Shown piece by piece: positions 1 to 64,000 of a stretch of 64,000 nt of DNA. Numbering within the stretch: the first letter of the stretch is position 1; every line of letters begins with the position of its first letter. Both the position numbers and the translations under genes were made by a program. The stretch is from Komagataeibacter sp. FNDCF1 (GTDB taxonomy: Bacteria > Pseudomonadota > Alphaproteobacteria > Acetobacterales > Acetobacteraceae). The notes under the pieces were generated by a model. That model saw only the letters and a program-made list of their open reading frames with translations, was not told the DNA's origin and did no database searches. Location of the stretch: contig NZ_JAIWOT010000001.1 in the NCBI RefSeq assembly GCF_021295335.1, forward strand, positions 2,265,001-2,329,000, in the 5' to 3' direction.

Positions 1-33
1 AGGCGGCATGCTCCGAAGCTTTTTGAAAAAGCC
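1..33. repeat. dispersed intergenic palindromic repeat, copy 1 (cut by window edge)
   Basis: The stretch contains a perfect short palindrome, GCTTTTT-G-AAAAAGC, just beyond the rlmB stop codon. A closely similar stretch occurs at 11907-11940, sharing the order GGC(A/G)GCAT, TCC, GAAGCTTTT and GAAAAA. Two similar copies in separate spacers point to a dispersed repeat family. From memory, such GAAGCTTTTT-type repeats are frequent in Komagataeibacter genomes. It may also help terminate rlmB transcription. Confidence 0.45.
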
Positions 34-38
34 CGCCC

Positions 39-890
39 TTAACGGTGGCGGAACATCTCATACAGGGCGACCGCCGCCGCATTGGATACGTTCAGGCTTT
101 CCATCCGGCTGTCCATGGCCAGGCCCGCAATCTCATCACAATGCTCACGTGTGAGCCGCCGCAGCCCGGCCCCTTCCGCCCCAAGCACCAGGGCCACGCG
201 GCGCTGGTGGAAGGACGCACCATCCAGCACCCCGCCCCCTGCATCCAGCCCTACGACCCACAGGCCACGGGATTTGAGCGCGTCCAGCACGCGGGACAGG
301 TTGACGACGCGGATCAGCGGCACGATTTCCAGCGCGCCGGAAGCCGCACGGGCCAGCGTGCCGGTTTCCTCGGGGGCATTGCGGTCCTGCATCACGACCG
401 CCACGGCCCCGAAGGCTGCCGCCGAACGCAGGATGGCACCGATATTGCGCGGGTCCGTGACCTGATCCAGCACAAGTACCGGCCCGGGCTGCTCCAGCAC
501 CGTATCCAGGTCTGGCGGGGTCAGCACGTCCACCAGCAGCGCCATGCCCTGATGCACCGCATCGGGGCCGCACAGCGTATCGAGCGCGCCGCGTTCGGTA
601 CGGACGGGCTGGATGGGAAAACCGCCTTCCAGCCGGGCGGCAAGCGTTTCCTGTGCCTCAGCCGTGACAAGAAGCTGGCGCAGTTTGCGTGCCGGGTTTT
701 CAAGCGCGGCCTGCACCGCATGCTGGCCGTACAGCCAGCACGTGCCACGCGGGGCGGAGGCAGCCCCGCGCCCCCCCCGACCACCCCGGTCGGATGCGGA
801 ACGCGGAGAGGAAGCGGACGGGCCTGCGGGCGGGCCTGCGGGCGGGCCTGCGGGCGGGCCGCCACGGCGGCGGGAAGGACGCATGTTCAT
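39..890 (-). CDS. rlmB: 23S rRNA (guanosine-2'-O-)-methyltransferase RlmB (SpoU/TrmH family)
   Basis: The 283-residue protein is a SPOUT-class methyltransferase, expected to 2'-O-methylate a guanosine of 23S rRNA (G2251 in E. coli) in the cytoplasm. A substrate-binding domain begins near residue 50 (WLYGQHAVQAAL). The SPOUT knot follows, with LDQVTDPRNIGAILRSA near residue 140, LVLGAEGAGLRR near 235 and MESLNVSNAAAVALYE near 262, which are the three SpoU motifs. The first 45 residues are a low-complexity basic tail with repeated GPPA units encoded by tandem 12-bp DNA repeats. The ATG at 890 precedes the tail. The conserved domain starts well downstream, so the true start could be later. Housekeeping gene at the core edge of the window. 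Confidence 0.93.
   Translation of the reverse strand: MNMRPSRRRGGPPAGPPAGPPAGPSASSPRSASDRGGRGGRGAASAPRGTCWLYGQHAVQAALENPARKLRQLLVTAEAQETLAARLEGGFPIQPVRTERGALDTLCGPDAVHQGMALLVDVLTPPDLDTVLEQPGPVLVLDQVTDPRNIGAILRSAAAFGAVAVVMQDRNAPEETGTLARAASGALEIVPLIRVVNLSRVLDALKSRGLWVVGLDAGGGVLDGASFHQRRVALVLGAEGAGLRRLTREHCDEIAGLAMDSRMESLNVSNAAAVALYEMFRHR
821..856. repeat. three perfect tandem 12-bp repeats inside rlmB
   Basis: The unit GGCCTGCGGGCG occurs three times head to tail, with a partial fourth copy to about 860. It is in frame and encodes the GPPA tetrapeptide repeat in the disordered N-terminal tail of RlmB. Because the unit is a multiple of three, copy-number change by slippage would lengthen or shorten the tail without a frameshift. 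Confidence 0.8.
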
Positions 891-1008
891 GATCGTTCTT
901 TAAGCCCAAGCACGGCCTGCGTCATTCCCCCAAACGCCGGTTGGATGAAGTTTTTCGCGCAAGGTTATTGACACCCCTCCCCATACCCCTTAATTACCGC
1001 GCCAACCC

Positions 1009-1094
1009 GGAGGGATGCCCGAGTGGCTAAAGGGGGCGGACTGTAAATCCGCTGGTGTACGCCTACGTTGGTTCGAATCCAACTCCCTCCACCA
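1009..1094 (+). tRNA. tRNA-Tyr (anticodon GTA)
   Basis: The acceptor stem GGAGGGA (1009-1015) pairs with TCCCTCC (1084-1090), followed by discriminator A and an encoded CCA (1092-1094). The anticodon GTA lies at 1043-1045 in the loop CTGTAAA, and the T-loop GGTTCGAATCC is intact. The 86-nt length with a long variable arm is that of a class II tRNA, as expected for bacterial tRNA-Tyr. It is followed at once by a terminator. Confidence 0.97.
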
Positions 1095-1128
1095 ACTCCC
1101 TTTCCCAGACAATCGCATCCTGTATCAG

Positions 1129-1152
1129 AACGCTGGTTCCCCGGCGTTTTTT
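1129..1152 (+). terminator. rho-independent terminator of tRNA-Tyr
   Basis: AACGCTGG (1129-1136) pairs with CCGGCGTT (1141-1148) through one G-U pair over a TTCC loop. A run of T (1147-1152) follows directly. It lies 35 nt after the tRNA and has the classic intrinsic terminator form. Confidence 0.75.
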
Positions 1153-1646
1153 GTGTTTCCGCTGTTCCTATTGTTCAATATTTGCATCAGGCAGCACCAG
1201 CAAACAGCGGGTATGCAACGGGTAAGAAATCCTTAGGGAGCGGGTAAGCCGGTACCACCGGCGGCTTCCGGCCCCGCGGGCAGGCCAGTGCCCATGCATC
1301 CCTGCCAGCACGGCCGGTTGACAGAATATCTTTCCATATAACAGTCCGTCGTGTGCCTGTGTCCGTCAGGATGCGGGCGGCATGCCGCATCGCATCGGGG
1401 AAGAAATCATGTCCCCCTGCGTCCAGCCCCGCTCTCCACACCTTACGGTCCCGTCTGGCTGATATCCGGGTTACCGGAAACCGGCCCGCTATTGGTCAGC
1501 CCGGAAACAGATACTGAAAATGTTGAGCATGGCGCCGCAGGTTTCAAGATCGTGTGAGACAGTATCCATTTTATTAATATTATGGAAACGTACCGGAATA
1601 TCAGACGCTCTACCCGATAAATGACAGCTGATCGGAAAGATGCAAG
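1153..1646. other. spacer with no convincing gene
   Basis: Between the tRNA terminator and the cupin gene only short open frames exist, without recognisable protein motifs. They overlap in several frames, as expected of high-GC non-coding DNA. The promoter of the cupin gene should lie in the AT-rich part around 1550-1620. I see no integrase and no obvious second copy of the tRNA 3' end. Confidence 0.5.
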
Positions 1647-2093
1647 ATGCCACGGTTCTCCCTACCACTGGCCTGCGGGTTCGTGCTTGCGCTGGCCAGC
1701 ACGACGGCCCATGCCCAGCAGGTTGCCTCCGGCCATCGGGATATCCTGCTCCAGGCCACCCATTCATGGAACGGAATGGCCTATGACAGATATCCCGCCA
1801 CCACGCCGGAATTGACCATGATCCGGCTGACCATTCCCGCCCATACCGCCCTGCCATGGCATACCCATCCGGTACCAAACGCGGGCTATGTGCTGGAAGG
1901 GCAGTTGACAATTCATGATCAGGCCAGTGGCAGGACGGAAACCTTCCATCAGGGTGAAGCGTTCGCGGAATCGGTCAATGACATCCACCGTGGTGAATCG
2001 GGGGATACCCGTACCGTGGTGCTGCTGACCTATGCCGCCACACCGGGCACCCCCACTTCCGTCCCGGCCAAGGGTGAAAAGCCTGAATACTGA
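1647..2093 (+). CDS. exported cupin-domain protein
   Basis: A 148-residue protein with a cleavable Sec signal peptide: a hydrophobic segment at residues 5-20 ending ...TTAHAQQ, with cleavage likely after AHA. The mature part is one small cupin barrel. Cupin motif 1 is visible as LPWHTHPVPNAGYVLEG near residues 68-85, whose HxH pair can bind metal. Motif 2 is weaker (FHQGEAFAES ... IHRGES). Exported single-domain cupins are usually annotated only at family level, and neither enzyme activity nor sensing can be assigned from sequence. It is transcribed alone, divergent from nothing, and followed by the c-di-GMP gene about 230 bp downstream. No link with the neighbouring betaine genes is visible. 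Confidence 0.75.
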   Translation: MPRFSLPLACGFVLALASTTAHAQQVASGHRDILLQATHSWNGMAYDRYPATTPELTMIRLTIPAHTALPWHTHPVPNAGYVLEGQLTIHDQASGRTETFHQGEAFAESVNDIHRGESGDTRTVVLLTYAATPGTPTSVPAKGEKPEY

Positions 2094-2322
2094 TCCCGCC
2101 GCATTATCATCAGATAAATCCGTATTGGCATGGGTTGCAGCCGCCACCAGTCAAAAAGGCGTTATGACATGTAAAACGAAATGGGTCGGCAGCCACAAAG
2201 CTGCCGCATTATTGTTAATGATTTATTGACAGTTCCTGTCATCTTGCATCCCCTGCCATTCCCGTTCATGTGCTTCGGCCTGTTTTGTCCGGGCCTGCCA
2301 GTATATTGTGAAAGATACGACC

Positions 2323-4866
2323 ATGTCGGACATCACACGGATTTCTTCCTCCCTGCTGGAGAAACTGCCGCTGGCCGTCATGCTGGCCGATGTCTCGGGC
2401 AGGATTGTCTACAGCAACAGCAGCGCCACGCGCATGACCGGCTACGATCCCGCCGATCGGGACGGGACATGGCTTGGCCGCCTGTTTCCCGAACAGATGC
2501 AGCCAACGGATACCCCGGCCGCATGGACCGCTCCGGTAACCCCGGTGGGACCGGACTGCGACACGCCGCAGGGACGCTGCGCCACCCTGCGCCGCAGGGA
2601 CGGGCTGGGCGTGCCCGTACGCCTGTGGCGCGAGGGGCTGGAATGGGAAGGCACGCTATATGAGCTGATCGCACTTCATGACCGAACGGCGGAAGAACAG
2701 GCACGCGAGGATGCGGCCATAAGCGCCCTGATCATGCATGCGACCGACCGGGGCATTCTGGTGCTCGACCCGCAATACCGCATCACCCATGCCAACAGGG
2801 CCATCACCAGCCTGCTGGGCATCGGGCCGGATGCCCTGCACAACGCACCCTTCGGCACGCTCCTGTCCGGTGCGGAGCGCGATATCGAAACCCTGCGCCA
2901 GTTCCGCCAGCATCTCTCCCGCCGCACGGGTTTCGAACTGGATGTACAGACCCGTGGCCCGCAGGGCATGGATTTGTGGCTACGCTGTGCGGTAACCCCG
3001 CATTACGCGGCGGATGGCAAACTGGCGGATATCATTGTCGTCCTGCATGACATTACCCATGACCGCCAACTCCGTAACCTGCAGCGCGATGTGGTGGAAG
3101 CGCTGACGGATCAGTTTTCCCTGCGCGAAATGCTGGATTTCATGTGTCGCCGTATCGAACTGATCGCACCCGACTGCATGGCGGTGGTCATGTTGAGCAC
3201 GGGCGCCATCCTGCATGCCGGCGGCCATGGCGGCATTCCCATGCCTGTACTGCAGGCGTTCGAGGGCCTGGAAGCCAGCACGGCGGGCGGCGCATGCGGC
3301 ACCGCCATCGCCACGGCGGAAGAAGTGGTCATACCCGATTTCGGGCAGGAAACACGCTGGCCCGCATTGCGTGCGGTCGCATGCCAGCACGGGCTGGCAG
3401 CGGAATGGGCGGTGCCCATCATCCTGCGCAATGGCGAGGTGGCGGGCAGCTTCTCACTCTATTTCCGCAAGCCCGGCCAGCCGGACAGGTGGCACCGGCG
3501 CATTGTCAATGCCTGCGTGCATCTGGCCATGCTGGCCGTGGAGCAGCAGCGCAGCCGTGAATCCATTATCCGCCTGTCCTATTCCGACCGGCTGACCAGC
3601 CTGCCCAACCGCGCATGGCTCAACCGGCGCATGCTTGAACTGGCCGCACGCCCCCCCGCCGTACCGCTGAGTGTCATGATCATCGACCTCGACCGGTTCC
3701 GCAAGATCGTGCAGGCCTTGGGGCAGGGCCGTGCTGACCAGCTTCTGCTGGAATTCGCCAGCCGCCTGCGCCACGGCATTGTGGGGCGCGATGTCCTGAT
3801 CCGTACCGAAGGCGACGAATTTGTCGTACTGACCGAAGAAAGCAGCGGCGACATCACCCTGCTGGCCGAACGGATCATCCACAACCTGGAAGAACCCTTC
3901 AGTGTTGACGGCATCCCGGTCAGCATGTCCGGCAGCATCGGCATCAGCACCCATGAAGATGGCCAGGACATGGAGGAACTGCTGCGCCAGGCCTACACCG
4001 CCCTGGCACAGGCCAAGAAGGCGGGGCGGTGCTGCTACCGCTTCTTCCACCCCTCCATGAACCGGCAGGCGGATGACCATGTCATCCTTGCTTCCGCATT
4101 GCGTGAAGCCATTGCCGATAACAGGCTGACCCTTGTCTACCAGCCGCAGGTCGACCTGCGCACGGGGGAACTGCACGGGGTGGAAGCCCTCTCGCGCTGG
4201 ACCGACCCGGTACTGGGCATGGTCTCGCCCGGGCGCTTCATTCCAGTGGCGGAAGAAACCGGCCAGATCCGTGAACTGGGCATATGGTCGCTGCGCGTTG
4301 CATGCGAACAGATGGCAGACTGGATCGCACGCGGCATTACGGTACCGACGATATCGGTCAACCTCTCCGCCATCCAGTTCCAGGATCCCGAACTGGTCAG
4401 CCAGCTTGCCACCATCCTGCACCAGACCGGCGTACCGCCGGAGCGGCTGATCGTGGAACTGACCGAAACGGCGATGATCGAGAACTTCGACCAGACCGTG
4501 ACAACCGCCACCGCCATCCGCAATCTTGGCATCGGGCTGTCCATGGATGATTTCGGCACCGGCTATTCCAGCCTGTCCAATCTTGCCAGCCTGCCCATAA
4601 GCGAGGTCAAGATCGACCGCAGCTTCATGAATGGTTTCGGCAGTACCGGCAATGTGCGGCAGGTAGTGACCGCCATCATCCGCATCGGCCACACGCTGGG
4701 CATGACCGTGATTGCCGAAGGGGTGGAGGAAGCCGAACAGTGCAGCCAGTTGCGCGAGATCGGCTGTGACGTGATCCAGGGTTACTATTTCGGTCGCCCC
4801 ATGGACACGTCATCACTTGACAGGTGGATCAGCGCGCGCAGGGCCGCACCCGCTGAGGTTGCCTGA
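2323..4866 (+). CDS. PAS-PAS-GAF-GGDEF-EAL cyclic-di-GMP signalling protein
   Basis: An approximately 847-residue cytoplasmic sensor with no membrane segment. In order: PAS1 (about 10-110), PAS2 (about 130-250), GAF (about 265-415), GGDEF (about 425-580) and EAL (about 590-835). The GGDEF signature reads RTEGDEFVVL, so the first Gly is Glu, and the upstream DLDRF segment lacks the usual asparagine-aspartate pair. Diguanylate cyclase activity is therefore doubtful. The EAL domain keeps GVEALSRW, SVNLSAIQF, IVELTETAMI, DDFGTGYSS, KIDRSF and VIAEGVE, so phosphodiesterase activity is likely. This layout resembles the PdeA/Dgc proteins that tune cellulose synthesis in Komagataeibacter, but identity with those is not shown. 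The ATG at 2323 was chosen; an in-frame GTG at 2308 would add five residues. Confidence 0.88.
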   Translation: MSDITRISSSLLEKLPLAVMLADVSGRIVYSNSSATRMTGYDPADRDGTWLGRLFPEQMQPTDTPAAWTAPVTPVGPDCDTPQGRCATLRRRDGLGVPVRLWREGLEWEGTLYELIALHDRTAEEQAREDAAISALIMHATDRGILVLDPQYRITHANRAITSLLGIGPDALHNAPFGTLLSGAERDIETLRQFRQHLSRRTGFELDVQTRGPQGMDLWLRCAVTPHYAADGKLADIIVVLHDITHDRQLRNLQRDVVEALTDQFSLREMLDFMCRRIELIAPDCMAVVMLSTGAILHAGGHGGIPMPVLQAFEGLEASTAGGACGTAIATAEEVVIPDFGQETRWPALRAVACQHGLAAEWAVPIILRNGEVAGSFSLYFRKPGQPDRWHRRIVNACVHLAMLAVEQQRSRESIIRLSYSDRLTSLPNRAWLNRRMLELAARPPAVPLSVMIIDLDRFRKIVQALGQGRADQLLLEFASRLRHGIVGRDVLIRTEGDEFVVLTEESSGDITLLAERIIHNLEEPFSVDGIPVSMSGSIGISTHEDGQDMEELLRQAYTALAQAKKAGRCCYRFFHPSMNRQADDHVILASALREAIADNRLTLVYQPQVDLRTGELHGVEALSRWTDPVLGMVSPGRFIPVAEETGQIRELGIWSLRVACEQMADWIARGITVPTISVNLSAIQFQDPELVSQLATILHQTGVPPERLIVELTETAMIENFDQTVTTATAIRNLGIGLSMDDFGTGYSSLSNLASLPISEVKIDRSFMNGFGSTGNVRQVVTAIIRIGHTLGMTVIAEGVEEAEQCSQLREIGCDVIQGYYFGRPMDTSSLDRWISARRAAPAEVA

Positions 4867-4885
4867 GGGGCAGCCCCCGCCGGCA

Positions 4886-6265
4886 TTACTGCTGGCGGAA
4901 GCGGTATATCCGGAATGAAAAAAGCACCAGCAGGGACAGATAGAGCGCCGAGCCGATACCGACATTCAGGTTAACCGCATGCGCCATGGCGTCGCGCACG
5001 CCATCACCCGGCCGGATCAGGCGCGCGGTTTCGGCAATCAGGGTAGGCGCCAGCGCGCCCGGCAGGCTCAGGCACAGAAACTGCAGCGCGAACATGCGTC
5101 CCATGAAGCGACCGGGCGTAATAGCCGCGATGGCGACGTAGTAAGAGGCATTGATGGTGCCCTGCAGCGTGAACATCATGCCGATCAGCGTAAAAATGGC
5201 GGCATGCGTACTGACATGCAGGATCAGCGTCTGCACGAAAGCCATCAGCGCACTGGCAACAAGGGTAATGCGGATGGCCGCGTCCGGGCCGGCGCGCCGG
5301 GTAATCATATCCACCAGCGCACCACCGCCCAACGTGCCGACCAGGCTCATCGCAATGCCCAGCGTGCCGATCATGTGCCCGATTTCCGCTTCCGGGATGG
5401 TCCAGCTTTCCGTCAGGACCGATGGCGTCCACAAAAATCCGGCATTCGGGACCGACCATACGACGCTATAGGCCAGCGATGGCCAGTACAGCCACCAGTA
5501 CTGCCGCAGGAACGTAAAGGTCTCCGCGATACTGGCCGGTGTGGCGTCGGGCGTGCCGGGCGGGTTTTCAGGTGGTTGCGCGCGGGGTGGTTCGTCAATC
5601 AGCAGGATCAGGGCCGTCAGTGGCAGGGTGCACAGTCCCGGCAGCGCCAGAACGATCTGCCATGGCCGGAAATGGCCGATAATGGGCCAGCCGGCAAAAA
5701 AACCGTGGTCCGCCGCATGGATCAGGCTGCCGCTGAGATAGAAGCTGATACCGCTGCCCAGCGAAAAGAAACCCCAGTACAGGCTGAAGGGGATGCCACG
5801 CCGTTCAGGCGGGAACACGTCACGCAGGATGGACTGGGAAGCGGGCTTGAGCACGCCATCAGCCACGGCCCCGCCAGCGCGCGCGGCAAAAAGCGGCCAG
5901 AAGCTGCGCGCCAGCCCGCTGGTAAGCGACATGGCCGCCCATATGCACCCCGTGCCGAACAGGAGCCGCCTGCGGCTGAACATGTCAACAAGGATACCCG
6001 CGGGCACGAGCACAAGGGTGGATACCGCCATGCTGGCAAAACCAAGCAGGAAGCTTGCTTCCACATGTGAAAGGGCAAGATCCCGCCGGATACGGTCCAC
6101 CACAAGGGTAAGACCACCCTGATCCACCGAATCCATTAACGAAAACAGGCAGAGCACACACAGAATGGTAACAGGATGGGCGGCCAGCCGCCGGCGCAGG
6201 GAGGCGCGCGGCGGCACGGCCTGCCGCACGGGGGTATCAACGGGGGGAACATCCACCCTTCCCAT
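4886..6265 (-). CDS. MFS transporter of the BBOX/HD operon
   Basis: A 459-residue, roughly 12-helix major facilitator protein of the inner membrane. The loop 2-3 signature appears as GILVDMFSRRRLLFG near residue 92, and there is a hydrophilic central loop near residues 225-250 (DEPPRAQPPENP). It is the last gene of the minus-strand operon that starts at 9437. Its ATG overlaps the stop codon of the 59-residue membrane protein by one base (TGATG), suggesting translational coupling. The context implies uptake or efflux of the substrate or product of the two dioxygenases, most likely a small quaternary amine, but the sequence does not prove substrate. It is clearly not a BCCT-type betaine carrier. 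Confidence 0.85.
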   Translation of the reverse strand: MGRVDVPPVDTPVRQAVPPRASLRRRLAAHPVTILCVLCLFSLMDSVDQGGLTLVVDRIRRDLALSHVEASFLLGFASMAVSTLVLVPAGILVDMFSRRRLLFGTGCIWAAMSLTSGLARSFWPLFAARAGGAVADGVLKPASQSILRDVFPPERRGIPFSLYWGFFSLGSGISFYLSGSLIHAADHGFFAGWPIIGHFRPWQIVLALPGLCTLPLTALILLIDEPPRAQPPENPPGTPDATPASIAETFTFLRQYWWLYWPSLAYSVVWSVPNAGFLWTPSVLTESWTIPEAEIGHMIGTLGIAMSLVGTLGGGALVDMITRRAGPDAAIRITLVASALMAFVQTLILHVSTHAAIFTLIGMMFTLQGTINASYYVAIAAITPGRFMGRMFALQFLCLSLPGALAPTLIAETARLIRPGDGVRDAMAHAVNLNVGIGSALYLSLLVLFSFRIYRFRQQ

Positions 6266-6444
6266 CAGCGGGCCGACGCCACAACGGTCTGCCCGCCCCG
6301 TACGGGATCATGATGCACACCCAGTGGCAATGCGGTCGTGACGCAGATTCCGCCAATCAGCACCAGCACGGCCACAAGTTCGGCAAGGCACAGCACCGTA
6401 CGGCGGAAAAACGGCGGAGCGACCGGGGGCCGGGGCTGCCGCAT
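6265..6444 (-). CDS. 59-residue single-pass membrane protein coupled to the MFS gene
   Basis: A small protein beginning MRQPRPPVAPPFFRR, with one predicted membrane helix at about residues 16-38 (VLCLAELVAVLVLIGGI) and a short soluble tail. It starts 4 nt after the stop of the dioxygenase gene and overlaps the MFS start by one base, so it is embedded in the operon at both ends. An in-frame ATG at 6561 would put its first 39 codons inside the dioxygenase gene and is unlikely. No family is recognised. The gene order suggests an accessory subunit or stabiliser of the transporter; that role is inference. Confidence 0.6.
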   Translation of the reverse strand: MRQPRPPVAPPFFRRTVLCLAELVAVLVLIGGICVTTALPLGVHHDPVRGGQTVVASAR

Positions 6445-6448
6445 GGCC

Positions 6449-7699
6449 CTAGGCCCCCTGTCGGGACAGGATACGGTATTTCGAGTTGACTTCATCGCGG
6501 TCCACATAGACCCCCTGCAGGTGCCGTGGGCCGCTCTGCGGGTCGAATTCGCGGCGCGCATGCATGACGCGACGATTGTCGAAAACCCACATGTCCCCCG
6601 GTGAAAGCCTGCGCTCGATCCTGAAGCGGGGCTCCCGTGTCATGGCCTGGAACTGGCGCAGGGCCGCATAGATCGCGGGCATGCGCGCGGTTGGCGCATC
6701 GATCGGTCCGCGCAGGAAATTGGCGAAACGGATTTCACTGACTTCGCCCATCGCATCCAGCGCGACAGGTGGCGCGGACCAGCGGTAATCCGTATGGGCG
6801 TCCCGGTTCCAGAACGTCATCCGGGTCTGTGTCAGGGTGGCGAAATGTTCGGGATGTTCATGCCGCAGCGCCTGGGCAATGGCAAAGCCATCGACAAAGA
6901 TGCTTTCGCCGCCCGTCGCATCGTTGACAAGACAGTGCAGGAACTGGAACCCCGGCTGCAGTTCACGTGTCGGCAGATCGGTATGGGGTGGCAGGTTGAC
7001 CGATGTATAGGCGGCACTGTCGGGTGTCGGCTTGGATTTTACATCGAAGACACGACCGAAATTCGTCTCCCGGATATGGGAAATGCGGTGCGCGGGACCA
7101 AGCAGGCTGTCCGGCTGCGTGGGCACGCCAGAAACCAGTGTCAGCCCCGATGTCCGCAATGCCGCAAGCCATGCCCGCAGTGCCGCGTCATCATGCATGA
7201 TGGCATCGTGATCGAATGTCTGGAGCCCGTCCGCATGCTCCGCCCCCCAGATGAAGGGCTGCCCGGCCATGGCGCGGCGTTCGGCGCGGGAGACATCATC
7301 GGTGGCGTGGGCGCGCAGCCAGCCCGCGGGGTAGGCGCTGCGATGCCCGTCGGACCAGACGACATCCAGCGTCGGGCCATCCACGGTATCGGACACCGCG
7401 CTGGGCGCGGCACTGGCCGAGATGGACACTGACTGCACGGACAGGTCCGCCGGTGCATCGACGATCTCGAACACCTGCTCGCGCGTCAGCGGCAGGGTGC
7501 ACAGCGTGCATGGGCAGTTGTCACGCAGGAAAAACGGGTTGAACCGCGTCTGCCGCCCGTCGCTCCATCGCAGGTCGATGTCGCCATCGCTCACATCCGC
7601 CGCCATGATGGTGTGATCGGTCATGAAGGGACGCCAGTCCACGACAATGCGGACCGGGTCGCGGCCGGTCGTCTCCGGTGGGGTCAGGGTCAGGCTCAC
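6449..7699 (-). CDS. gamma-butyrobetaine dioxygenase-like Fe(II)/2-oxoglutarate oxygenase (zinc-site type)
   Basis: About 416 residues, two domains as in human BBOX1. The N-terminal domain has the zinc site LRDNCPCTLC (Cys62, 64, 67) and a later His118. The C-terminal TauD-type barrel has iron ligands HTD (His238, Asp240) and His379 in RVMHARREF, and ends PRHLQGVYVDRDEV, close to the human sequence. Positions that form the trimethylammonium cage in BBOX1 are aromatic here (Phe213, Phe217, Tyr230). The likely reaction is hydroxylation of gamma-butyrobetaine to L-carnitine, or of a related trimethylammonium compound. The GTG at 7699 is preferred because it overlaps the upstream TGA (GTGA) and has AGGA ten bases before it; ATG at 7624 is an alternative. 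Middle gene of a five-gene operon; carnitine catabolic genes lie nearby. Confidence 0.85.
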   Translation of the reverse strand: MSLTLTPPETTGRDPVRIVVDWRPFMTDHTIMAADVSDGDIDLRWSDGRQTRFNPFFLRDNCPCTLCTLPLTREQVFEIVDAPADLSVQSVSISASAAPSAVSDTVDGPTLDVVWSDGHRSAYPAGWLRAHATDDVSRAERRAMAGQPFIWGAEHADGLQTFDHDAIMHDDAALRAWLAALRTSGLTLVSGVPTQPDSLLGPAHRISHIRETNFGRVFDVKSKPTPDSAAYTSVNLPPHTDLPTRELQPGFQFLHCLVNDATGGESIFVDGFAIAQALRHEHPEHFATLTQTRMTFWNRDAHTDYRWSAPPVALDAMGEVSEIRFANFLRGPIDAPTARMPAIYAALRQFQAMTREPRFRIERRLSPGDMWVFDNRRVMHARREFDPQSGPRHLQGVYVDRDEVNSKYRILSRQGA

Positions 7700-8262
7700 G
7701 GGCGCATTCCTGTCTTTGTATGCGCACCCCATGCGGGGCGGGTGAAAATACGGTTCAGGGCAGGCATGAAGGCTTCCAGCGGCATGGTGTCGTAATCCGG
7801 ATCAAACGCCTTCTGGTCCCACTGATCGGTAAAGACTGCCGTGCGTTCAAAGGCGGGATGACCACGATAGGCCTCACGCGCATTCGGGTTGCCGCCAAAA
7901 TACTGGGCGTAATAATAACCCTGGAATTCCTCGTGATGTTTCACGAGCCATGTATTTTCCGGTGAGAGGTAGGGTGCAACCATGGTCGCGGCAAAGGGGC
8001 CATGATTGTTGGGGGCCAGGGCATCGCCAATGTCATGAATCAGCGCGCAGACAACCGTTTCCTCATCCGCGCCGGCACGGAAGGCACGGGTCGCGGTCTG
8101 GAGACAGTGGACATACCGGTCAACCGGATACCCCAGGTCAAGGGTGCGCAGCAGCTTCAGGGCGGATACGATATGACCGACCACCTCATGCTGGAAGCGA
8201 TCGAATTTCTCGCCAATCGGCTTCCAGTCCGCTGCCGTGGCTTCATCGAAACTGCGGAACAT
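7696..8262 (-). CDS. HD-domain mixed-valent diiron oxygenase-like protein (PhnZ/TmpB-like)
   Basis: A 188-residue single HD domain. Probable metal ligands are His52, His76-Asp77, His87, His109 or His110, and Asp149 in WDQKAF. The spacing of 24 between the first His and the HD pair equals that in PhnZ (His34, His58-Asp59), and the WD at the end matches PhnZ Asp161. PhnZ and TmpB oxidatively split the C-P bond of 1-hydroxyphosphonates. In TmpA/TmpB the partner is a BBOX-like oxygenase that hydroxylates 2-trimethylammonioethylphosphonate, giving glycine betaine. Here the gene sits between two BBOX-like genes and overlaps one of them, matching that logic. PhnZ residues Tyr24 and Glu27 fall at Asp42 and Tyr45 by ungapped spacing, so the substrate differs from PhnZ's. 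An HD phosphohydrolase is the alternative. Start with AAGGAAG ribosome-binding site. Confidence 0.72.
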   Translation of the reverse strand: MFRSFDEATAADWKPIGEKFDRFQHEVVGHIVSALKLLRTLDLGYPVDRYVHCLQTATRAFRAGADEETVVCALIHDIGDALAPNNHGPFAATMVAPYLSPENTWLVKHHEEFQGYYYAQYFGGNPNAREAYRGHPAFERTAVFTDQWDQKAFDPDYDTMPLEAFMPALNRIFTRPAWGAHTKTGMRP

Positions 8263-8276
8263 GACGCTTTTCTTCC

Positions 8277-9437
8277 TTATGGGTTCGGGGCACGGCCCAG
8301 GGTGTCGCGGCGGCTGGCAACGGTATCGCGGTCCATGTAACACTGGCGCATGTGGCGGCTGCCCGTTTCCAGCCTGTAGCCGGTGCGGCCATGGAACAGG
8401 CGGTAATTGTCCATCATCAGCAGTTCCCCCGGCGCCAGCTTGAAGCGCAGGGTCAGTGGGGAGTCCGGACGGATCAGATCCCAGAATGCCCGCCTTGCGG
8501 CATAGTATCGGTCAAGTATTTCAGGTGGCAGGGCGTCGATATATTCGGTCCTGTTGGAATAACGGACCTGTTCCACCTTGCCCGCGCCATCAAGCGCGAT
8601 CAGCGGCGCGCGGCTTTCCAGCAGGGTCGTGGCATCATGATAGCGGAACAGGACTTCCGTCCGGGTCAGGATGTCGAATGCCTGCGGACTGGTCGCGCGC
8701 AATATTTCGGCGGCATGAAAACCGTCAACCAGCGTGGACTCGCCCCCCGTCGCATCATTGGCCAGGCAATGCAGCAGGATATGGCCCGGCACGGGTTCAC
8801 GGTAAGGATTGTCGCTGTGCGGTTCCAGATGGCGTGGGGTCATGGTCAGGTCATAGGCCTGCGCGATGGCCCGCACGTCAGCCAGTCCGCCCCAGTTGGT
8901 GATACGGATCGGGCCGATCAGCCGCGCGAATTCCAGCGCGCCATCCATATCCGTCGGCACGCCGCCCACCACCGCGAAGCCATAAGTGGCAAGACGGTCA
9001 AGAAAGACTGCGAGCGCGGGATTGCCTGCTTCCCCTGCCTGTGCCGGGGCACGCATGGCCGCGAACGCCACGGGTTCGGGCAGGGACAGGCCGCCATCCC
9101 ATAATACGGGCTGCGTTGCGGGTCTGGGCGGCATGACGCGCGCCAGCCAGTCCGGCGGCAGCAGTGTTTCGAACCCGTCGGAAAAACACAGCCTGCCTTC
9201 GGGCGAGATGGACAGGATCGAAAGATCGGCCGGCAGTTCCGCCGCCTCTATCAGGCGCTGGCCCGTCAGCGGGTCAATGACCCGCGGGTCGGGCAGGCGT
9301 TCGCGCAGCCATGTGGGGTGCAGCACCAGCGGGCGCGCATCCGCCCGGGTTACGTGCAGCGCACCGGCTTCCACATATGCCGGGGGGTGGGTACTGGAGC
9401 ATTTTGCAGGCGTATCAAGAACGGACGCGACGGTCAT
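8277..9437 (-). CDS. gamma-butyrobetaine dioxygenase-like oxygenase lacking the zinc site (candidate TmpA-like)
   Basis: A 386-residue paralogue of the neighbouring dioxygenase and first gene of the operon. The TauD-type barrel is intact: iron ligands HSD (His207, Asp209) and a distal His in LFHGRTGY, with RHMRQCYMDRDTV at the end. The N-terminal domain lacks the Cys cluster: RDNCPCxxC is replaced by RERLPDPRVIDPLTGQ, so no zinc is bound there. Cage positions also differ (Trp182, Ala186, Met199 against Phe, Phe, Tyr in the paralogue), so it should accept a different ligand. With the HD protein 14 nt downstream, a TmpA-like role (hydroxylating a trimethylammonium phosphonate or similar) is plausible but unproven. 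The ATG at 9437 faces a divergent regulator across 129 bp. Confidence 0.8.
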   Translation of the reverse strand: MTVASVLDTPAKCSSTHPPAYVEAGALHVTRADARPLVLHPTWLRERLPDPRVIDPLTGQRLIEAAELPADLSILSISPEGRLCFSDGFETLLPPDWLARVMPPRPATQPVLWDGGLSLPEPVAFAAMRAPAQAGEAGNPALAVFLDRLATYGFAVVGGVPTDMDGALEFARLIGPIRITNWGGLADVRAIAQAYDLTMTPRHLEPHSDNPYREPVPGHILLHCLANDATGGESTLVDGFHAAEILRATSPQAFDILTRTEVLFRYHDATTLLESRAPLIALDGAGKVEQVRYSNRTEYIDALPPEILDRYYAARRAFWDLIRPDSPLTLRFKLAPGELLMMDNYRLFHGRTGYRLETGSRHMRQCYMDRDTVASRRDTLGRAPNP

Positions 9438-9566
9438 GGCCGGTCTCCACCAGTCGTTGCAAAACCGATTATATTGGGCATCGGACCAACGTTGCGCGAA
9501 AAATCGACATTTTCTTGATCTTTTCCGCTATGGTTTTCAGGCTGGTCTGTTAAGGAGCCAAACGCG

Positions 9567-10631
9567 ATGCCGGATGACATGGCCTTCTGGCGGCAACGCT
9601 GGATGCGGGCGGCCGGGCAGGTGGGTTTCCTGCTCCTGCCGCAGTTCTCGATGCTGGAACTGTTCTGCGCGGTCGACCCGCTGCGCATTGCCAGCAGGCT
9701 GGGTGGCGGCGGGTTTGGCTGGACGCTCTTTTCCGTCGATGGTGGGCCTGTCCTGTCATCCAACGGCACGGAAATCAGTGTGGATGCCCGCTTTGGTGAT
9801 GGACCCATGCCCGGCGTGCTGTTCGTGGTGGCCAGTTATGACCCCCTGCTGTGCGTCACGGTGGAAATGGAGCATGCCCTGCGCCGCATGGCCCGCCATG
9901 GTGTCCTGCTGGGGGCGGTGGATACAGGCACGTTCGTGCTGGCCCGGGCCCATCTGCTTTCCGGTCGGCGGGTCACGCTGCACTGGGAATCGAGTGCGGC
10001 CTTTACCGCGTCCTTTCCCGATGTAGAGGTAACGCCCAATCTTTATGAATTTGATCGCGACCGGCTGACCTGCGCGGGCGGGTCCGCCGTGATCGACATG
10101 ATTCTTTTCTTCATCGGGCTGCAGGGCAATGCCGACCTGCTCCGCAGTGTGGCCGAACAGGTCATCCACCCACCCATGCGCCCCGGCGCAATGACCCAGC
10201 GCCTGGCCCCGCGCACACGTTATGCGCTGCATGACCGCAGACTGGTCCGTGCGGTGGAACTCATGGAACGGACAATCGAGCATCCCCTGCCAATGGCGAC
10301 CATCGCCAGTGTGGCGGGCGTATCGCAACGCCAGTTTGAGCGCCTGTGCCATCAGCACCTGAAACGATCGGGGAAAAGCTTCTACCTGGCGTTGCGGCTG
10401 GAACGCGCCCGCCAGATGCTGGTGGACAGCGACCTGCCGGCAGCCGATGTTGCACTGGCCGCGGGGTTTGACAACGCCGCGCATTTCTCGCGCCTGTTCC
10501 GCCGTGTATTCGGCTGTTCCCCCACCGCAATGCGCCGCGCGGGCGCGGCCTCCGCTCCGGAACCGATCAGGACAGAAAACAATCGGGGTACGAAGAAAGG
10601 ACGGATGCCGGGTCCGGACAGGACACGATGA
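9567..10631 (+). CDS. GlxA-type AraC-family activator of the BBOX/HD operon
   Basis: A 354-residue regulator with an N-terminal DJ-1/PfpI (class I amidotransferase-like) ligand domain at about 15-200 and a C-terminal AraC double helix-turn-helix at about 230-330 (MATIASVAGVSQRQFERL, then VALAAGFDNAAHFSRLFRRVFG). The nucleophile-elbow Cys of the sensor domain is Asp (GAVDTGTF), as usual for non-enzymatic sensors. Relatives GbdR, CdhR and SouR respond to betaine, dimethylglycine, carnitine or sarcosine. Its divergent position suggests that it activates the 9437-4886 operon in response to its substrate. Ribosome-binding site AAGGAG precedes the ATG. Confidence 0.85.
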   Translation: MPDDMAFWRQRWMRAAGQVGFLLLPQFSMLELFCAVDPLRIASRLGGGGFGWTLFSVDGGPVLSSNGTEISVDARFGDGPMPGVLFVVASYDPLLCVTVEMEHALRRMARHGVLLGAVDTGTFVLARAHLLSGRRVTLHWESSAAFTASFPDVEVTPNLYEFDRDRLTCAGGSAVIDMILFFIGLQGNADLLRSVAEQVIHPPMRPGAMTQRLAPRTRYALHDRRLVRAVELMERTIEHPLPMATIASVAGVSQRQFERLCHQHLKRSGKSFYLALRLERARQMLVDSDLPAADVALAAGFDNAAHFSRLFRRVFGCSPTAMRRAGAASAPEPIRTENNRGTKKGRMPGPDRTR

Positions 10632-10822
10632 AGACAGATCCCGGCCGGCCTGCTGGCCTGCAATGGCATTCCATACGGTCTGACCCCGGACACGCAGGGC
10701 GGCAGCCCGCCCGGAATGCGCATCGTGGTTCAGGCAGGCCAGACTGTATTCCGTCAATACTGCATAAAGGTCATATCATTATGGTTTTATATGAATATAC
10801 ATGAACCATCCATCAGGCGCAT

Positions 10823-11770
10823 TCACTTCGCCTGTATGAAATGATTGATCTCACGCGCCACGCCATGCGGGTCTTCCCAGAATGGATTATGTCCAAGCCC
10901 CGGAAATATGACCGTCCTGGCCTGCGGTAGTGCCGCAATCAGTGTTGTACGGACTTCCGGCAGCATGATCGGGTCCTTTTCCCCCCATATCAGCAATGCC
11001 GGTTCATGCAGGTGTGCAAGGCCAGGACGGACATCAAGCGCCATCAGGCCCTGGTCCAGCACGGCCAGCCAGACCTTGGCGGGCATGGCGGCTGCATCAT
11101 GGCGCTGCCTGTCCAGAAACGCCGCGGGAACAGGGGTGGGGGAAGACCACCATTCCTTCATGAAGGCGGAATCCGGGTCGATCGGATCATGCAGCCGGGT
11201 AATGGGCGTGCGGAAATCCATTCCCTCCGCCCGCGCCTTGCGCTGTTCCCCGGTCGGGCAGTCCACGCGTCCGCCGGTGGATGATATGAGCACCACCTTT
11301 TGCGTATGTTCGGGCCAGTTCTCGGCAAAGGACTGCACGACGATACTGCCCAGCGAATGCCCGACCAGCATGGCGCGCGGGATATGCAGACCGTCAAGCA
11401 GACGACGGATATCATGGGCAAAGTCGATTACGGCATAGCAACAATCCGGTTTCGATGACGCGCCATGCCCCCGCAGGTCGGGAATGATGAGATGAAACCG
11501 GCGTGACAGTTCGGGCACCAGAGGTTCCCAGTCCCGCGCGCTGTCCGTATAGCCGTGGATCAGAACCACGGGTATGCCGTCGCGCGGCCCCATTTCAATA
11601 TAGGACAGGGTCATGTCCGGCCCCAGGACCATCTGCTTTTTCTGGTGGTCGTACCGGTCCATGGCCGCAGCCGACAGGTCTGCCGCCCGGCCGGGGGCGG
11701 ACAGGCCCAGCGTTCCGGCCATGACCATGACGGCCATGATGAAGCGGAATGTTTTCCGAACTGACTGCAT
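10823..11770 (-). CDS. exported alpha/beta hydrolase
   Basis: A 315-residue protein with a Sec signal peptide (hydrophobic residues 12-26, then APGRAA). The alpha/beta-hydrolase fold shows an oxyanion HGYTDS, nucleophile elbow GHSLGS, acid in WGEKDPI and catalytic His in GLGHNPFW. The ATG at 11770 was chosen because GGAAGGGGA lies eight bases upstream; an ATG at 11788 would start inside that site. It stands alone between the BBOX/HD regulator and the carnitine genes. A periplasmic esterase feeding the neighbouring pathway, for example on acylcarnitines or choline esters, is attractive but rests only on position. Confidence 0.8.
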   Translation of the reverse strand: MQSVRKTFRFIMAVMVMAGTLGLSAPGRAADLSAAAMDRYDHQKKQMVLGPDMTLSYIEMGPRDGIPVVLIHGYTDSARDWEPLVPELSRRFHLIIPDLRGHGASSKPDCCYAVIDFAHDIRRLLDGLHIPRAMLVGHSLGSIVVQSFAENWPEHTQKVVLISSTGGRVDCPTGEQRKARAEGMDFRTPITRLHDPIDPDSAFMKEWWSSPTPVPAAFLDRQRHDAAAMPAKVWLAVLDQGLMALDVRPGLAHLHEPALLIWGEKDPIMLPEVRTTLIAALPQARTVIFPGLGHNPFWEDPHGVAREINHFIQAK

Positions 11771-12070
11771 GGCCGCATCCCCTTCCATTACGTATTAATA
11801 ACAATAATGAACATTATGGAATTACAATATAATATTTTAAAAATACATTATGTTAAGAGCGTATTCTGAACATGACAAAATCCTTCAGATAACGGATTTC
11901 TTTCAGAAGGCAGCATTTCCTGAAGCTTTTGAAAAAACCCTTACCGGAAGCGTCCCTGTAATTTACCCGATACCCCAAAGGCAGACTGCTCCGGCACGCC
12001 CGCAAGGGAGGGAACAGGAAACAGCGGATACAGGCAGCCCGTGTCCGGGCCGCCTGTCCGCCTGCGCCAT
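11771..12070. other. AT-rich spacer holding promoter of the hydrolase and a repeat copy
   Basis: The part next to the hydrolase start (11771-11900) is strongly AT-rich, with several TATAAT-like words, and probably holds the hydrolase promoter. The rest carries the second copy of the palindromic repeat and the untranslated end of the carnitine operon. I see no gene here. Confidence 0.5.
11907..11940. repeat. dispersed intergenic palindromic repeat, copy 2
   Basis: This stretch matches the window start (1-33) closely: GGCAGCAT, TCC, GAAGCTTTT and GAAAAAA in the same order and spacing. It lies between the convergent-free ends of the hydrolase promoter and the carnitine operon. It is probably a fragment of a genome-wide repeat family. 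Confidence 0.45.
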
Positions 12071-13576
12071 TCAGGTCGGCTTGCGCCGGATCATGATGGA
12101 ACTGCCTGCACCCTGCGGTTTTTCGGCATTGTCCTCAGCCGCGTGAATTTTCCGCACAATCTCCAGAATGGTTTCCGGCGCGGGACAGGTCTTGCCCTTT
12201 TCCGCATCGACATGCATCAGCATCTGTTCCGCCGTTGCCAGGACCTCGCCTGTCGCGGCATCCATAATCTGGTGGAAGATGTGCAGCCGCTTGGCGTCGA
12301 AATCGAGGATACGCGTCTGGACCTCCAGCTTCATCCCCTCATAACCCTGCCCGAGATGGCGCAGATGGCTTTCAACCGTATAGAAACTGTAGCCTGACGC
12401 CACATAATCCCCATCGGCACCAATCATGGCCAGCAGGCCGTCCGTTGCATCCCCGAAAACCTGCAGGTAACGATGCTCGGTCATATGGCCGTTATAATCG
12501 ATCCATTCCGGCACGACGGTGCAGCGATGAGTGATGAGCCTGCCATCCGCCGGCACGTCCGCCCCGGCCGCGTGCGCGCGTACCTTGCGGAAATCATTCA
12601 GGGTGCGGCCCGCCGCGTATCCATCCGTACCCACATGGGACAGCGCCTGCATGATCCGCACCAGCGCATCATCACGCAACACTTCCAGATCGCGGACCGG
12701 AACCCCCTGCGCCTGTTCATCCGACTGGGTGGCAATACGCTCGACCAGTTCATCCGTCAGTTCCGGGGCGACCAGCTTGGTCCAGGGCAGCTTGAGTGCG
12801 GGCCCGAACTGCTTGAGGAAATGATGCATCCCCGCATCCCCCCCCGCCAGGCGATAGGTCAGGAACGTTCCCATGAACGCCCAGCGCAGGCCAGCACCGT
12901 ACCGGATGGCGTCATCCAGTTCCGATGTGGTGGCAACACCTTCCTCGATCAGCCACAGCCCTTCGCGCCAGACGGCTTCCAGCAGGCGGTCGGCGATGAA
13001 GCCGTCAATTTCCTTGCGTACATCCAGGACCTGCATCCCGATGCGGCGGTAGATCGCGGCGGCCTTTTCCTTTGTTTCCGGTGTTGTCCTCTCCCCGCCA
13101 CAGACTTCCACCAGCGGCAGCAGATAGACGGGGTTGAACGGATGGCCCACCACCAGCCGTTCGGGGTGGCGCAGCCCGGCCTGCAGCCGCGTCGGCAGCA
13201 GGCCGGAAGTGGAAGACCCGATCACCACGTCAGCCGGTAGCGCGGCATCGATCCGTGCCAGTACGGTGCGCTTCAGTTCCTCGTTTTCCGGCAGGCTTTC
13301 CTGCACGAAGGTCGCGCCCTCAAGCGCTTCGTCCAGTGTTGCATGAAAGGTCATCCGCCCTTCGGCAGTGGTGGCAGCGGGAAACAGCCGTGCCCAGGCC
13401 GCGCGCGCCATCTCCAGTATGGCACCGGCGCGCTGTGCCGCCGTGGGGCTTGGATCAAAAAAGGCGACATCCACGCCGTTAAGGACAAAACGCGCCGCCC
13501 ACCCGGCACCGATCACGCCACCGCCAACAATCGCAACCCGCGCGGGCAGGCCGTCCGTCATTTTCCCTGTCGTCAT
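12071..13576 (-). CDS. cdhAB: L-carnitine dehydrogenase / betainyl-CoA thioesterase fusion
   Basis: A 501-residue bifunctional enzyme. Residues about 10-325 are a 3-hydroxyacyl-CoA-dehydrogenase-fold carnitine dehydrogenase with the NAD motif VAIVGGGVIGAGWAARF, the loop SSTSGL and the catalytic His in VVGHPFNPVYLLPLVEV; it oxidises L-carnitine to 3-dehydrocarnitine. Residues about 345-485 form a hotdog thioesterase with the motif WIDYNGHMTEHRY, expected to split betainyl-CoA to glycine betaine. The same fusion is known from rhizobia, whereas Pseudomonas has separate cdhA and cdhB. It follows cdhC with a 2-nt gap. Start is ATG at 13576, or 13561 five codons later. The C-terminal tail after about residue 480 is poorly conserved. 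Confidence 0.93.
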   Translation of the reverse strand: MTTGKMTDGLPARVAIVGGGVIGAGWAARFVLNGVDVAFFDPSPTAAQRAGAILEMARAAWARLFPAATTAEGRMTFHATLDEALEGATFVQESLPENEELKRTVLARIDAALPADVVIGSSTSGLLPTRLQAGLRHPERLVVGHPFNPVYLLPLVEVCGGERTTPETKEKAAAIYRRIGMQVLDVRKEIDGFIADRLLEAVWREGLWLIEEGVATTSELDDAIRYGAGLRWAFMGTFLTYRLAGGDAGMHHFLKQFGPALKLPWTKLVAPELTDELVERIATQSDEQAQGVPVRDLEVLRDDALVRIMQALSHVGTDGYAAGRTLNDFRKVRAHAAGADVPADGRLITHRCTVVPEWIDYNGHMTEHRYLQVFGDATDGLLAMIGADGDYVASGYSFYTVESHLRHLGQGYEGMKLEVQTRILDFDAKRLHIFHQIMDAATGEVLATAEQMLMHVDAEKGKTCPAPETILEIVRKIHAAEDNAEKPQGAGSSIMIRRKPT

Positions 13577-13578
13577 GT

Positions 13579-14472
13579 TCAGCCCCGCTTGACCAGCTTG
13601 AGGTGTTCACGTGTTTCCTGCGGGGTCATGATGGAAACATTCATCGCTTCCAGAATGGTGGCCGCACGCCCCACCAGATCGGCATTGGAGGCAAATGTTC
13701 CACGGGAGAGGTACAGGTTGTCTTCCAGCCCCACGCGGATGTTGGTGCCCATCATGGGTGCAAGCCCGACATAGGGCAGCTGATGGCGGCCAAGCGAGAA
13801 GGCGCTGTACACCGCGCCCGGCGGCATCTGGTTGACCATGGAGGTCAGGGTCAGGACATCATCGGGCGCGCCATAGGGGATGCCCATGCACAGCTGGATC
13901 ATCACCGGATCATCCAGCAGGCCTTCCTTGATCAGCTGCTTGACGAACACCAGATGCCCGGTGTCGAACACCTCCAGTTCGGGGCGGACCCCCAGCGCCT
14001 GCACCTGCCGCGCCATTTCGCGCAGGATGGAAGGCGTGTTGACCATGATGTAGTCACCCAGCGCGAAGTTCATGGTTCCGCAATCCAGCGTGCAGATTTC
14101 CGGCAGCAGTTCCGCGACATGGGCCAGACGCTCGGTCGGGCCTGCCATGTCGGTTCCCGCGGCATCGGGCGGCAGCGGTGTTTCACCCGAGCGCAGGACA
14201 AGATCGCCCCCCATCCCGGCGGTCAGGTTTATGATGACATCCGTATCGGCATCACGGATGCGCTCCACGACTTCACGATACAGTTTCACATCGCGCGCCG
14301 CCGCCCCGGTTTCGGGGTCACGTACATGGATATGCGCAATGGCGGCCCCTGCCTTCGCGGCTGAAATCGCGGCATCCGCGATCTGCTTTGGCGTAACGGG
14401 CACATCGGGATGGCGGGAAACCGTGTCACCCGATCCGGTGACGGCACAGGTAATGAAAAGGCGGGATTTCAT
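13579..14472 (-). CDS. cdhC: 3-dehydrocarnitine cleavage enzyme (BKACE family)
   Basis: A 297-residue beta-keto acid cleavage enzyme that condenses 3-dehydrocarnitine with acetyl-CoA, giving betainyl-CoA and acetoacetate. The TIM-barrel metal site shows as [14 protein letters not shown] near residue 45, NLTAGMGGD near 82 and the C-terminal [13 protein letters not shown]. The full length matches the family. It is first in a two-gene operon with cdhAB, and the start has GGAGCGAC upstream. The operon diverges from cdhR across 122 bp, so carnitine-dependent activation by CdhR is expected from the Pseudomonas precedent. Confidence 0.93.
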
Positions 14473-14594
14473 GCAATGTCGCTCCAGCAGATTTTAGCGG
14501 ATCCACAGATCAGATACTGAAGATTAAGCATTGTCGTTACGGAATGGTGTCCTACAATGCGCCATCCATGTCCTGAAAAACGGCATAATCGACA

Positions 14595-15620
14595 ATGGTC
14601 CAACCTGTCCGTATCGGCTTTCTTCTCATCCAGCGTTTTTCCGCACTGGGGTTCCTGTGCGCGTCGGAACCCCTGCGCGTGACCAACAGGCTGGGTGAAC
14701 GGACCCTGTTTGAATGGGTCGTGCTGTCAGAAAACGGGGAACCCGTTACCGCATCGAACGGCATGCAGATCAGGCCGGCCGCGGCGCTGGATGCGCATAC
14801 GGATATTGACTGGCTGATCATCTGTTCGGGATTCGAACCGCTGAAATACAGCACCCCGGCCCTGCCCCGCCTGTTACGGCGCCTGGCCGCGCGGCATGTA
14901 ACGATAGGGGGGCTGGATACCGCGGCCTTCATCCTGGCCCAGGCGCGACTGGTGCATGACCTGCGCGTGACCGTGCATTGGGAAGCCAGCGCGGCCTTTA
15001 CGGAATCCTTTCCCGATATCGCCGTATCAGGCGAACTGTTTGAAGATCATGACCGTATCTTTACCTGTGCGGGGGGCACGGCGTCCATTGACTTCATGCT
15101 GCATCGCATCGCCCGCCTGCACGGGGCAACGCTGGCGCGCCGGGTCAGCGAACAGTTCATCCATACGACCATCCGGCTGCCCGGCGCGCCACAACGCCTG
15201 CGCTCGCCGGCGACGGCGGCCCCGGGCAGCCGCATCCTGGCCCGCGCCCTCACGCTTATGGAACGTATCAGTGACCGGCGCCTGACATCGGAAGAACTGG
15301 AAACCGCCACCCGCTATTGCGCACGCCATGTTGAACGCCAGTTCCGCAGGCATTTCGGCTGGGGACCCGCCACCCATCACCGCAAGCTGCGCCTGGCAAA
15401 GGCGCGCAGCCTGCTGCGGGAAACATCGCTGCCTATCGCGGATATCGCTTCCATCTGCGGTTTTGACAGCCGGCCGAATTTCTGCCGCGCCTATGGCGCT
15501 GAATATGGGCTTGCCCCCTCGGCTGACCGACATGAACCCGAACGCGGCCAGCCCCTGATCAGGGCGGACAGCCTGCCGGACCCTGCTGGCCCGGTCTCCC
15601 CCCCCACAGGCGGGGCGTGA
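14595..15620 (+). CDS. cdhR: GlxA-type AraC-family carnitine regulator
   Basis: A 341-residue protein with a DJ-1/PfpI-like sensor domain at about 5-185 and AraC-type DNA-binding segments at about 220-320 (SEELETATRYCARHVERQFRRHFG, then IADIASICGFDSRPNFCRAYGAEYG). The sensor elbow reads GGLDTAAF, with Asp replacing the enzymatic Cys. Divergent pairing with cdhC-cdhAB is the arrangement known for CdhR in Pseudomonas, where it activates carnitine catabolism. It also resembles the 9567-10631 regulator, with which it shares the HWE(A/S)SAAFT(E/A)SFPD block, so the two probably arose by duplication. Confidence 0.85.
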   Translation: MVQPVRIGFLLIQRFSALGFLCASEPLRVTNRLGERTLFEWVVLSENGEPVTASNGMQIRPAAALDAHTDIDWLIICSGFEPLKYSTPALPRLLRRLAARHVTIGGLDTAAFILAQARLVHDLRVTVHWEASAAFTESFPDIAVSGELFEDHDRIFTCAGGTASIDFMLHRIARLHGATLARRVSEQFIHTTIRLPGAPQRLRSPATAAPGSRILARALTLMERISDRRLTSEELETATRYCARHVERQFRRHFGWGPATHHRKLRLAKARSLLRETSLPIADIASICGFDSRPNFCRAYGAEYGLAPSADRHEPERGQPLIRADSLPDPAGPVSPPTGGA

Positions 15621-15788
15621 CGGGAAATAGCGGCAAGTCGGCACGGTGCAGGGTTTCATCGGCCCACATGCCGCGCCCGCGTCGCGTGGATACGCAGCCC
15701 CCCTGTGCTGTGCGGCTTTTTAAAATAAAAGCGGCCCCGCGTACCTGCCGTTTTCCATCCATGCGTTGTCCGTTTCGGGACTGATCCT

Positions 15789-18167
15789 TCAGAAGCTTGC
15801 GGAAATCGTGCCAAAATACTGGCGTGGCGCCCCGACAAGGGCCGACTGATCATCCCCTGTCAGCGGAAGCCCGTTTTCCCCGATCTGGGAAATATAGTGC
15901 ACATTGGCCAGGTTGTAGATGTTGAAATTGATCGTAAGGTTCTTGACCGGTCCGTAATCGCCGAAATTGTACCGTGCCCCCAGGCTTGTCATCCAGTAAC
16001 CGGGAACGGATTCATCATTCATGTAGCTGAAGTAGCGCTTTGACATATAGTTCGCATCAATATGGAACTGCGCGCCACGGAAGTCATAGGTCAGGTTCGC
16101 CTTGTACATGAACTGCGGGTACGCAACGACTTTCTTTCCCTGCAGGGCATAGGTTACACCCTGGGATGTAATATTGTTGCCGTAAGTCGAATGATTGTAG
16201 CTGATGCTGTTGGTAAACGACAGGTGCTTGATGGGCCGGATGGTCAGCAGGGCATCAACACCGTACATGCTCACGCTGCCCACATTCACGACAGTGGAAA
16301 CGGGCTGGATGATTGTCCCGCCGGTCAGGGACTGCAGGCGGTTCGAAAAATCGGCATGATAGGCGCTGAGTGAACCGGTTATGAGTTCGGAGTTATAGCG
16401 ATATCCCACATTATAGACCCATGCCGTTTCGGGCTGGATTGTCTTCTTCAGCTGGTCAAAGGTTGTCTGGTTGGACACACCCCAGGGTGAACCGAGCTGA
16501 TAGCCGCCATAGCCATAGGCTTTCATGTTGCGCGTAATATCAAAATACAGTTCATGCCCGGGCAGGAAGCGCCATGTGGCGTTGATATGGGGCAGGAATG
16601 CCTTGGCACTTGTCAGGCTGCCACGCGGCAGGTCCGTCTGGCCATTATACTCGGCATCATTCGCTGTTGCGCCACCCGTGGTCGTGACCAGCAATGACCG
16701 GAAACCGGCCTGCAGGGTCAGGTTGGGGAGCACCCTGTAGCGGTCCTCCAGATGGAACTGGAAGGTATTCGTGTTGAAGGTTTCTCCCCAGTTTTCCTGG
16801 AACGGGGTGCCAAAATTCCCCGATGCGGCATTGATCGGCGCGCCTTGGCCAAGAACAGGTTCAGAATACAGGTACTGGTTTATGGAGTACTGGTTATTTT
16901 CGTACCAGACACCCGCTTCGATCGTATGGTGCCTGATCCGGTATTTGAATGTGCTTGTAAAACCATATTTCTGGTTACCGGCAATATCGACCTGCTCGGA
17001 TAGCGGGGAGCCGTTGGGGGAAGAGGTATAGGGGGTTGTCCATGTTCCCCAGTGATTTTCAGCCTGGCCGTAGACGACGGAATCCCACTCCAGATGCTTT
17101 GTCAGGACAAGATTGAGGTTCAGCCCGCCCAGATAGTCCGAGGCATGGGTGATGCCATCATAGTATGAAACATCCTCGGCATCTGAAAAGTTGGCCAGGG
17201 CACCGGTGAAGTGCCCCTGGGCTGCGGCATAGGCCTGCGCATAATTCGGATACAGGTAATCATTCCTGTATCCCAGCTGACGGATCATGCTCAGTGACTG
17301 GTCCGCATAGTTGAACTGGGTCGCATCATTCCAGTTGAAAAAGACCTTCAGGCTGCTTTCCTGGCCGATCGGCTGCACGAGCTTGAAATTGACCTGCTGG
17401 TCGAACTGTTCCCCCGGGCCCTTCCACTTGTTGCCATCAGAACGGGCATAGGCGACCATGAACTTGGTACCCGACGCGTTCAGCCTGCCGCTATCGACAC
17501 GCACATAGGTGCGGAAGGCATCATGGCTGCCAAACATCTGCGCGACCTTGCCGCCGAATTTATCCTTCGGGTCGGAAGAATAGATATTGATGGAACCGCC
17601 AAGGTTGGTGGTCGACGGTACCGCCACATCCCCGCCGCCTTCCGATACATCCATGCGTTCTATATTGTCCGACAGGATGGCGAAGTTTATGGTCTGGCCA
17701 TTATATGTATAATAATCCTGTGCACCCAGTGGCACGCCATCCAGTGTCACGCCCAGCTGGTTCTGCTCGAACCCGCGCATGTACAGGCTGGAACCCCATG
17801 TATCAACGCCCAGCGGGTCATCCGATACGAAGTTTATGCCAGGCGTGCGCGACAGCATCATCATCGGACTGCTGCCCTGCACGAACTGGTCCATGACCGC
17901 ACGCCCCATGGACCGGACGGCACCATGGGACACGGTCCGCCCCACCGAGACGGAAATCGTCTCCGGGGCGGCACGGGCACGGGCCGGGGTGGGGGTGGCT
18001 GCAACCGGCTTCGCCCCCGTGGATCTGGCGCGACTGCCACCGTTACTGCCATTGCCGGAAGCAACATGTCGGGAAACTGTCTGGGACAGGGCGGGCAGCA
18101 TGGGAATCAGTAAAAAATAGGCGGCAGACGTAACCAGGAATTTTGGTAATGATTTCGATAGATACAT
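15789..18167 (-). CDS. TonB-dependent outer-membrane receptor near the carnitine genes
   Basis: A 792-residue receptor: signal peptide (residues 1-27, ending MLPALSQ), low-complexity Ser/Gly/Ala linker to about 65, plug domain at about 75-210 (TPGINFVSDDPLG, YMRGFEQNQLGVTLDGVPLG, STTNLGGSINIYSSDP) and a C-terminal 22-strand barrel ending in Phe. There is no N-terminal anti-sigma-interacting domain. It is a clear paralogue of the receptor at 42120-44540 (shared DSGxLNxxGT, KWKG, QVNxKLVQPIG). Ligand unknown; position suggests a carnitine- or choline-containing compound too large for porins. ATG at 18167 was chosen over an upstream one at 18275 because it begins the signal peptide. Transcribed from a long AT-rich spacer. 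Confidence 0.9.
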   Translation of the reverse strand: MYLSKSLPKFLVTSAAYFLLIPMLPALSQTVSRHVASGNGSNGGSRARSTGAKPVAATPTPARARAAPETISVSVGRTVSHGAVRSMGRAVMDQFVQGSSPMMMLSRTPGINFVSDDPLGVDTWGSSLYMRGFEQNQLGVTLDGVPLGAQDYYTYNGQTINFAILSDNIERMDVSEGGGDVAVPSTTNLGGSINIYSSDPKDKFGGKVAQMFGSHDAFRTYVRVDSGRLNASGTKFMVAYARSDGNKWKGPGEQFDQQVNFKLVQPIGQESSLKVFFNWNDATQFNYADQSLSMIRQLGYRNDYLYPNYAQAYAAAQGHFTGALANFSDAEDVSYYDGITHASDYLGGLNLNLVLTKHLEWDSVVYGQAENHWGTWTTPYTSSPNGSPLSEQVDIAGNQKYGFTSTFKYRIRHHTIEAGVWYENNQYSINQYLYSEPVLGQGAPINAASGNFGTPFQENWGETFNTNTFQFHLEDRYRVLPNLTLQAGFRSLLVTTTGGATANDAEYNGQTDLPRGSLTSAKAFLPHINATWRFLPGHELYFDITRNMKAYGYGGYQLGSPWGVSNQTTFDQLKKTIQPETAWVYNVGYRYNSELITGSLSAYHADFSNRLQSLTGGTIIQPVSTVVNVGSVSMYGVDALLTIRPIKHLSFTNSISYNHSTYGNNITSQGVTYALQGKKVVAYPQFMYKANLTYDFRGAQFHIDANYMSKRYFSYMNDESVPGYWMTSLGARYNFGDYGPVKNLTINFNIYNLANVHYISQIGENGLPLTGDDQSALVGAPRQYFGTISASF

Positions 18168-18985
18168 TTCCCATTTTCCTCTATATTTAGAGAATACGTC
18201 ATATTTATATTTTAATAATGGAAAATAACGATTTATCTTATTTTTACCGGGCAAAAAAACACAACACATCAACACGATATATTTGTTTTTATTTTTGCAT
18301 TCTGTTTTGAAAATCGTTTCCGTGAAGGAATTTACGCAAAATTCAGTCTATTTTTTACTTTTACCGGCCTTGAAATTTCGACCATGACTGCAATAAATGC
18401 AATAACTGTTCAGGGCTGATTTCTGTTGACTGCGTTTGGAAAGTATCTAACAAAATATAGATTGGCCTTTGTTTATTGCGGACATTTTTTTGAATTTTAA
18501 CGACATTTCATGTAACAGTTCATAATTATAAAAATATTATTTGTACATGTACATGGTTTATACATTTGAATTTGTTACGGGAACAGTTACAATCAGACAT
18601 TCCTGCCCAGAACAGAGCCCTCATTTCCGCGCCGGCACATGGCCTGTCAATCACGCGCGTGACCGATCATAAATCGTGTCATTGAAATAGGTTGCACCCA
18701 TGGACTGACGCGGCCAGACAGGATTCCAGTGGAATGCAATACCCCATCCCCGCGAAGCGATGACTTTGCAGGAATGGGGGACGCCAAAGAAGCGGAAAAA
18801 GGTCTGTTGCCGTAAAGACGCCAGCCCATGGAAAGCCACCCCGGATCAGGACAGCATCTGCCTGATTTCAGGACCATGCTGCCCCTTTCCAAAAAAAGGC
18901 GTGGTGCACAATCCGGCTGGCCGGTAACCCGCCACGGGCCGCACAACCGGTACGGGCAGCTTTCCGGACAACGGTCCGGGTCTAA
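18168..18985. other. long AT-rich intergenic region, promoter side of TonB receptor
   Basis: About 800 bp without a supportable gene. 18168-18630 is very AT-rich and probably carries the receptor promoter and regulatory sites. 18640-18985 has normal GC, with short inverted pieces such as ATTCCA-G-TGGAAT near 18722 and CCCCAT...ATGGGG around 18740-18780. Those resemble degraded intergenic repeats rather than coding sequence. The open frame at 18647-18946 (minus) has no recognisable motif. Confidence 0.5.
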
Positions 18986-19021
18986 AGCAATTCCACTGAA
19001 CTCTGGCTCAGTGGAATTGCT
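18986..19021. repeat. perfect 14-bp inverted repeat hairpin
   Basis: AGCAATTCCACTGA (18986-18999) is followed after an 8-nt loop by its exact complement TCAGTGGAATTGCT (19008-19021). No T-run follows on either strand, so it is more a palindromic intergenic repeat than a classical terminator. It lies 64 bp past the stop of the minus-strand regulator gene and could still stop transcription from that side. Confidence 0.7.
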
Positions 19022-19084
19022 CTAACTCATTGTTTATCGCGCATCTTCACCGGCTTGAATATGCCCATTCAAACTGGGTCTGCT

Positions 19085-20170
19085 CTAGAGTTCCTCAAAC
19101 AGGCGCACGCCAACACGTTCCATAAGCGAACGATGCGGCATCACGGGCATGTCACCATCGCGGCCCTGTCGTTTCGCGGCCCTGACCTCGCTCGGGCTTT
19201 GCCCGAACATGGCTTTGAAATGACGGGAAAAATGTGCGCAATCCGAAAACCCCGTCTCCACCGCAATCTCGGTCACGGACAGTTCACCCTGCTGGAGCAT
19301 GGAACGCGCGTAACGCAGCCTGATCAGACGGTAGAAATCGCTTGGCTTCATGCCCAGCGTCGTGTGGAACAGGCGTTCAAGCTGGCGCGATGAAATGCCC
19401 AGATAGAGCGCCAGCCGACTGATGGGAATCGGCTCGTTCATATTCTGTTCCATCTCCAGCACAGCGCGCCGGATCCGGGAATCCGTGATATGATTTATTT
19501 CATCAATCAGCGGGGGATAAGGCTGCAATAACGGGGTATTGCTCTTGGCCGGGCGATCAAGCAGCAGGACATGGCTGGCCTTCTTGGCAACCTGTCGGCC
19601 AAGGTACTGTTCAATCAGGTGCAGGGCCATGTCGGCGGCGCCCCCACCGCCCGAACAGGTGATGCGGTCACGGTCCACCAGGTACATCCGGTCGCTGACC
19701 ACTTCCTGTTCGGGAAATTCTTCCACGAAATCCTGCCTGTGGTACCAGCTGACACAACTGGCCCGATCCTGCATGACCTTGGCACGGGACAGGACGAATA
19801 CACCCGTGCAGATGCCGATAAGCGAAACACCCACACTGGCGGCGCGACGCAGATAGTCCAGGGTTGTATCGTCAACCTGACGCCGTCCATGCAGCAGGCC
19901 GCCCACCACCACGATGCAGTCGAATTCGGCCGGATTACGGAAGTCGGAATGACGGCTGATGGGAATGTCACAGCTGGACCTGACCGGCTCGGACCGGCTG
20001 TTCATGATGGTCCACTGGCACAAAATGGGGCGGCTGTTGTCATCCTTGTCCGCTGCCAGGCGCAGATGGTCGACAAACAGGGAAAAAGCAGAAAGCGTGA
20101 AGTTTCCGGCAAGGATGATACCCACCCGCAGGCGTGGGGTTGGCATGGAACTGTCAGGTTTGAAACGCAT
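19085..20170 (-). CDS. GlxA-type AraC-family regulator beside betA
   Basis: A 361-residue protein with a DJ-1/PfpI-like domain at about 15-200, whose elbow Cys is retained (LIGICTGVFVLSRA), and a C-terminal AraC domain at about 235-335 (ISRLALYLGISSRQLERLF, VTEIAVETGFSDCAHFSRHFKAMFG). It is the most GbdR/SouR-like by eye: CVSWYHRQDFVEEFP and DRDRITCSGGGGAADM are typical of the betaine/dimethylglycine-responsive group. It is codirectional with and 178 bp downstream of betA, after a GC-rich hairpin, so it likely has its own promoter. Candidate activator of choline or betaine genes; the exact ligand is not determinable. The start at 20170 has AGGGG nearby. Confidence 0.82.
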   Translation of the reverse strand: MRFKPDSSMPTPRLRVGIILAGNFTLSAFSLFVDHLRLAADKDDNSRPILCQWTIMNSRSEPVRSSCDIPISRHSDFRNPAEFDCIVVVGGLLHGRRQVDDTTLDYLRRAASVGVSLIGICTGVFVLSRAKVMQDRASCVSWYHRQDFVEEFPEQEVVSDRMYLVDRDRITCSGGGGAADMALHLIEQYLGRQVAKKASHVLLLDRPAKSNTPLLQPYPPLIDEINHITDSRIRRAVLEMEQNMNEPIPISRLALYLGISSRQLERLFHTTLGMKPSDFYRLIRLRYARSMLQQGELSVTEIAVETGFSDCAHFSRHFKAMFGQSPSEVRAAKRQGRDGDMPVMPHRSLMERVGVRLFEEL

Positions 20171-20316
20171 GATTCTTACCCCTGCTCAGGTTGATCACAA
20201 AACGACAACCGACGGTTTATTCCGATACCGTATCGTTAAGGTTATGGAACATGTCGCGTTCGGCCTTTCCTTTAATCGTCATGAATTTAACACGCACGGA
20301 CATCATCCGTTATCCG

Positions 20317-20349
20317 GCAGGGCGGGCCCGCCAGAGGGGACCGCCCTGC
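20317..20349 (-). terminator. GC-rich hairpin after betA
   Basis: GCAGGGCGG (20317-20325) is the exact complement of CCGCCCTGC (20341-20349), which touches the betA stop codon. No T-tract follows on the minus strand. It may attenuate read-through into the regulator or stabilise the betA mRNA end rather than act as a full intrinsic terminator. Confidence 0.4.
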
Positions 20350-22004
20350 TAGCGCTGGTGCGTCATCCAGTCGGGCGCCTGATAGAACGGCGCATTCGAT
20401 GCGGCCAGAAGCGGGCGGCCCAGGATATGGTCGGCCGCCTTTTCCCCTATCATGACCGTCGGTGCGTTCAGGTTCCCGTTCGTGACCTGCGGCATGATAG
20501 AGGAATCCACGACCCGCAGCCCCTCAAACCCGATCACCCTGGTTTCACTGTCCACCACGGCCATGGGGTCATCAACCCGCCCCATCTTGCAGGTGCACGA
20601 AGGATGCAGCGCGCTTTCCACCTTATCACGCACAAAGGCATCTATCTGTTCATCGGTAACGCAATCCTGACCGGGCTGGATCTCCTTTCCGCGGAAGGGC
20701 GCGAACGCCTCCTGGGAAAAAATCTCCCGCGTCAGGCGCACACAGGCACGCATTTCCGTCCAGTCATCCGGGTGGCTCATGTAATTGAAGAAGATGCGTG
20801 GCTTGTCTGCCGGGTCAGGAGAACGCAGCCGCACCCATCCCCGGCTTTTCGAGCGCATCGGCCCGACATGCGCCTGATAGCCATGCCCGCTGGCCAGTCC
20901 TTTCCCGTCATACGTGACCGCCAGCGGCAGGAAATGGAACTGGATATCAGGATAGGGAATTCCGGCCCGGCTGCGGATGAAAGCACAGCTTTCAAAATGG
21001 TTGGTCGCGCCCAGCCCGTCCTTGCGCAACAGCCAGCGCAGTCCGATGGCCGCCTTGGACACGGGATTCATGGCGGAATAAAGGGTGATGGGCTGCTTGC
21101 ATTCAACCTGGAAATAGAATTCCAGATGGTCCTGCAGGTTTTCCCCCACGCCGGGGCGGTCCGCAATCACCTCGATACCGTGCGAACGCAGTTCCTCCGC
21201 CGGTCCAATGCCTGAAAGCTTCAGCAACTGCGGGGAATTGATCGACCCGCCGCACAGGATGACTTCCCGGCGCGCGCGTACCGTATGTTCCGTTCCGTGC
21301 CGCCGGTAAACGACACCGACCGCCCGCCGCCCTTCGAACAGGATGCGGGTGACACGGGCATGCATCCGCAGTTCCAGGTTCCTGCGCGACAGCGCCGGAC
21401 GCAGATAGGCATTGGCCGTGTTCCAGCGACGACCGTTCTTCACGGTCATGCTCATCTTGTCGAAACCTTCCTGCCGGAAGCCGTTGTAATCGTCCGTGCG
21501 GACATAGCCCGCCTGCTCCCCCGCCTTCAGCCAGGCGGCATGCAGGGGGTTGTCCACCGTGCCGTACTGGGTATGGAGCGGTCCATGCCGGCCACGGTAC
21601 TGGTCGCTCCCTTCATGGCAGGATTCGGCACGGCGGAAATAGGGCAGCACGTTGCGATACCCCCATCCGCTTGCGCCACTTTCCTCCCAGTTCTGGAAAT
21701 CCAGCGCATTGCCGCGCACATACACCATGCCATTGATGGAAGATGACCCGCCCAGCCCCTTGCCACGGGGGGCATGCAGGCGCCGACCGCCCAGATGGGG
21801 TTCCGGTTCGCTTTCATAAAACCAGTTGAACCGCCTGCTGTGCATGGGCATGGCCAGCGCGGTGGGCATCTGGACGATGATGGAACGGTCACTGCCGCCA
21901 AATTCCAGCAGAAGGGCAGTATGCTCACCGCTTTCCGTCAGGCGGTCGGCCAGGACGCAGCCGGCGGAACCGGCGCCAACTATGATGTAATCGAATTCGG
22001 TCAT
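20349..22004 (-). CDS. betA: choline dehydrogenase
   Basis: A 551-residue GMC-family flavoenzyme oxidising choline to betaine aldehyde (and able to go on to betaine), membrane-associated and linked to the respiratory chain. Visible marks: FAD motif [17 protein letters not shown] at the N-terminus, the GMC signature [18 protein letters not shown] near residue 85, and the C-terminal catalytic region [13 protein letters not shown] with [13 protein letters not shown]. Length is normal for BetA. The ATG at 22004 (MTEFDY) was chosen over 22025 because it directly begins the FAD fold and has CGGAAAG upstream. It lies 21 nt after the BetI-BetB fusion gene and is surely cotranscribed with it. Confidence 0.95.
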
Positions 22005-22025
22005 GACCACGTCTTTCCGTTGCAC

Positions 22026-24116
22026 TCAGTACGGTGCTTCAACATTGCCCAGCGCGACATAAACGCTCTTTACCTGCGTATAATGTTCCAGCACCGCCCG
22101 GCTGTTTTCACGCCCCAGCCCGGACTGCTTGTATCCACCAAAGGGGAGTTCGATGGGCGTTATGTTGTACTGGTTGATCCAGCACGTGCCCGCTTCCAGC
22201 CGTGCGACAACCCGGTGCGCCCGCGCAAGGTCGGACGTGAACACACCCGCCGCCAGGCCGAATTCCGTGGCGTTGGCACGCTGCACGACGTCATCTTCGT
22301 CAGTAAAGTCGAGCACGGCCATGACAGGGCCAAATATCTCCTCACGCACGATGCGCATGTCATCACGACAATTCACGAAGATTGTCGGTTCGACAAAGGC
22401 ACCATGGGCAAGGTCCCCCGTGGTGGCCCGGCCGCCACCCACCAGGAGTGTCGCCCCTTCCGCGCGCCCCACGTCGATATAGGACAGGACCTTGTGCATG
22501 TGGTCCTGCGAGATCAGGCTGCCGACATCCGTTTCCGGCAACAGGGGATCACCGATGCGCATGCGCTCCACCCGCGCCTTCAGCGCGGTCAGGAAACGCT
22601 CACGGATATCCCTGTGTACAAAGACCCGGGTGCCGTTGGAGCAGACTTCGCCCGCGGAATAGAAGTTCGCCAGCAATGCCGCGGACACAGCGTTATCTAT
22701 ATCCGCGTCATCAAAAATGATCAGCGGGGATTTGCCGCCCAGTTCCAGCGTCACGTATTTCAGGGTGCGGGCCGCATCCGCCATGACGGCACGCCCGGTC
22801 CCGACTTCGCCTGTCAGGGATATCTTGCGGATTTCCGGTGCTGCCGTCAGCAGGCGCCCTGTATCGCGCGCACCCTGTACCACGTTGAACACGCCATCGG
22901 GCAGGCCGGCCAGCCTGTATATCTCGGCCAGCTTCACCGCCGTAAGCGGCGTCAGTTCCGCCGGCTTGAAAATCATGGCGTTGCCACAGGCCAGGGCTGG
23001 CGCGGATTTCCAGCAGGCAATCTGTATGGGGTAGTTCCATGCCCCGATCCCGGCCGTGATGCCCAGCGGTTCACGACGGGTGTAGCCGAACGCCTCCTCA
23101 CCCAGGTCAACGGCCTCGCCATTGATGGTGCTGGCGACCGAGCCGAAATATTCAAGGGCATCCGCGCCGGACAGGATATCGACGGTACTCGTCTCGGCAA
23201 TGGGCTTGCCTGTATCCTGCGTTTCGATATGGGCCAGTTCCGCATTGTTTTCACGCAGCAGTTCCGCCGCACGGCGCAGGACACGCCCCCGTTCCGTTCC
23301 TGTCATCCGGGCCCAGACCGCCTGCCCCCTGCGCGCGCTTTCGATTGCAAGCGCGATTTCCGTCTCGCCCGCACTTTCCACCTGCGCCAGCACGGCACCG
23401 GTCGCGGGATTGATGGTGGGGAAACGCGCACCGCTGGAACTGACATACCGGCCATCGATCCAGCTCTGGCAGACCGGGGGTGTAACGGGCGATATGACCG
23501 GTACGGGCGGGGCCGCGCCGTTCACCGCCGCGATCTGGCTGTCGATAAAGACATTCACCTGCTGGCGTGCCGTCTGGCTGTCGGTTTCCTTCCATTCCGA
23601 CAGGGCGGCCCGCAGCCATGTCCCGTCAATCAGCGCCGACATGGAACGGGCCAGCACCGCGGCCTGCGCCCGTGGCAGGTACGCACCAAGCGCATGCCGC
23701 AGGTTGGACAGCATGCGCTGCTGGTAGACACGCTGGATACGCTGCAGGGCGGGTACATAAGGCGCCTGCCCCCAGAACGCCAGCCATACCGCCCCCGTGC
23801 GCGGCTGGAACTGGTTTGTTCCAAGGCAGCTTTCTATAATGGCCTGCACGCGCTCACGCGGGGTCCGTGCCTCACGCAGGTTACGGATGACTTCGTGCTG
23901 CAGGTTGCCTGCGATATGCCGGAAGGCGGCCGCAAGCAGTGAATTCTTGTCCTCGAAATAATGGACCAGAAGACCGGGGGACACATTCGCATGCTCGGCA
24001 ATGCGGGCAAAGGTCGTGCCCGCGTACCCATACTGGGCAAGCACATCGAGTGTCGTATTTACAAAACTCAGCCGACGTTCATCTTCCGGTCTGGGTAAAG
24101 AAGAGGACTGACGCAT
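22026..24116 (-). CDS. betIB: BetI (TetR-type repressor) fused to betaine aldehyde dehydrogenase BetB
   Basis: One uninterrupted frame encodes 696 residues. Residues 1 to about 193 are a complete BetI: helix-turn-helix [35 protein letters not shown], and the ligand domain ending [17 protein letters not shown]. After a Pro/Val-rich linker (about 195-215) comes a full BetB aldehyde dehydrogenase: [37 protein letters not shown] with catalytic Glu, [16 protein letters not shown] with catalytic Cys492, and [14 protein letters not shown]. BetB makes glycine betaine from betaine aldehyde with NAD; BetI represses bet genes until choline binds. Normally these are separate genes. No stop or ATG lies in the linker; an in-frame GTG at about residue 201 could allow a separate BetB. 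Two BetI-like operators lie upstream, and betA follows. Confidence 0.88.
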
Positions 24117-24154
24117 AGGAAAAATCCCGATCTGGGTATGGAGGCCGATTTCGT

Positions 24155-24170
24155 TGAACGTTCGTTCAAA
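24155..24170. promoter_or_regulatory. BetI-like operator 1
   Basis: TTGAACG-TT-CGTTCAA is a dyad with perfect 7-bp arms, 39 bp upstream of the betI-betB start codon. TetR-family repressors such as BetI bind sites of this size and symmetry. A second, one-mismatch copy lies at 24321-24336, which strengthens the case that this is an operator. Autoregulation by the BetI half of the fusion is inferred. Confidence 0.7.
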
Positions 24171-24871
24171 ATCGTGGCGACATCACAGACTTCATCGCGG
24201 AATCGCATTTTATCCTTGTTCTGGTCCGCCATTTTTTTGAATTATTCCGAAGTTCATAACGATTCTGTTTCGTTTCATGCCATAAGGCATCTCATCGGAT
24301 CGGGCATGGCGGAAACTTTTTTGTACGTCCGTTCAATCACGATATCCGTTCCGGCGCCTGATTCCATGGCGCAGGACCATACGTGATCTTCTTGATATTA
24401 TATAAAATAATACAATGGGTTAGAGGCATACAGGACACATGCCGCACGATGCCGGAACCGGGCCTGACGCCTTGATGCTCCGGCCTGTGTGGCGGGGTGC
24501 GGAAGGAATCTGCCCAAAAAATCATCAATCAGGGGAACGGCCATACGCCGTGCCGTATCAGGATCGGCTGCGGGCAGACCTGGAACCGATTCGCCTTCTA
24601 TCGGGAAACGGATTTCTGTCACTGGCAGGCAGGCGCCTCCCCTGAACCGGTCATCCTGTCCGGCAGGTACGATCGCCTGGAATCACGGCCCCTGCGTAAC
24701 CTGCGCGCACGGGGTGGCGACAGAGGGGCGCATGACGGCATGGCGGCTTCCGGGTGGAAGCCGCATTTTTATATTATGACGAAGCGATGGATGGAACAGG
24801 CTGCCCGAAACATGCCCCCTGCCGGAACCAGCATGGGGACAGGCCCGCGCCAGGCCTGTCCCACCCATGGA
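24171..24871. other. intergenic region upstream of the bet operon, no convincing gene
   Basis: About 700 bp between the bet operator and the end of the alcohol dehydrogenase gene. It holds the second operator and AT-rich promoter-like sequence up to about 24420. The remainder has only unrecognised open frames, such as a 74-codon minus-strand frame at 24398-24622. The two operators with nothing recognisable transcribed rightward suggest either one promoter with two sites or a lost divergent gene. Confidence 0.45.
24321..24336. promoter_or_regulatory. BetI-like operator 2
   Basis: TTGTACG-TC-CGTTCAA matches operator 1 at 14 of 16 positions and keeps the two-base centre; six of the seven arm pairs are complementary. 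It lies 166 bp further upstream. Two sites at this distance would allow looping, or separate control of a rightward promoter. Confidence 0.6.
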
Positions 24872-25987
24872 TCAGAATTCGACCACGGTGCGGATGCTCT
24901 CGCCCTTCGCCATCATGTCGAAGCCTTCGTTGATGCGCTCGAGCGGCAGCTTATGGGTGATGAGACTGTTGATGTCGATGCGGTTTTCCATGAACCAGTC
25001 CACGATGCGCGGCACGTCCGTGCGCCCGCGCGCGCCACCGAAGGCCGAACCGATCCAGCGCCGCCCGGTGACAAGCTGGAACGGCCGCGTGCTGATTTCC
25101 TGACCCGCCCCGGCCACGCCGATCACGGTGGACACGCCCCAGCCACGATGCGCGCATTCCAGCGCCTGGCGCATGAGCGTGGGGTTGCCCACGCATTCGA
25201 ACGAATAGTCGACGCCGCCGCCGGTCATTTCCACCAGATGGCCGACCAGGTCGCCATTGGGGCCAAGGTCCTTCGGGTTGACGAAATCGGTCATGCCGAA
25301 CTTGCGGGCAATCGCCTCACGCCCGGGGTTGATGTCCACGCCGATGATCCGGTCGGCGCCAACCATCTTCGCCCCCTGGATGACATTCAGCCCGATGCCG
25401 CCCAGACCGAACACGGCCACCGTGCTGCCTGCCTCCACCTTTGCGCTGAACAGCACGGCGCCGATGCCGGTGGTCACGCCGCAGCCGATGTAGAACACCT
25501 TGTCAAACGGTGCGTCGGGACGGATCTTCGCCAGCGCGATCTCGGGCAGGACCGTGTAGTTGGCAAACGTGGAGCAGCCCATGTAGTGATGGATCGGCTG
25601 CCCCTTGAACGAAAAGCGCGACGTGCCATCGGGCATGAGCCCCTTGCCCTGCGTGGAACGGATGGCCGTGCACAGGTTGGTCTTGCGCGACAGGCAGGAC
25701 TTGCACTCCCGGCATTCGGGCGTATAGAGCGGGATCACATGGTCACCGGGCTTCAGGTGCTTCACACCCGGGCCCACTTCCACGACCACGCCCGCGCCCT
25801 CATGGCCCAGGATGGCGGGGAAAAGCCCCTCAGGGTCGGCGCCGGACAGGGTGAACTTGTCCGTATGGCACAGGCCGGTGGCCTTGATCTCGACCAGTAC
25901 TTCACCCTCGCGCGGGCCTTCAAGCTGTACCGTCTCGATTTCAAGCGGTTTGCCTGCTTCAAAGGCAACGGCTGCCCTTACATCCAT
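24872..25987 (-). CDS. frmA: S-(hydroxymethyl)glutathione dehydrogenase / class III alcohol dehydrogenase
   Basis: A 371-residue zinc alcohol dehydrogenase of class III. Catalytic zinc ligands are in ATGLCHTD and GHEGAGVV; the structural zinc loop is [17 protein letters not shown]; the NAD motif is [15 protein letters not shown]. Length and sequence fit glutathione-dependent formaldehyde dehydrogenase. Its place right after the betaine and dimethylglycine demethylation genes makes sense, as each demethylation step releases a one-carbon unit as formaldehyde. The ATG at 25987 has GGAGAAAG upstream; 47 bp separates it from etfB, so it may be cotranscribed. An esterase (FrmB) is not seen nearby. 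Confidence 0.94.
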
Positions 25988-26034
25988 ATTCTTTCTCCAG
26001 AGATTGTATTGAACCCATGCCGCAGGGGCCCGGG

Positions 26035-26799
26035 CTACCGGTTCACGGACAGCACACCCAGCATGACCAGATGGTCCACGATCGCCTGTGCGGCATCCTG
26101 TGGTGACGGATCCACCATGACCTGCCCCCCCGCGATCGTGGCCTGCGCCTGTATCAGGCGTGGACGGACACGGTAAGGGCGGGACTGCACGTTCATGTCT
26201 GCCGTATCGGCACGCGGCATGGCGGGAACGTCCACCGCCTGCGCGCACACGGTTGCCGCCCGCATGCGCGCAAACGCGAAGGGCGGCACGGTGGGCGCCA
26301 TGTTATGCACGCTCAGCACGCATGGCCCCCGCACCTGCACCTGACGGCGCACACCACGGGGCAGGGCCTGTTCCACTTCCAGCAGATCAGGGACCTGCGT
26401 ATCGCGTGACGCATCAATACCGACAATATCGGCTACTACCGGCCAGCCAAGCGCATGCGCCAGCGCATAGGGGAACAGGCCGCTATCCTCACCACCCGAT
26501 GCGCGCCGCGCGGTCAGGACCAGATCGACCGGCCCATCGGCAAAGGCCGCACCGGAACGGATATAGGCCGCGACCGTATCGACCGGGTCCGCATCGCCCG
26601 CCTGCAGCGTGACAATCCGGTCCAGCCCGTATCCGCCATATTCCCTGATACCCGGTGCCGTGACCGCGCCGACATGGACACCGGCCAGACTGTCCGCCAC
26701 GCTCAGCCCCATGCCGATCGCCCGTATTTCTCCCGCCACCGGGGCGGGGCGGCCGGACACCTTATCCAGCCCGGCCGACAGCAGCACAATCGCGCGCAT
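26035..26799 (-). CDS. etfB: electron transfer flavoprotein beta subunit of the dimethylglycine dehydrogenase system
   Basis: A 254-residue EtfB-like protein: [14 protein letters not shown] start, a central [12 protein letters not shown] segment, [29 protein letters not shown], and the recognition-loop area [26 protein letters not shown]. Together with EtfA it binds FAD/AMP and should carry electrons from DgcAB to the quinone pool. It follows etfA by one base. It diverges strongly from housekeeping EtfB, as do the ETF proteins of Pseudomonas dgc clusters, and is best read as a dedicated pathway ETF. Confidence 0.85.
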
Positions 26800-26800
26800 C

Positions 26801-28033
26801 CTATGCTTCCTTCCCGCCATGCAGAAGATCCATCAGGGCGGGCATGACCTGCTGGGCGTCGGCAATGATTGCAAGCCCCGCCCGCCCGATCATGGCCGCA
26901 TGCAGATCCGTGTTGACCGCGACAACATGCTCCACCCGCCCCAGTCCCTGCAGGTGCTGGGGGGCACCGGATATGCCAAGGGCAAGGTAACAGACCGCAT
27001 CCAGCACGGTACCCGATGCGCCCACCTGTATCTCACGCGGCAGCAGGCCGGCATCACAGACCATGCGGCTGCCACCGGGCGAGGCATACAGGGCCGCAAC
27101 AACCTGCCGGAACGCATCAAAATCCGTCACACCATTGCCCGCGGATACGACAAAAGGCGCTTCCGCCAGGGACATCGTGGCCGGATCTCCCGGCCGGGAG
27201 GGGGCGACATGCAGTCGGCTCCCGTTGTCCCGGGTGGCAAGGGGTTCCGGCATGTCCACCGTCATCAGGCGTGCTTCATGCGTGGTACCCTCATAGGCCG
27301 CCACGCGGTCCGGTGCGAGGGCAAGGATACCCGGCAGGACCGATGCCGCCATCTCCCGCCGCCGGGCCATGAAGGGCCGGATTGCCTGCCGGGCATTCAG
27401 CGATTCCACATCACCCATGAAGGAACGCCCCGTTGCAACGGCCACACGGCGTGCCAGATCGCTGCCATCCGGACTTTCGCCAAACAGTACCTGCCGTGGC
27501 GACAGCGCGGCCATGGCTTCACACAGCACATGCGTGCGCTGTTCCGGGTCGGTGGCGGCCAGCGGCAGCGGCAGCAGCCGGTCAACGCCTGCCTGCCCCA
27601 GTTCATGCTGCAGGGCCTGGTCCATATCCGCCGGGCAGCAGGCCATGACGGCACCATCGCCGGCATCCGCCAGCATGCGGGCGGCCCCCAGTACCTGCCG
27701 GTCCAGCCGCCCCAGACGCCCATCAGGCAGGTCCGGAACGACCATGATCAGGCATTTGGGGTCATCCACGCGGATGACGGATTTCTCCCCGCCCCGTCGG
27801 GCCGTGGATGGCGCGCCGCCACCCCCGCGGCCATCGCGGACAATACGCGGACGCGACCCGTCATTGACCAGCATCCGCGCGCGCTCCGCACGGGGGTCGC
27901 GGCGGATCCGGCCCGCAGGCGAAACCTGTGGCGCGGCCATGCCAGCGGGAAGCAGGCGCACCCGCCCTTCCTGCCCCGCCACCGTGCGGCCCAGGCGTTC
28001 GGCACGCGGGTCATGCCGCCTGCGCGTACTCAT
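26801..28033 (-). CDS. etfA: electron transfer flavoprotein alpha subunit of the dimethylglycine dehydrogenase system
   Basis: A 410-residue EtfA-like protein. The N-terminus has RRRHDPRAERLGR, the DPRAE type seen in ETF-alpha proteins linked to dgcAB; a spacer of about 60 residues follows. The FAD domain near the C-terminus shows VVSAGNGVTDFDAFRQVVAALYASPGGSR, then the GASGTVLDAVCYLALGISGAPQHLQG and AVNTDLHAAMIGRAGLAIIAD blocks. It overlaps the dgcB stop by four bases (ATGA), so it is translationally coupled. Pairs with etfB. Confidence 0.87.
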   Translation of the reverse strand: MSTRRRHDPRAERLGRTVAGQEGRVRLLPAGMAAPQVSPAGRIRRDPRAERARMLVNDGSRPRIVRDGRGGGGAPSTARRGGEKSVIRVDDPKCLIMVVPDLPDGRLGRLDRQVLGAARMLADAGDGAVMACCPADMDQALQHELGQAGVDRLLPLPLAATDPEQRTHVLCEAMAALSPRQVLFGESPDGSDLARRVAVATGRSFMGDVESLNARQAIRPFMARRREMAASVLPGILALAPDRVAAYEGTTHEARLMTVDMPEPLATRDNGSRLHVAPSRPGDPATMSLAEAPFVVSAGNGVTDFDAFRQVVAALYASPGGSRMVCDAGLLPREIQVGASGTVLDAVCYLALGISGAPQHLQGLGRVEHVVAVNTDLHAAMIGRAGLAIIADAQQVMPALMDLLHGGKEA

Positions 28034-29922
28034 GGCCGCACCATTGCATCAAGAACGAGTTCCGCAATGTCACGCACCTCGGGCCGGGCGCCTGTCACCC
28101 CCTCCAGCATGGCGGTGCAGCCGGGGCAGCCAACCGCCACGATCTGAGCACCCGCATCCTGCGCCTGTCCCATCCGCAGGTCGGGAATACGCTCCTGCGC
28201 ATCCACATCGCTTACGGGGTTGCCCCCGCCACCGCCGCAGCACATCGCCCGCGTGCCATGGCGTTCCATTTCCACCGTCCGGCTGCATGCCGCGCTGAGC
28301 AGACGGCGCGGTGCCTCGGTTTCCCCGTTATAGCGCGCCAGGTAGCACGGGTCATGCCACGCCACCGGCGGCAGGTCGCGCGCCGACAGGGTCAGCCTGC
28401 CACTGCCCACCAGTTCATCCAGGAGCGCCGTATGGTGCATGACGGTCCACTGCCCCCCCAGGGCGGGATATTCGTTGCGCAGTACATGGAGCGAATGCGG
28501 ATCCGCCGTGACAATACGGCTGAACCTGCGACTGCCCAATGTTGCGATGACATCACGCGCCAGCATCTGGAATGTCGCCTCATCCCCCAGCCTGCGGGCC
28601 AGGTCGCCGCTATCGGTTTCCGCCGCGCCCAGTATGGCGAAGCGCAGGCCCGCATGCTGCATGAGCCTGACCAGTGCCTGCAGCGAGCGGCCATAACGGC
28701 GATCATACGCCCCTTCCCCCAGCCACAGCAGGATGTCCGTCTCCTCCCCCTCGCCCAGTACCGGCACGTCAAGTGCGGCAAGGGCGTCGGCCCGTTCGGA
28801 CAGGGGCCTGCCGCCGGGTTCGGCGCTGTCACGCATGTGGCGCAGCGCCTGCGCCGCACCGGGGCGGACATCACCATGCATGAGCGCCTGTCCGCGCCGC
28901 AGGTCGATGACCGTATCGACATGCTCGATCATCATCGGACATTCCTCGACACAGGCCCGGCAGGTCGTGCAGGCCCACAGCGTATCGGGGTGGATCATGG
29001 CCTCCACGCCCACGACCGGACTGTCCATGCCGCCATGGCCGCCAACAGGCGGCGCATTGGGGGCGGGACTGCCGGTATAGGATGCCCAGCCATCATCATG
29101 CATCGCGCGCGCGACACCCTGTATCAGGGCCTTGGGGTTGAGCCGCTGGCCCGCGGCAAAGGCGGGACACGCCTCCTCGCACCGGCCACACTGGATGCAG
29201 GCATCGAAACTGGACAGGACGTTCCACGCAAAATCGCCCGGCGTCACCGCCCCCAGCACCGGCTGGTCCAGATCCAGCGGGCGCAGGGCCGTATCGCGCC
29301 CGCCACCAAAACGCGCGGGCCGTGAATGCGTGACCAGCCATGTGGACCCGGCAAAGGCATGCCGCATGGGCCCAGACAGGAACACCGCCAGCAGCCCGAC
29401 CGCCCCCACAGCCAGCAGCCCTGTGGCAAATACCGTGATATCCTGTTGCAGCAGGGCCGCCGGCAGGGCGACCTGACAGGCCGCCAGCAGGAAAATCGCC
29501 CCCGTTACCGCCGCAAGCACAGGGGCCAGCCAGTTGAACATCCCACCCGACAGGTAGGACGGCCTGACCGGCACGCGCCGGGCCCGTACCAGCGCCGCCC
29601 CCACCAGGCCACCCAGCGAGACCAGCAGCACCAGCGCCCAGTAGAACCTGCTATGCCCCAGCGGCGGCACCAGCGCGAGCGCGACCAGCACCAGACTGCC
29701 CAGCAGGCCACCCGCCGCCAGCACGTGCATGCGCCCAGCACCAGGCCGCCGTTCGACCACATGATGCACATCGACCAGGTAACGGCGGGGAAGCGCAAGC
29801 AGGCCCCGCGTCCAGTCTATCCGCGCGGGACGGCCATGCGACCACAGCCGCGCGAAGCGCCCCGCACCAACGAGGACGGCAGCCCCCAGCAGCCAGACAA
29901 GACCGATCATAAGCCAGGCCAT
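28030..29922 (-). CDS. dgcB: dimethylglycine catabolism iron-sulfur membrane protein DgcB
   Basis: A 630-residue protein with about five N-terminal membrane helices (residues 1-205). Two 4Fe-4S motifs follow, FDACIQCGRCEEACP (about 245) and WACTTCRACVEECP (about 325). A C-terminal heterodisulfide-reductase-type region carries WHDPCYLARYNGE and AMCCGGGGGNP. This is the build of Pseudomonas DgcB, which with the flavoprotein DgcA oxidises dimethylglycine to sarcosine. The membrane part suggests direct electron delivery to quinone alongside the ETF. ATG at 29922 follows the dgcA stop by five bases. Confidence 0.9.
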   Translation of the reverse strand: MAWLMIGLVWLLGAAVLVGAGRFARLWSHGRPARIDWTRGLLALPRRYLVDVHHVVERRPGAGRMHVLAAGGLLGSLVLVALALVPPLGHSRFYWALVLLVSLGGLVGAALVRARRVPVRPSYLSGGMFNWLAPVLAAVTGAIFLLAACQVALPAALLQQDITVFATGLLAVGAVGLLAVFLSGPMRHAFAGSTWLVTHSRPARFGGGRDTALRPLDLDQPVLGAVTPGDFAWNVLSSFDACIQCGRCEEACPAFAAGQRLNPKALIQGVARAMHDDGWASYTGSPAPNAPPVGGHGGMDSPVVGVEAMIHPDTLWACTTCRACVEECPMMIEHVDTVIDLRRGQALMHGDVRPGAAQALRHMRDSAEPGGRPLSERADALAALDVPVLGEGEETDILLWLGEGAYDRRYGRSLQALVRLMQHAGLRFAILGAAETDSGDLARRLGDEATFQMLARDVIATLGSRRFSRIVTADPHSLHVLRNEYPALGGQWTVMHHTALLDELVGSGRLTLSARDLPPVAWHDPCYLARYNGETEAPRRLLSAACSRTVEMERHGTRAMCCGGGGGNPVSDVDAQERIPDLRMGQAQDAGAQIVAVGCPGCTAMLEGVTGARPEVRDIAELVLDAMVRP

Positions 29923-29927
29923 GGGAA

Positions 29928-31973
29928 CTACAGATCCTTGCACAGGCGCAGGGCGTCATACAGTGCGGCATGGATGTTGCGTCCCGCCACCGCATCACCA
30001 ATGCGGAACAGTGCATAACCTTCCTGTCCTTCGGCCAGGACGGGCTGGCACTCTCCCGCCAGCAGCGCCGGCAGGTCGGTCTGGCCGTGATTGGATGCCT
30101 TTTCCTTGAGGGAGAAATACACTTCATCACGCGGGAGCGTGCCATATTCCACAATGACGTGGTCCACGACACGTTCTTCTTCCGTATCGGTCATCGTATT
30201 GCGCAGCACGGCCACCACGCGGTTCCCCTCACGGTAGACTTCCTGCAGTTCCATGTTGGGCGACATGACCACGCCCAGCCTGTAGAGTTCACGCAGGTGG
30301 ATGGGCTGGTTGGTCGTGCCGACTTCCTGGGCGATCAGGCGGTCACCGGTCGCCATTTCCACCAGGCAGCCCCGCGTGGCCATGGCTTCGGCCACCGATG
30401 CTGCGGCATGCTGGCCCATTTCATCATACAGCAGCACGCTGCCGGTGGGTTCCACGCGCCCTTCCAGCACGTCACGCGCGCTATGGACCAGATCCGCCCC
30501 GGGGCGATCACCCTTTGAAGCCGTACCCCCGGTTGCGATAATGACGATATCGGGCTTTTCAGCGGCGATCAGTTCCGCTGAAGCCTGTGTCTCCAGCCGC
30601 AGGTCGACCCCCAGCCTGCGCACCTGCGCATCAAGCCAGCGCACGATGCCCGACAGGGCTTCGCGCCAGCCCGCGCGGGCCGCGAGATTGACCTGCCCCC
30701 CGGTTTCGGCCGCCTGTTCGAACAGCACGACATGATGCCCGCGCAGCGCGCAGACCCGCGCGGCCTCCAGCCCCGCGACACCCGCGCCGACAATGACCAC
30801 CCGGCGGGTTATTGCCGCGCGCGGAATGTCATGCGGCATCGTGGCCTCGCGCCCGGTTGCCGCATTCTGCAGGCACAGGGCATCCCCACCGACATAGATA
30901 CGGTCGATGCAGTAGCCCGCACCCACGCACTGGCGGATATCGTCCGCGCGCCCCTGCGCGAGCTTGTTGGCGATATGCGGGTCGGCAATGTGCGCCCGTG
31001 TCATCGCCACCATGTCCACGTGGCCTTCGGCCACGGCGCGGGCGGCGGTGGCCACATCCATGATGCGCTGGGCATGGAAGACGGGGATGTCCACCTCACG
31101 CCTGATCCCGCTGGCCAGATGCAGGAATGGCGCCACCGGAAAGGACATGTTGGGCAGGCTGATCGCGTGCGACATTTCATCGCGCGCCTGACCACCAAGG
31201 ATATTGACGAAATCGACCAGCCCCCGGCGCGCGTATTCGGAAGCGATCGTGATCGCATCCTCATGCGATATCCCGTCCTTCAGCAGTTCGTCACCGGACA
31301 TGCGCATGCCCATGACATAATCATCGCCCACGGCCTCACGCATCGCGGTCAGGATCTCGATACCGAAGCGCATGCGGTTTTCCAGCGACCCGCCATATGC
31401 GTCCGTGCGGTGGTTGACGGCGGGCGACCAGAACTGGTCCAGCAGATGCCCGTGCGCGCCCGAGACCTCCAGCCCGTCCAGCCCACCTTCCTTGCACCGG
31501 CGCGCCGCGTCGGCAAAGGAGCGTACGACCCGGCGGATATCCTCGATTTCCATTTCCTTGGGCACGGAACGCGATGCCTGCTCACGCACGACCGAAGGCG
31601 CGATGACCGGCAGCCACTCATCCGTATCCCACCGGGTGCGCCGCCCCATGTGCGTAAGCTGGATCATCAGGGCCGCGCCGTGCTGGTGCACCCGGTCCGA
31701 AAACTGCCTGAAATACGGGATGATGCTGTCATCCGCGACCGCGACCTGGTTCCATGGCGTGGCCGGGCTGTCACAATCGACGGATGACGAACCGCCAAAC
31801 ATGGTCAGGCCAATGCCACCCTTCGCCTTTTCGGCATGATAAAGCTGGTAACGTTCCTGGGGCTTGCCATCCTTGGCATAGCCCGGCGCATGGCTCGTGC
31901 TCATGATCCGGTTGCGGATCACAAGCTTCTTTATGCGTAAGGGCTTGAACAGTACCTCGGCATTCGCGTTCAT
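29928..31973 (-). CDS. dgcA: dimethylglycine dehydrogenase flavoprotein DgcA (trimethylamine dehydrogenase-like)
   Basis: A 681-residue Old Yellow Enzyme-type protein. An FMN TIM barrel covers residues 1 to about 340 (LFKPLRIKKLVIRNRIMSTSHAP, DAYGGSLENRMRFGIEIL); an iron-sulfur loop and then a two-dinucleotide-fold C-terminal half follow (RRVVIVGAGVAGLEAARVCALRG). It oxidatively demethylates dimethylglycine to sarcosine plus formaldehyde. The cluster loop reads CVGAGYC...C, so the second of the four cysteines of trimethylamine dehydrogenase is Ala. A related stachydrine or hydroxyproline-betaine demethylase cannot be excluded by sequence alone, but gbcAB and the ETF genes alongside favour DgcA. 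Confidence 0.9.
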   Translation of the reverse strand: MNANAEVLFKPLRIKKLVIRNRIMSTSHAPGYAKDGKPQERYQLYHAEKAKGGIGLTMFGGSSSVDCDSPATPWNQVAVADDSIIPYFRQFSDRVHQHGAALMIQLTHMGRRTRWDTDEWLPVIAPSVVREQASRSVPKEMEIEDIRRVVRSFADAARRCKEGGLDGLEVSGAHGHLLDQFWSPAVNHRTDAYGGSLENRMRFGIEILTAMREAVGDDYVMGMRMSGDELLKDGISHEDAITIASEYARRGLVDFVNILGGQARDEMSHAISLPNMSFPVAPFLHLASGIRREVDIPVFHAQRIMDVATAARAVAEGHVDMVAMTRAHIADPHIANKLAQGRADDIRQCVGAGYCIDRIYVGGDALCLQNAATGREATMPHDIPRAAITRRVVIVGAGVAGLEAARVCALRGHHVVLFEQAAETGGQVNLAARAGWREALSGIVRWLDAQVRRLGVDLRLETQASAELIAAEKPDIVIIATGGTASKGDRPGADLVHSARDVLEGRVEPTGSVLLYDEMGQHAAASVAEAMATRGCLVEMATGDRLIAQEVGTTNQPIHLRELYRLGVVMSPNMELQEVYREGNRVVAVLRNTMTDTEEERVVDHVIVEYGTLPRDEVYFSLKEKASNHGQTDLPALLAGECQPVLAEGQEGYALFRIGDAVAGRNIHAALYDALRLCKDL

Positions 31974-31996
31974 TCAGATAACCCAGCGTTACTTTG

Positions 31997-32989
31997 TTAC
32001 AGGGAAAGACAGGTATTGACCCGTGCCGTGGACGGTCGCAGCCGCCGTTCATCACGCGGGGCGCAGCCAAAACGGCCGCGATAGGCGGTACTGAAATGGG
32101 CGGGGGAAACAAAACCGCAGGCCAGGCTGATATTGGTGATCGACATGCTGGTCTGCTGCAGCAGGCGTCGCGCGCGTTCCAGCCGCACGCCCACCAGATA
32201 GACGGCGGGCGTACAGTCGGCATGGCGGCGGAACAGGCGCTCAAGCTGGCGGACGGACAGCCCGGCTTCCGCCGCGATACCACTTATGCGCAGCGGCTGG
32301 TCGAGATTACGCTCGATCAGACGCATCGCGCGCATGAGCGGTGCCGGCGCATCCGCCAGGGGAAAGACGGGCTGGGCCTCGCTGCCGGTACGGTTGCGCT
32401 CCAGTATGAACTGTGCCGCCACGGCCTGCACATGTTCCCGCCGGAAGCGGGCGGCGACAATGCGCAGCATCATGTCCAGCGGGACCGAACCGCCGGTACA
32501 GGTCAGCCGGTCACGGTCGATCACGAACATGTCGTCCGTAATGTCTATTTCAGGAAATTCCTCGCGGATGGCCGAGAGGTTTTCCCAGTGGATGGCGCAT
32601 CTGTAGCCCCTCAGCAATCCGGCTTCGGCCAGGGTGAAGGTACCGGTGCACAATGCGCCCAGAACAACATCCTGACGGGCCTGCACCCGCAGGAAATTGC
32701 GTAGCGAGGACGAACTCGCGGCGCGCACGTTGATCCCCCCGCATACGAAGATGATATCGTACGCCCTGTCCTTGTCGGGCGCTACGGTGGGATACAGCAT
32801 GAGACCGTTGCTGGCGACCGCGGGTTCCCCGCTCTGGGTCAGGATATCCCATTCATATGCGTTTTCCCGTGTTACGCGATTGGCCATGCGCAGGACCTCG
32901 ATCGCATTGCTGACGGCAATCATCGAGTAGCTGTTAAGTGTCAGAAAGCCAAAACGGCTCAATCCGGCAAGATCCAGCGGACGGCCCAT
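31997..32989 (-). CDS. GlxA-type AraC-family regulator of betaine catabolism (GbdR-like)
   Basis: A roughly 330-residue regulator lying between gbcB and dgcA. DJ-1/PfpI domain at about 15-185 with the elbow Cys retained (LGALCTGTFTLAEAG), AraC segments at about 225-325 (ISGIAAEAGLSVRQLERLFRRH, ITNISLACGFVSPAHFSTAYRGRFG). Being embedded in the betaine operon, three bases after the gbcB stop, it is the best candidate for the GbdR equivalent that senses betaine or dimethylglycine and activates gbc and dgc genes. Start ATG at 32989 (MGRPLDLAGL) was preferred; one at 33034 would overlap gbcB by 43 bp. Confidence 0.83.
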   Translation of the reverse strand: MGRPLDLAGLSRFGFLTLNSYSMIAVSNAIEVLRMANRVTRENAYEWDILTQSGEPAVASNGLMLYPTVAPDKDRAYDIIFVCGGINVRAASSSSLRNFLRVQARQDVVLGALCTGTFTLAEAGLLRGYRCAIHWENLSAIREEFPEIDITDDMFVIDRDRLTCTGGSVPLDMMLRIVAARFRREHVQAVAAQFILERNRTGSEAQPVFPLADAPAPLMRAMRLIERNLDQPLRISGIAAEAGLSVRQLERLFRRHADCTPAVYLVGVRLERARRLLQQTSMSITNISLACGFVSPAHFSTAYRGRFGCAPRDERRLRPSTARVNTCLSL

Positions 32990-32991
32990 TG

Positions 32992-34083
32992 TCAGCGTTC
33001 GATGACCAGATCGCTGGTGGGTTTCGCGCAGCACAGCAGGATCATGCCCCGGTCGATCTCGCGCTGGCGGATACCGCCATCATGCTTCATCTCGACAGTG
33101 CCCGACACCAGTCGGCATTTGCATGTCCCGCACATGCCCTTGGCACACGAGGCAGGCAGGCGCATGCCCGCCGCCCGCGCAGCCGACAGCACGGGTGTAT
33201 CCGCGCCGCAACTGATCTCACGCTGGCTTTTGGTAAAGGCCACGTTGAACTGGGCGGCTTCCAGTTCGTCCATGGCCTGGATGATTTCAGGTTCCTGCGC
33301 GACCAGCGTGCCGAAATCGAAACTTTCCTCATGATGGCGGGCCATGTCGAACCCGCCATCACGCAGGATATCCCTTACCGCCGCCATGAACGGTGCCGGA
33401 CCGCAGCAGAAGACCTCACGCTCACGGAAATCGGGCACGGCCAGTTCAAGTGCCGCGGCTGACAGGCGGCCACGATAGCCATCCCATCGCGCGGCGGGGC
33501 TGTCATGCTCGCACAGCGTCACGACGCGGAAGTCAGGGTTGACCTGCTCCAGCACGGCCAGTTCGTGGCGGAAGATACGGTCCTGCGGGCTGCGGGCCGC
33601 ATGGACGAACAGGATGTCCGCGCCGACCATCGTGTCACACAGGGCACGGGACATGGACATCATGGGGGTGATGCCACTCCCGCCCGACAGGAACAGCAGT
33701 TTGCGCGCGGGTGTGGGACCACAGGTAAAATCACCCATCGGGCCCAGCGCGCGGACTTCCATCCCCGGACGCAGGTTGTCATGCAGCCAGTTCGATACCT
33801 GCCCACCCGGTACGCGCTTGATCGTGATCTCAAGCTTGTCGGGCCGCGTGGGGCTGGATGAAATGGTGTAGCAGCGATTGACCTCCTGCCCGTCGATCAT
33901 CACCGTCAGGGTCATGAACTGACCGGGCGCGTAGGAGAACAGGCGCGGCTGCGGCGCGGTGAACACGAAGGTCCGCACATCATGCGTTTCGTCACGGACC
34001 TGCCGGCACACCAGCACTTCATCACGTTCCGGGTCCCAGAACGGAACCGGGTCCTTGGGGGGGTGGGCAATCATTTCGGACAT
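32992..34083 (-). CDS. gbcB: glycine betaine demethylase reductase GbcB
   Basis: A 363-residue ferredoxin-NAD(P)H reductase with C-terminal 2Fe-2S domain. FAD site RCYTISSSPTRPD near residue 70, NAD(P) site LFLSGGSGITPMMSM near 130 and EVFCCGPAPFM near 225; plant-type ferredoxin cluster CAKGMCGTCKC with the fourth Cys in ILLCC. It passes electrons to the Rieske oxygenase GbcA for removal of one methyl group from glycine betaine. Sixteen bases separate it from gbcA upstream. Confidence 0.93.
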   Translation of the reverse strand: MSEMIAHPPKDPVPFWDPERDEVLVCRQVRDETHDVRTFVFTAPQPRLFSYAPGQFMTLTVMIDGQEVNRCYTISSSPTRPDKLEITIKRVPGGQVSNWLHDNLRPGMEVRALGPMGDFTCGPTPARKLLFLSGGSGITPMMSMSRALCDTMVGADILFVHAARSPQDRIFRHELAVLEQVNPDFRVVTLCEHDSPAARWDGYRGRLSAAALELAVPDFREREVFCCGPAPFMAAVRDILRDGGFDMARHHEESFDFGTLVAQEPEIIQAMDELEAAQFNVAFTKSQREISCGADTPVLSAARAAGMRLPASCAKGMCGTCKCRLVSGTVEMKHDGGIRQREIDRGMILLCCAKPTSDLVIER

Positions 34084-34099
34084 AAGGCGCTAACTCCGC

Positions 34100-35356
34100 T
34101 CATTCCGCGCCCTGCGAAACGCGCGAAAGGTACCAGGTTATGAATTTCTCGACCAGCCCTTCGGTATACGGCGAATACGGGCCGGGCTGGTAGGCCGGAT
34201 CCATGGCGCCTTCCTGGGCGATGGCAACCAGGTCGGCATCCTGCTGGTTCGTGGCGTTCCACACATCGGTCAGTTTCGCAAGATCATAATCGACGCCTTC
34301 AACCGCATCCTTGTTGACCAGCCATTTGGTGCGGACGAGGGTGTGGCCTTCGTCAATGGGAATGGCGGAGAAGGTCACGATATGGTCACCCATGAAATGA
34401 TGCCATGAGTTCGGCTGCGTCCAGAATGACAGGCCACCCGACGCGGCATCGCTGATCGTGCCGAGCGGCAGGCGGCAGGCGGCACGGGTGTCCATCGTCT
34501 GGCTTTCACCGCTACGGTCGATGGGCAGGCGCTCCGTGCGGAAGCCGGTCACGCGGTCGGCCAGGTGCTCCACCTCGGCCGAGGGCAGGCCCGCCGCTTC
34601 CCATCGGGCGCAGGACGCATGGCGCAGTTGCTCGTAGCGCTCGGCCTCGACGCGCCCTTCCTCATCAAGCGATTCGGGGGCAAAGCCAAAGCCGTATGCA
34701 AAAAGCGGGACGGTCAGTTCCGGATGGTTGGGGCCGCAATGATAACATTCGCGGTTGTTTTCCATCACCAGCTTCCAGTTGCCGTTCTCGATCAGATCGG
34801 CCTGGTGGGCGACGCGGGTATTGCGGATGTCATGCGGTGCCAGGTACGGCTCCATGATGGCCGCCATGTCCTCGATATCGGCTGGCGCTTCCTCAGCCAG
34901 GCAGATGAAGAGCAGCCCACCGACCGAACGCAGGTGCACCGGCTTCAGACCATGGCAGCCACGATCGAAATCGGGGGCCATGTGCTCGGCGAATTTCAGG
35001 TTGCCATCCAGGTCGTATGTCCATGAATGATAGGGACAGACGATGTTGCCGATGATCGTCTTGCCTTCGGGGATCATCCGCGCGCCACGGTGGCGGCATA
35101 CGTTGTGGTATGCCCGCACTTCACCCGCGTCATCGCGCAGGATGATGACCGAGGATGGCCCGATGTTGACCACCATGGCGTCGCCTTCCTCGGCCACGTC
35201 GGGTTCGACACCGACATAGATCCAGTGGCGGCCAAAGATCTCTTTCATATCCGTCCGGAAGATCTCCGGACTGGTATAAAATGGCGCTTCCAGGGAAAAA
35301 CCAGGCTTGCGCCGCGCCACCAGTTCCCTGACCGATACCACGCTGTCATTGGCCAT
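34100..35356 (-). CDS. gbcA: glycine betaine demethylase Rieske oxygenase GbcA
   Basis: A 418-residue aromatic-ring-hydroxylase-type oxygenase. The Rieske cluster is seen in NVCRHRGARM and CPYHSWTYD (about residues 85-115). The mononuclear iron region starts MENNRECYHCGPNHPEL near residue 200, and a bridging acid and distal ligand lie further on (NATNQQDADL). It converts glycine betaine with O2 to dimethylglycine and formaldehyde. First gene of the long demethylation operon (gbcA, gbcB, regulator, dgcA, dgcB, etfA, etfB, frmA). ATG at 35356 with AGGAAAGG upstream. Confidence 0.95.
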   Translation of the reverse strand: MANDSVVSVRELVARRKPGFSLEAPFYTSPEIFRTDMKEIFGRHWIYVGVEPDVAEEGDAMVVNIGPSSVIILRDDAGEVRAYHNVCRHRGARMIPEGKTIIGNIVCPYHSWTYDLDGNLKFAEHMAPDFDRGCHGLKPVHLRSVGGLLFICLAEEAPADIEDMAAIMEPYLAPHDIRNTRVAHQADLIENGNWKLVMENNRECYHCGPNHPELTVPLFAYGFGFAPESLDEEGRVEAERYEQLRHASCARWEAAGLPSAEVEHLADRVTGFRTERLPIDRSGESQTMDTRAACRLPLGTISDAASGGLSFWTQPNSWHHFMGDHIVTFSAIPIDEGHTLVRTKWLVNKDAVEGVDYDLAKLTDVWNATNQQDADLVAIAQEGAMDPAYQPGPYSPYTEGLVEKFITWYLSRVSQGAE

Positions 35357-35603
35357 CACGGAGGACCTTTCCTGAGAGAGTGCACATCTGTGCTGTGAAC
35401 ATTATTATTCCAATCACGCCACCCCTTATGCGTGGAGGCGACACATTGTTATGCCGCAACGACTTTATTGCATCCCGTCGCCGGCGTATCAAAGACCGGC
35501 CTGCCGCCGCCACGGCACCCCGCCCACCGGGTGTCCCGGCCGGAACACGCTGTGTGCCAGACGCATTCCGGCGCGGGCATCAGGGCCGGATGCCCTGACA
35601 TGG

Positions 35604-37598
35604 TTACAGCAGGTTGCGGGGTATCGATTCGGCCCATTCCTGCGTCAGCACGTTCTCATCCTTTTCCGAGGCTTCCAGCGTGGAGGCGATATGGAAGTGC
35701 TCCGTATCCGATGTCATTTCCGTTCTCAGCCGCAATTTAACATGGCTGCCCGGCCGCTCCAGTTCATAGGACTGGGTCAGGACATAACGCGCGGAAAGCG
35801 GATCATCATCGCGTATGCTCAGTTCACGGCGCATATCGTGGCTGACCGTGGTGTCGGTCTCGTCAAAACGCACGACGCCGGTGCCAAAGACCCCGCCTGC
35901 GGCGTCGGTCACGTAGGTCATGACATCATTGACATAGTCCTGCTGGCTGAAGCGCTGCAGGCTGCCCGGCGCAAGCTGGGTCACGGGTGTGGCAGGCCCG
36001 TGGGCCGGTGGCGGGAAAACGACCTCCGGCATGTCCCCATCCGGCAGGCAGGGCAGGCGCAACTGCCCGCCGGAGCGGACCGAAAGGGTCACTGCCGTGG
36101 GGGCGGGCCAGATCAGCGGCCAGTAGCAGGTGCCGATCGCGATGCGGATGCGGTGGCCCGCTGGAAACCTGTGGCCGCAGGCCTTGAGGGAAATCGCGAC
36201 ATCATACCATTCACCCGGCACCAGGGCTTCGGGGTGTTCGTGGCCGTTGCGGTGCGTCAGGTTGAAGACCTGGTAGCTGACACGCTCCACCTGCCCGTCG
36301 GGCAGGACATCGGACAGGCGCACCACGATCTGGGCCACCGGCGCATCGGCCGCAAGGGCCAGGCGCAGTTCCGGCTGCCCGAGCACACGGTACCCGCTTT
36401 CCAGCGGCAGTGTTTCGAACACCAGCGACTCGCCATCATCGGGGCGCTGGTCCACGGGCATTTCCCCCTTGCACCCAACGCCCATCCATTCTCCCGCCGT
36501 ACGCCCCTGGCTGTGGGGGGAGCGGATGCGCCAGACCTGTTCTCCCGCCACATCGGGCGCACCCAGATGACCATCGGAACGGATCGACAGCACCTGCGCG
36601 TCCAGCGCATCCGGGTTTACCCCCACCCATCGTCCCGCACTGACGGGCCGCGTCGCGGCGGGGGGTATCGGATCTTCCAGCCAGGCCCGCAACGGTGGAT
36701 CATCCATCACGCCCGTATCCGTATCCTTAAGCCACTGGTCCCACCAGCGCAGGGCTTCCTGCAGGAAACCGATGGCTGGTCCGGGCACGCCATCCTGCGG
36801 GTAGATATGCCCCCACGGGCCGATAATGCCGCGCGTGGGGACGGAAAGGCTGGCAAGCAGTCGCGGCACCGTATTGGTGTAGCTGTCGGCCCAGCCACCC
36901 ACGGCCAGGACGGGACAGGTTATGCTGCCGTAATCCGTGCAGACCGAACCATGCTGCCAGTATGCGTCATAGCTCTGGTGCCGCATCCATATGGCCGGGA
37001 AAAAGGGCAGCGTACGCATGCGCTCCAGCCAGATGCGCCGCCAGTCCGCGCCCACGATGGCCGGATCCGGCGGGCGGGACTGGAACATCATCATGATGCT
37101 GCCCCACCACAGATTGTCATTGAGCAGGCAGCCGCCCATGTAGTGGATATCATCCGTAAAACGGTTATCGGTGGAATAGACGGTAATGATGGCCTTCAGC
37201 GCGGGGGGGCGACGCGCGGCGACCTGAAGGGAATTGAACCCGCCCCATGACTTGCCCATCATGCCCACGCGGCCCGAACACCATGGCCGGGCGGCAATCC
37301 ACTCTATGACCTCAAGCGCGTCATCCTGCTCCTGGCCGAGATATTCATCGGCAAGATGGCCATCCGATTCCCCCGACCCGCGCATGTCCACACGCACGGC
37401 AGCGTAACCATAGGCGGCGAAATAGCTGTGCATGGGTTCATCCCGGTCACGCGTTCCATCGCGCTTGCGATAGGGGATGTATTCCAGGATGGCGGGCACC
37501 GGATGGTCCGCCGCATCATCGGGCAGCCATATCCGTGCGCCCAGACGGCATCCGTCACGCATCGTGATCCAGATATGTTCTTCTACCGTTGTGGCCAA
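35604..37598 (-). CDS. CocE/NonD-family serine hydrolase (cytoplasmic)
   Basis: A 664-residue X-Pro dipeptidyl-peptidase (S15)-type hydrolase. The alpha/beta core (1 to about 330) has Ser117 in GKSWGG, an acid in GGWADSYTN and His in GPWGHIYP; a C-terminal jelly-roll domain covers about 370-600. CocE/NonD enzymes cleave esters and amides of many kinds, cocaine esterase being the type. No signal peptide. It is paralogous to the 717-residue enzyme at 44602 (shared start EHIWI.MRDG, EY(I/L)PYRKRD and D(M/I)RG(S/T)G(E/D)S). It is codirectional with the POT transporter, 68 bp apart, suggesting import and hydrolysis of a peptide- or ester-like compound; substrate unknown. Confidence 0.88.
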   Translation of the reverse strand: MATTVEEHIWITMRDGCRLGARIWLPDDAADHPVPAILEYIPYRKRDGTRDRDEPMHSYFAAYGYAAVRVDMRGSGESDGHLADEYLGQEQDDALEVIEWIAARPWCSGRVGMMGKSWGGFNSLQVAARRPPALKAIITVYSTDNRFTDDIHYMGGCLLNDNLWWGSIMMMFQSRPPDPAIVGADWRRIWLERMRTLPFFPAIWMRHQSYDAYWQHGSVCTDYGSITCPVLAVGGWADSYTNTVPRLLASLSVPTRGIIGPWGHIYPQDGVPGPAIGFLQEALRWWDQWLKDTDTGVMDDPPLRAWLEDPIPPAATRPVSAGRWVGVNPDALDAQVLSIRSDGHLGAPDVAGEQVWRIRSPHSQGRTAGEWMGVGCKGEMPVDQRPDDGESLVFETLPLESGYRVLGQPELRLALAADAPVAQIVVRLSDVLPDGQVERVSYQVFNLTHRNGHEHPEALVPGEWYDVAISLKACGHRFPAGHRIRIAIGTCYWPLIWPAPTAVTLSVRSGGQLRLPCLPDGDMPEVVFPPPAHGPATPVTQLAPGSLQRFSQQDYVNDVMTYVTDAAGGVFGTGVVRFDETDTTVSHDMRRELSIRDDDPLSARYVLTQSYELERPGSHVKLRLRTEMTSDTEHFHIASTLEASEKDENVLTQEWAESIPRNLL

Positions 37599-37666
37599 CT
37601 ACTTTCTCCACTACTTTTATAAAGAAATATTTTACATTTTACTTCCGGTAAAAATCCATGAATTAC

Positions 37667-39025
37667 TCATGTCCCCATCTGTGCGGGAGACATATATTTC
37701 CGGCACAGTGCAATACCGGCAACACCCATGGCCGTAAGCACGGCCACCGTGGCCCAGTACGGCGTGGGGGCAAGGTGGCCCCACAGCATGCCGACCCATC
37801 CGCTTGTGATGTTACCGGCGAAAATCGTGAGGTACCATATCGCCATCGGCACCGAATTGCGCACGGACGACCCCTGTCGTGAAAACAGCCCCATGGCGGC
37901 CGGACTGAAATACAGGTCGCCGATTTCCCAGGTCACCAGGTACATCACGATCGTCCACGTTGCGGGCGCATGATGATTGAGCACCATGGCAAGCACGACA
38001 AGAAAAATCTGGGATGAGAGGATGATCAGCATGCCGGTCGTCATCTTGCGCATGGCGGACGGTTCGCACACCCGGCGTGCCTGCATGCGCCATACCGCCA
38101 TCAGGGCGGGGGTGCCCAGCAGCACGACAAGCGGCGGCACCGACTGCACCCACACCATGCCGACACCCGCCGTGCCCGGCACCATCCAGCGCATCATGCT
38201 GTTGGCCTGCTGTTCATAGCTTATCCAGATGAACACGCATGACAGCGCAAGCCCCGCCACCAGCCAGCCCGCATGCCTGCCTTGTGGCCCGCCAGGCCCA
38301 TCCTGTGGCGCCGGGGGCGCATCCGGCGGGGGAAGCATGCGCGCGGGCAGCCAGAAATGCCCCCCCACGACATACAGCACCACCCCGAATATCATGCCCA
38401 CAGACGTCGCCATGAACGCGGCATCCCACCCCGCACGGGCAACCAGAACCGCACAGACCACGGGTGCAAGGGCCGCCCCGATATTGATACCCATGTAGAA
38501 AATGGAGAAACCCCGCTCACGCCGCCTGTCACCAGGGGCATACAGATCGCCCACCTGTGCCGCGATATTACCTTTTATGCCACCGGTCCCGATGGCGATG
38601 AGCAGAAGGGCCACCAGAAAGAAACCGGATACCGGAAGAAGCAGGTGGCCCGCCACGATCAGAATGCCACCGGCAATGATCAGCCGTGACTTGCCCATGC
38701 CCCGGTCAGCAAGATAACCGCCTACAAGGGGGGTGAAATAGACGAACCCCGAATAAAGCCCATAGACCTGCGACATGACAATGGACATGTCAGCGGCGTG
38801 GGGATCGAGATGCAGCAGGCGGCAGAACGCGTTCAGGCCGAAAACGGTGCCATGGCCGGGCCGGAACAGCACGCTGCCCATGTAGAGGACAAGAAGCGCC
38901 CGCATGCCATAAAAGGAAAACCGCTCCCACATCTCCACCTGGGTCAGCACGAACAGGCCAGCGGGATGACCCAGTATTTCCTGCCGCCGCCAATTACGGC
39001 CCGACCCGGCGCCTAATCCCCCCAT
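37667..39025 (-). CDS. POT-family proton-coupled oligopeptide transporter
   Basis: A roughly 452-residue inner-membrane protein with about 12-14 helices. Diagnostic are the N-terminal VEMWERFSFYGMRALLVLYM (ExxER-type proton-coupling motif), GGYLADRGMGKSRLIIAGG and GTGGIKGNIAAQVGDLY, and the mid-protein YEQQANSMMRW. POT carriers import di- and tripeptides and peptide-like compounds. It is transcribed towards the CocE/NonD gene and probably forms an operon with it, as the first gene. The start at 39025 is a choice; an ATG at 39136 would add a 37-residue tail with no homology. Confidence 0.88.
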   Translation of the reverse strand: MGGLGAGSGRNWRRQEILGHPAGLFVLTQVEMWERFSFYGMRALLVLYMGSVLFRPGHGTVFGLNAFCRLLHLDPHAADMSIVMSQVYGLYSGFVYFTPLVGGYLADRGMGKSRLIIAGGILIVAGHLLLPVSGFFLVALLLIAIGTGGIKGNIAAQVGDLYAPGDRRRERGFSIFYMGINIGAALAPVVCAVLVARAGWDAAFMATSVGMIFGVVLYVVGGHFWLPARMLPPPDAPPAPQDGPGGPQGRHAGWLVAGLALSCVFIWISYEQQANSMMRWMVPGTAGVGMVWVQSVPPLVVLLGTPALMAVWRMQARRVCEPSAMRKMTTGMLIILSSQIFLVVLAMVLNHHAPATWTIVMYLVTWEIGDLYFSPAAMGLFSRQGSSVRNSVPMAIWYLTIFAGNITSGWVGMLWGHLAPTPYWATVAVLTAMGVAGIALCRKYMSPAQMGT

Positions 39026-39502
39026 GCAGCCCCCGGCCAGAAAATGATCATGATCGCTGCCTTTCAGGGTATGGAAAAGGAATGCACCCGCCATCACGCC
39101 CGCGGGCCACCCGCCGGGACGTCCGCCCCCCGGCATGGTGGTCGCCGCACGGCCCTGCCCATTCCCGCATCACATGGTACGGCCACGGCAATCGGTACGG
39201 CAGTCCGGGACATGTCGGGACAGGCCAGCGCGACATGGCGCATTCCGCTGGATACGGAACCGTAACATATTCTACCCACCGGATGGCGGCATCCGTCAAT
39301 ATCGTTAAACGTTTTTTACCCTGTCCGGACATCATGAAGGCCCGGCCGGCATGGTGGTCCGCGCCCTCCATCCCCATAAATAAGGCTGACGGGTCGGCTG
39401 CATGCAATCCCGTGGCGTCCCTGATACTTTAACCTGATCCGGACAGATGCCATAGCTAGGGGGCGTAAGACCCATGTCAGCATCCATGCGGGATACACGT
39501 TC
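39026..39502. other. divergent promoter region between the transporter and phospholipase C
   Basis: The region separates two divergently transcribed genes and holds only unrecognised open frames. Promoters for both directions should lie here; I find no convincing operator repeat. Confidence 0.5.
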
Positions 39503-41557
39503 ATGACACGATCATCCGTGACGGGCCGGCGCCGGTTCCTGCAATATGGCACGGCGGCACTTGCGGCGGCCACGCTGCCTGAAAACGTGCGGCGCGCGCT
39601 GGCCATTCCGGCACGCTCCGTATCGGGCACGATCACCGACGTGAAACATGTGGTGATCCTGATGCAGGAAAACCGCTCGTTCGACCATTATTTCGGAACC
39701 CTGCGCGGGGTACGCGGCTATTCGGACCCACGTGCCATAACCCTGCCCGGTGGCGCATCGGTGTTTGAACAGCCCGCCGGGCCGGGGCGGACGGTCCTGC
39801 CCTTCCGCTTCAATACACACGAAACGGGTGCGGAATGCCTGCCCAGCCTCAACCATGACTGGAAAGGCAGCCAGCAGGCATGGAACAGATGGGACTGCTG
39901 GGTCCCGCACAAGACCGAAATGACGATGGGATACTTCACGCGCGAAGACATTCCCTATTACCACGCCCTGGCGGATGCCTTCACCATTGGCGACAGCTAC
40001 CATGCCTCCCTGTTCGGACCCACAAACCCCAACCGGCTGTTCCTGTTTTCCGGCACCAGCGGCCTTGCGGTCGGCGATAACGCGCAGCAGGCCGTGGCCA
40101 ACATCGATGACGGCAACTGGACCGGCGAAATGGCGCATGACGACCCCCGTTTCCGTGCCTATCGCTGGAACACCTATGCCGACCGCCTGCTCCGCCATGG
40201 CATAAGCTGGAAACTCTATCAGGAATACGACAACTTCGGGGACAATGCGCTGGCCTATTTTGCCCGGTTCCGCAATCTGGACCGTTCATCCACCCGGTGG
40301 GCACGCGCACGGTCGATCGCGCCGGGCTCCACCGCACGGAATGCGGCGCAATCCGAAGGGCGTTTCCTGCTGGCGGAATTCGAACGTGACATTGCCGGGG
40401 GCAGACTGCCACAGGTATCATGGATCGTGGCACCCACGGCCCTGACCGAACACCCCGATGCCCCACCGGGTTATGGGGAATTCCTGATTTCGCGCATGAT
40501 GGACATATTCGTCCGCCATCCCGAAACCTGGGCCAGAACCGTTTTCATCCTGAACTATGATGAAAACGACGGCTTTTTCGATCATGTCCCCGCCCCTGTT
40601 CCCGCGCTGGATCCGGCACAGGGGGCCTCCAACGTCTCAACCCGGGGCGAGAGTTATTTCGGCGTGCCGGTCGGGCTTGGCCCGCGTGTTCCCCTTCTTG
40701 CCATTTCTCCATGGAGCAAGGGCGGATGGGTATGTTCCGAGGTGTTTGACCATACATCGGTCATCCGCTTTCTGGAAAAACGCTTTGGCGTGCATGAACC
40801 CAACATCACGCCATGGCGGCGCAGCGTGTGCGGCGACCTGACATCCCTGTTCGATTTCAGCGTTGAACCACAGCCCCTGGCTGCGGACCTGCCAGATACT
40901 ACCACCTACCTTGCCGATACCCATCGTGCCTGCATGCTGGCGCCACCCCGTGTTCCGGAACGGCAGTCCATGCCCGTGCAGGAACCCGGACAACGCCCGG
41001 CGCGTGCCCTGCCCTATCGCATGACCGCCAGCGCACAGGTCGTGGGGACGGATATCCATCTGGCATTCAGCAACACGGGTACGGCCGGTGTCGTACTGCG
41101 CGTAGACTGGGGGGAACCGCAGGGACCACGACATTACACCATCGCCGCCGCATCCGGCATGACGGCAACGGGCAGTATCCCGGCCGGACCCGTCATCGTA
41201 CAGGGTCCGAATGGGTTCCTGCGGGAATTCAGGCTGGAATCCGCTCCGGCACTACAGGTGCATGAACACTATCATCCCCAGTCGGGCTGCATTGCCCTGT
41301 CTTTCCACAACCGGTCCCCCACCGCCATGACCGTGCATGTCCGCATGGACTCCCATGACGGCGTAGCTGCATGCGATATTCCGGTGCCATCCCGGTCCCG
41401 CGCCCGGGGGGAATGGAACATCACCGTATCCGACCACTGGTACGACCTGCACGTCACCTGCAATACCCACCCGCGTGCCTGCTGGCGGCTGGCCGGACAT
41501 ATGGAAACAGGCCGCCCCAGCCGCAGCGATCCCTCTATCGGACGGATCATGTCCTGA
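39503..41557 (+). CDS. Tat-exported phosphocholine-preferring phospholipase C
   Basis: A 684-residue acid-phosphatase/PLC-superfamily enzyme of the PlcH/PlcN type. A twin-arginine signal (TGRRRFLQYG, residues 7-16, then hydrophobic AALAAA) sends it folded across the inner membrane. Catalytic blocks: HVVILMQENRSFDHYFGTLRG near 50, GDSYHASLFGPTNPNRLF near 165, YDENDGFFDHVPAPVPA near 352 and LGPRVPLLAISPWSKGG near 395. Two small C-terminal beta domains follow (about 505-680). It would release phosphocholine from phosphatidylcholine or sphingomyelin, feeding the choline genes downstream. No phosphocholine phosphatase is visible in the window. Start ATG at 39503. Confidence 0.9.
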   Translation: MTRSSVTGRRRFLQYGTAALAAATLPENVRRALAIPARSVSGTITDVKHVVILMQENRSFDHYFGTLRGVRGYSDPRAITLPGGASVFEQPAGPGRTVLPFRFNTHETGAECLPSLNHDWKGSQQAWNRWDCWVPHKTEMTMGYFTREDIPYYHALADAFTIGDSYHASLFGPTNPNRLFLFSGTSGLAVGDNAQQAVANIDDGNWTGEMAHDDPRFRAYRWNTYADRLLRHGISWKLYQEYDNFGDNALAYFARFRNLDRSSTRWARARSIAPGSTARNAAQSEGRFLLAEFERDIAGGRLPQVSWIVAPTALTEHPDAPPGYGEFLISRMMDIFVRHPETWARTVFILNYDENDGFFDHVPAPVPALDPAQGASNVSTRGESYFGVPVGLGPRVPLLAISPWSKGGWVCSEVFDHTSVIRFLEKRFGVHEPNITPWRRSVCGDLTSLFDFSVEPQPLAADLPDTTTYLADTHRACMLAPPRVPERQSMPVQEPGQRPARALPYRMTASAQVVGTDIHLAFSNTGTAGVVLRVDWGEPQGPRHYTIAAASGMTATGSIPAGPVIVQGPNGFLREFRLESAPALQVHEHYHPQSGCIALSFHNRSPTAMTVHVRMDSHDGVAACDIPVPSRSRARGEWNITVSDHWYDLHVTCNTHPRACWRLAGHMETGRPSRSDPSIGRIMS

Positions 41558-42119
41558 CCGGTGGAAATATTGCGGCCAAATAACGTCCCGAAGCCACCAG
41601 GGCCGCAGCACGACCACGTGACCGGACACCGGCGGCACCGGACTTCACATCATAGGCCCATTTATCCTTCCGCAATCATGGTACGGTCACGAAACGGATT
41701 CGGGTTTCGCCATTCGTTTCTGGTAACAAACATTTTATGAATTTCTGAAATCAGCCTATGGAGATGGTGAATTCCGCTATATGGTGCATATGGTCCAAAA
41801 CAATAATTTTGACAAATTGGCAATGTTTTCATTAATTAAGAAGTGCTGTCGAATATTTTCAATCGGATGTCGCAGTAATTATGGCCGCATCGAAGCGTGT
41901 CGTATCCTATCGTAATACCGGGCTAAAAAATCACTTCCTGTAAGAAACTAGCAAGTATCTTGGGAATTGTATCTTCCCGAATACACATCAAGACAATAAT
42001 TTGGTATTCATTTTGGGGTAAGCAGACGGAATTAGGAAGCGTTCCCGATAAACCGCAACCCAGGAAATGCAGCCAGACCATGTCTCTACATATGTTTTCA
42101 AGTGTAGGAGTCTGACTAA
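41558..42119. other. AT-rich spacer upstream of TonB receptor
   Basis: No gene is supported in these 560 bp. The first half has two-frame open reading typical of the 3' end region; the second half is AT-rich with several stop codons in all frames. It holds a candidate promoter at 41809-41837 and presumably the regulatory region of the receptor at 42120. Confidence 0.5.
41809..41837 (+). promoter_or_regulatory. candidate sigma-70 promoter
   Basis: TTGACA (41809-41814), a 17-bp spacer and TTAATT (41832-41837) fit a vegetative promoter with a perfect -35 and a weaker -10. It lies 282 bp upstream of the TonB receptor start, implying a long leader if it is used. Confidence 0.35.
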
Positions 42120-44540
42120 ATGCAATTATGGTCTGTTCTTCGTTGTACACTCCTGTCCGCCCTGTTCCTGTCCTGCGCGCAGGGCGCGCTGGCGGCGAGT
42201 GTCACAACACCCTCTATCGGTTCAAAGCGCACAGGTGGAAAAAGCACACCCACATCGACCGCGCACCAGGCATCCGCCACCAGCGCGTCCGCGCCGCGCC
42301 GCAGTGCGGCGGAAACGCTCAGCGTGAGCGTCGCGCGCCACCATGACCACGGCAGTGTCCAGACCATAACATCGGAAATGCTGTCGCGATCCGTGCCGGG
42401 CACCAACCCGCAGAAGGTCCTGGCCACCCAGCCGGGCATCATGTTCCAGTCCGATGACCCGCAGGGCATGGATACCTGGTCAAACCAGTTCTACATGCAT
42501 GGCTTCCTGCAGAACCAGATCGGCATGACGCTTGACGGCATTCCGCTGGGTGACCAGGAATTCCATTCCGCCAATGGCCTGAACACGACAGCCGCCATTT
42601 CATCGGAAAACGTCGGGCGCATGGATGTCTCCATGAGCGCGGGCGCCGAACACGTGGCCAGCACCAGCAACCTGGGTGGCGCCGTGGAATACTTTTCCAG
42701 CGACCCGACCCACAAGCGCCACCTGACCACATCCCAGACATTTGGCAGCAACGCCACGTACCATACCTTCATCCGCGCGGATAGCGGCGACCTGAACAAG
42801 ACGGGCACCCGCTTCTACATGTCCTACATGCGCAACGACATGGAAAAGTGGAAAGGCGGCGGCAACCAGTTCGCCCAGCAGGTCAACGCCAAGCTCGTGC
42901 AGCCGATCGGGCATGAAAGCTCGATTTCCGCCCTGTTCGACTGGTCGGACAAGGATCTGTACAACTATCAGGACATGTCCTTCGACATGCTCCAGAACGG
43001 TGGCTACAACATCGACAACTTCATTGGCACGCCAAACGCCTATGCCAAGGCCTACCGTTCGGCACTGTCACTGAACGGTCTGCCGGGGGGCAAGCTGCCC
43101 GCAAGCTATTCCAAGATGTCCGACCCGTGGGATGCATCCTATTATGATGGCGCGACGGTGGAACGTGACTATCTGGGCGGGATCAATTTCGATTTTGCGC
43201 TGACCCATCGCCTGCGCTGGAAAACGGTGGCGTATGGCCAGGGCCAGTACGGCCGTGGATCATGGGCCAACCCCTATGTGGCCTCGCCCGACGGGGCGCC
43301 GCTGATCGAACAGATCACGGTTACCCATAATCAGCGCTACGGCATTACCTCTGCGCTGCATTACAACATCGCGCATAACGAGATCAGTGCGGGCGTATGG
43401 TATGAAAACTACCATACCTCAATCGGGCGTAACGCCTATTCGGAACCCGTGCTGGGCCAGGGCTCTCCGTTCAACGTGCTGGGTTCCCTGCCCTCCCCGT
43501 TTGAATCACTGTGGGGGCAGAGCATCAATTCCAACAGCTTTACCGCCTTTGTTCAGGATACCTATCACCCGATTTCGAACCTTTCGGTGCATTTCGGCTT
43601 CAAGTCACTGCTGGAAACCGTCCGGGGCGGGGAAACAGACAACCTGGAATCCTATACCGGCGTGGGTGCGCTTGCATCCGGCAGTGTCACGACCGCCAAG
43701 GCCTTCCTGCCGCATATCAGCGCGGACTGGCATTTCCTGAAACATCATGAACTGTTCTTCGACGTTGCCGAAAACGTAAAAGCCTACCCGATTTCCGGCT
43801 TCAAGGAAGGTGCGTCCCCCTTTGCCGTCAGCCAGACCGCGTATAACCAGATCCAGCAGAGCGGGGGCCTGAAGCCGGAAACGGACTGGAACTACGCTGT
43901 CGGCTACCGGTATTCCGACAAGCTGATCCTGGCATCGCTGTTTGTCTATCACACCGATTTCCACAACCGCCTGCAGCAGATCACGTCAGGCACGATCGTC
44001 AACCCGATTTCAACCGTGGCCAATGTCGGCACGGTCAACATGAACGGCGTGGATGCGGGACTGACATTGCGGCCGATCAGGAACCTGTCGATCTATAACA
44101 GCATAAGCTACAACCACGCGACCTATGCGGATAACGTCATATCCGAAGGGACCGTCTACCACACCCATGGCCAGCAGATCGTCAACTACCCGCGCTTCAT
44201 GTACAAAGGCAGCATCTCCTATATGTACAAGGGCGTGGATATGCATGTCGACACCCAGTACATGGGCCAGCGCAACTTCAGCTATACCGGTGACATGCGT
44301 GTTCCGGGCTACTGGATCGAAACACTGGGCCTGCGCTACCGCATGGAGAATTTCGGGCGCTTCAACCGCCGTCTCGACTTTGTGAAGAACCTGACTTTCT
44401 CTTTTGATATCTATAACCTTGCCAACCAGAAATATATCGCCACAACAGGTGAGAACGGCAACCCGATGACAGGTGACTACCAGTCCTTCCTGGTCGGCGC
44501 GCCCCGTCAGTTCTTTGGTTCGGTCAAGGCGGAATTCTAG
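42120..44540 (+). CDS. TonB-dependent outer-membrane receptor of the choline module
   Basis: An 806-residue receptor: signal peptide (residues 1-25, ending GALAAS), Ser/Thr/Ala-rich linker to about 65, plug at about 70-205 (TQPGIMFQSDDPQGMDTW, GFLQNQIGMTLDGIPLGD, STSNLGGAVEYFSSDP), and a barrel ending VKAEF with the terminal Phe needed for assembly. Paralogue of the 15789-18167 receptor. It is followed at 61 bp by an exported CocE/NonD hydrolase and then betC, so it probably imports the substrate of one of these, such as a choline ester or conjugate. Ligand not deducible. Confidence 0.92.
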   Translation: MQLWSVLRCTLLSALFLSCAQGALAASVTTPSIGSKRTGGKSTPTSTAHQASATSASAPRRSAAETLSVSVARHHDHGSVQTITSEMLSRSVPGTNPQKVLATQPGIMFQSDDPQGMDTWSNQFYMHGFLQNQIGMTLDGIPLGDQEFHSANGLNTTAAISSENVGRMDVSMSAGAEHVASTSNLGGAVEYFSSDPTHKRHLTTSQTFGSNATYHTFIRADSGDLNKTGTRFYMSYMRNDMEKWKGGGNQFAQQVNAKLVQPIGHESSISALFDWSDKDLYNYQDMSFDMLQNGGYNIDNFIGTPNAYAKAYRSALSLNGLPGGKLPASYSKMSDPWDASYYDGATVERDYLGGINFDFALTHRLRWKTVAYGQGQYGRGSWANPYVASPDGAPLIEQITVTHNQRYGITSALHYNIAHNEISAGVWYENYHTSIGRNAYSEPVLGQGSPFNVLGSLPSPFESLWGQSINSNSFTAFVQDTYHPISNLSVHFGFKSLLETVRGGETDNLESYTGVGALASGSVTTAKAFLPHISADWHFLKHHELFFDVAENVKAYPISGFKEGASPFAVSQTAYNQIQQSGGLKPETDWNYAVGYRYSDKLILASLFVYHTDFHNRLQQITSGTIVNPISTVANVGTVNMNGVDAGLTLRPIRNLSIYNSISYNHATYADNVISEGTVYHTHGQQIVNYPRFMYKGSISYMYKGVDMHVDTQYMGQRNFSYTGDMRVPGYWIETLGLRYRMENFGRFNRRLDFVKNLTFSFDIYNLANQKYIATTGENGNPMTGDYQSFLVGAPRQFFGSVKAEF

Positions 44541-44601
44541 GACAGACCCGTTTCCGTCATTTCATTTCGTTAAAGTAATGCATGCAGAGTAGTCAGAAAA
44601 C

Positions 44602-46755
44602 ATGATAAGACGCCGACGGTTCATGGAACTTCTTTCCGGCACCTGCCTGGGGCTGGAACTGGTCACGACCAACTGCTCTGCAACATTCGCGGCACCATCG
44701 CCCGATACATCAGGGGTCCATGTAACCGAAAACATATGGATTCCCATGCCCGATGGCAGACGACTGGCCGCAAGGCTGTTCCTGCCACCAGGCCAGCAGG
44801 CGACCCCTACGGGGGTCGTCATCGAATATCTCCCCTATCGCAAGCGCGATGCCTACCGGTACCGTGATGATATTGCCGGACCGGGACTGGCCAGCCGCGG
44901 CATCGGGCTGATCCGCATAGATATCCGCGGCACCGGTGATTCCGAAGGCATCATTGATGACGAATACAACCCGCCCGAACAGGATGACCTGCGCCACGTG
45001 ATCGACTGGCTTGTGGCGCAGCCATGGTGCAACGGCCATGTCGGCATGCGGGGCATTTCCTACGGGTCCTTCAACGGCCTGCAGGCGGCTGAAAAGGGCT
45101 ATCCCGCGCTGAAGGCCATCGTATCCGCCTGCGGGACGGAACAGCGCTATCTGGACGACATCCACTATCGTGGCGGATGCATGGTCCAGAGCCAGCTGGA
45201 CTGGGGCATGGAATGGCAGGTCATCATGCGCGCGGCCCCCGATCCCGAGATTGTGGGGGCCGGGCAATGGCGCGCGTTGTGGCAGGAACGACTGGATGCG
45301 GTGGCACCTGTCGGCCTGTCGTGGATGGCGCACCAGCGCAAGGACCAGAAATGGACCTATGGCTCCATCCAGGATTACAGCGCGATCCGGTGCGCCATCT
45401 TCCATGTTGGCGGCATGCTGGACTCGTACGTCAATTCCGGGCCGCGCCTCATGGAGCTTGCGCCCCATGTGCCGCAAAAGGCGCTGATCGGGCCATGGAC
45501 CCATAAATGGCCGGGCTACCCCGACCCGCCGGGCCATACCGGGGCACCGGCCTTTGTCGCCAACGGGATTCCCGGCCCCGGCATCGACTGGCTGCCCGTT
45601 GAAGCCCGGTGGTGGCGCCACTGGCTGATGGGGGAAGAAAACGGAATCATGGACGGCCCCGCCCTGTGGGCCTTCCGCGAAGATGCGCCACCCGGCCTGT
45701 TCTTCCCGCAGGATACGCCCGGCCAGTGGACCAGCAGCCAGACATGGCCGCCACGGCACCACAGGGCACGCGTGTTCCATTTCTCGTCCGACGGGCTGAA
45801 GCGCGAACCCCACCACGGCAGTCCGCTCGTCCTGCGCACGAATCTTACGACCGGTTTCTCGACCCCCACGACCTATATTACCGGGGACCCGGATTCATGG
45901 TGGCGCGACCAGTCCCGTGATGATGCGCAGAGCCTGGTGCTGGATACGCCGCCACTCGAGACCGCCCTTGACCTTATGGGGCAGCCTGTCTTCCGCATAA
46001 GGGTCAGTTCCAGCGAGCCCGTTGCCAAGCTGTTCGTCCGGCTGAACGAAGTCATGCCCGATGGCTCGTCCCGCCCGGTCAGCAACGCCATACTCAACCT
46101 GACCCATCGTGACAGCGACAGCGAGCCATCCCCCCTTGTTCCGGGGCAGGAATATGATGTCTGCCTGAAGGGACTGTTCGCGTGCTACCGCTTCGCACCC
46201 GGCAGCAGGCTGCGCGTGGCGCTGAGCGAAAGCTGGTGGCCGGTTACGTGGCCTTCACCCCGCATGGTAACGCTGCGGATCATGCCACGACATTCCTCGG
46301 TCGAACTGCCGCTTGCCCCGGACCGTGAAACGCCGCCCCTGCCCTTTACCGTACTGGCCGAGCGCTACGACCACCATGGCCTGCCGCCGGCCCCCTACCA
46401 TGACAGCCTGCATGACGTACGGATTTCCGGGCCGGAGGGGCAACGGACCTTCACGCTGGAATACGGCTCCCGCCAGCCACAGGTCAGGCCGGTTCCGGGC
46501 CTGACAACATTGATGGGCGACGCAACCTATGCCCGCCGTGTCATACGTGAGGACGATCCCGGCAGCGCCGTAATGGAATCCGAATGCAGCAGCATCTATG
46601 TCCACAAGGGGCAGAAAGTCATGCTGCGGGCCAATATCGTGGTCTCCTGTGATTCCACATCATTCCATGGCACCGAAAGTTTCGAGGCATGGCTGAACGG
46701 GAAACGGATCATGCAGCGGCAATGGACACGAAGCTGTCCACGTGACCTTGCATGA
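44602..46755 (+). CDS. exported CocE/NonD-family serine hydrolase
   Basis: A 717-residue paralogue of the 35604-37598 enzyme, with an added N-terminal export signal: RRRRFMELLSGTCLGLEL, which resembles a Tat signal. Catalytic Ser in RGISYGSFNG near residue 155, acid in GGMLDSYVNS, His in GPWTHKWPG; C-terminal jelly-roll domain from about 400. It is placed just after the TonB receptor and before choline sulfatase. A periplasmic esterase that frees choline or a related amine from a conjugate taken up by the receptor is a reasonable reading, but the substrate is unknown. Confidence 0.88.
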   Translation: MIRRRRFMELLSGTCLGLELVTTNCSATFAAPSPDTSGVHVTENIWIPMPDGRRLAARLFLPPGQQATPTGVVIEYLPYRKRDAYRYRDDIAGPGLASRGIGLIRIDIRGTGDSEGIIDDEYNPPEQDDLRHVIDWLVAQPWCNGHVGMRGISYGSFNGLQAAEKGYPALKAIVSACGTEQRYLDDIHYRGGCMVQSQLDWGMEWQVIMRAAPDPEIVGAGQWRALWQERLDAVAPVGLSWMAHQRKDQKWTYGSIQDYSAIRCAIFHVGGMLDSYVNSGPRLMELAPHVPQKALIGPWTHKWPGYPDPPGHTGAPAFVANGIPGPGIDWLPVEARWWRHWLMGEENGIMDGPALWAFREDAPPGLFFPQDTPGQWTSSQTWPPRHHRARVFHFSSDGLKREPHHGSPLVLRTNLTTGFSTPTTYITGDPDSWWRDQSRDDAQSLVLDTPPLETALDLMGQPVFRIRVSSSEPVAKLFVRLNEVMPDGSSRPVSNAILNLTHRDSDSEPSPLVPGQEYDVCLKGLFACYRFAPGSRLRVALSESWWPVTWPSPRMVTLRIMPRHSSVELPLAPDRETPPLPFTVLAERYDHHGLPPAPYHDSLHDVRISGPEGQRTFTLEYGSRQPQVRPVPGLTTLMGDATYARRVIREDDPGSAVMESECSSIYVHKGQKVMLRANIVVSCDSTSFHGTESFEAWLNGKRIMQRQWTRSCPRDLA

Positions 46756-46827
46756 TCCCGCGCGCATCATGACCCGCTACCGTTTAACCCGTTTTACTTA
46801 TCATTCAGTAACTGAAAAGGATTTCTC

Positions 46828-48354
46828 ATGACCGAGCAGCCTAATATCCTGATCCTCATGGCGGATCAGTTAAGGGCATCGGCTCTGCCTGCGTATGGAA
46901 ATACGGTTGCAAAAACGCCAAACCTGAACCGTCTGGCGGACCGTTCCGTCATTTTTGAAAATGCCTACTGCAATTTTCCCCTGTGCGCGCCCTCGCGCTC
47001 GGTTTTCATGTCCGGGCAGCTGGCAACGCATATCGGCGCGTTTGACAACGCAGCCGAATTCTCTTCCCAGACCCCGACCTTCGCCCATTACCTGCGCACC
47101 TTTGGGTATGAGACAATCCTGTCGGGCAAGATGCATTTCTGCGGCCCCGACCAGCTTCATGGTTTTGAAAAGCGCCTGACAACCGACATCTATCCCGCCG
47201 ATTACAACTGGACGCCGGACTGGACGCGCTTTGATGAGCGACTGGAATGGTACCACACCATGCATTCAGTCACCGAAGCTGGCAAATGTGTCCGGACGAA
47301 CCAGCTGGATTTTGACGAGGAAGTGGTCTTCAACGCCCGCCAGAAGCTGTTCGACATGGCACGCGAACCGGGACAGCGCCCGTTTGCAATGGTCGTCTCC
47401 CTGACCCATCCACACGATCCCTTCACCATTCCCGACCCGTGGTGGAGCCTGTACACCGATGAGGAAATCGATGACCCGGTCGTGCCTGAACCACCAGGTA
47501 CGGACCCGCATGCAAAACGGCTCCGTCACGTGAACGGCGCGGAACTGCTGCAACCGACACCCGCACAGGTCAAGACGGCGCGCCGGGCCTATTATGGTGC
47601 CTGTTCCTTTGTCGACCACCAGTTCGGCATCCTGCTTGATACGCTGGAGGCAACGGGCTTTGCGGAGAATACCATCGTCATTGTCATGGCCGATCATGGC
47701 GAGATGCTGGGCGAACGCGGCATGTGGTACAAGATGAGCTTCCATGAGGACGCATGCCGCATTCCGCTGCTGATCAGCGCACCCGGCCGCTTTGCCCCGC
47801 ACCGGGTGTCCGAATGTGTCTCTCTTGTTGACCTGCTGCCGACCCTGGCGTCCGTCGCATCCCCTGACTGGAAGGAACAGGCGCCCACCCGCTTCCTTGA
47901 TGGCCATTCCCTGCTGCCCCACTGCATGGGGGAAGGCGGGACCGATGGCGTGTATGGTGAATACACGGCGGAAGGCGCCGTGGCCCCCATGGTCATGATC
48001 CGGCGTGGGCAGTACAAATTCATCCACTGCCCCGCGGACCCGGACCAGCTGTATGACCTGAAGCAGGACCCCTACGAACTGAACAACCTGGCGGCACTGC
48101 CGGAACACGCCGCCCTGACGGAGCAGTTCCGTGCGGAGGTCGCGCGCGAGTGGGATATTCCCGCGCTTCATGAAGCGGTACTGGCCAGCCAGGAACGACG
48201 GAGCTTCGTGGCAAGGGCGCTGGCAAAGGGCCAGCAGTCACCATGGGACCACCAGCCCGACCGTGATGCATCGTCGATGTATATCCGCAGCCACATGGAC
48301 CTCGAGGTTCTGGAAAAACGCGCGCGCTTCCCCACGGTCGCCCATCACGAATGA
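46828..48354 (+). CDS. betC: choline-sulfatase
   Basis: A 508-residue type I sulfatase that hydrolyses choline-O-sulfate to choline and sulfate in the cytoplasm. The formylglycine site is Cys53 in LCAPSRSVFMSG, close to Cys54 of the Sinorhizobium enzyme. Metal residues appear in ILILMADQLR and VMADHGEMLGERGMWYKMSFHEDACR. Other BetC traits are SGKMHFCGPDQLHGFEKRL and the C-terminal oligomerisation tail. It stands 72 bp after the hydrolase and is followed by a terminator, so it may be last in an operon starting at the TonB receptor. Confidence 0.95.
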   Translation: MTEQPNILILMADQLRASALPAYGNTVAKTPNLNRLADRSVIFENAYCNFPLCAPSRSVFMSGQLATHIGAFDNAAEFSSQTPTFAHYLRTFGYETILSGKMHFCGPDQLHGFEKRLTTDIYPADYNWTPDWTRFDERLEWYHTMHSVTEAGKCVRTNQLDFDEEVVFNARQKLFDMAREPGQRPFAMVVSLTHPHDPFTIPDPWWSLYTDEEIDDPVVPEPPGTDPHAKRLRHVNGAELLQPTPAQVKTARRAYYGACSFVDHQFGILLDTLEATGFAENTIVIVMADHGEMLGERGMWYKMSFHEDACRIPLLISAPGRFAPHRVSECVSLVDLLPTLASVASPDWKEQAPTRFLDGHSLLPHCMGEGGTDGVYGEYTAEGAVAPMVMIRRGQYKFIHCPADPDQLYDLKQDPYELNNLAALPEHAALTEQFRAEVAREWDIPALHEAVLASQERRSFVARALAKGQQSPWDHQPDRDASSMYIRSHMDLEVLEKRARFPTVAHHE

Positions 48355-48393
48355 TGCCCTGATCGGCCATGCCGTAACCTGAAGCCGGTTTTC

Positions 48394-48445
48394 ATCCCAT
48401 TCGTGGGGGCTGCAAGGCCACCATGGATGGGATTTCGTTTTTTTG
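48394..48445 (+). terminator. rho-independent terminator after betC
   Basis: ATCCCATTCGTGGGGG (48394-48409) pairs with CCACCATGGATGGGAT (48418-48433), with two mismatches or wobbles, over a short loop. A T-rich run (TTTCGTTTTTTT, 48433-48444) follows. Placed about 40 bp after the betC stop codon, it separates betC from choXWV. Confidence 0.7.
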
Positions 48446-48499
48446 TTGAAACCATTTATCTGACACAAAATCATTCCTGAGCATTTGTTTACATCCGAC

Positions 48500-48514
48500 A
48501 TCATGCTGCATGAT
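48500..48514. promoter_or_regulatory. palindromic candidate operator upstream of choX
   Basis: ATCATG-CTG-CATGAT is a perfect dyad about 148 bp upstream of the choX start, within AT-rich sequence that should contain the choXWV promoter. It differs from the TTGAACG-type BetI sites. A different regulator, or chance, is possible. Confidence 0.35.
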
Positions 48515-48661
48515 AAAGTCATGCACTTCCGAAATTCAGTCACAAATTCAGCAATTTAAATTATCTCCCGAACCGGGCCTGTTTGGCCTTGCGCTCCTGT
48601 AAGTTTCTTATGCAGAATAAATTTCCGCCCGGTTTTTCCAGTAAAGGATACGCCGTCTGTC

Positions 48662-49591
48662 ATGCGCCGCCTTTTTCTTGTACTGTTTCTTGCGCTCGGA
48701 TTACCTTCCGCCGCACGGGCTGCTGACCCGGCGGCCTGCCACACGGTCCGGCTGGCCGATGTGGGATGGACCGATGCCTCTGCCGTGACAGCCGTGGCGG
48801 CGGAGATGTTCGATGCACTGGGATATGCCACCACAACCCCCATGGTCACGCTGAGTGTCGCCTATCTCAGCATGAAATCCGGACAGATCGACGCCTTCCT
48901 GAGCAACTGGAACCCCACGGGTGTTACAGCCATCGCCCCCTACCTGAAGGATGGCAGCGTAAAGCAGATTGCGGTCAACCTGAGCGGTGGCCATTTCACC
49001 CTTGGCGTGCCGGACTATGTCGCAGCACAGGGCCTGCGCGACTTCAAGGACATCGAGGCATGGGGGCCGAAGCTCCATCGTGTCATCTACGGCCTTGAAT
49101 CCGGAAATGACGGTAACGCCATGATCCTGAAGATGATCAAGAACAACGATTTCGGGCTGCAGCACTTCCGTCTGGTCGAAAGCAGCGAACAGGGCATGCT
49201 CAGCCAGGTGTCACGCTCGATCGACAGCCATCGCCCGATCGTGTTCCTGGCGTGGGAACCCCACCCGATGAACATAGACTACAGGATTACCTACCTGACC
49301 GGTGGGGAACGTATTTTCGGGGCCGGGGCGTATGTCGATACCGTCACCCGCGCCAGTTATGAAACCGCATGCCCGAATGCCTACCGCTTCCTCAGCCAGA
49401 TCCGGTTCTCGGTCCAGGACGAGAACATCCTGATGAAGGCGGTACAGGACGACCACATCCCGCCACGCAGGGAAGCACGGGACTGGTTGCGCACCCATCC
49501 CGACGTTTTCGGGCCCTGGCTGAAAGATGTCACGACGTTTGACGGACAGCCGCCACTGGACGCCGTGCGCAACCATCTGGGCATTCATTAA
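48662..49591 (+). CDS. choX: choline-binding periplasmic protein of the ChoXWV ABC importer
   Basis: A 309-residue OpuAC-type solute-binding protein with a Sec signal (residues 1-20, ARAA). The choline-cage residues of Sinorhizobium ChoX are all recognisable: DVGWTD (Trp36, Asp38), LSNWNPTG, GVPDYVA and FLAWEPHPMN, together forming the aromatic box for the trimethylammonium group. It delivers choline to ChoW and ChoV. First gene of choXWV, 16 bp before choW. Confidence 0.93.
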   Translation: MRRLFLVLFLALGLPSAARAADPAACHTVRLADVGWTDASAVTAVAAEMFDALGYATTTPMVTLSVAYLSMKSGQIDAFLSNWNPTGVTAIAPYLKDGSVKQIAVNLSGGHFTLGVPDYVAAQGLRDFKDIEAWGPKLHRVIYGLESGNDGNAMILKMIKNNDFGLQHFRLVESSEQGMLSQVSRSIDSHRPIVFLAWEPHPMNIDYRITYLTGGERIFGAGAYVDTVTRASYETACPNAYRFLSQIRFSVQDENILMKAVQDDHIPPRREARDWLRTHPDVFGPWLKDVTTFDGQPPLDAVRNHLGIH

Positions 49592-49607
49592 GGACAGACC
49601 CGTCATC

Positions 49608-50456
49608 ATGAAAAATCTGGAACTCTGGATTACATCGCACAAGCTACCGGTTGGCGCGGTCATGGCGCATCTTGTCGATTTTGTACGCAAGCATGGCATG
49701 TTCTTCTTCAACTCGGTCAGTGATGTCATCGGGTATTTCGCCGATGGCCTGACGGACCTGCTGCTCAGCATTCCGCCGCTGCTCATGCTTGTGCTCTTTA
49801 CCGGGGGTGCCTATCTGGCACGCCGCTCGATCGGACTTGCAACCCTGGTCGGGCTGGGGCTGCTTTTCATCATTAACCAGGGGTACTGGCAGGAAACGAT
49901 GGGCACCCTGTCCCTCGTGCTGTTCTCCACCCTGATCTGCCTGCTTATCGGGGTGCCGCTGGGCATTGCCGCGGCCCACCGCCCATGGCTTGCGCGCCTG
50001 CTCCATCCCGCACTTGATCTCATGCAGACGCTGCCCACCTTCGTGTACCTCATTCCGACCCTGATCCTGTTCGGCCTCGGTACGGTTCCGGGCATGATTT
50101 CCACCATTGTCTTCGCCATTCCCGCACCGATCAGGATGACGGAAATGGGAATCGCATCCGTGCCGCGCGCCCTGCTTGAAGCGGGAGAATCCTTTGGCAC
50201 CACCCCCCGGCAGCTATTGTGGAAGATCGAGATTCCATCCGCCCTGCCCATGATCCGCGCGGGCCTGACGCAATGCATCATGCTCAGCCTGTCCATGGTG
50301 GTGATCGCGGCACTGGTTGGCGCGGGTGGACTGGGCGTTCCCGTCGTGCGCGCGCTCAACACCGTGCAGGTTGATACAGGATTTGAATCCGGATTCGCGA
50401 TTGTTCTGCTCGCCATCATTCTGGACCGGCTGTGCCGTGCAAAAGGAACTTCTTGA
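49608..50456 (+). CDS. choW: choline ABC transporter permease
   Basis: A 282-residue inner-membrane permease with about 6-7 helices and the BPD_transp_1 region; the EAA-type loop appears as ALLEAGESFGTTPRQLLWKIEIPSALPMI. It resembles ProW/OpuAB proteins for quaternary amines. ATG at 49608 (MKNLELW) was chosen over an earlier one inside choX. Its TGA overlaps the choV ATG by one base. Confidence 0.92.
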   Translation: MKNLELWITSHKLPVGAVMAHLVDFVRKHGMFFFNSVSDVIGYFADGLTDLLLSIPPLLMLVLFTGGAYLARRSIGLATLVGLGLLFIINQGYWQETMGTLSLVLFSTLICLLIGVPLGIAAAHRPWLARLLHPALDLMQTLPTFVYLIPTLILFGLGTVPGMISTIVFAIPAPIRMTEMGIASVPRALLEAGESFGTTPRQLLWKIEIPSALPMIRAGLTQCIMLSLSMVVIAALVGAGGLGVPVVRALNTVQVDTGFESGFAIVLLAIILDRLCRAKGTS

Positions 50457-51655
50457 TGACTACGGCACTTGCCTTCAGCCATGTCGACATTCTCTTCCAT
50501 CGTCAGAAAAACAAGGCTGCCCTTGCCCGTGCGCTGACCCTGCTGGACCAGGGCCGCACGCGTGAGGAAATTGCCCGTGAAACCCAGGTCACGGTGGGTG
50601 TGGCGGATGCGAACCTGAGCGTCGAACGCGGCGAGATCAGTATCCTGATGGGGCTTTCGGGCTCGGGAAAATCCACGCTGCTGCGTGCCGCAAACGGGCT
50701 GAACAAGACGGTGCGGGGCGAAGTACAGATTGGCAACGGGGTCGCATATGTCGATCTTGCGAACTGCGATGACGAGACACTGCGCGACATCCGCAAGACG
50801 CGCATTGCCATGGTGTTCCAGAATTTCGGCCTGCTGCCGTGGCGTACGGTACGCGACAATGTGGGGCTGGGCCTGGAACTGCGCGGTGTTGTTCCATCGA
50901 TCCGGCAGAAGATGGTTGATGAAAAGCTGGAACTGGTCGGCCTGTCACGCTGGGCGGATGCGCGCATAAGCGAACTGTCGGGTGGCATGCAGCAGCGTGT
51001 GGGGCTTGCGCGCGCCTTTGCCACCGATGCCGACATCCTGCTGATGGACGAACCCTTTTCCGCACTGGACCCGCTTATCCGGCGCAAGCTGCAGGATGAA
51101 CTGCTCAATATCCAGCAACAGCTCAAGAAAACGATCATCTTCGTCAGCCACGATATTGATGAAGCCCTGAAGATCGGCAACCAGATCACGATCATGCGCG
51201 AAGGCCGCATCGTGCAGACCGGCACGCCCGATGATATCCTCTTCCGTCCCGTCAATGACTATGTGCGGGAATTCATACAGCACATGAATCCCCTGCCGGT
51301 CATGAACGCCCGGTCCGTCATGCGCAGGCTGTCCGACCTGACCGAGGGGGAAGACGGCTTTGTCCTGCTTGACAGGGCAGGCTTCTACCGGTTCGACTAC
51401 GTATCGGGGCAGTTGCGGAGCATGGATGGCACATTGCTCGAACTCCAGCAGCACATGGCGGTGCCCGACACACAGGAATGCACGATCCGGCCCGGCGTCA
51501 CGCAGTGCGTTCCCACCGGCACGTCGCTGCACACCGTGGCCATCCTGCAGCAGCGCAGCGACATGCCGGTGCTGATTCATGACGGGGGTGAAATCATCGG
51601 CCTGTGTGACAGTAGCGACATCATCAACGGGATGACCGGCATACTCAAGGGCTAG
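50456..51655 (+). CDS. choV: choline ABC transporter ATP-binding protein
   Basis: A 399-residue ATPase of the quaternary amine transporter group. An N-terminal extension (HRQKNKAALARALTLLDQG) typical of ChoV/ProV is followed by Walker A GLSGSGKST, Q-loop FQNFGLLPW, signature ELSGGMQQRVGLARAF and Walker B ILLMDEPFSALDP. A C-terminal CBS-like regulatory part starts at about 300. The start overlaps the choW stop (TGATG), with AAAGGAACT as ribosome-binding site. It couples ATP hydrolysis to choline import. Confidence 0.94.
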   Translation: MTTALAFSHVDILFHRQKNKAALARALTLLDQGRTREEIARETQVTVGVADANLSVERGEISILMGLSGSGKSTLLRAANGLNKTVRGEVQIGNGVAYVDLANCDDETLRDIRKTRIAMVFQNFGLLPWRTVRDNVGLGLELRGVVPSIRQKMVDEKLELVGLSRWADARISELSGGMQQRVGLARAFATDADILLMDEPFSALDPLIRRKLQDELLNIQQQLKKTIIFVSHDIDEALKIGNQITIMREGRIVQTGTPDDILFRPVNDYVREFIQHMNPLPVMNARSVMRRLSDLTEGEDGFVLLDRAGFYRFDYVSGQLRSMDGTLLELQQHMAVPDTQECTIRPGVTQCVPTGTSLHTVAILQQRSDMPVLIHDGGEIIGLCDSSDIINGMTGILKG

Positions 51656-52033
51656 TATCAGGACAGAAACGACCGGATCGGGGCAATCATGCCGGAGCGT
51701 TCCATCACGGCCTGTCGTAATTTGAAAACATGATGACGCCATTTTCAATTCCACTGTCAAATCCTGCGGGCCCTAATATATGATCCTGGCGTGGCCCGGC
51801 CTGGTTGCATCCGCCTGCTGCCCGTATTATTTGGCTCTCTTGCCTTTTCCGGAGTTTCATCATGTTGGGTATCCTTGACCGGGCTGTCTCCCGGCCACTT
51901 TTCCATACAATGGATGTGGTCGGGGCCATCAGGCGCATCGGGATGGTGCACGCGCCTGCCCATCCCTCCCCGACAAGGATGACATGACGGCATCCGGCCA
52001 TAATTTTCTTCATCACGCGTTTTATGGAATGCA
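51656..52033. other. spacer after choXWV, no gene seen
   Basis: About 380 bp with only short unrecognised frames. It must hold the promoter of the acetyltransferase gene; no clear terminator hairpin with a T-run was found. Confidence 0.45.
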
Positions 52034-52669
52034 ATGTCCTTAACTGTTGAGACCATGACAGGGGCAGGGATCGCCAGCGTCATACCGGCCCTGGCGCGAC
52101 TGCGTATTACGGTATTCCGTGAATGGCCCTACCTCTATGCCGGCGATGACCCGGTTTATGAGGAAGCCTACCTGGCCCCCTATGTAAACAGCCCTGGCAC
52201 CGCCATCATCATTGCCCGGCATGGCACCGAGATCGTGGGGGCGTCGACCTGCCTGCCCCTGAAGGACGAGGCACCGGCCATACAGGCGCCCTTTGCCCGG
52301 CGCGGCCTGGCGCTGGAGCCGTTCTTCTATTTTGGTGAATCCGTGGTACTGCCGCAATGGCGGGGGCATGGGCTGGGCAAGCGCTTCTTCATGGAACGCG
52401 AAAAGCAGGCGCGGCGCATGGGCGCAGGGTTTGCCGTCTTCTGCGCGGTCAGGCGTGCGCCGGACCATCCCCAGCGGCCTGCCAATGCCCCGTCCCTGCA
52501 TGAATTCTGGCGCAGGCGTGGCTTTGTTCCGCTGCCTGCCGTGTCATGCTCCTTTACATGGCGTGAACCGGGCAGCCCGGAAGAACGCGACCATGATCTG
52601 GATTTCTGGATCAAACCCCTTGATGGCCCGGACATTCCCCCGGCACTGCTTGAAAGAATTCCGGCATGA
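52034..52669 (+). CDS. GNAT-family N-acetyltransferase
   Basis: A 211-residue acetyltransferase. The acetyl-CoA loop is WRGHGLGKRFF near residues 113-123, preceded by the beta strand FFYFGESVVLPQ. The N-terminus begins VIPALARLRITVFREWPYLYAGD, typical of a distinct GNAT group found with a nitrilase-family partner. Its TGA overlaps the start of the next gene by four bases (ATGA), so the two are translationally coupled. Substrate unknown; it may acylate a small amine or amino acid that the partner amidase deals with. Confidence 0.85.
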   Translation: MSLTVETMTGAGIASVIPALARLRITVFREWPYLYAGDDPVYEEAYLAPYVNSPGTAIIIARHGTEIVGASTCLPLKDEAPAIQAPFARRGLALEPFFYFGESVVLPQWRGHGLGKRFFMEREKQARRMGAGFAVFCAVRRAPDHPQRPANAPSLHEFWRRRGFVPLPAVSCSFTWREPGSPEERDHDLDFWIKPLDGPDIPPALLERIPA

Positions 52670-53547
52670 GTGTTTCCTTACGCCTTGGCACCCATTCATG
52701 GCAGGTTGAACAGTGCAACACGCTGGATGACTACGCGGCCCATCTGGACCGGGTTACGGCGGAAGGCGCGCGCAAGGCCGACCTGCTCGTGCTGCCGGAA
52801 TACAGCTGCATGGAGGTGGCGGCGGCCTTCGCCACGGCGCAGTCCGACGCCATGAGCGAACTGCACGCGGTATGCGAGCACGCCAGCGAAATCCTGCACA
52901 TCATGTGCAGTGCCGCGCGCAGGCATGATGTGTGGCTGATGCCCGGCACGCTGCCGTGGGCGGATTCCACCGGGCGCATCCGCAACCGCGCGCCGCTGAT
53001 CGCGCCCGATGGGCGGCATGCCTTTCAGGACAAGCATGTCATGACCCGCTTCGAGACGGAAAGCTGGGATGTGAAAAGCGGCAATCCACCGGGCTTTTTT
53101 GAAACCCCATGGGGCCGGATCGGGACCAGCATATGCTATGATTCCGAATTCCCCGCCCTTGCGCGCAGCCAGATCGAGGCAGGGGTATGGCTTCTGCTGG
53201 TCCCGACCTGCACGGACACGATGCACGGTTTCAACCGGGTCCGCATTTCCGCACGCGCCCGCGCGCTGGAAAACCAGTGCTTTGTTGCGGTCTCCCCCAC
53301 CGTCGGGGCCGCGCCATGGCTTGCCACCCTTGATGAAAACAGGGGCACGGCCGGAATTTACGGCCCGATGGACCGCGGCTTCCCCGATGACGGGATCATC
53401 GCGGAAGGTGGAAAGGATGTTGCCGACTGGGCATTTGCCACCCTTTCCCCCGATGCGCTTGAACAGGTCCGCACCAATGGCGCCGTGAAGAACTGCCATG
53501 ACTGGCCACAATCCGTGCCAGAGGCGACTGCCCTTTCCTTTTCGTGA
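52666..53547 (+). CDS. carbon-nitrogen hydrolase (nitrilase superfamily amidase)
   Basis: A 293-residue enzyme with the Glu-Lys-Cys triad: Glu in LVLPEYSCME near 45, Lys in FQDKHVMTRFE near 125, and Cys in IGTSICYDSEFPAL near 158. It should hydrolyse an amide or N-carbamoyl bond of a small molecule in the cytoplasm. It is coupled to the GNAT gene upstream and followed by a SnoaL-like protein 30 bp downstream. The three together look like one small pathway of unknown substrate. Confidence 0.88.
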   Translation: MSVSLRLGTHSWQVEQCNTLDDYAAHLDRVTAEGARKADLLVLPEYSCMEVAAAFATAQSDAMSELHAVCEHASEILHIMCSAARRHDVWLMPGTLPWADSTGRIRNRAPLIAPDGRHAFQDKHVMTRFETESWDVKSGNPPGFFETPWGRIGTSICYDSEFPALARSQIEAGVWLLLVPTCTDTMHGFNRVRISARARALENQCFVAVSPTVGAAPWLATLDENRGTAGIYGPMDRGFPDDGIIAEGGKDVADWAFATLSPDALEQVRTNGAVKNCHDWPQSVPEATALSFS

Positions 53548-53577
53548 ATATTTTCCCTTTATTTAGGAGACAGCAGA

Positions 53578-53988
53578 ATGTCCGTTGCGGCAACACGCGC
53601 ACTGATACAGTCCTACTACGATGCCTTCAATGCCAATGACCATGAAGCCTTCATTGCGCTGCTGAGCGATGATGTCGCGCATGACATCAACCAGGGCGGC
53701 CGTGAAACCGGCAAGGACGCCTTTCGCGTATTCCTGAAGAAAATGGATGCCCATTACAGGGAAGCCATCAAGGACATTGTCGTCATGGTGAACGAGGATG
53801 GCAGCCGGGCCTCTGCCGAGTTCATGGTCCATGGCAAATACCTGAGCACCGATGAAGGCCTGCCCGCTGCGGCGGGACAGACCTACATCCTGCCTGCCGG
53901 CGCGTTCTTCACCATCAAGGACAACAAGGTTGCCCGCATTTCCAATTACTACAACCTGACTGACTGGATAGACCAGGTTTCGAAATAA
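53578..53988 (+). CDS. SnoaL/ketosteroid-isomerase-like (NTF2-fold) protein
   Basis: A 136-residue single NTF2-like domain, starting ALIQSYYDAFNANDHEAFIALLSDDVAHDINQGG, the usual pattern of SnoaL-like proteins. Such folds serve as isomerases, cyclases or ligand binders, so no reaction can be named. A strong ribosome-binding site, AGGAGACAG, precedes the ATG. Third member of the GNAT-amidase set and likely cotranscribed. Confidence 0.8.
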   Translation: MSVAATRALIQSYYDAFNANDHEAFIALLSDDVAHDINQGGRETGKDAFRVFLKKMDAHYREAIKDIVVMVNEDGSRASAEFMVHGKYLSTDEGLPAAAGQTYILPAGAFFTIKDNKVARISNYYNLTDWIDQVSK

Positions 53989-54062
53989 AGGTCCCGCCCT
54001 GCATTCAGGGCCAACAGCAAGACAGGCCAGCGCCCCATGCGGAATAGTGAAAGTCCAGCCCG

Positions 54063-54446
54063 ATGATACCCCGCTATACAGATCATGCGGCGAATGAACG
54101 GACATTTCTCGCATGGGTCCGCACGGCACTGGCGGTCATGGCCTTTGGCTTTCTGGTGGAAAAATTCGATCTTTTCCTCCAGATCGCTTCCGCTACCCTG
54201 ACCTCGCGCCGCTTCTCCACCGGCGGGCATGTTCTGGGTAACACGGTGGGACTGGTCCTTGTTGTGCTGGGCGGCACCATGATGCTGGTCTCCACGTTGC
54301 GTTACCGTCAGACCCGCACGGCAATCGACGCCAAGGACATACAGAGCGGCCATGCCCGTGGTGGTGAACTGCTCATGATAGGAATACTTATGTTCCTTGG
54401 AATAATACTGTTCTCCTATCTGAGTTATACCGTATTGCATACCTGA
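54063..54446 (+). CDS. DUF202 inner-membrane protein (YidH-like)
   Basis: A 127-residue membrane protein with the DUF202 signature NERTFLAWVRTALAVMAFGF at residues 11-30. Three membrane segments are predicted (about 20-35, 57-77, 101-124). Function of the family is unknown. It is not clearly part of the upstream operon (75-bp gap). Confidence 0.85.
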   Translation: MIPRYTDHAANERTFLAWVRTALAVMAFGFLVEKFDLFLQIASATLTSRRFSTGGHVLGNTVGLVLVVLGGTMMLVSTLRYRQTRTAIDAKDIQSGHARGGELLMIGILMFLGIILFSYLSYTVLHT

Positions 54447-54658
54447 TGAACTGCGGCATACGCCATCAGGAACCTTCTTCCCACATCGTTGCAGCCAGTG
54501 AACGCCACCTTTTTACAGGGCAGGCGGCATTCAGGGGCCTTCATTCTTCATCGGTCATGCGCCGGGGCGCGAGCCCTGCCATGCCAGCGCATCGGCAGGC
54601 CGCCAGCCCGACCGGGCCCGGCATGAAAAAAAACACCGGCATGCATTAACACTCCGCT

Positions 54659-54678
54659 GCACCCCGCTGCTGGGGTGC
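54659..54678. promoter_or_regulatory. hairpin just upstream of rlmJ
   Basis: GCACCCC (54659-54665) pairs perfectly with GGGGTGC (54672-54678) over a 6-nt loop, 23 bp before the GTG start. It may be a terminator remnant of the upstream unit or a leader structure; there is no T-run directly after it. Confidence 0.35.
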
Positions 54679-54700
54679 GGGCTTTCGGGGCAGGAAAACG

Positions 54701-55552
54701 GTGAACTACAGGCACAGCTATCACGCGGGCAATTTTGCCGATGTCATGAAACACGCCCTGCTTGTGGCGCTGATCGACGCGCTGGGGCGTAAGCCGTCCC
54801 CCCTTGCGGTGCTGGACACGCATGCGGGTATCGGCCTGTATGATCTCTCGGGGCAAGAAGCCCAGGCAACCGGGGAATGGCGCGACGGCATCGGCCGCCT
54901 GCTGGACCTGCCATCCGATCCGGCAATGCCCCCCGCCCTGCGGCAATGGCTGGATATGGTCAGGGCCGTGATCGGGGCGCATGACGGCAGGCTGTTCTAT
55001 CCCGGCTCCCCCACCGTCGTCGCCCGCATGCTTCGCCCCGGCGATACGCTGACCTGCTGTGAACTCCACCCCGACGACCAGAAAAGCCTGCGCCGCCTGT
55101 TCCGGCACGACAGCAACGTGTCCGTGCACGGCCGGGACGGCTATGAAGCCATTACGGCCCTGCTGCCGCCCCGGCAGGCGAAACGCGGGCTGGTACTCAT
55201 GGACCCGCCCTTTGAACACAGGGATGAGTTTGCCCGTCTGGCGCAGGCCATCATCACGGCCAGACGGCGCTTTGCCACCGGCATTGTCGCCGCCTGGTAC
55301 CCCATCAAGCACCGGGCGCCGACGCGCGCTTTCCTCAACAGCCTCAGGGATGCGGGCCAGCGCAACCTGCTTGCCCTTGAACTGACACTGCGCCCACCAC
55401 TTGACCCCGCACGGCTTAATGGCAGCGGCCTGCTGGTCGCCAACCCGCCTTTCCGGTTCGATCACACCGCGCGCGCCATTCTGGACAGCCTGTGCCCTGT
55501 TCTGGGCGATGAGGGCGCTCAGGCCAGCGTGGAATGGGTCGTGCCAGAATAA
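54701..55552 (+). CDS. rlmJ: 23S rRNA (adenine2030-N6)-methyltransferase RlmJ
   Basis: A 283-residue SAM-dependent methyltransferase acting on 23S rRNA. Family marks: the N-terminal NYRHSYHAGNFADVMKHALL, SAM-binding VLDTHAGIGLYDLSG, and the catalytic loop LVLMDPPFEHRDEF (DPPF in place of the DPPY form). The start is GTG at 54701, where the NYRH block begins, with AGGA six bases before. Length and order match the family. Housekeeping gene, marking the return to core sequence. Confidence 0.95.
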   Translation: MNYRHSYHAGNFADVMKHALLVALIDALGRKPSPLAVLDTHAGIGLYDLSGQEAQATGEWRDGIGRLLDLPSDPAMPPALRQWLDMVRAVIGAHDGRLFYPGSPTVVARMLRPGDTLTCCELHPDDQKSLRRLFRHDSNVSVHGRDGYEAITALLPPRQAKRGLVLMDPPFEHRDEFARLAQAIITARRRFATGIVAAWYPIKHRAPTRAFLNSLRDAGQRNLLALELTLRPPLDPARLNGSGLLVANPPFRFDHTARAILDSLCPVLGDEGAQASVEWVVPE

Positions 55553-55635
55553 GGCGGCAATCCGCGCCCGCACGGTTGCATCGGGCAGCGGCATGGCTGA
55601 TCCTGCCTTTTTCCCGGTCCGTGTCAGGTTGTGCC

Positions 55636-56580
55636 ATGTCAACGCCAAGCGCCCATATTGCCGTCATTGGCAGCACGAATATCGATTTTGTCATGCATGT
55701 TACCCGTTTCGCCCGGCCGGGGGAGACGATGCATGTGCTGTCCTCGGCCACCGGGCTGGGGGGCAAGGGCGCCAACCAGGCCATGGCAGTGGCCAGGCTG
55801 GGGCGGGCCGTGGCCCTGGCGGGCTGGACCGGGCGTGACATGCTGGCCACCATGGCACGCACGACGCTGGAGGATGCCGGGGTCGATACACGCTGGCTGC
55901 TGGAAGATGCCGCCACGGGCACCGGGCGGGCCTTCATCACCATCAACCATGCGGGCGAGAACCAGATCCTGGTGGATGGCGGTGCGAACATGGCGCATAC
56001 CCACACATCCTGCCCCCGGATCCTGCCTGCCCTGACAGGCGCCGGACTGGTCATGATGCAGATGGAAATGGACCCCGACCTCATGCTGGCCGTGGCGCGC
56101 CACGCGCGGGCGCATGCCATACCGGTCATGCTGGATCCGGCCCCCGTCCCCGCGCATGGCCTGCCGGACGCACTCTGGGCGCTGGCCGATATCCTGACCC
56201 CCAACGAACACGAAACCGCTGCCCTGACCGGCGTCATGCCCGTGGATGAAACAACGGCCCTTGCCGCCGCGCGCATCCTGCACGGACGCGGCGTAGGCAC
56301 CGCTATCATCAAGCTGGGGCACAGGGGTGTGGTCTATTCCGCGCCCGGCGCGCAGGGGTTCGTGCCACCCTTCCGGGTTCATGCCATTGATACGGTGGCG
56401 GCAGGTGACTGCTTCAACGCGGGGCTGGCCACGGCACTGGTGGGGGGCGCCACGCCGGGTCAGGCCGTGCGCCTTGCCGCCGCATGCGGCGCGCTGGCCA
56501 CGACGCGCGCGGGCGCGGCGCAGGCCGCCCCCACGATGCCGGAGGTGAAGGCCCTGCTGGCGCAGCAGCCAGAAGCATGA
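55636..56580 (+). CDS. rbsK: ribokinase-family sugar kinase
   Basis: A 314-residue PfkB-family kinase. Start signature IAVIGSTNIDFVM; GGKGANQAMAVARLG near residue 42; the anion-hole and base region is DTVAAGDCFNAGLATAL near 252. Ribokinase phosphorylates ribose on O5 in the cytoplasm, though related pentose or nucleoside kinases cannot be excluded. The ATG at 55636 begins the conserved fold; an earlier one at 55534 overlaps rlmJ. No ribose transporter is adjacent. Confidence 0.85.
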   Translation: MSTPSAHIAVIGSTNIDFVMHVTRFARPGETMHVLSSATGLGGKGANQAMAVARLGRAVALAGWTGRDMLATMARTTLEDAGVDTRWLLEDAATGTGRAFITINHAGENQILVDGGANMAHTHTSCPRILPALTGAGLVMMQMEMDPDLMLAVARHARAHAIPVMLDPAPVPAHGLPDALWALADILTPNEHETAALTGVMPVDETTALAAARILHGRGVGTAIIKLGHRGVVYSAPGAQGFVPPFRVHAIDTVAAGDCFNAGLATALVGGATPGQAVRLAAACGALATTRAGAAQAAPTMPEVKALLAQQPEA

Positions 56581-56625
56581 TCTTGCACACTTATCGGGAA
56601 ACGCTATAGTCCTGCCCGACAAGTC

Positions 56626-56822
56626 AACGGTCCCGTGCAGACGGGTGAGAAAGGGAATGCCGTCAGTTCCGGCAGGGTGAATGCCCGGGGACGCAGTCGG
56701 CAGCTGTACCCGCAACTGTAGGCGGAGAGTACGTCATCCGGCGCTGCAGCCGCAGCAACCACTGGCCCCGGCCGGGAAGGGGGATGACATGCAAGGACCC
56801 GCAAGCCAGGAGACCTGCCGTT
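56626..56822 (+). ncRNA. cobalamin riboswitch
   Basis: The plus strand shows the conserved cobalamin-riboswitch blocks in order: GAGAAAGGGAATGCCG (56647-56662), GAATGCCCGGGG (56689-56700 area), GCTGTACCCGCAACTGTAG (56703-56721) and AAGCCAGGAGACCTGCC (56803-56819), which includes the B12-box. It lies about 165 bp before the OprB-type porin gene in the same direction and should lower its expression when adenosylcobalamin is plentiful. Boundaries are approximate. Confidence 0.9.
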
Positions 56823-56987
56823 GTCCTTTACCATGTCGCCGGGCGGGCCTGACCGGAGATGGATGCCAGAGCATGCGCCAGATTACCTGAAATCCCGTTA
56901 CACCGCACCAGCGGCGGCACCGGCATGGGGCTGCCAGTCTTCCGGTTCCATCGGGGCCGGACCCATCCTGACGGGATGTTCCCTTTC

Positions 56988-58559
56988 ATGAAGATATTCC
57001 ATACGCCGCAACAGCGCACGGCCCTGCCATGCGCTGTACTTGCAGCCTGCACCTGCGCCATGACTGCCCACGCGCAGGTCCCCCGCACCCAGATTGCCGA
57101 CGGGCGCGCCCGCCTGGGCAATTCCACACCGCTGATCCAGCAGATCGACCCGGCAACGGTGCGTGAGTCCCAGCGCGCGCAGGCCGATGCGCAGGAGAAG
57201 ACCGCCGGTGAGGACAGGCCGGACACCAGCGGCAACCTGCTGGGTGACATGGGTGGGGCCCGGCCGTGGCTGTACAGGCACGGCATCAGCTTCGACATTC
57301 AGGAAGTGGATGAACTGTGGGGCAACGCCACCGGCGGCACCCCCAGCACCAATGGCGATGGACAGGGATCAGGCACCGGCCCCGCCTATGATGGCGTGAC
57401 AATGCCGACACTGACCGTCGATCTCGAAAAGCTCTTCGGCCTGAAGGGCGGGCTGTTCAATGTCAGCGCGCTGCAGACGCGCGGGCGCTCCATCTCGCAG
57501 GATCACCTGAACAACTTCAACCCCGTAAGCGGGTTCGAGGCCGACCGCTCCACCCGCCTGTTCGAACTGTGGTACCAGCAGTCCTTCCTCGGGGGGAAAC
57601 TGGACGTGAAGATCGGCCAGCAGGACCTTGATACCGAATTCCTGATCAGCGATTACGGGGCGCTCTACCTCAATGCCAATTTCGGCTGGCCCATGGCGCC
57701 ATCGGTCAACCTGTATGGGGGCGGCCCGTCCTGGCCGCTGTCCTCGCCCGCCGTGCGCATCCGCTACCGCCCGAGCGAGAAATTCACCTTCATGTTCGCC
57801 GCCGCCGATGACAACCCGCCGGGCAACCGCTCCAACTCCTTTGGCATCCAGGGCGGCAACCCGGTCGATCCCACCAACCAGACCACCAATGATGGCAGCG
57901 GCACCCGGTTCAACATGGGCACCGGCGCGCTGCTGATCACCGAACTGCAATACGCGCTCAACCCCCAGCCCGATGACATGTCCAACGTCACAAAAAATCC
58001 CGGCCTGCCGGGCGTGTACAAGCTGGGTGGCTATTACGACACTGCAAAATTTCCCGATTACCGCTACAACACCCAGGGCCAGTCGCTCGGCGCCAGTGGC
58101 GGCACCCCGCGCTGGGACCGGGGCAACTGGATGGTCTACGGCATCATCGACCAGATGGTCTGGCGTCCCTCGCTTACCTCCGCCCGCTCGCTAGGCGTGT
58201 TCGCGCGCGCCACCGGCAACAGCGGCGACCGCAACATGATCAGCTTCGCCATTGACGCGGGCGTGAACCTGAAGGCCCCGTTCCGCGGTCGCGACAACGA
58301 CACCATCGGCCTGGGCTGGGGCATCGGCCGCGCCAGTTCGGGCCAGCGCGCATACGACCGCACCAGCGGGTCACTGGTGCAGGGCAACGAGAACCATCTG
58401 GAACTGACCTATCAGGCACAGGTCACGCCATGGATGGTGATGCAGCCTGACTTCCAGTACGTCTGGCATCCCGCCGGCGGGGGCAGCGACCCGTCATATC
58501 CCTGGTGCCGCACGGGGAACGAGGCGGTATTCGGACTGCATGCCAGCGTAAATTTCTGA
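56988..58559 (+). CDS. OprB-type porin under cobalamin riboswitch control
   Basis: A 523-residue outer-membrane protein. Signal peptide residues 1-30 (ALPCAVLAACTCAMTAHAQ), then a Gln/Ala-rich spacer and the porin starting near RPWLYRHGISFDIQEVDELWGN. The barrel shows the OprB pattern (GLKGGLFNVSALQTRGRSIS, LYQQ-like FELWYQQSFLGGKLDVKIGQ, WMVMQPDFQYVWHPAGGG) and ends ASVNF. OprB porins pass sugars and other small solutes. The riboswitch upstream is unusual for this family and suggests a role in uptake of cobalt, cobinamide or a B12-sparing substrate. ATG at 56988 was chosen; 56976 is possible. Confidence 0.85.
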   Translation: MKIFHTPQQRTALPCAVLAACTCAMTAHAQVPRTQIADGRARLGNSTPLIQQIDPATVRESQRAQADAQEKTAGEDRPDTSGNLLGDMGGARPWLYRHGISFDIQEVDELWGNATGGTPSTNGDGQGSGTGPAYDGVTMPTLTVDLEKLFGLKGGLFNVSALQTRGRSISQDHLNNFNPVSGFEADRSTRLFELWYQQSFLGGKLDVKIGQQDLDTEFLISDYGALYLNANFGWPMAPSVNLYGGGPSWPLSSPAVRIRYRPSEKFTFMFAAADDNPPGNRSNSFGIQGGNPVDPTNQTTNDGSGTRFNMGTGALLITELQYALNPQPDDMSNVTKNPGLPGVYKLGGYYDTAKFPDYRYNTQGQSLGASGGTPRWDRGNWMVYGIIDQMVWRPSLTSARSLGVFARATGNSGDRNMISFAIDAGVNLKAPFRGRDNDTIGLGWGIGRASSGQRAYDRTSGSLVQGNENHLELTYQAQVTPWMVMQPDFQYVWHPAGGGSDPSYPWCRTGNEAVFGLHASVNF

Positions 58560-58785
58560 CCTGCGCGACTGTCCCGTGAAGGAGGATGGCAACCGGACGG
58601 GTGGCCTGTCCGTGACAGGGAATGGCAGTGCTGCCGCCCGTCATCTTCCAGAAGACAAGAGAAGACAAAAGCACAGACCGGGCTTGTAAATTTATCTTGT
58701 TGTGGGGGCGTGTTCCCTCCTGTACCCCGGATGGCACGGGCATGTGAAATCACCATGTGCCGCAATGTAAAAAGGATAAGAACCA

Positions 58786-59418
58786 TTGCGCCGTCTTGTT
58801 GCTTTATGTCTTCCGCTTGGTATGGCCGCCTGCGCGCAGCACACGCCCCGCCCGATGGTGAATTACTGCCAGCAGCCCGCCGTGGCATCCGCCATCGTGG
58901 CCATTGCCAACCAGACCACGCCCGGCGCATCCCCCGCCCGGCATTTTGAGGATGGCACGATAAAAAGCGCCGTCTATAACGACCACATGCAGGTCATGTC
59001 CTGCCACGGCACGCTGCTGCGCCAGGACGGCACCCGGCAGGATGGCGTGGCCGTTGCCCGCCTGCCCCACATGCGCACGGGCTGGAAGGAAATATGGACA
59101 ACCACCGCCGCCAGCCACCAGTGGGTATCGGATGCCGATATCAGCAGGAACAGGCAGGAACGCTACGCCACCTATTACGAACACACGCCACAGGCGTGCA
59201 AACCCTACGCCCATGACCTGTTCTTCGGTACACCCAAATCGGACAGGGACACCCAGCACCTGCGCGAGACGCTGTACGACTGTCTGGCCGAACACAATGT
59301 CAAGCCGATGCGCCCCGTATCGGGGGTGGACCATACCTACAGCCCGTTTGGCATGAACTTCTACATTCCGTACTACACGAATGTCAGCCCGGACGATAAC
59401 GGTCCCTTCCTGTACTGA
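58786..59418 (+). CDS. putative lipoprotein of unknown function
   Basis: A 210-residue protein with a lipoprotein-type signal: RRLVALCLPLGMAAC, so Cys16 would be lipidated. The mature part has four or more further Cys (YCQQ, MSCHG, QACKP, YDCLAEH) and many Tyr and His, but no recognised domain. The start is TTG at 58786, chosen because AAGGA lies before it and it begins the signal peptide. It is followed 20 bp later by the deformylase-like gene. Function unknown. Confidence 0.65.
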   Translation: MRRLVALCLPLGMAACAQHTPRPMVNYCQQPAVASAIVAIANQTTPGASPARHFEDGTIKSAVYNDHMQVMSCHGTLLRQDGTRQDGVAVARLPHMRTGWKEIWTTTAASHQWVSDADISRNRQERYATYYEHTPQACKPYAHDLFFGTPKSDRDTQHLRETLYDCLAEHNVKPMRPVSGVDHTYSPFGMNFYIPYYTNVSPDDNGPFLY

Positions 59419-59438
59419 ACGGAGCCATATGCCGCGCC

Positions 59439-59948
59439 ATGGCCATCCTGCCGCTCATCCGCTTCCCGCATGCCTGCCTGCAGCAGGTGGCCGATCCTGT
59501 TGACGCCACCAGCGCACGGACCGCGCAACTGGCGCGTGACCTGCTGGAGACCATGCATGCCGCACCGGGCATAGGCATCACGGCATGTCACGTCGGCATT
59601 CCGCTGCGGCTGGTGGTGATTGACCTGCCCGATGGCCCCGGCCCGCGCATCTACGCCAACCCCGACATCATCTGGCACAATACCGAAACCGCCACGGCGG
59701 AAGAAGGCAGCGTGTCCATGCCCGGCATCCATGCTCCCGTCACCCGCCCCGCACGCGTGCGGGTGCGCCATACCGGGCTGGATGGCATCATGATGGAAGA
59801 GGAAGCCGGGGGGCTGCTGGCGGTCTGCCTGCAGCACGAAATTGACCAGATCAACGGCATTTTCTGGACGCGCCGCCTCTCCCCCCTGCGGCGCGACCGG
59901 GCAATGAAGCGCTACAGCCGACAGGCGCGCCTGAACGGGGCTGGCTAG
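59439..59948 (+). CDS. peptide-deformylase-like protein with altered metal ligands
   Basis: A 169-residue protein with the peptide deformylase fold (start LPLIRFPHACLQQVADPV). Motif 1 is GIGITACHVG in place of GxGLAAxQ; motif 2 is EEGSVSMPG with Ser91 where the metal-binding Cys is; motif 3 is QHEIDQING with Gln137 where the second metal-binding His is. His133 and Glu134 remain. Two of three metal ligands are changed, so deformylase activity is doubtful; it may be inactive or serve another role. A normal Def would be expected elsewhere in the genome. It converges with phoB, and the stops overlap (CTAG). Confidence 0.8.
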   Translation: MAILPLIRFPHACLQQVADPVDATSARTAQLARDLLETMHAAPGIGITACHVGIPLRLVVIDLPDGPGPRIYANPDIIWHNTETATAEEGSVSMPGIHAPVTRPARVRVRHTGLDGIMMEEEAGGLLAVCLQHEIDQINGIFWTRRLSPLRRDRAMKRYSRQARLNGAG

Positions 59949-60670
59949 TCCACCCTGCCATCATCAAGCATGTAGCCGCTGGAGCGTACGGTACGGATCA
60001 GGTCCGCCCCTCCATTGGCATTCAGGGCGAGACGCAGCCTGCGGATGTGTACATCCACCGTGCGTTCCTCCACATGGATGCGGTCATCCCACGCGGCGGC
60101 CAGGATTTCCGCGCGTGAGAACACCCGGCGCGGGTTGCGCAGCAGGTGCAGCAGGATCCGGTATTCGGTGGGGCCAAGGGCGATGGTACTCCCGCCCCGC
60201 GTGACCCGGCGGCCACCATGGTCCACCGTTATGTCGGCAAAGCCGAGCACATCGGCATGCTGGTCCGCCGCCCCACGTCCGGCGCACCGCCGCATGACGG
60301 CACGCACGCGCGCATGCAACACATCCATCCCGCATGGCTTGACCAGATAGTCATCCGCCCCGGTATCGAGCGCATGGATGGAATCATGCTCCTCCCCCCG
60401 CGCGGTCAGCATGATGACCGGCAGGTAACGCGTGGCCGTGGCCATGCGCAGCCTGCGGCACAGATCCACCCCGGACAGGCCCGGCATCATCCAGTCCAGC
60501 AGCACCAGATCGGGCTTCCACTCCGTTACCTCCCGCAGGGCGTCCAGGCCGTTGTCCACCGGCATGACGGCATGCCCCGCCGCTTCAAGGTTGTAGGACA
60601 GCATGACGGACAGGGCGGCATCATCCTCGGCCACAAGAATGCGCAGCGGCCGGTCAACCTGCGGGTTCAC
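59945..60670 (-). CDS. phoB: PhoB-type response regulator
   Basis: A 241-residue OmpR/PhoB-family regulator. Receiver domain residues 8-125 (ILVAEDDAALSVML, phosphorylatable Asp in VLLDWMMPGLSG, LTARGEE, conserved Lys in DDYLVKP), and winged helix at about 145-235 (LGPTEYRILLHLLRNPRRVFSRAEIL, RTVDVHIRRLR). It is expected to control the phosphate regulon. The start is GTG at 60670, overlapping the phoU TGA by four bases (GTGA), so phoU and phoB are coupled. No phoR or pst genes are next to it. Confidence 0.9.
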   Translation of the reverse strand: MNPQVDRPLRILVAEDDAALSVMLSYNLEAAGHAVMPVDNGLDALREVTEWKPDLVLLDWMMPGLSGVDLCRRLRMATATRYLPVIMLTARGEEHDSIHALDTGADDYLVKPCGMDVLHARVRAVMRRCAGRGAADQHADVLGFADITVDHGGRRVTRGGSTIALGPTEYRILLHLLRNPRRVFSRAEILAAAWDDRIHVEERTVDVHIRRLRLALNANGGADLIRTVRSSGYMLDDGRVD

Positions 60671-61380
60671 GGCACCTGGCTCCCCTGCCCCGAAAAGCTG
60701 CCGCGCGGGCGAACCACCGGCAGGATCTCGCCGGTTGCCGTGTAGTACACGCGCTCGGCAATATTGGTGGCGTGATCGCCGATACGCTCAAGGTTCTTGG
60801 CAATGAACAGCAGGTGGGTGCAGGCGCCGATGTTGCGCGGGTCTTCCATCATGTAGGTAACCAGTTCACGGAACATGGCGTTGTAGAGTTCATCCACCGC
60901 CGTGTCGGACTGCCAGACTTCACGCGCAAGGCCGGCATTGCGCTGGCTGAGTGCATCGATCGCACGGCGCAGGTTGTCCTGCACCAGCCGCCCCATGCCA
61001 CGCAGGCCACTGAGAGAGACGCGCGAGTTCACCAGTTCCACGCGCAGCGAACGCCGGGCGATGGAAGCCGCGCAGTCCCCGATGCGTTCCATGTCCCCCG
61101 TGATCTTGAGTGCGGAGACAACCTCGCGCAGATCTTCCGCCACGGGTGAGCGCAGGGCGAGGATGCGGATGACCATGGCCTCCACGTCGCGCTCCAGCGT
61201 GTCGACCTGGGGGTCGAGGTCGGAGGCGATGCCTGCGGCATTTTCATCCATGTCGGCAATGGCGGCGACAGCCTGCGAGGTCTGCCGTTCCACCAGCCCG
61301 CCCATGCGTGCCATCATGGAGCGCAACTGCTCGAGTTCCTGTTCGTAACTGCTTACGATATGTGCCGATTCCTGTCCCAC
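60667..61380 (-). CDS. phoU: phosphate transport system regulator PhoU
   Basis: A 237-residue protein of two PhoU three-helix repeats (HIVSSYEQELEQLRSMMARMGG; LKITGDMERIGDCAASIARR; second repeat FIAKNLERIGDHATNIAERVYY). The E/D-rich metal-binding motifs ERIGD are present in both halves. It dampens phosphate signalling through PhoR and PstB. The start GTG at 61380 was chosen because GGAAAGG lies upstream and the length fits; ATG starts further up lack homology. Confidence 0.92.
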   Translation of the reverse strand: MGQESAHIVSSYEQELEQLRSMMARMGGLVERQTSQAVAAIADMDENAAGIASDLDPQVDTLERDVEAMVIRILALRSPVAEDLREVVSALKITGDMERIGDCAASIARRSLRVELVNSRVSLSGLRGMGRLVQDNLRRAIDALSQRNAGLAREVWQSDTAVDELYNAMFRELVTYMMEDPRNIGACTHLLFIAKNLERIGDHATNIAERVYYTATGEILPVVRPRGSFSGQGSQVP

Positions 61381-61551
61381 CCGCAAACCTTTCCACCTGT
61401 CCGCACATTTATGCGGGATATGCCCGATATCCGGGCTTACGATACGCCACACGAGTATACTATATCGGTCCCGCATTTGTTCAAGGCGATGTCATACCCG
61501 CCCGCGCTGGCACATAATAATGAAATAAAAAGATTTTTGCAGGAACATCCC

Positions 61552-63891
61552 ATGCCGCATGCCCCCTACTGCCCCGATGCGCCGCCTGTGTGCCCCCTTT
61601 CGTACCGGCTGGCGCTGGGCGTGGCCCTTGGTGCCCTGATGGGCATGGGGTCGGGGCCCGCGCGCGCGGCGGCAGCCAGCGGCACGTCCGCGCCCGTTCC
61701 CTCCACCCACCCGCGGCAGGGCGTGACCGCCCCGCAGCCAGGGGTGGAAACCCTGACCGTGACCAGCCAGCATGTGGTGGGCACCCAGCCCGGCGGTGGC
61801 CTGATCCGGGAGGAAGACGCCCCGAAATCGGTCAGCACCATCGGCACGGACTTCATGCGCAAGCAGGCCCCGAGTGCCACGGCATTCGACATGGTCAGCC
61901 TGCTGCCCGGCGCCAATGTCGCCTCATCCGATGCGCTGGGGTTTTCGCCCCAGACCAACATCACCGTGCGCGGGCTGGGGGGGGATTCCATCGGCTACCT
62001 GCTTGAGGGCATGCCGCTGAATGATATCGCCTATTACAACGGCTATCCCGGCCAGTTCGCCGATACCGAGAATTACCAGAGCGTCTCGCTCGCCCAGGGG
62101 TCGGCCGACCTCGATGCCCCGGTGCTCAACGCGGCGGGGGGGCTGATGGACATGACCTTCCGCGACCCGTCGCTGCGCGCGGGGGGATATGCGGATGTCT
62201 CTTACGGGTCATACAACACCAACCGGCAGTTCCTGCGGCTGGAAACCGGGCAGATCGGCAATACGGGCCTGCGTGGCTTCGTATCCTACTCCCACGGCTA
62301 TACCGATAACTGGCGCGGTCCCGGCCATGACGAGCGCCAGCACATCGACTTCAAGTTCCTGCGCGAATGGGGCGATGGCAACCGGGTCTCGCTGATCGGC
62401 ACATGGAACACGATGGTGGCCAGCTACTACCCCACGGTGGACAAGGCGGACTGGCAGGCGCAGGGGCCACATGGCGTGGCCAACAACCTGGCCGCCACCT
62501 ACAACCCGAACAATGCCGCTGGCGGCACCGATTACTGGGAACTGTACCGCCAGCCCGAACGCATTGCCTACATGGCCGCCCCCGCGCGCTTCACGCTGGC
62601 GCGCGGCCTGCACCTCAAGGTCACGCCCTACGCGCAGTGGAGCTATGGCAACGCCCCCAGCGGCACGACCATGGGGGATGCCGGGCTGTGTGAGGGTTCG
62701 GGGGGCTGTGATGCGGATGCGGTCGTACGCGCCAACTGGACCCAGGCCAGCTACCGCTCTGGCTTCAACACCACGCTGGACTGGCAGCTGGGCAACCATG
62801 ACCTGGTGTTCGGCTACTGGTACGACTATTCCGATGACAGCGAGCACCAGCCCTTCACCGCCGTGAACGCACAGGGCCATGCAGCGGACATATGGGTGGA
62901 CCGGATCAGCCGCACCCTGCTTGAAGCCGATGGCCAGCAGGTGGATGCAGGCAGCTACCACATGATATCCCAGACCAATGCGCTCTATATCGGTGACCGG
63001 ATGCATTTCCTGCGCCGCAGGCTGATGGTTGACGTGGGCTTCAAGGAAGTGATGCTGGACCGCCACGGCACCACCACATCCGCTGGCGTACAGACGGGGG
63101 CGGGTAGCAACAGTGCGACCCCCCTGCCCCGCATCGCGATCCGCTACGCGATCACGCCGCACCACATGGTGTTCTTCAACACCACCACCAATTTCCGTAC
63201 ACCTGACGAGACCGCCCTGTTTGGCGGGGTCACGGCCAGCGGCATCGCGACCCAGCTGAAAAACGAGTATTCCGTGTCGGAAGAACTGGGCTACCGCTAT
63301 AACGGCAACCTGCTGGTCGGCAGCCTGACGCTGTTCAACTACGATTTCACCAACCGCGAGATCCAGACCCAGATCGGCCAGATCGAATCCACCATCAATG
63401 GCGGTGGCCAGACATCACGCGGTGTGGATGTGGAAATCGGGATGAAGCCGTGGCACCACTGGGCGCCCTACGTGTCGGGCGAGTACCTGCACGCCACCAT
63501 CGACAGCGACATCCCCGATGGAAGCGGCCTGCTGGCGACACGGGGCAGGACGGCGGTGGAAAGCCCACGGCTGCAGGCCTCCGCCGGGCTGAGCTATGAT
63601 GACGGGCACTTCTTCGGCATGGCGTCCATCCATTATACCGGACGGCAGTATTCCACCTTCATGAATGATGAACGCATGCCCGACCATACCACCGGCAATC
63701 TGGCCATCGGTTACCGGATGGATGACCATGCCTTTCTCTCGCATCCTGAATTCAGGATGAATTTCAACAATATCACCAACCAGCATTACCTGTCCGGCGT
63801 GGCCACCCCCACGCTTACGGCAGCCGACGGGCCGCAATATTACGTGGGCGGCGGACTGGCGGTGCTGTTCACGGCGGCCACCGGGTTCTGA
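61552..63891 (+). CDS. TonB-dependent outer-membrane receptor divergent from phoU-phoB
   Basis: A 779-residue receptor: signal peptide to about residue 40 (ALGVALGALMGMGSGPARA), Pro/Ser linker, plug at about 65-190 (EEDAPKSVSTIGTDFMRKQAP, TVRGLGGDSIGYLLEGMPLND) and a barrel ending LFTAATGF with terminal Phe. It belongs to a different subgroup from the other two receptors in the window, with a longer aromatic-rich extracellular part (DYWELYRQPERIAYMAAPARF). It sits across a 171-bp divergent promoter from phoU. Ligand unknown. ATG at 61552 has AGGA nine bases before it. Confidence 0.9.
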   Translation: MPHAPYCPDAPPVCPLSYRLALGVALGALMGMGSGPARAAAASGTSAPVPSTHPRQGVTAPQPGVETLTVTSQHVVGTQPGGGLIREEDAPKSVSTIGTDFMRKQAPSATAFDMVSLLPGANVASSDALGFSPQTNITVRGLGGDSIGYLLEGMPLNDIAYYNGYPGQFADTENYQSVSLAQGSADLDAPVLNAAGGLMDMTFRDPSLRAGGYADVSYGSYNTNRQFLRLETGQIGNTGLRGFVSYSHGYTDNWRGPGHDERQHIDFKFLREWGDGNRVSLIGTWNTMVASYYPTVDKADWQAQGPHGVANNLAATYNPNNAAGGTDYWELYRQPERIAYMAAPARFTLARGLHLKVTPYAQWSYGNAPSGTTMGDAGLCEGSGGCDADAVVRANWTQASYRSGFNTTLDWQLGNHDLVFGYWYDYSDDSEHQPFTAVNAQGHAADIWVDRISRTLLEADGQQVDAGSYHMISQTNALYIGDRMHFLRRRLMVDVGFKEVMLDRHGTTTSAGVQTGAGSNSATPLPRIAIRYAITPHHMVFFNTTTNFRTPDETALFGGVTASGIATQLKNEYSVSEELGYRYNGNLLVGSLTLFNYDFTNREIQTQIGQIESTINGGGQTSRGVDVEIGMKPWHHWAPYVSGEYLHATIDSDIPDGSGLLATRGRTAVESPRLQASAGLSYDDGHFFGMASIHYTGRQYSTFMNDERMPDHTTGNLAIGYRMDDHAFLSHPEFRMNFNNITNQHYLSGVATPTLTAADGPQYYVGGGLAVLFTAATGF

Positions 63892-64000
63892 CTGGCGCAG
63901 TCGCGCAGCACGACCCCGCCCGCCAGCAGGTACAGAAGCGCGGGTACCAGCAGGAATCCCATATGGATGCCCGCCTGCGCCTGCGCGGACTGCACACCGC
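63840..64000 (-). CDS. C-terminal end of an MFS transporter, 5' part outside window
   Basis: The minus-strand frame ending at the TAA at 63840-63842 reads SAQAQAGIHMGFLLVPALL followed by a hydrophobic YLLAGGVVL and a short polar tail, like the final helix of a sugar-type MFS carrier. About 52 residues lie in the window. Its last 50 bp overlap the 3' end of the TonB receptor gene in convergent orientation. Assignment rests on one helix only. Confidence 0.45.
   Translation of the reverse strand, partial: GVQSAQAQAGIHMGFLLVPALLYLLAGGVVLRDCASQNPVAAVNSTASPPPT

Follow-up and report, generated by a model that had tools for sequence, protein, structure and literature searches.

Introduction

PutA, which acts in proline utilisation, carries a repressor domain and the enzymes that it controls in one chain, among them an aldehyde dehydrogenase (ALDH)-type domain; its DNA-binding part is a ribbon-helix-helix domain, and it works through a flavin switch together with membrane binding. 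The GabR/MocR regulators join a helix-turn-helix to an aminotransferase fold that is used for sensing, and to our knowledge none of them carries, within its chain, an enzyme of the pathway that is still catalytically intact. Betaine aldehyde dehydrogenases (BADH, BetB) are tetrameric and TetR proteins are dimeric. BzdR is described as an XRE domain joined to a domain that derives from shikimate kinase and has lost catalysis, and rebuilt intermediates have served as the basis for arguing how an enzyme passes into a transcription factor (PMC3602430). For the choline repressor BetI, another report gives ATTGACG*CGTCAAT as the BetI1 box of R. pomeroyi, describes the release of ordinary BetI by choline, and places Ruegeria BetI2, an ordinary BetI, on two overlapping palindromes (PMC12442346).

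Here we analyse a 64 kb stretch of DNA from Komagataeibacter sp. FNDCF1 (64,000 nucleotides; hereafter the window), in which a BetI repressor and a BADH had been predicted to form a single protein. In a literature search with thin coverage of subscription journals, no title or abstract opening among the matches listed described a BetI–BetB or TetR–ALDH fusion.

Results

Repressor and enzyme form a single chain

The original prediction had a complete TetR-type BetI running in frame through a linker into a complete BADH with an intact Glu and Cys492. Translation of the open reading frames gives a stop-free frame of 696 codons with exactly the predicted extent, and domain profiles place both halves within it (Table 1), the Aldedh domain of Pfam covering residues 225–685. 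Among the NCBIfam models, residues 1–211 pass the BetI profile PRK00767 (NF001978; 182.1 bits, cut-off 118) and fall slightly under TIGR03384, also a BetI profile (195.6 bits, cut-off 201.3), while the BADH half passes both NF009725, over its full length (797.8 bits, cut-off 593), and TIGR01804 (692.5 bits, cut-off 668.6). The PRK00767 score and a BetI-box-like operator ahead of the gene assign the first half to BetI. Both predicted residues are present together with a third (N361, E458 and C492), the trio that we take from family knowledge to be catalytic. By domain content the chain is thus an enzyme joined to a DNA-binding repressor, as in trigger enzymes of the PutA kind; its catalytic residues being retained, it is not of the BzdR kind with a dead enzyme domain, a description that fits only nine of its relatives (see below).

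The frame stays open through the linker, with neither a stop nor a frameshift, and relatives carry homologous fusions. Since such fusions exist, a chance open frame, a frameshift and a sequencing or assembly error are ruled out; the fusion is real. A clear Shine–Dalgarno sequence was not seen on reading before the first ATG, so the exact start of betIB is unsure. The structure model of the window protein (pLDDT 74, pTM 0.52; residues 650–696 poor) found ALDHs as its matches in the PDB and, being a monomer, is uninformative on the tetramer. Elsewhere in the same genome, other aldehyde dehydrogenases are at most 41% identical, and there is one other TetR match, at 29%. In two K. saccharivorans plasmid records the match to the fusion falls under a single feature labelled only 'betB', an annotation by one half that conceals a regulator.

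Table 1. Features of the betIB locus, in window coordinates
Feature	Position	Strand	Basis
betIB, fused BetI repressor–betaine aldehyde dehydrogenase	22026..24116	-	single open frame, 696 aa; profile domains; fused relatives
BetI half, residues 1–197	23526..24116	-	domain profiles and alignment of 19 fused BetI halves
TetR_N helix-turn-helix	23925–24056	-	residues 21–64, Pfam
TetR_C_6, BetI-type	23532–23861	-	residues 86–195, Pfam
Linker, about residues 198–218 (~20)	23463..23525	-	without ATG; model confidence low at 201–210
BADH half, residues 216–696	22029..23471	-	BADH profiles matched end to end
Glu458 codon	22743–22745	-	within BADH half
Cys492 codon	22641–22643	-	within BADH half
Proximal predicted operator	24154..24169		perfect half-sites, 53 to 38 bp upstream of ATG
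Distal predicted operator	24321..24336		1 mismatch, 167 bp from proximal
betA, choline dehydrogenase, directly downstream of betIB	20349..22004	-	profile match
AraC-family regulator, GbdR-like	19085..20170	-	202.7 bits, under curated cut-off 480

Start-type codons around the linker were tabulated in 30 fused genes. Within residues 178–235 of the window protein the only ones are two GTGs, neither of them preceded by a Shine–Dalgarno-like match, which disfavours the internal GTG start that had been named as a route to separate products; judged from these signals, the window is unlikely to yield BetI and BetB separately through an internal start. Four of the 30 genes (L018, L022, L044 and L070) have no start-type codon in the linker region, and the first BetB segment is lost in L070 and lost in part in L044. 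An in-frame linker ATG stands behind a Shine–Dalgarno-like match in L024, L026 and L030–L033, where it is perhaps a relic of an old betB start and where a second product is possible. At L133, L135–L137 and L149 the BLAST match begins at BetB residue 11–17, suggesting a loss at the junction like that in L070.

Gene neighbourhood

The ATG of betA lies, by reading, 21 bases past the betIB stop, and betA comes next after the fusion at 73 of 74 complete active loci for which 900 bp or more of downstream sequence was available, Kaistia L199 being the single exception. On the other side, 755 bp separate betIB from the next upstream frame taken as a gene (24872–26248, same strand; by reading). Frames read between 24872 and 31973 as a class III alcohol dehydrogenase and as ETF-like, DgcB-like and DgcA-like proteins would fit glycine betaine breakdown. 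Upstream of 84 fused loci (near-duplicates counted, 1.4–12 kb of sequence available), a divergent choX was found in 55, in one case 2.8 kb from the fusion, a TonB receptor gene in 3 and neither in 26, the window among these. The TonB-dependent receptor gene divergent to the fusion on a K. saccharivorans plasmid (L040, 8925–11285) shows 84% identity to window 15789–18275; a role of this receptor in the uptake of a choline compound is possible.

The fusion belongs to a family

The first reading treated the fused protein as one odd protein; the protein stands, its singularity does not, as it belongs to a family with catalytically dead members. The search for a single TetR–ALDH chain that had been proposed yielded 99 fused frames, of which 88 are distinct, the window included. 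Spread was surveyed with the window protein as query at E ≤ 1e-150, in samples that overlap and with weaker BADH genes uncounted. Matches were found in 40 of 397 Acetobacteraceae genomes, 25 of them full-length fused frames without a stop (window included); the remaining 15 are not full-length fusions, one being cut by a contig start and one having the BetI end only. Among Alphaproteobacteria 49 of 385 genomes matched, three with a fused frame without a stop (window included) and five whose full-length matches contain one or two stops and so represent neighbouring separate genes; the phylum sample gave 111 of 398, with four fused (window included) and 11 full-length matches containing stops. 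All 16 genomes that matched, out of 198 from the family of Ancylobacter, carry the fusion. Komagataeibacter itself gave a match in 2 of 19 sampled genomes, window included; the fusion of the same-genus genome G017 has match figures equal to those of the K. saccharivorans plasmid copy.

When named genomes were scanned with only the BetI part as query, the best 80 of at least 584 loci were covered. A script called both halves in frame at 51 of the 80, some of them contig-cut, one frameshifted (L096) and one with a degenerate ALDH (L121); four further long frames (L108, L123, L138 and L147) consist of BetI and a degenerate ALDH, contig ends cut L092 and L141, and L102 is broken. The holders of the fusion include Acetobacter, Gluconacetobacter, Azorhizobium, Ancylobacter, Kaistia, Aureimonas, Methylobrevis, Novosphingobium and Sphingorhabdus, as well as several records titled Gammaproteobacteria MAG.

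Phylogenies were quick trees with many open forks, the BetB tree being the less tidy. The BetI tree places all 69 active and all nine dead fused rows in one clade (fork support 94), joined there by three rows whose unfused label reflects a contig cut or a broken fusion. On the BetB tree, 67 fused and 61 unfused rows require 7 label changes, a count that leaves out the nine dead and ten near-duplicate fused rows; unfused rows lie inside its fused clade, and Novosphingobium L122 lies outside. We claim from these trees that the fusions cluster together, a single origin event being unproven. The locus L122 (5006–7054) groups with the fusions by its BetI half and with unfused enzymes by its BetB half, through either a domain swap or a long-branch effect. 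At L035 (1306–3144) the frame retains only the BetI end, from about residue 138, ahead of BetB, and no helix-turn-helix match was found in that locus.

Predicted operators of a distinct spacing, often paired

The site predicted near 24155 is present, with a spacer of 4 rather than the usual 0. This predicted fusion-type operator, TTGAAC-N4-GTTCAA, is distinct from the form at separate betI genes. With at most two mismatches, the window holds four matches, at 24154 (0 mismatches), 24321 (1), 19365 (1) and 15331 (2), against a mean of 1.00 in the shuffled window, where four were reached in 1 of 100 shuffles; with at most one mismatch, the whole genome holds ten against four for a reversed control, and the sole perfect one is that at 24154. 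The proximal site is conserved across four aligned upstream regions, the distal site only partly. In three upstream alignments of 4, 4 and 6 sequences, the operators are among the conserved stretches, and there are other conserved stretches too.

We compared the best site within 500 bp upstream of 81 active fusions, 9 dead fusions and 45 unfused betI genes. A spacer-4 site with at most one mismatch precedes 42, 8 and 2 of them, respectively, and one with two mismatches precedes 32, 1 and 4; only a spacer-0 site with at most one mismatch, the usual unfused form, was found at 2, 0 and 25, and no operator at 5, 0 and 14. Some fusions have both spacer-4 and spacer-0 sites. Operator half-sites mostly lie 4 bp wider apart in the fusion clade than at ordinary betI genes.

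Pairs of spacer-4 sites 60–250 bp apart (observed 66–205) precede 39 of 81 active fusions, 8 of 9 dead fusions and 2 of 45 unfused genes, in a search biased to the fusion-type spacing; at this strictness no pair was found in 42 of the 81 active fusions, and the controls (50 dinucleotide shuffles of each group, the gene interiors and the reversed pattern) gave no pairs at all. A lax weight matrix gives at least two sites at 68 of 81 fused, 8 of 9 dead and 8 of 45 unfused genes. Paired spacer-4 operators are also present at L120 (5965–8141), an unfused betI and betB neighbouring the fusion clade, so the operator change may predate the fusion, or L120 may have split later. Nor are two sites unique to fusions, because Ruegeria BetI2 reportedly uses two overlapping palindromes (PMC12442346).

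In the first 47 operator pairs a period near 11 bp was prominent among the seven periods tried, and a lineage-kept null reached this signal in 11.7, 4.7, 0.4 and 0% of draws at cluster cut-offs of 0.55, 0.65, 0.75 and 0.9. A period of 11.0 bp was not supported by thirty held-out pairs that the weight matrix supplied (p about 0.25); the best period tried on them, 11.5, had p about 0.02 with a different phase, and the lineage-kept null stood at 13 to 77%. Helical phasing was dropped as proof of looping, its signal not having been replicated in the held-out pairs.

Relatives without catalytic residues

The catalytic Asn, Glu and Cys are all retained in 75 of the 88 distinct fused frames; nine are without Asn and Cys, and four are cut. 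The nine dead fusions belong to Methylorubrum/Methylobacterium (five: L138, 5971–7941, plus strand; L147; L194–L196), Kaistia (three: L121, L123 and L201) and one MAG (L108). They occur in 5 of 59 Methylorubrum/Methylobacterium genomes, and the 14 Kaistia genomes hold three dead and three active fusions, a possible contig-cut one in G1211 not being counted; on the BetI tree the dead label needs three changes. Where examined, eight of the nine have choline transport genes adjacent or nearby. The dead fusion of Methylorubrum suomiense (L138) lies divergent to choX and choW; further along are betA and a separate gene for BADH (821.8 bits), and L147 has its separate BADH and betA in the same places. 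A BetA match of 54–56% was found in each of the five Methylobacterium-type genomes, and in four it shares a contig with the fusion. Among the Kaistia genomes, the three that carry a dead fusion have a divergent choX upstream and no BetA match above 47%; those with an active fusion have a match of 70–71% in two and of 48% in the third (G1216).

Omega for the BetI half is 0.11–0.36 in dead pairs versus 0.07–0.35 in active pairs. For the ALDH half it is 0.36–0.56 in seven dead pairs versus 0.07–0.22 in active pairs, with 0.33 in one active–dead pair, and the upper 95% limits in the five bootstrapped dead pairs are 0.48–0.72; the MAG form L108 was left out of these tests. In the pairs tested, the dead ALDH half is therefore under constraint and has been kept, more loosely, after the catalytic residues went. 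The predicted structure of L138 (pLDDT 80) comprises BetI and an ALDH fold, with a target TM of 0.67–0.75 to the PDB among the 50 matches listed. In the alignment the dead forms are without the stretch aligned to SLTGEVGTG, presumably part of the NAD site, which makes NAD a less likely signal in these forms and speaks for a scaffold or a different ligand. On this comparative evidence the dead fusions are likely pseudoenzyme regulators, and their retained ALDH half is the strongest hint that this half may serve the repressor in some way. The alternative is slow decay, and the relaxed omega means that part of what is seen may be decay.

Discussion

The single-chain repressor-enzyme that was predicted is borne out: it is conserved, adjoins betA and faces BetI-type operators. 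We think it probable, though by no means assured, that betIB encodes a bifunctional repressor-enzyme in which the ALDH half contributes to regulation too, as a scaffold or a sensor. The BetI half would bind the operators ahead of its own gene, giving autoregulation, and in many relatives would also bind in the interval that separates the fusion gene from the divergent choX, which encodes a choline transporter; choline would bring about its release, as has been reported for ordinary BetI (PMC12442346). The ALDH half would oxidise the betaine aldehyde produced by BetA, and the amounts of repressor and enzyme would be inseparable because both are one chain. As a scaffold for oligomerisation, the ALDH half would place two BetI dimers in each particle, which could then occupy paired operators; it is possibly a sensor as well, and an effect of aldehyde or NAD occupancy on DNA binding, originally suggested by analogy with PutA, is a candidate mechanism. 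With BADH tetrameric and TetR proteins dimeric, each fused tetramer would present a pair of BetI dimers and might engage two operators, and the oligomer mismatch may be the point, as many fusion promoters have two operators. Lineages of the Methylobacterium and Kaistia types have apparently given up catalysis, and there the protein would persist purely as a regulator. A bolder form of this proposal, which we put forward tentatively, is that the ALDH tetramer clamps two BetI dimers, bridges the two operators and loops the DNA, with betaine aldehyde or another ligand in the ALDH sites tuning the clamp and with catalysis lost in at most three lineages, leaving a pure sensor or scaffold; living bacteria would then hold every stage from enzyme to transcription factor. 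DNA looping by the fusion particle is a plausible hypothesis.

The paired operators admit another account, in which one represses betIB and the other the divergent choX and no tetramer bridges them. We take this as a serious possibility, short of an even chance: a divergent choX lies upstream of most fused loci, and the Methylorubrum sites are each near one gene start. The account fares less well when loci are matched for choX. Pairs precede 26 of 47 fused, all 7 dead and 2 of 21 unfused loci that have a divergent choX no further than 1.5 kb away; at loci without one in that interval they precede 12 of 31, 0 of 1 and 0 of 17, so that pairs track the fusion beyond choX alone; these counts come from a search for the fusion-type spacing, and spacer-0 pairs number 2 of 81 active and 2 of 45 unfused. 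The distal site is, moreover, kept in the window, in Acetobacter L083 and in K. saccharivorans L009, though choX was not found there or lies 2.8 kb off.

It is rather unlikely, in our judgement, that betI and betB simply merged by loss of a stop and that the halves work as they would alone, the ALDH half having no regulatory part and the benefit being fixed stoichiometry or none. Such a merger agrees with the unfused relatives G558, G610 and G440, where neighbouring betI and betB share a frame that a single stop interrupts, and with the usual features kept in both halves, but it does not predict that operator pairs go with fusions, nor that constrained ALDH halves lacking catalytic residues are found on a live repressor in Kaistia and Methylobacterium. 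The dead fusions could be genes on the way out and no regulators, which the relaxed constraint on the ALDH half, the early end of L108 (582 codons) and the absent BetA orthologue in the three Kaistia forms would suit; we consider this unlikely, as eight of the nine dead forms are near full length, operators with at most two mismatches precede all nine, their BetI half is constrained about as in active fusions, and the upper limits on ALDH omega (determined without L108) stay at 0.48–0.72. Processing of the long protein, or additional synthesis of BetB from an internal start, so that the working BetI and BetB are separate, would find a foothold in the linker ATGs of L024, L026 and L030–L033; the GTG-only linker of the window, the four genes with no start-type codon in that region and the BetB segment gone from L070 and partly from L044 make it highly improbable.

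Because separate, fused-intact and fused-dead forms coexist with conserved operators, each evolutionary step is testable, and the dead-enzyme lineages with a live switch half may show an enzyme becoming part of a gene regulator. The fusion also offers a clean system for asking whether the tetrameric build of an enzyme can set DNA looping by a TetR dimer.

Among known systems, PutA offers a reasonable analogy for betIB by domain architecture, with the difference that the fusion pairs TetR with BADH and has no flavin domain. GabR/MocR regulators are alike in joining a helix-turn-helix to an enzyme fold. With BetI of E. coli, Sinorhizobium and Ruegeria the fusion shares TetR_N and TetR_C_6, a match to the BetI profile, related half-sites and a place beside betA and choline transport. 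Unlike ordinary BetI, it is covalently joined to BADH, whereas E. coli plasmid records give betI and betB apart, its operators are often paired, and the gap from TTGA to TCAA is 8 bases in the fusion operator versus 4 in the R. pomeroyi BetI1 box (PMC12442346). The dead fusions resemble BzdR in joining a DNA-binding domain to an enzyme-derived domain without catalysis; the BzdR intermediates were rebuilt as chimeras, whereas separate, fused-intact and fused-dead BetI–BetB are all natural (PMC3602430).
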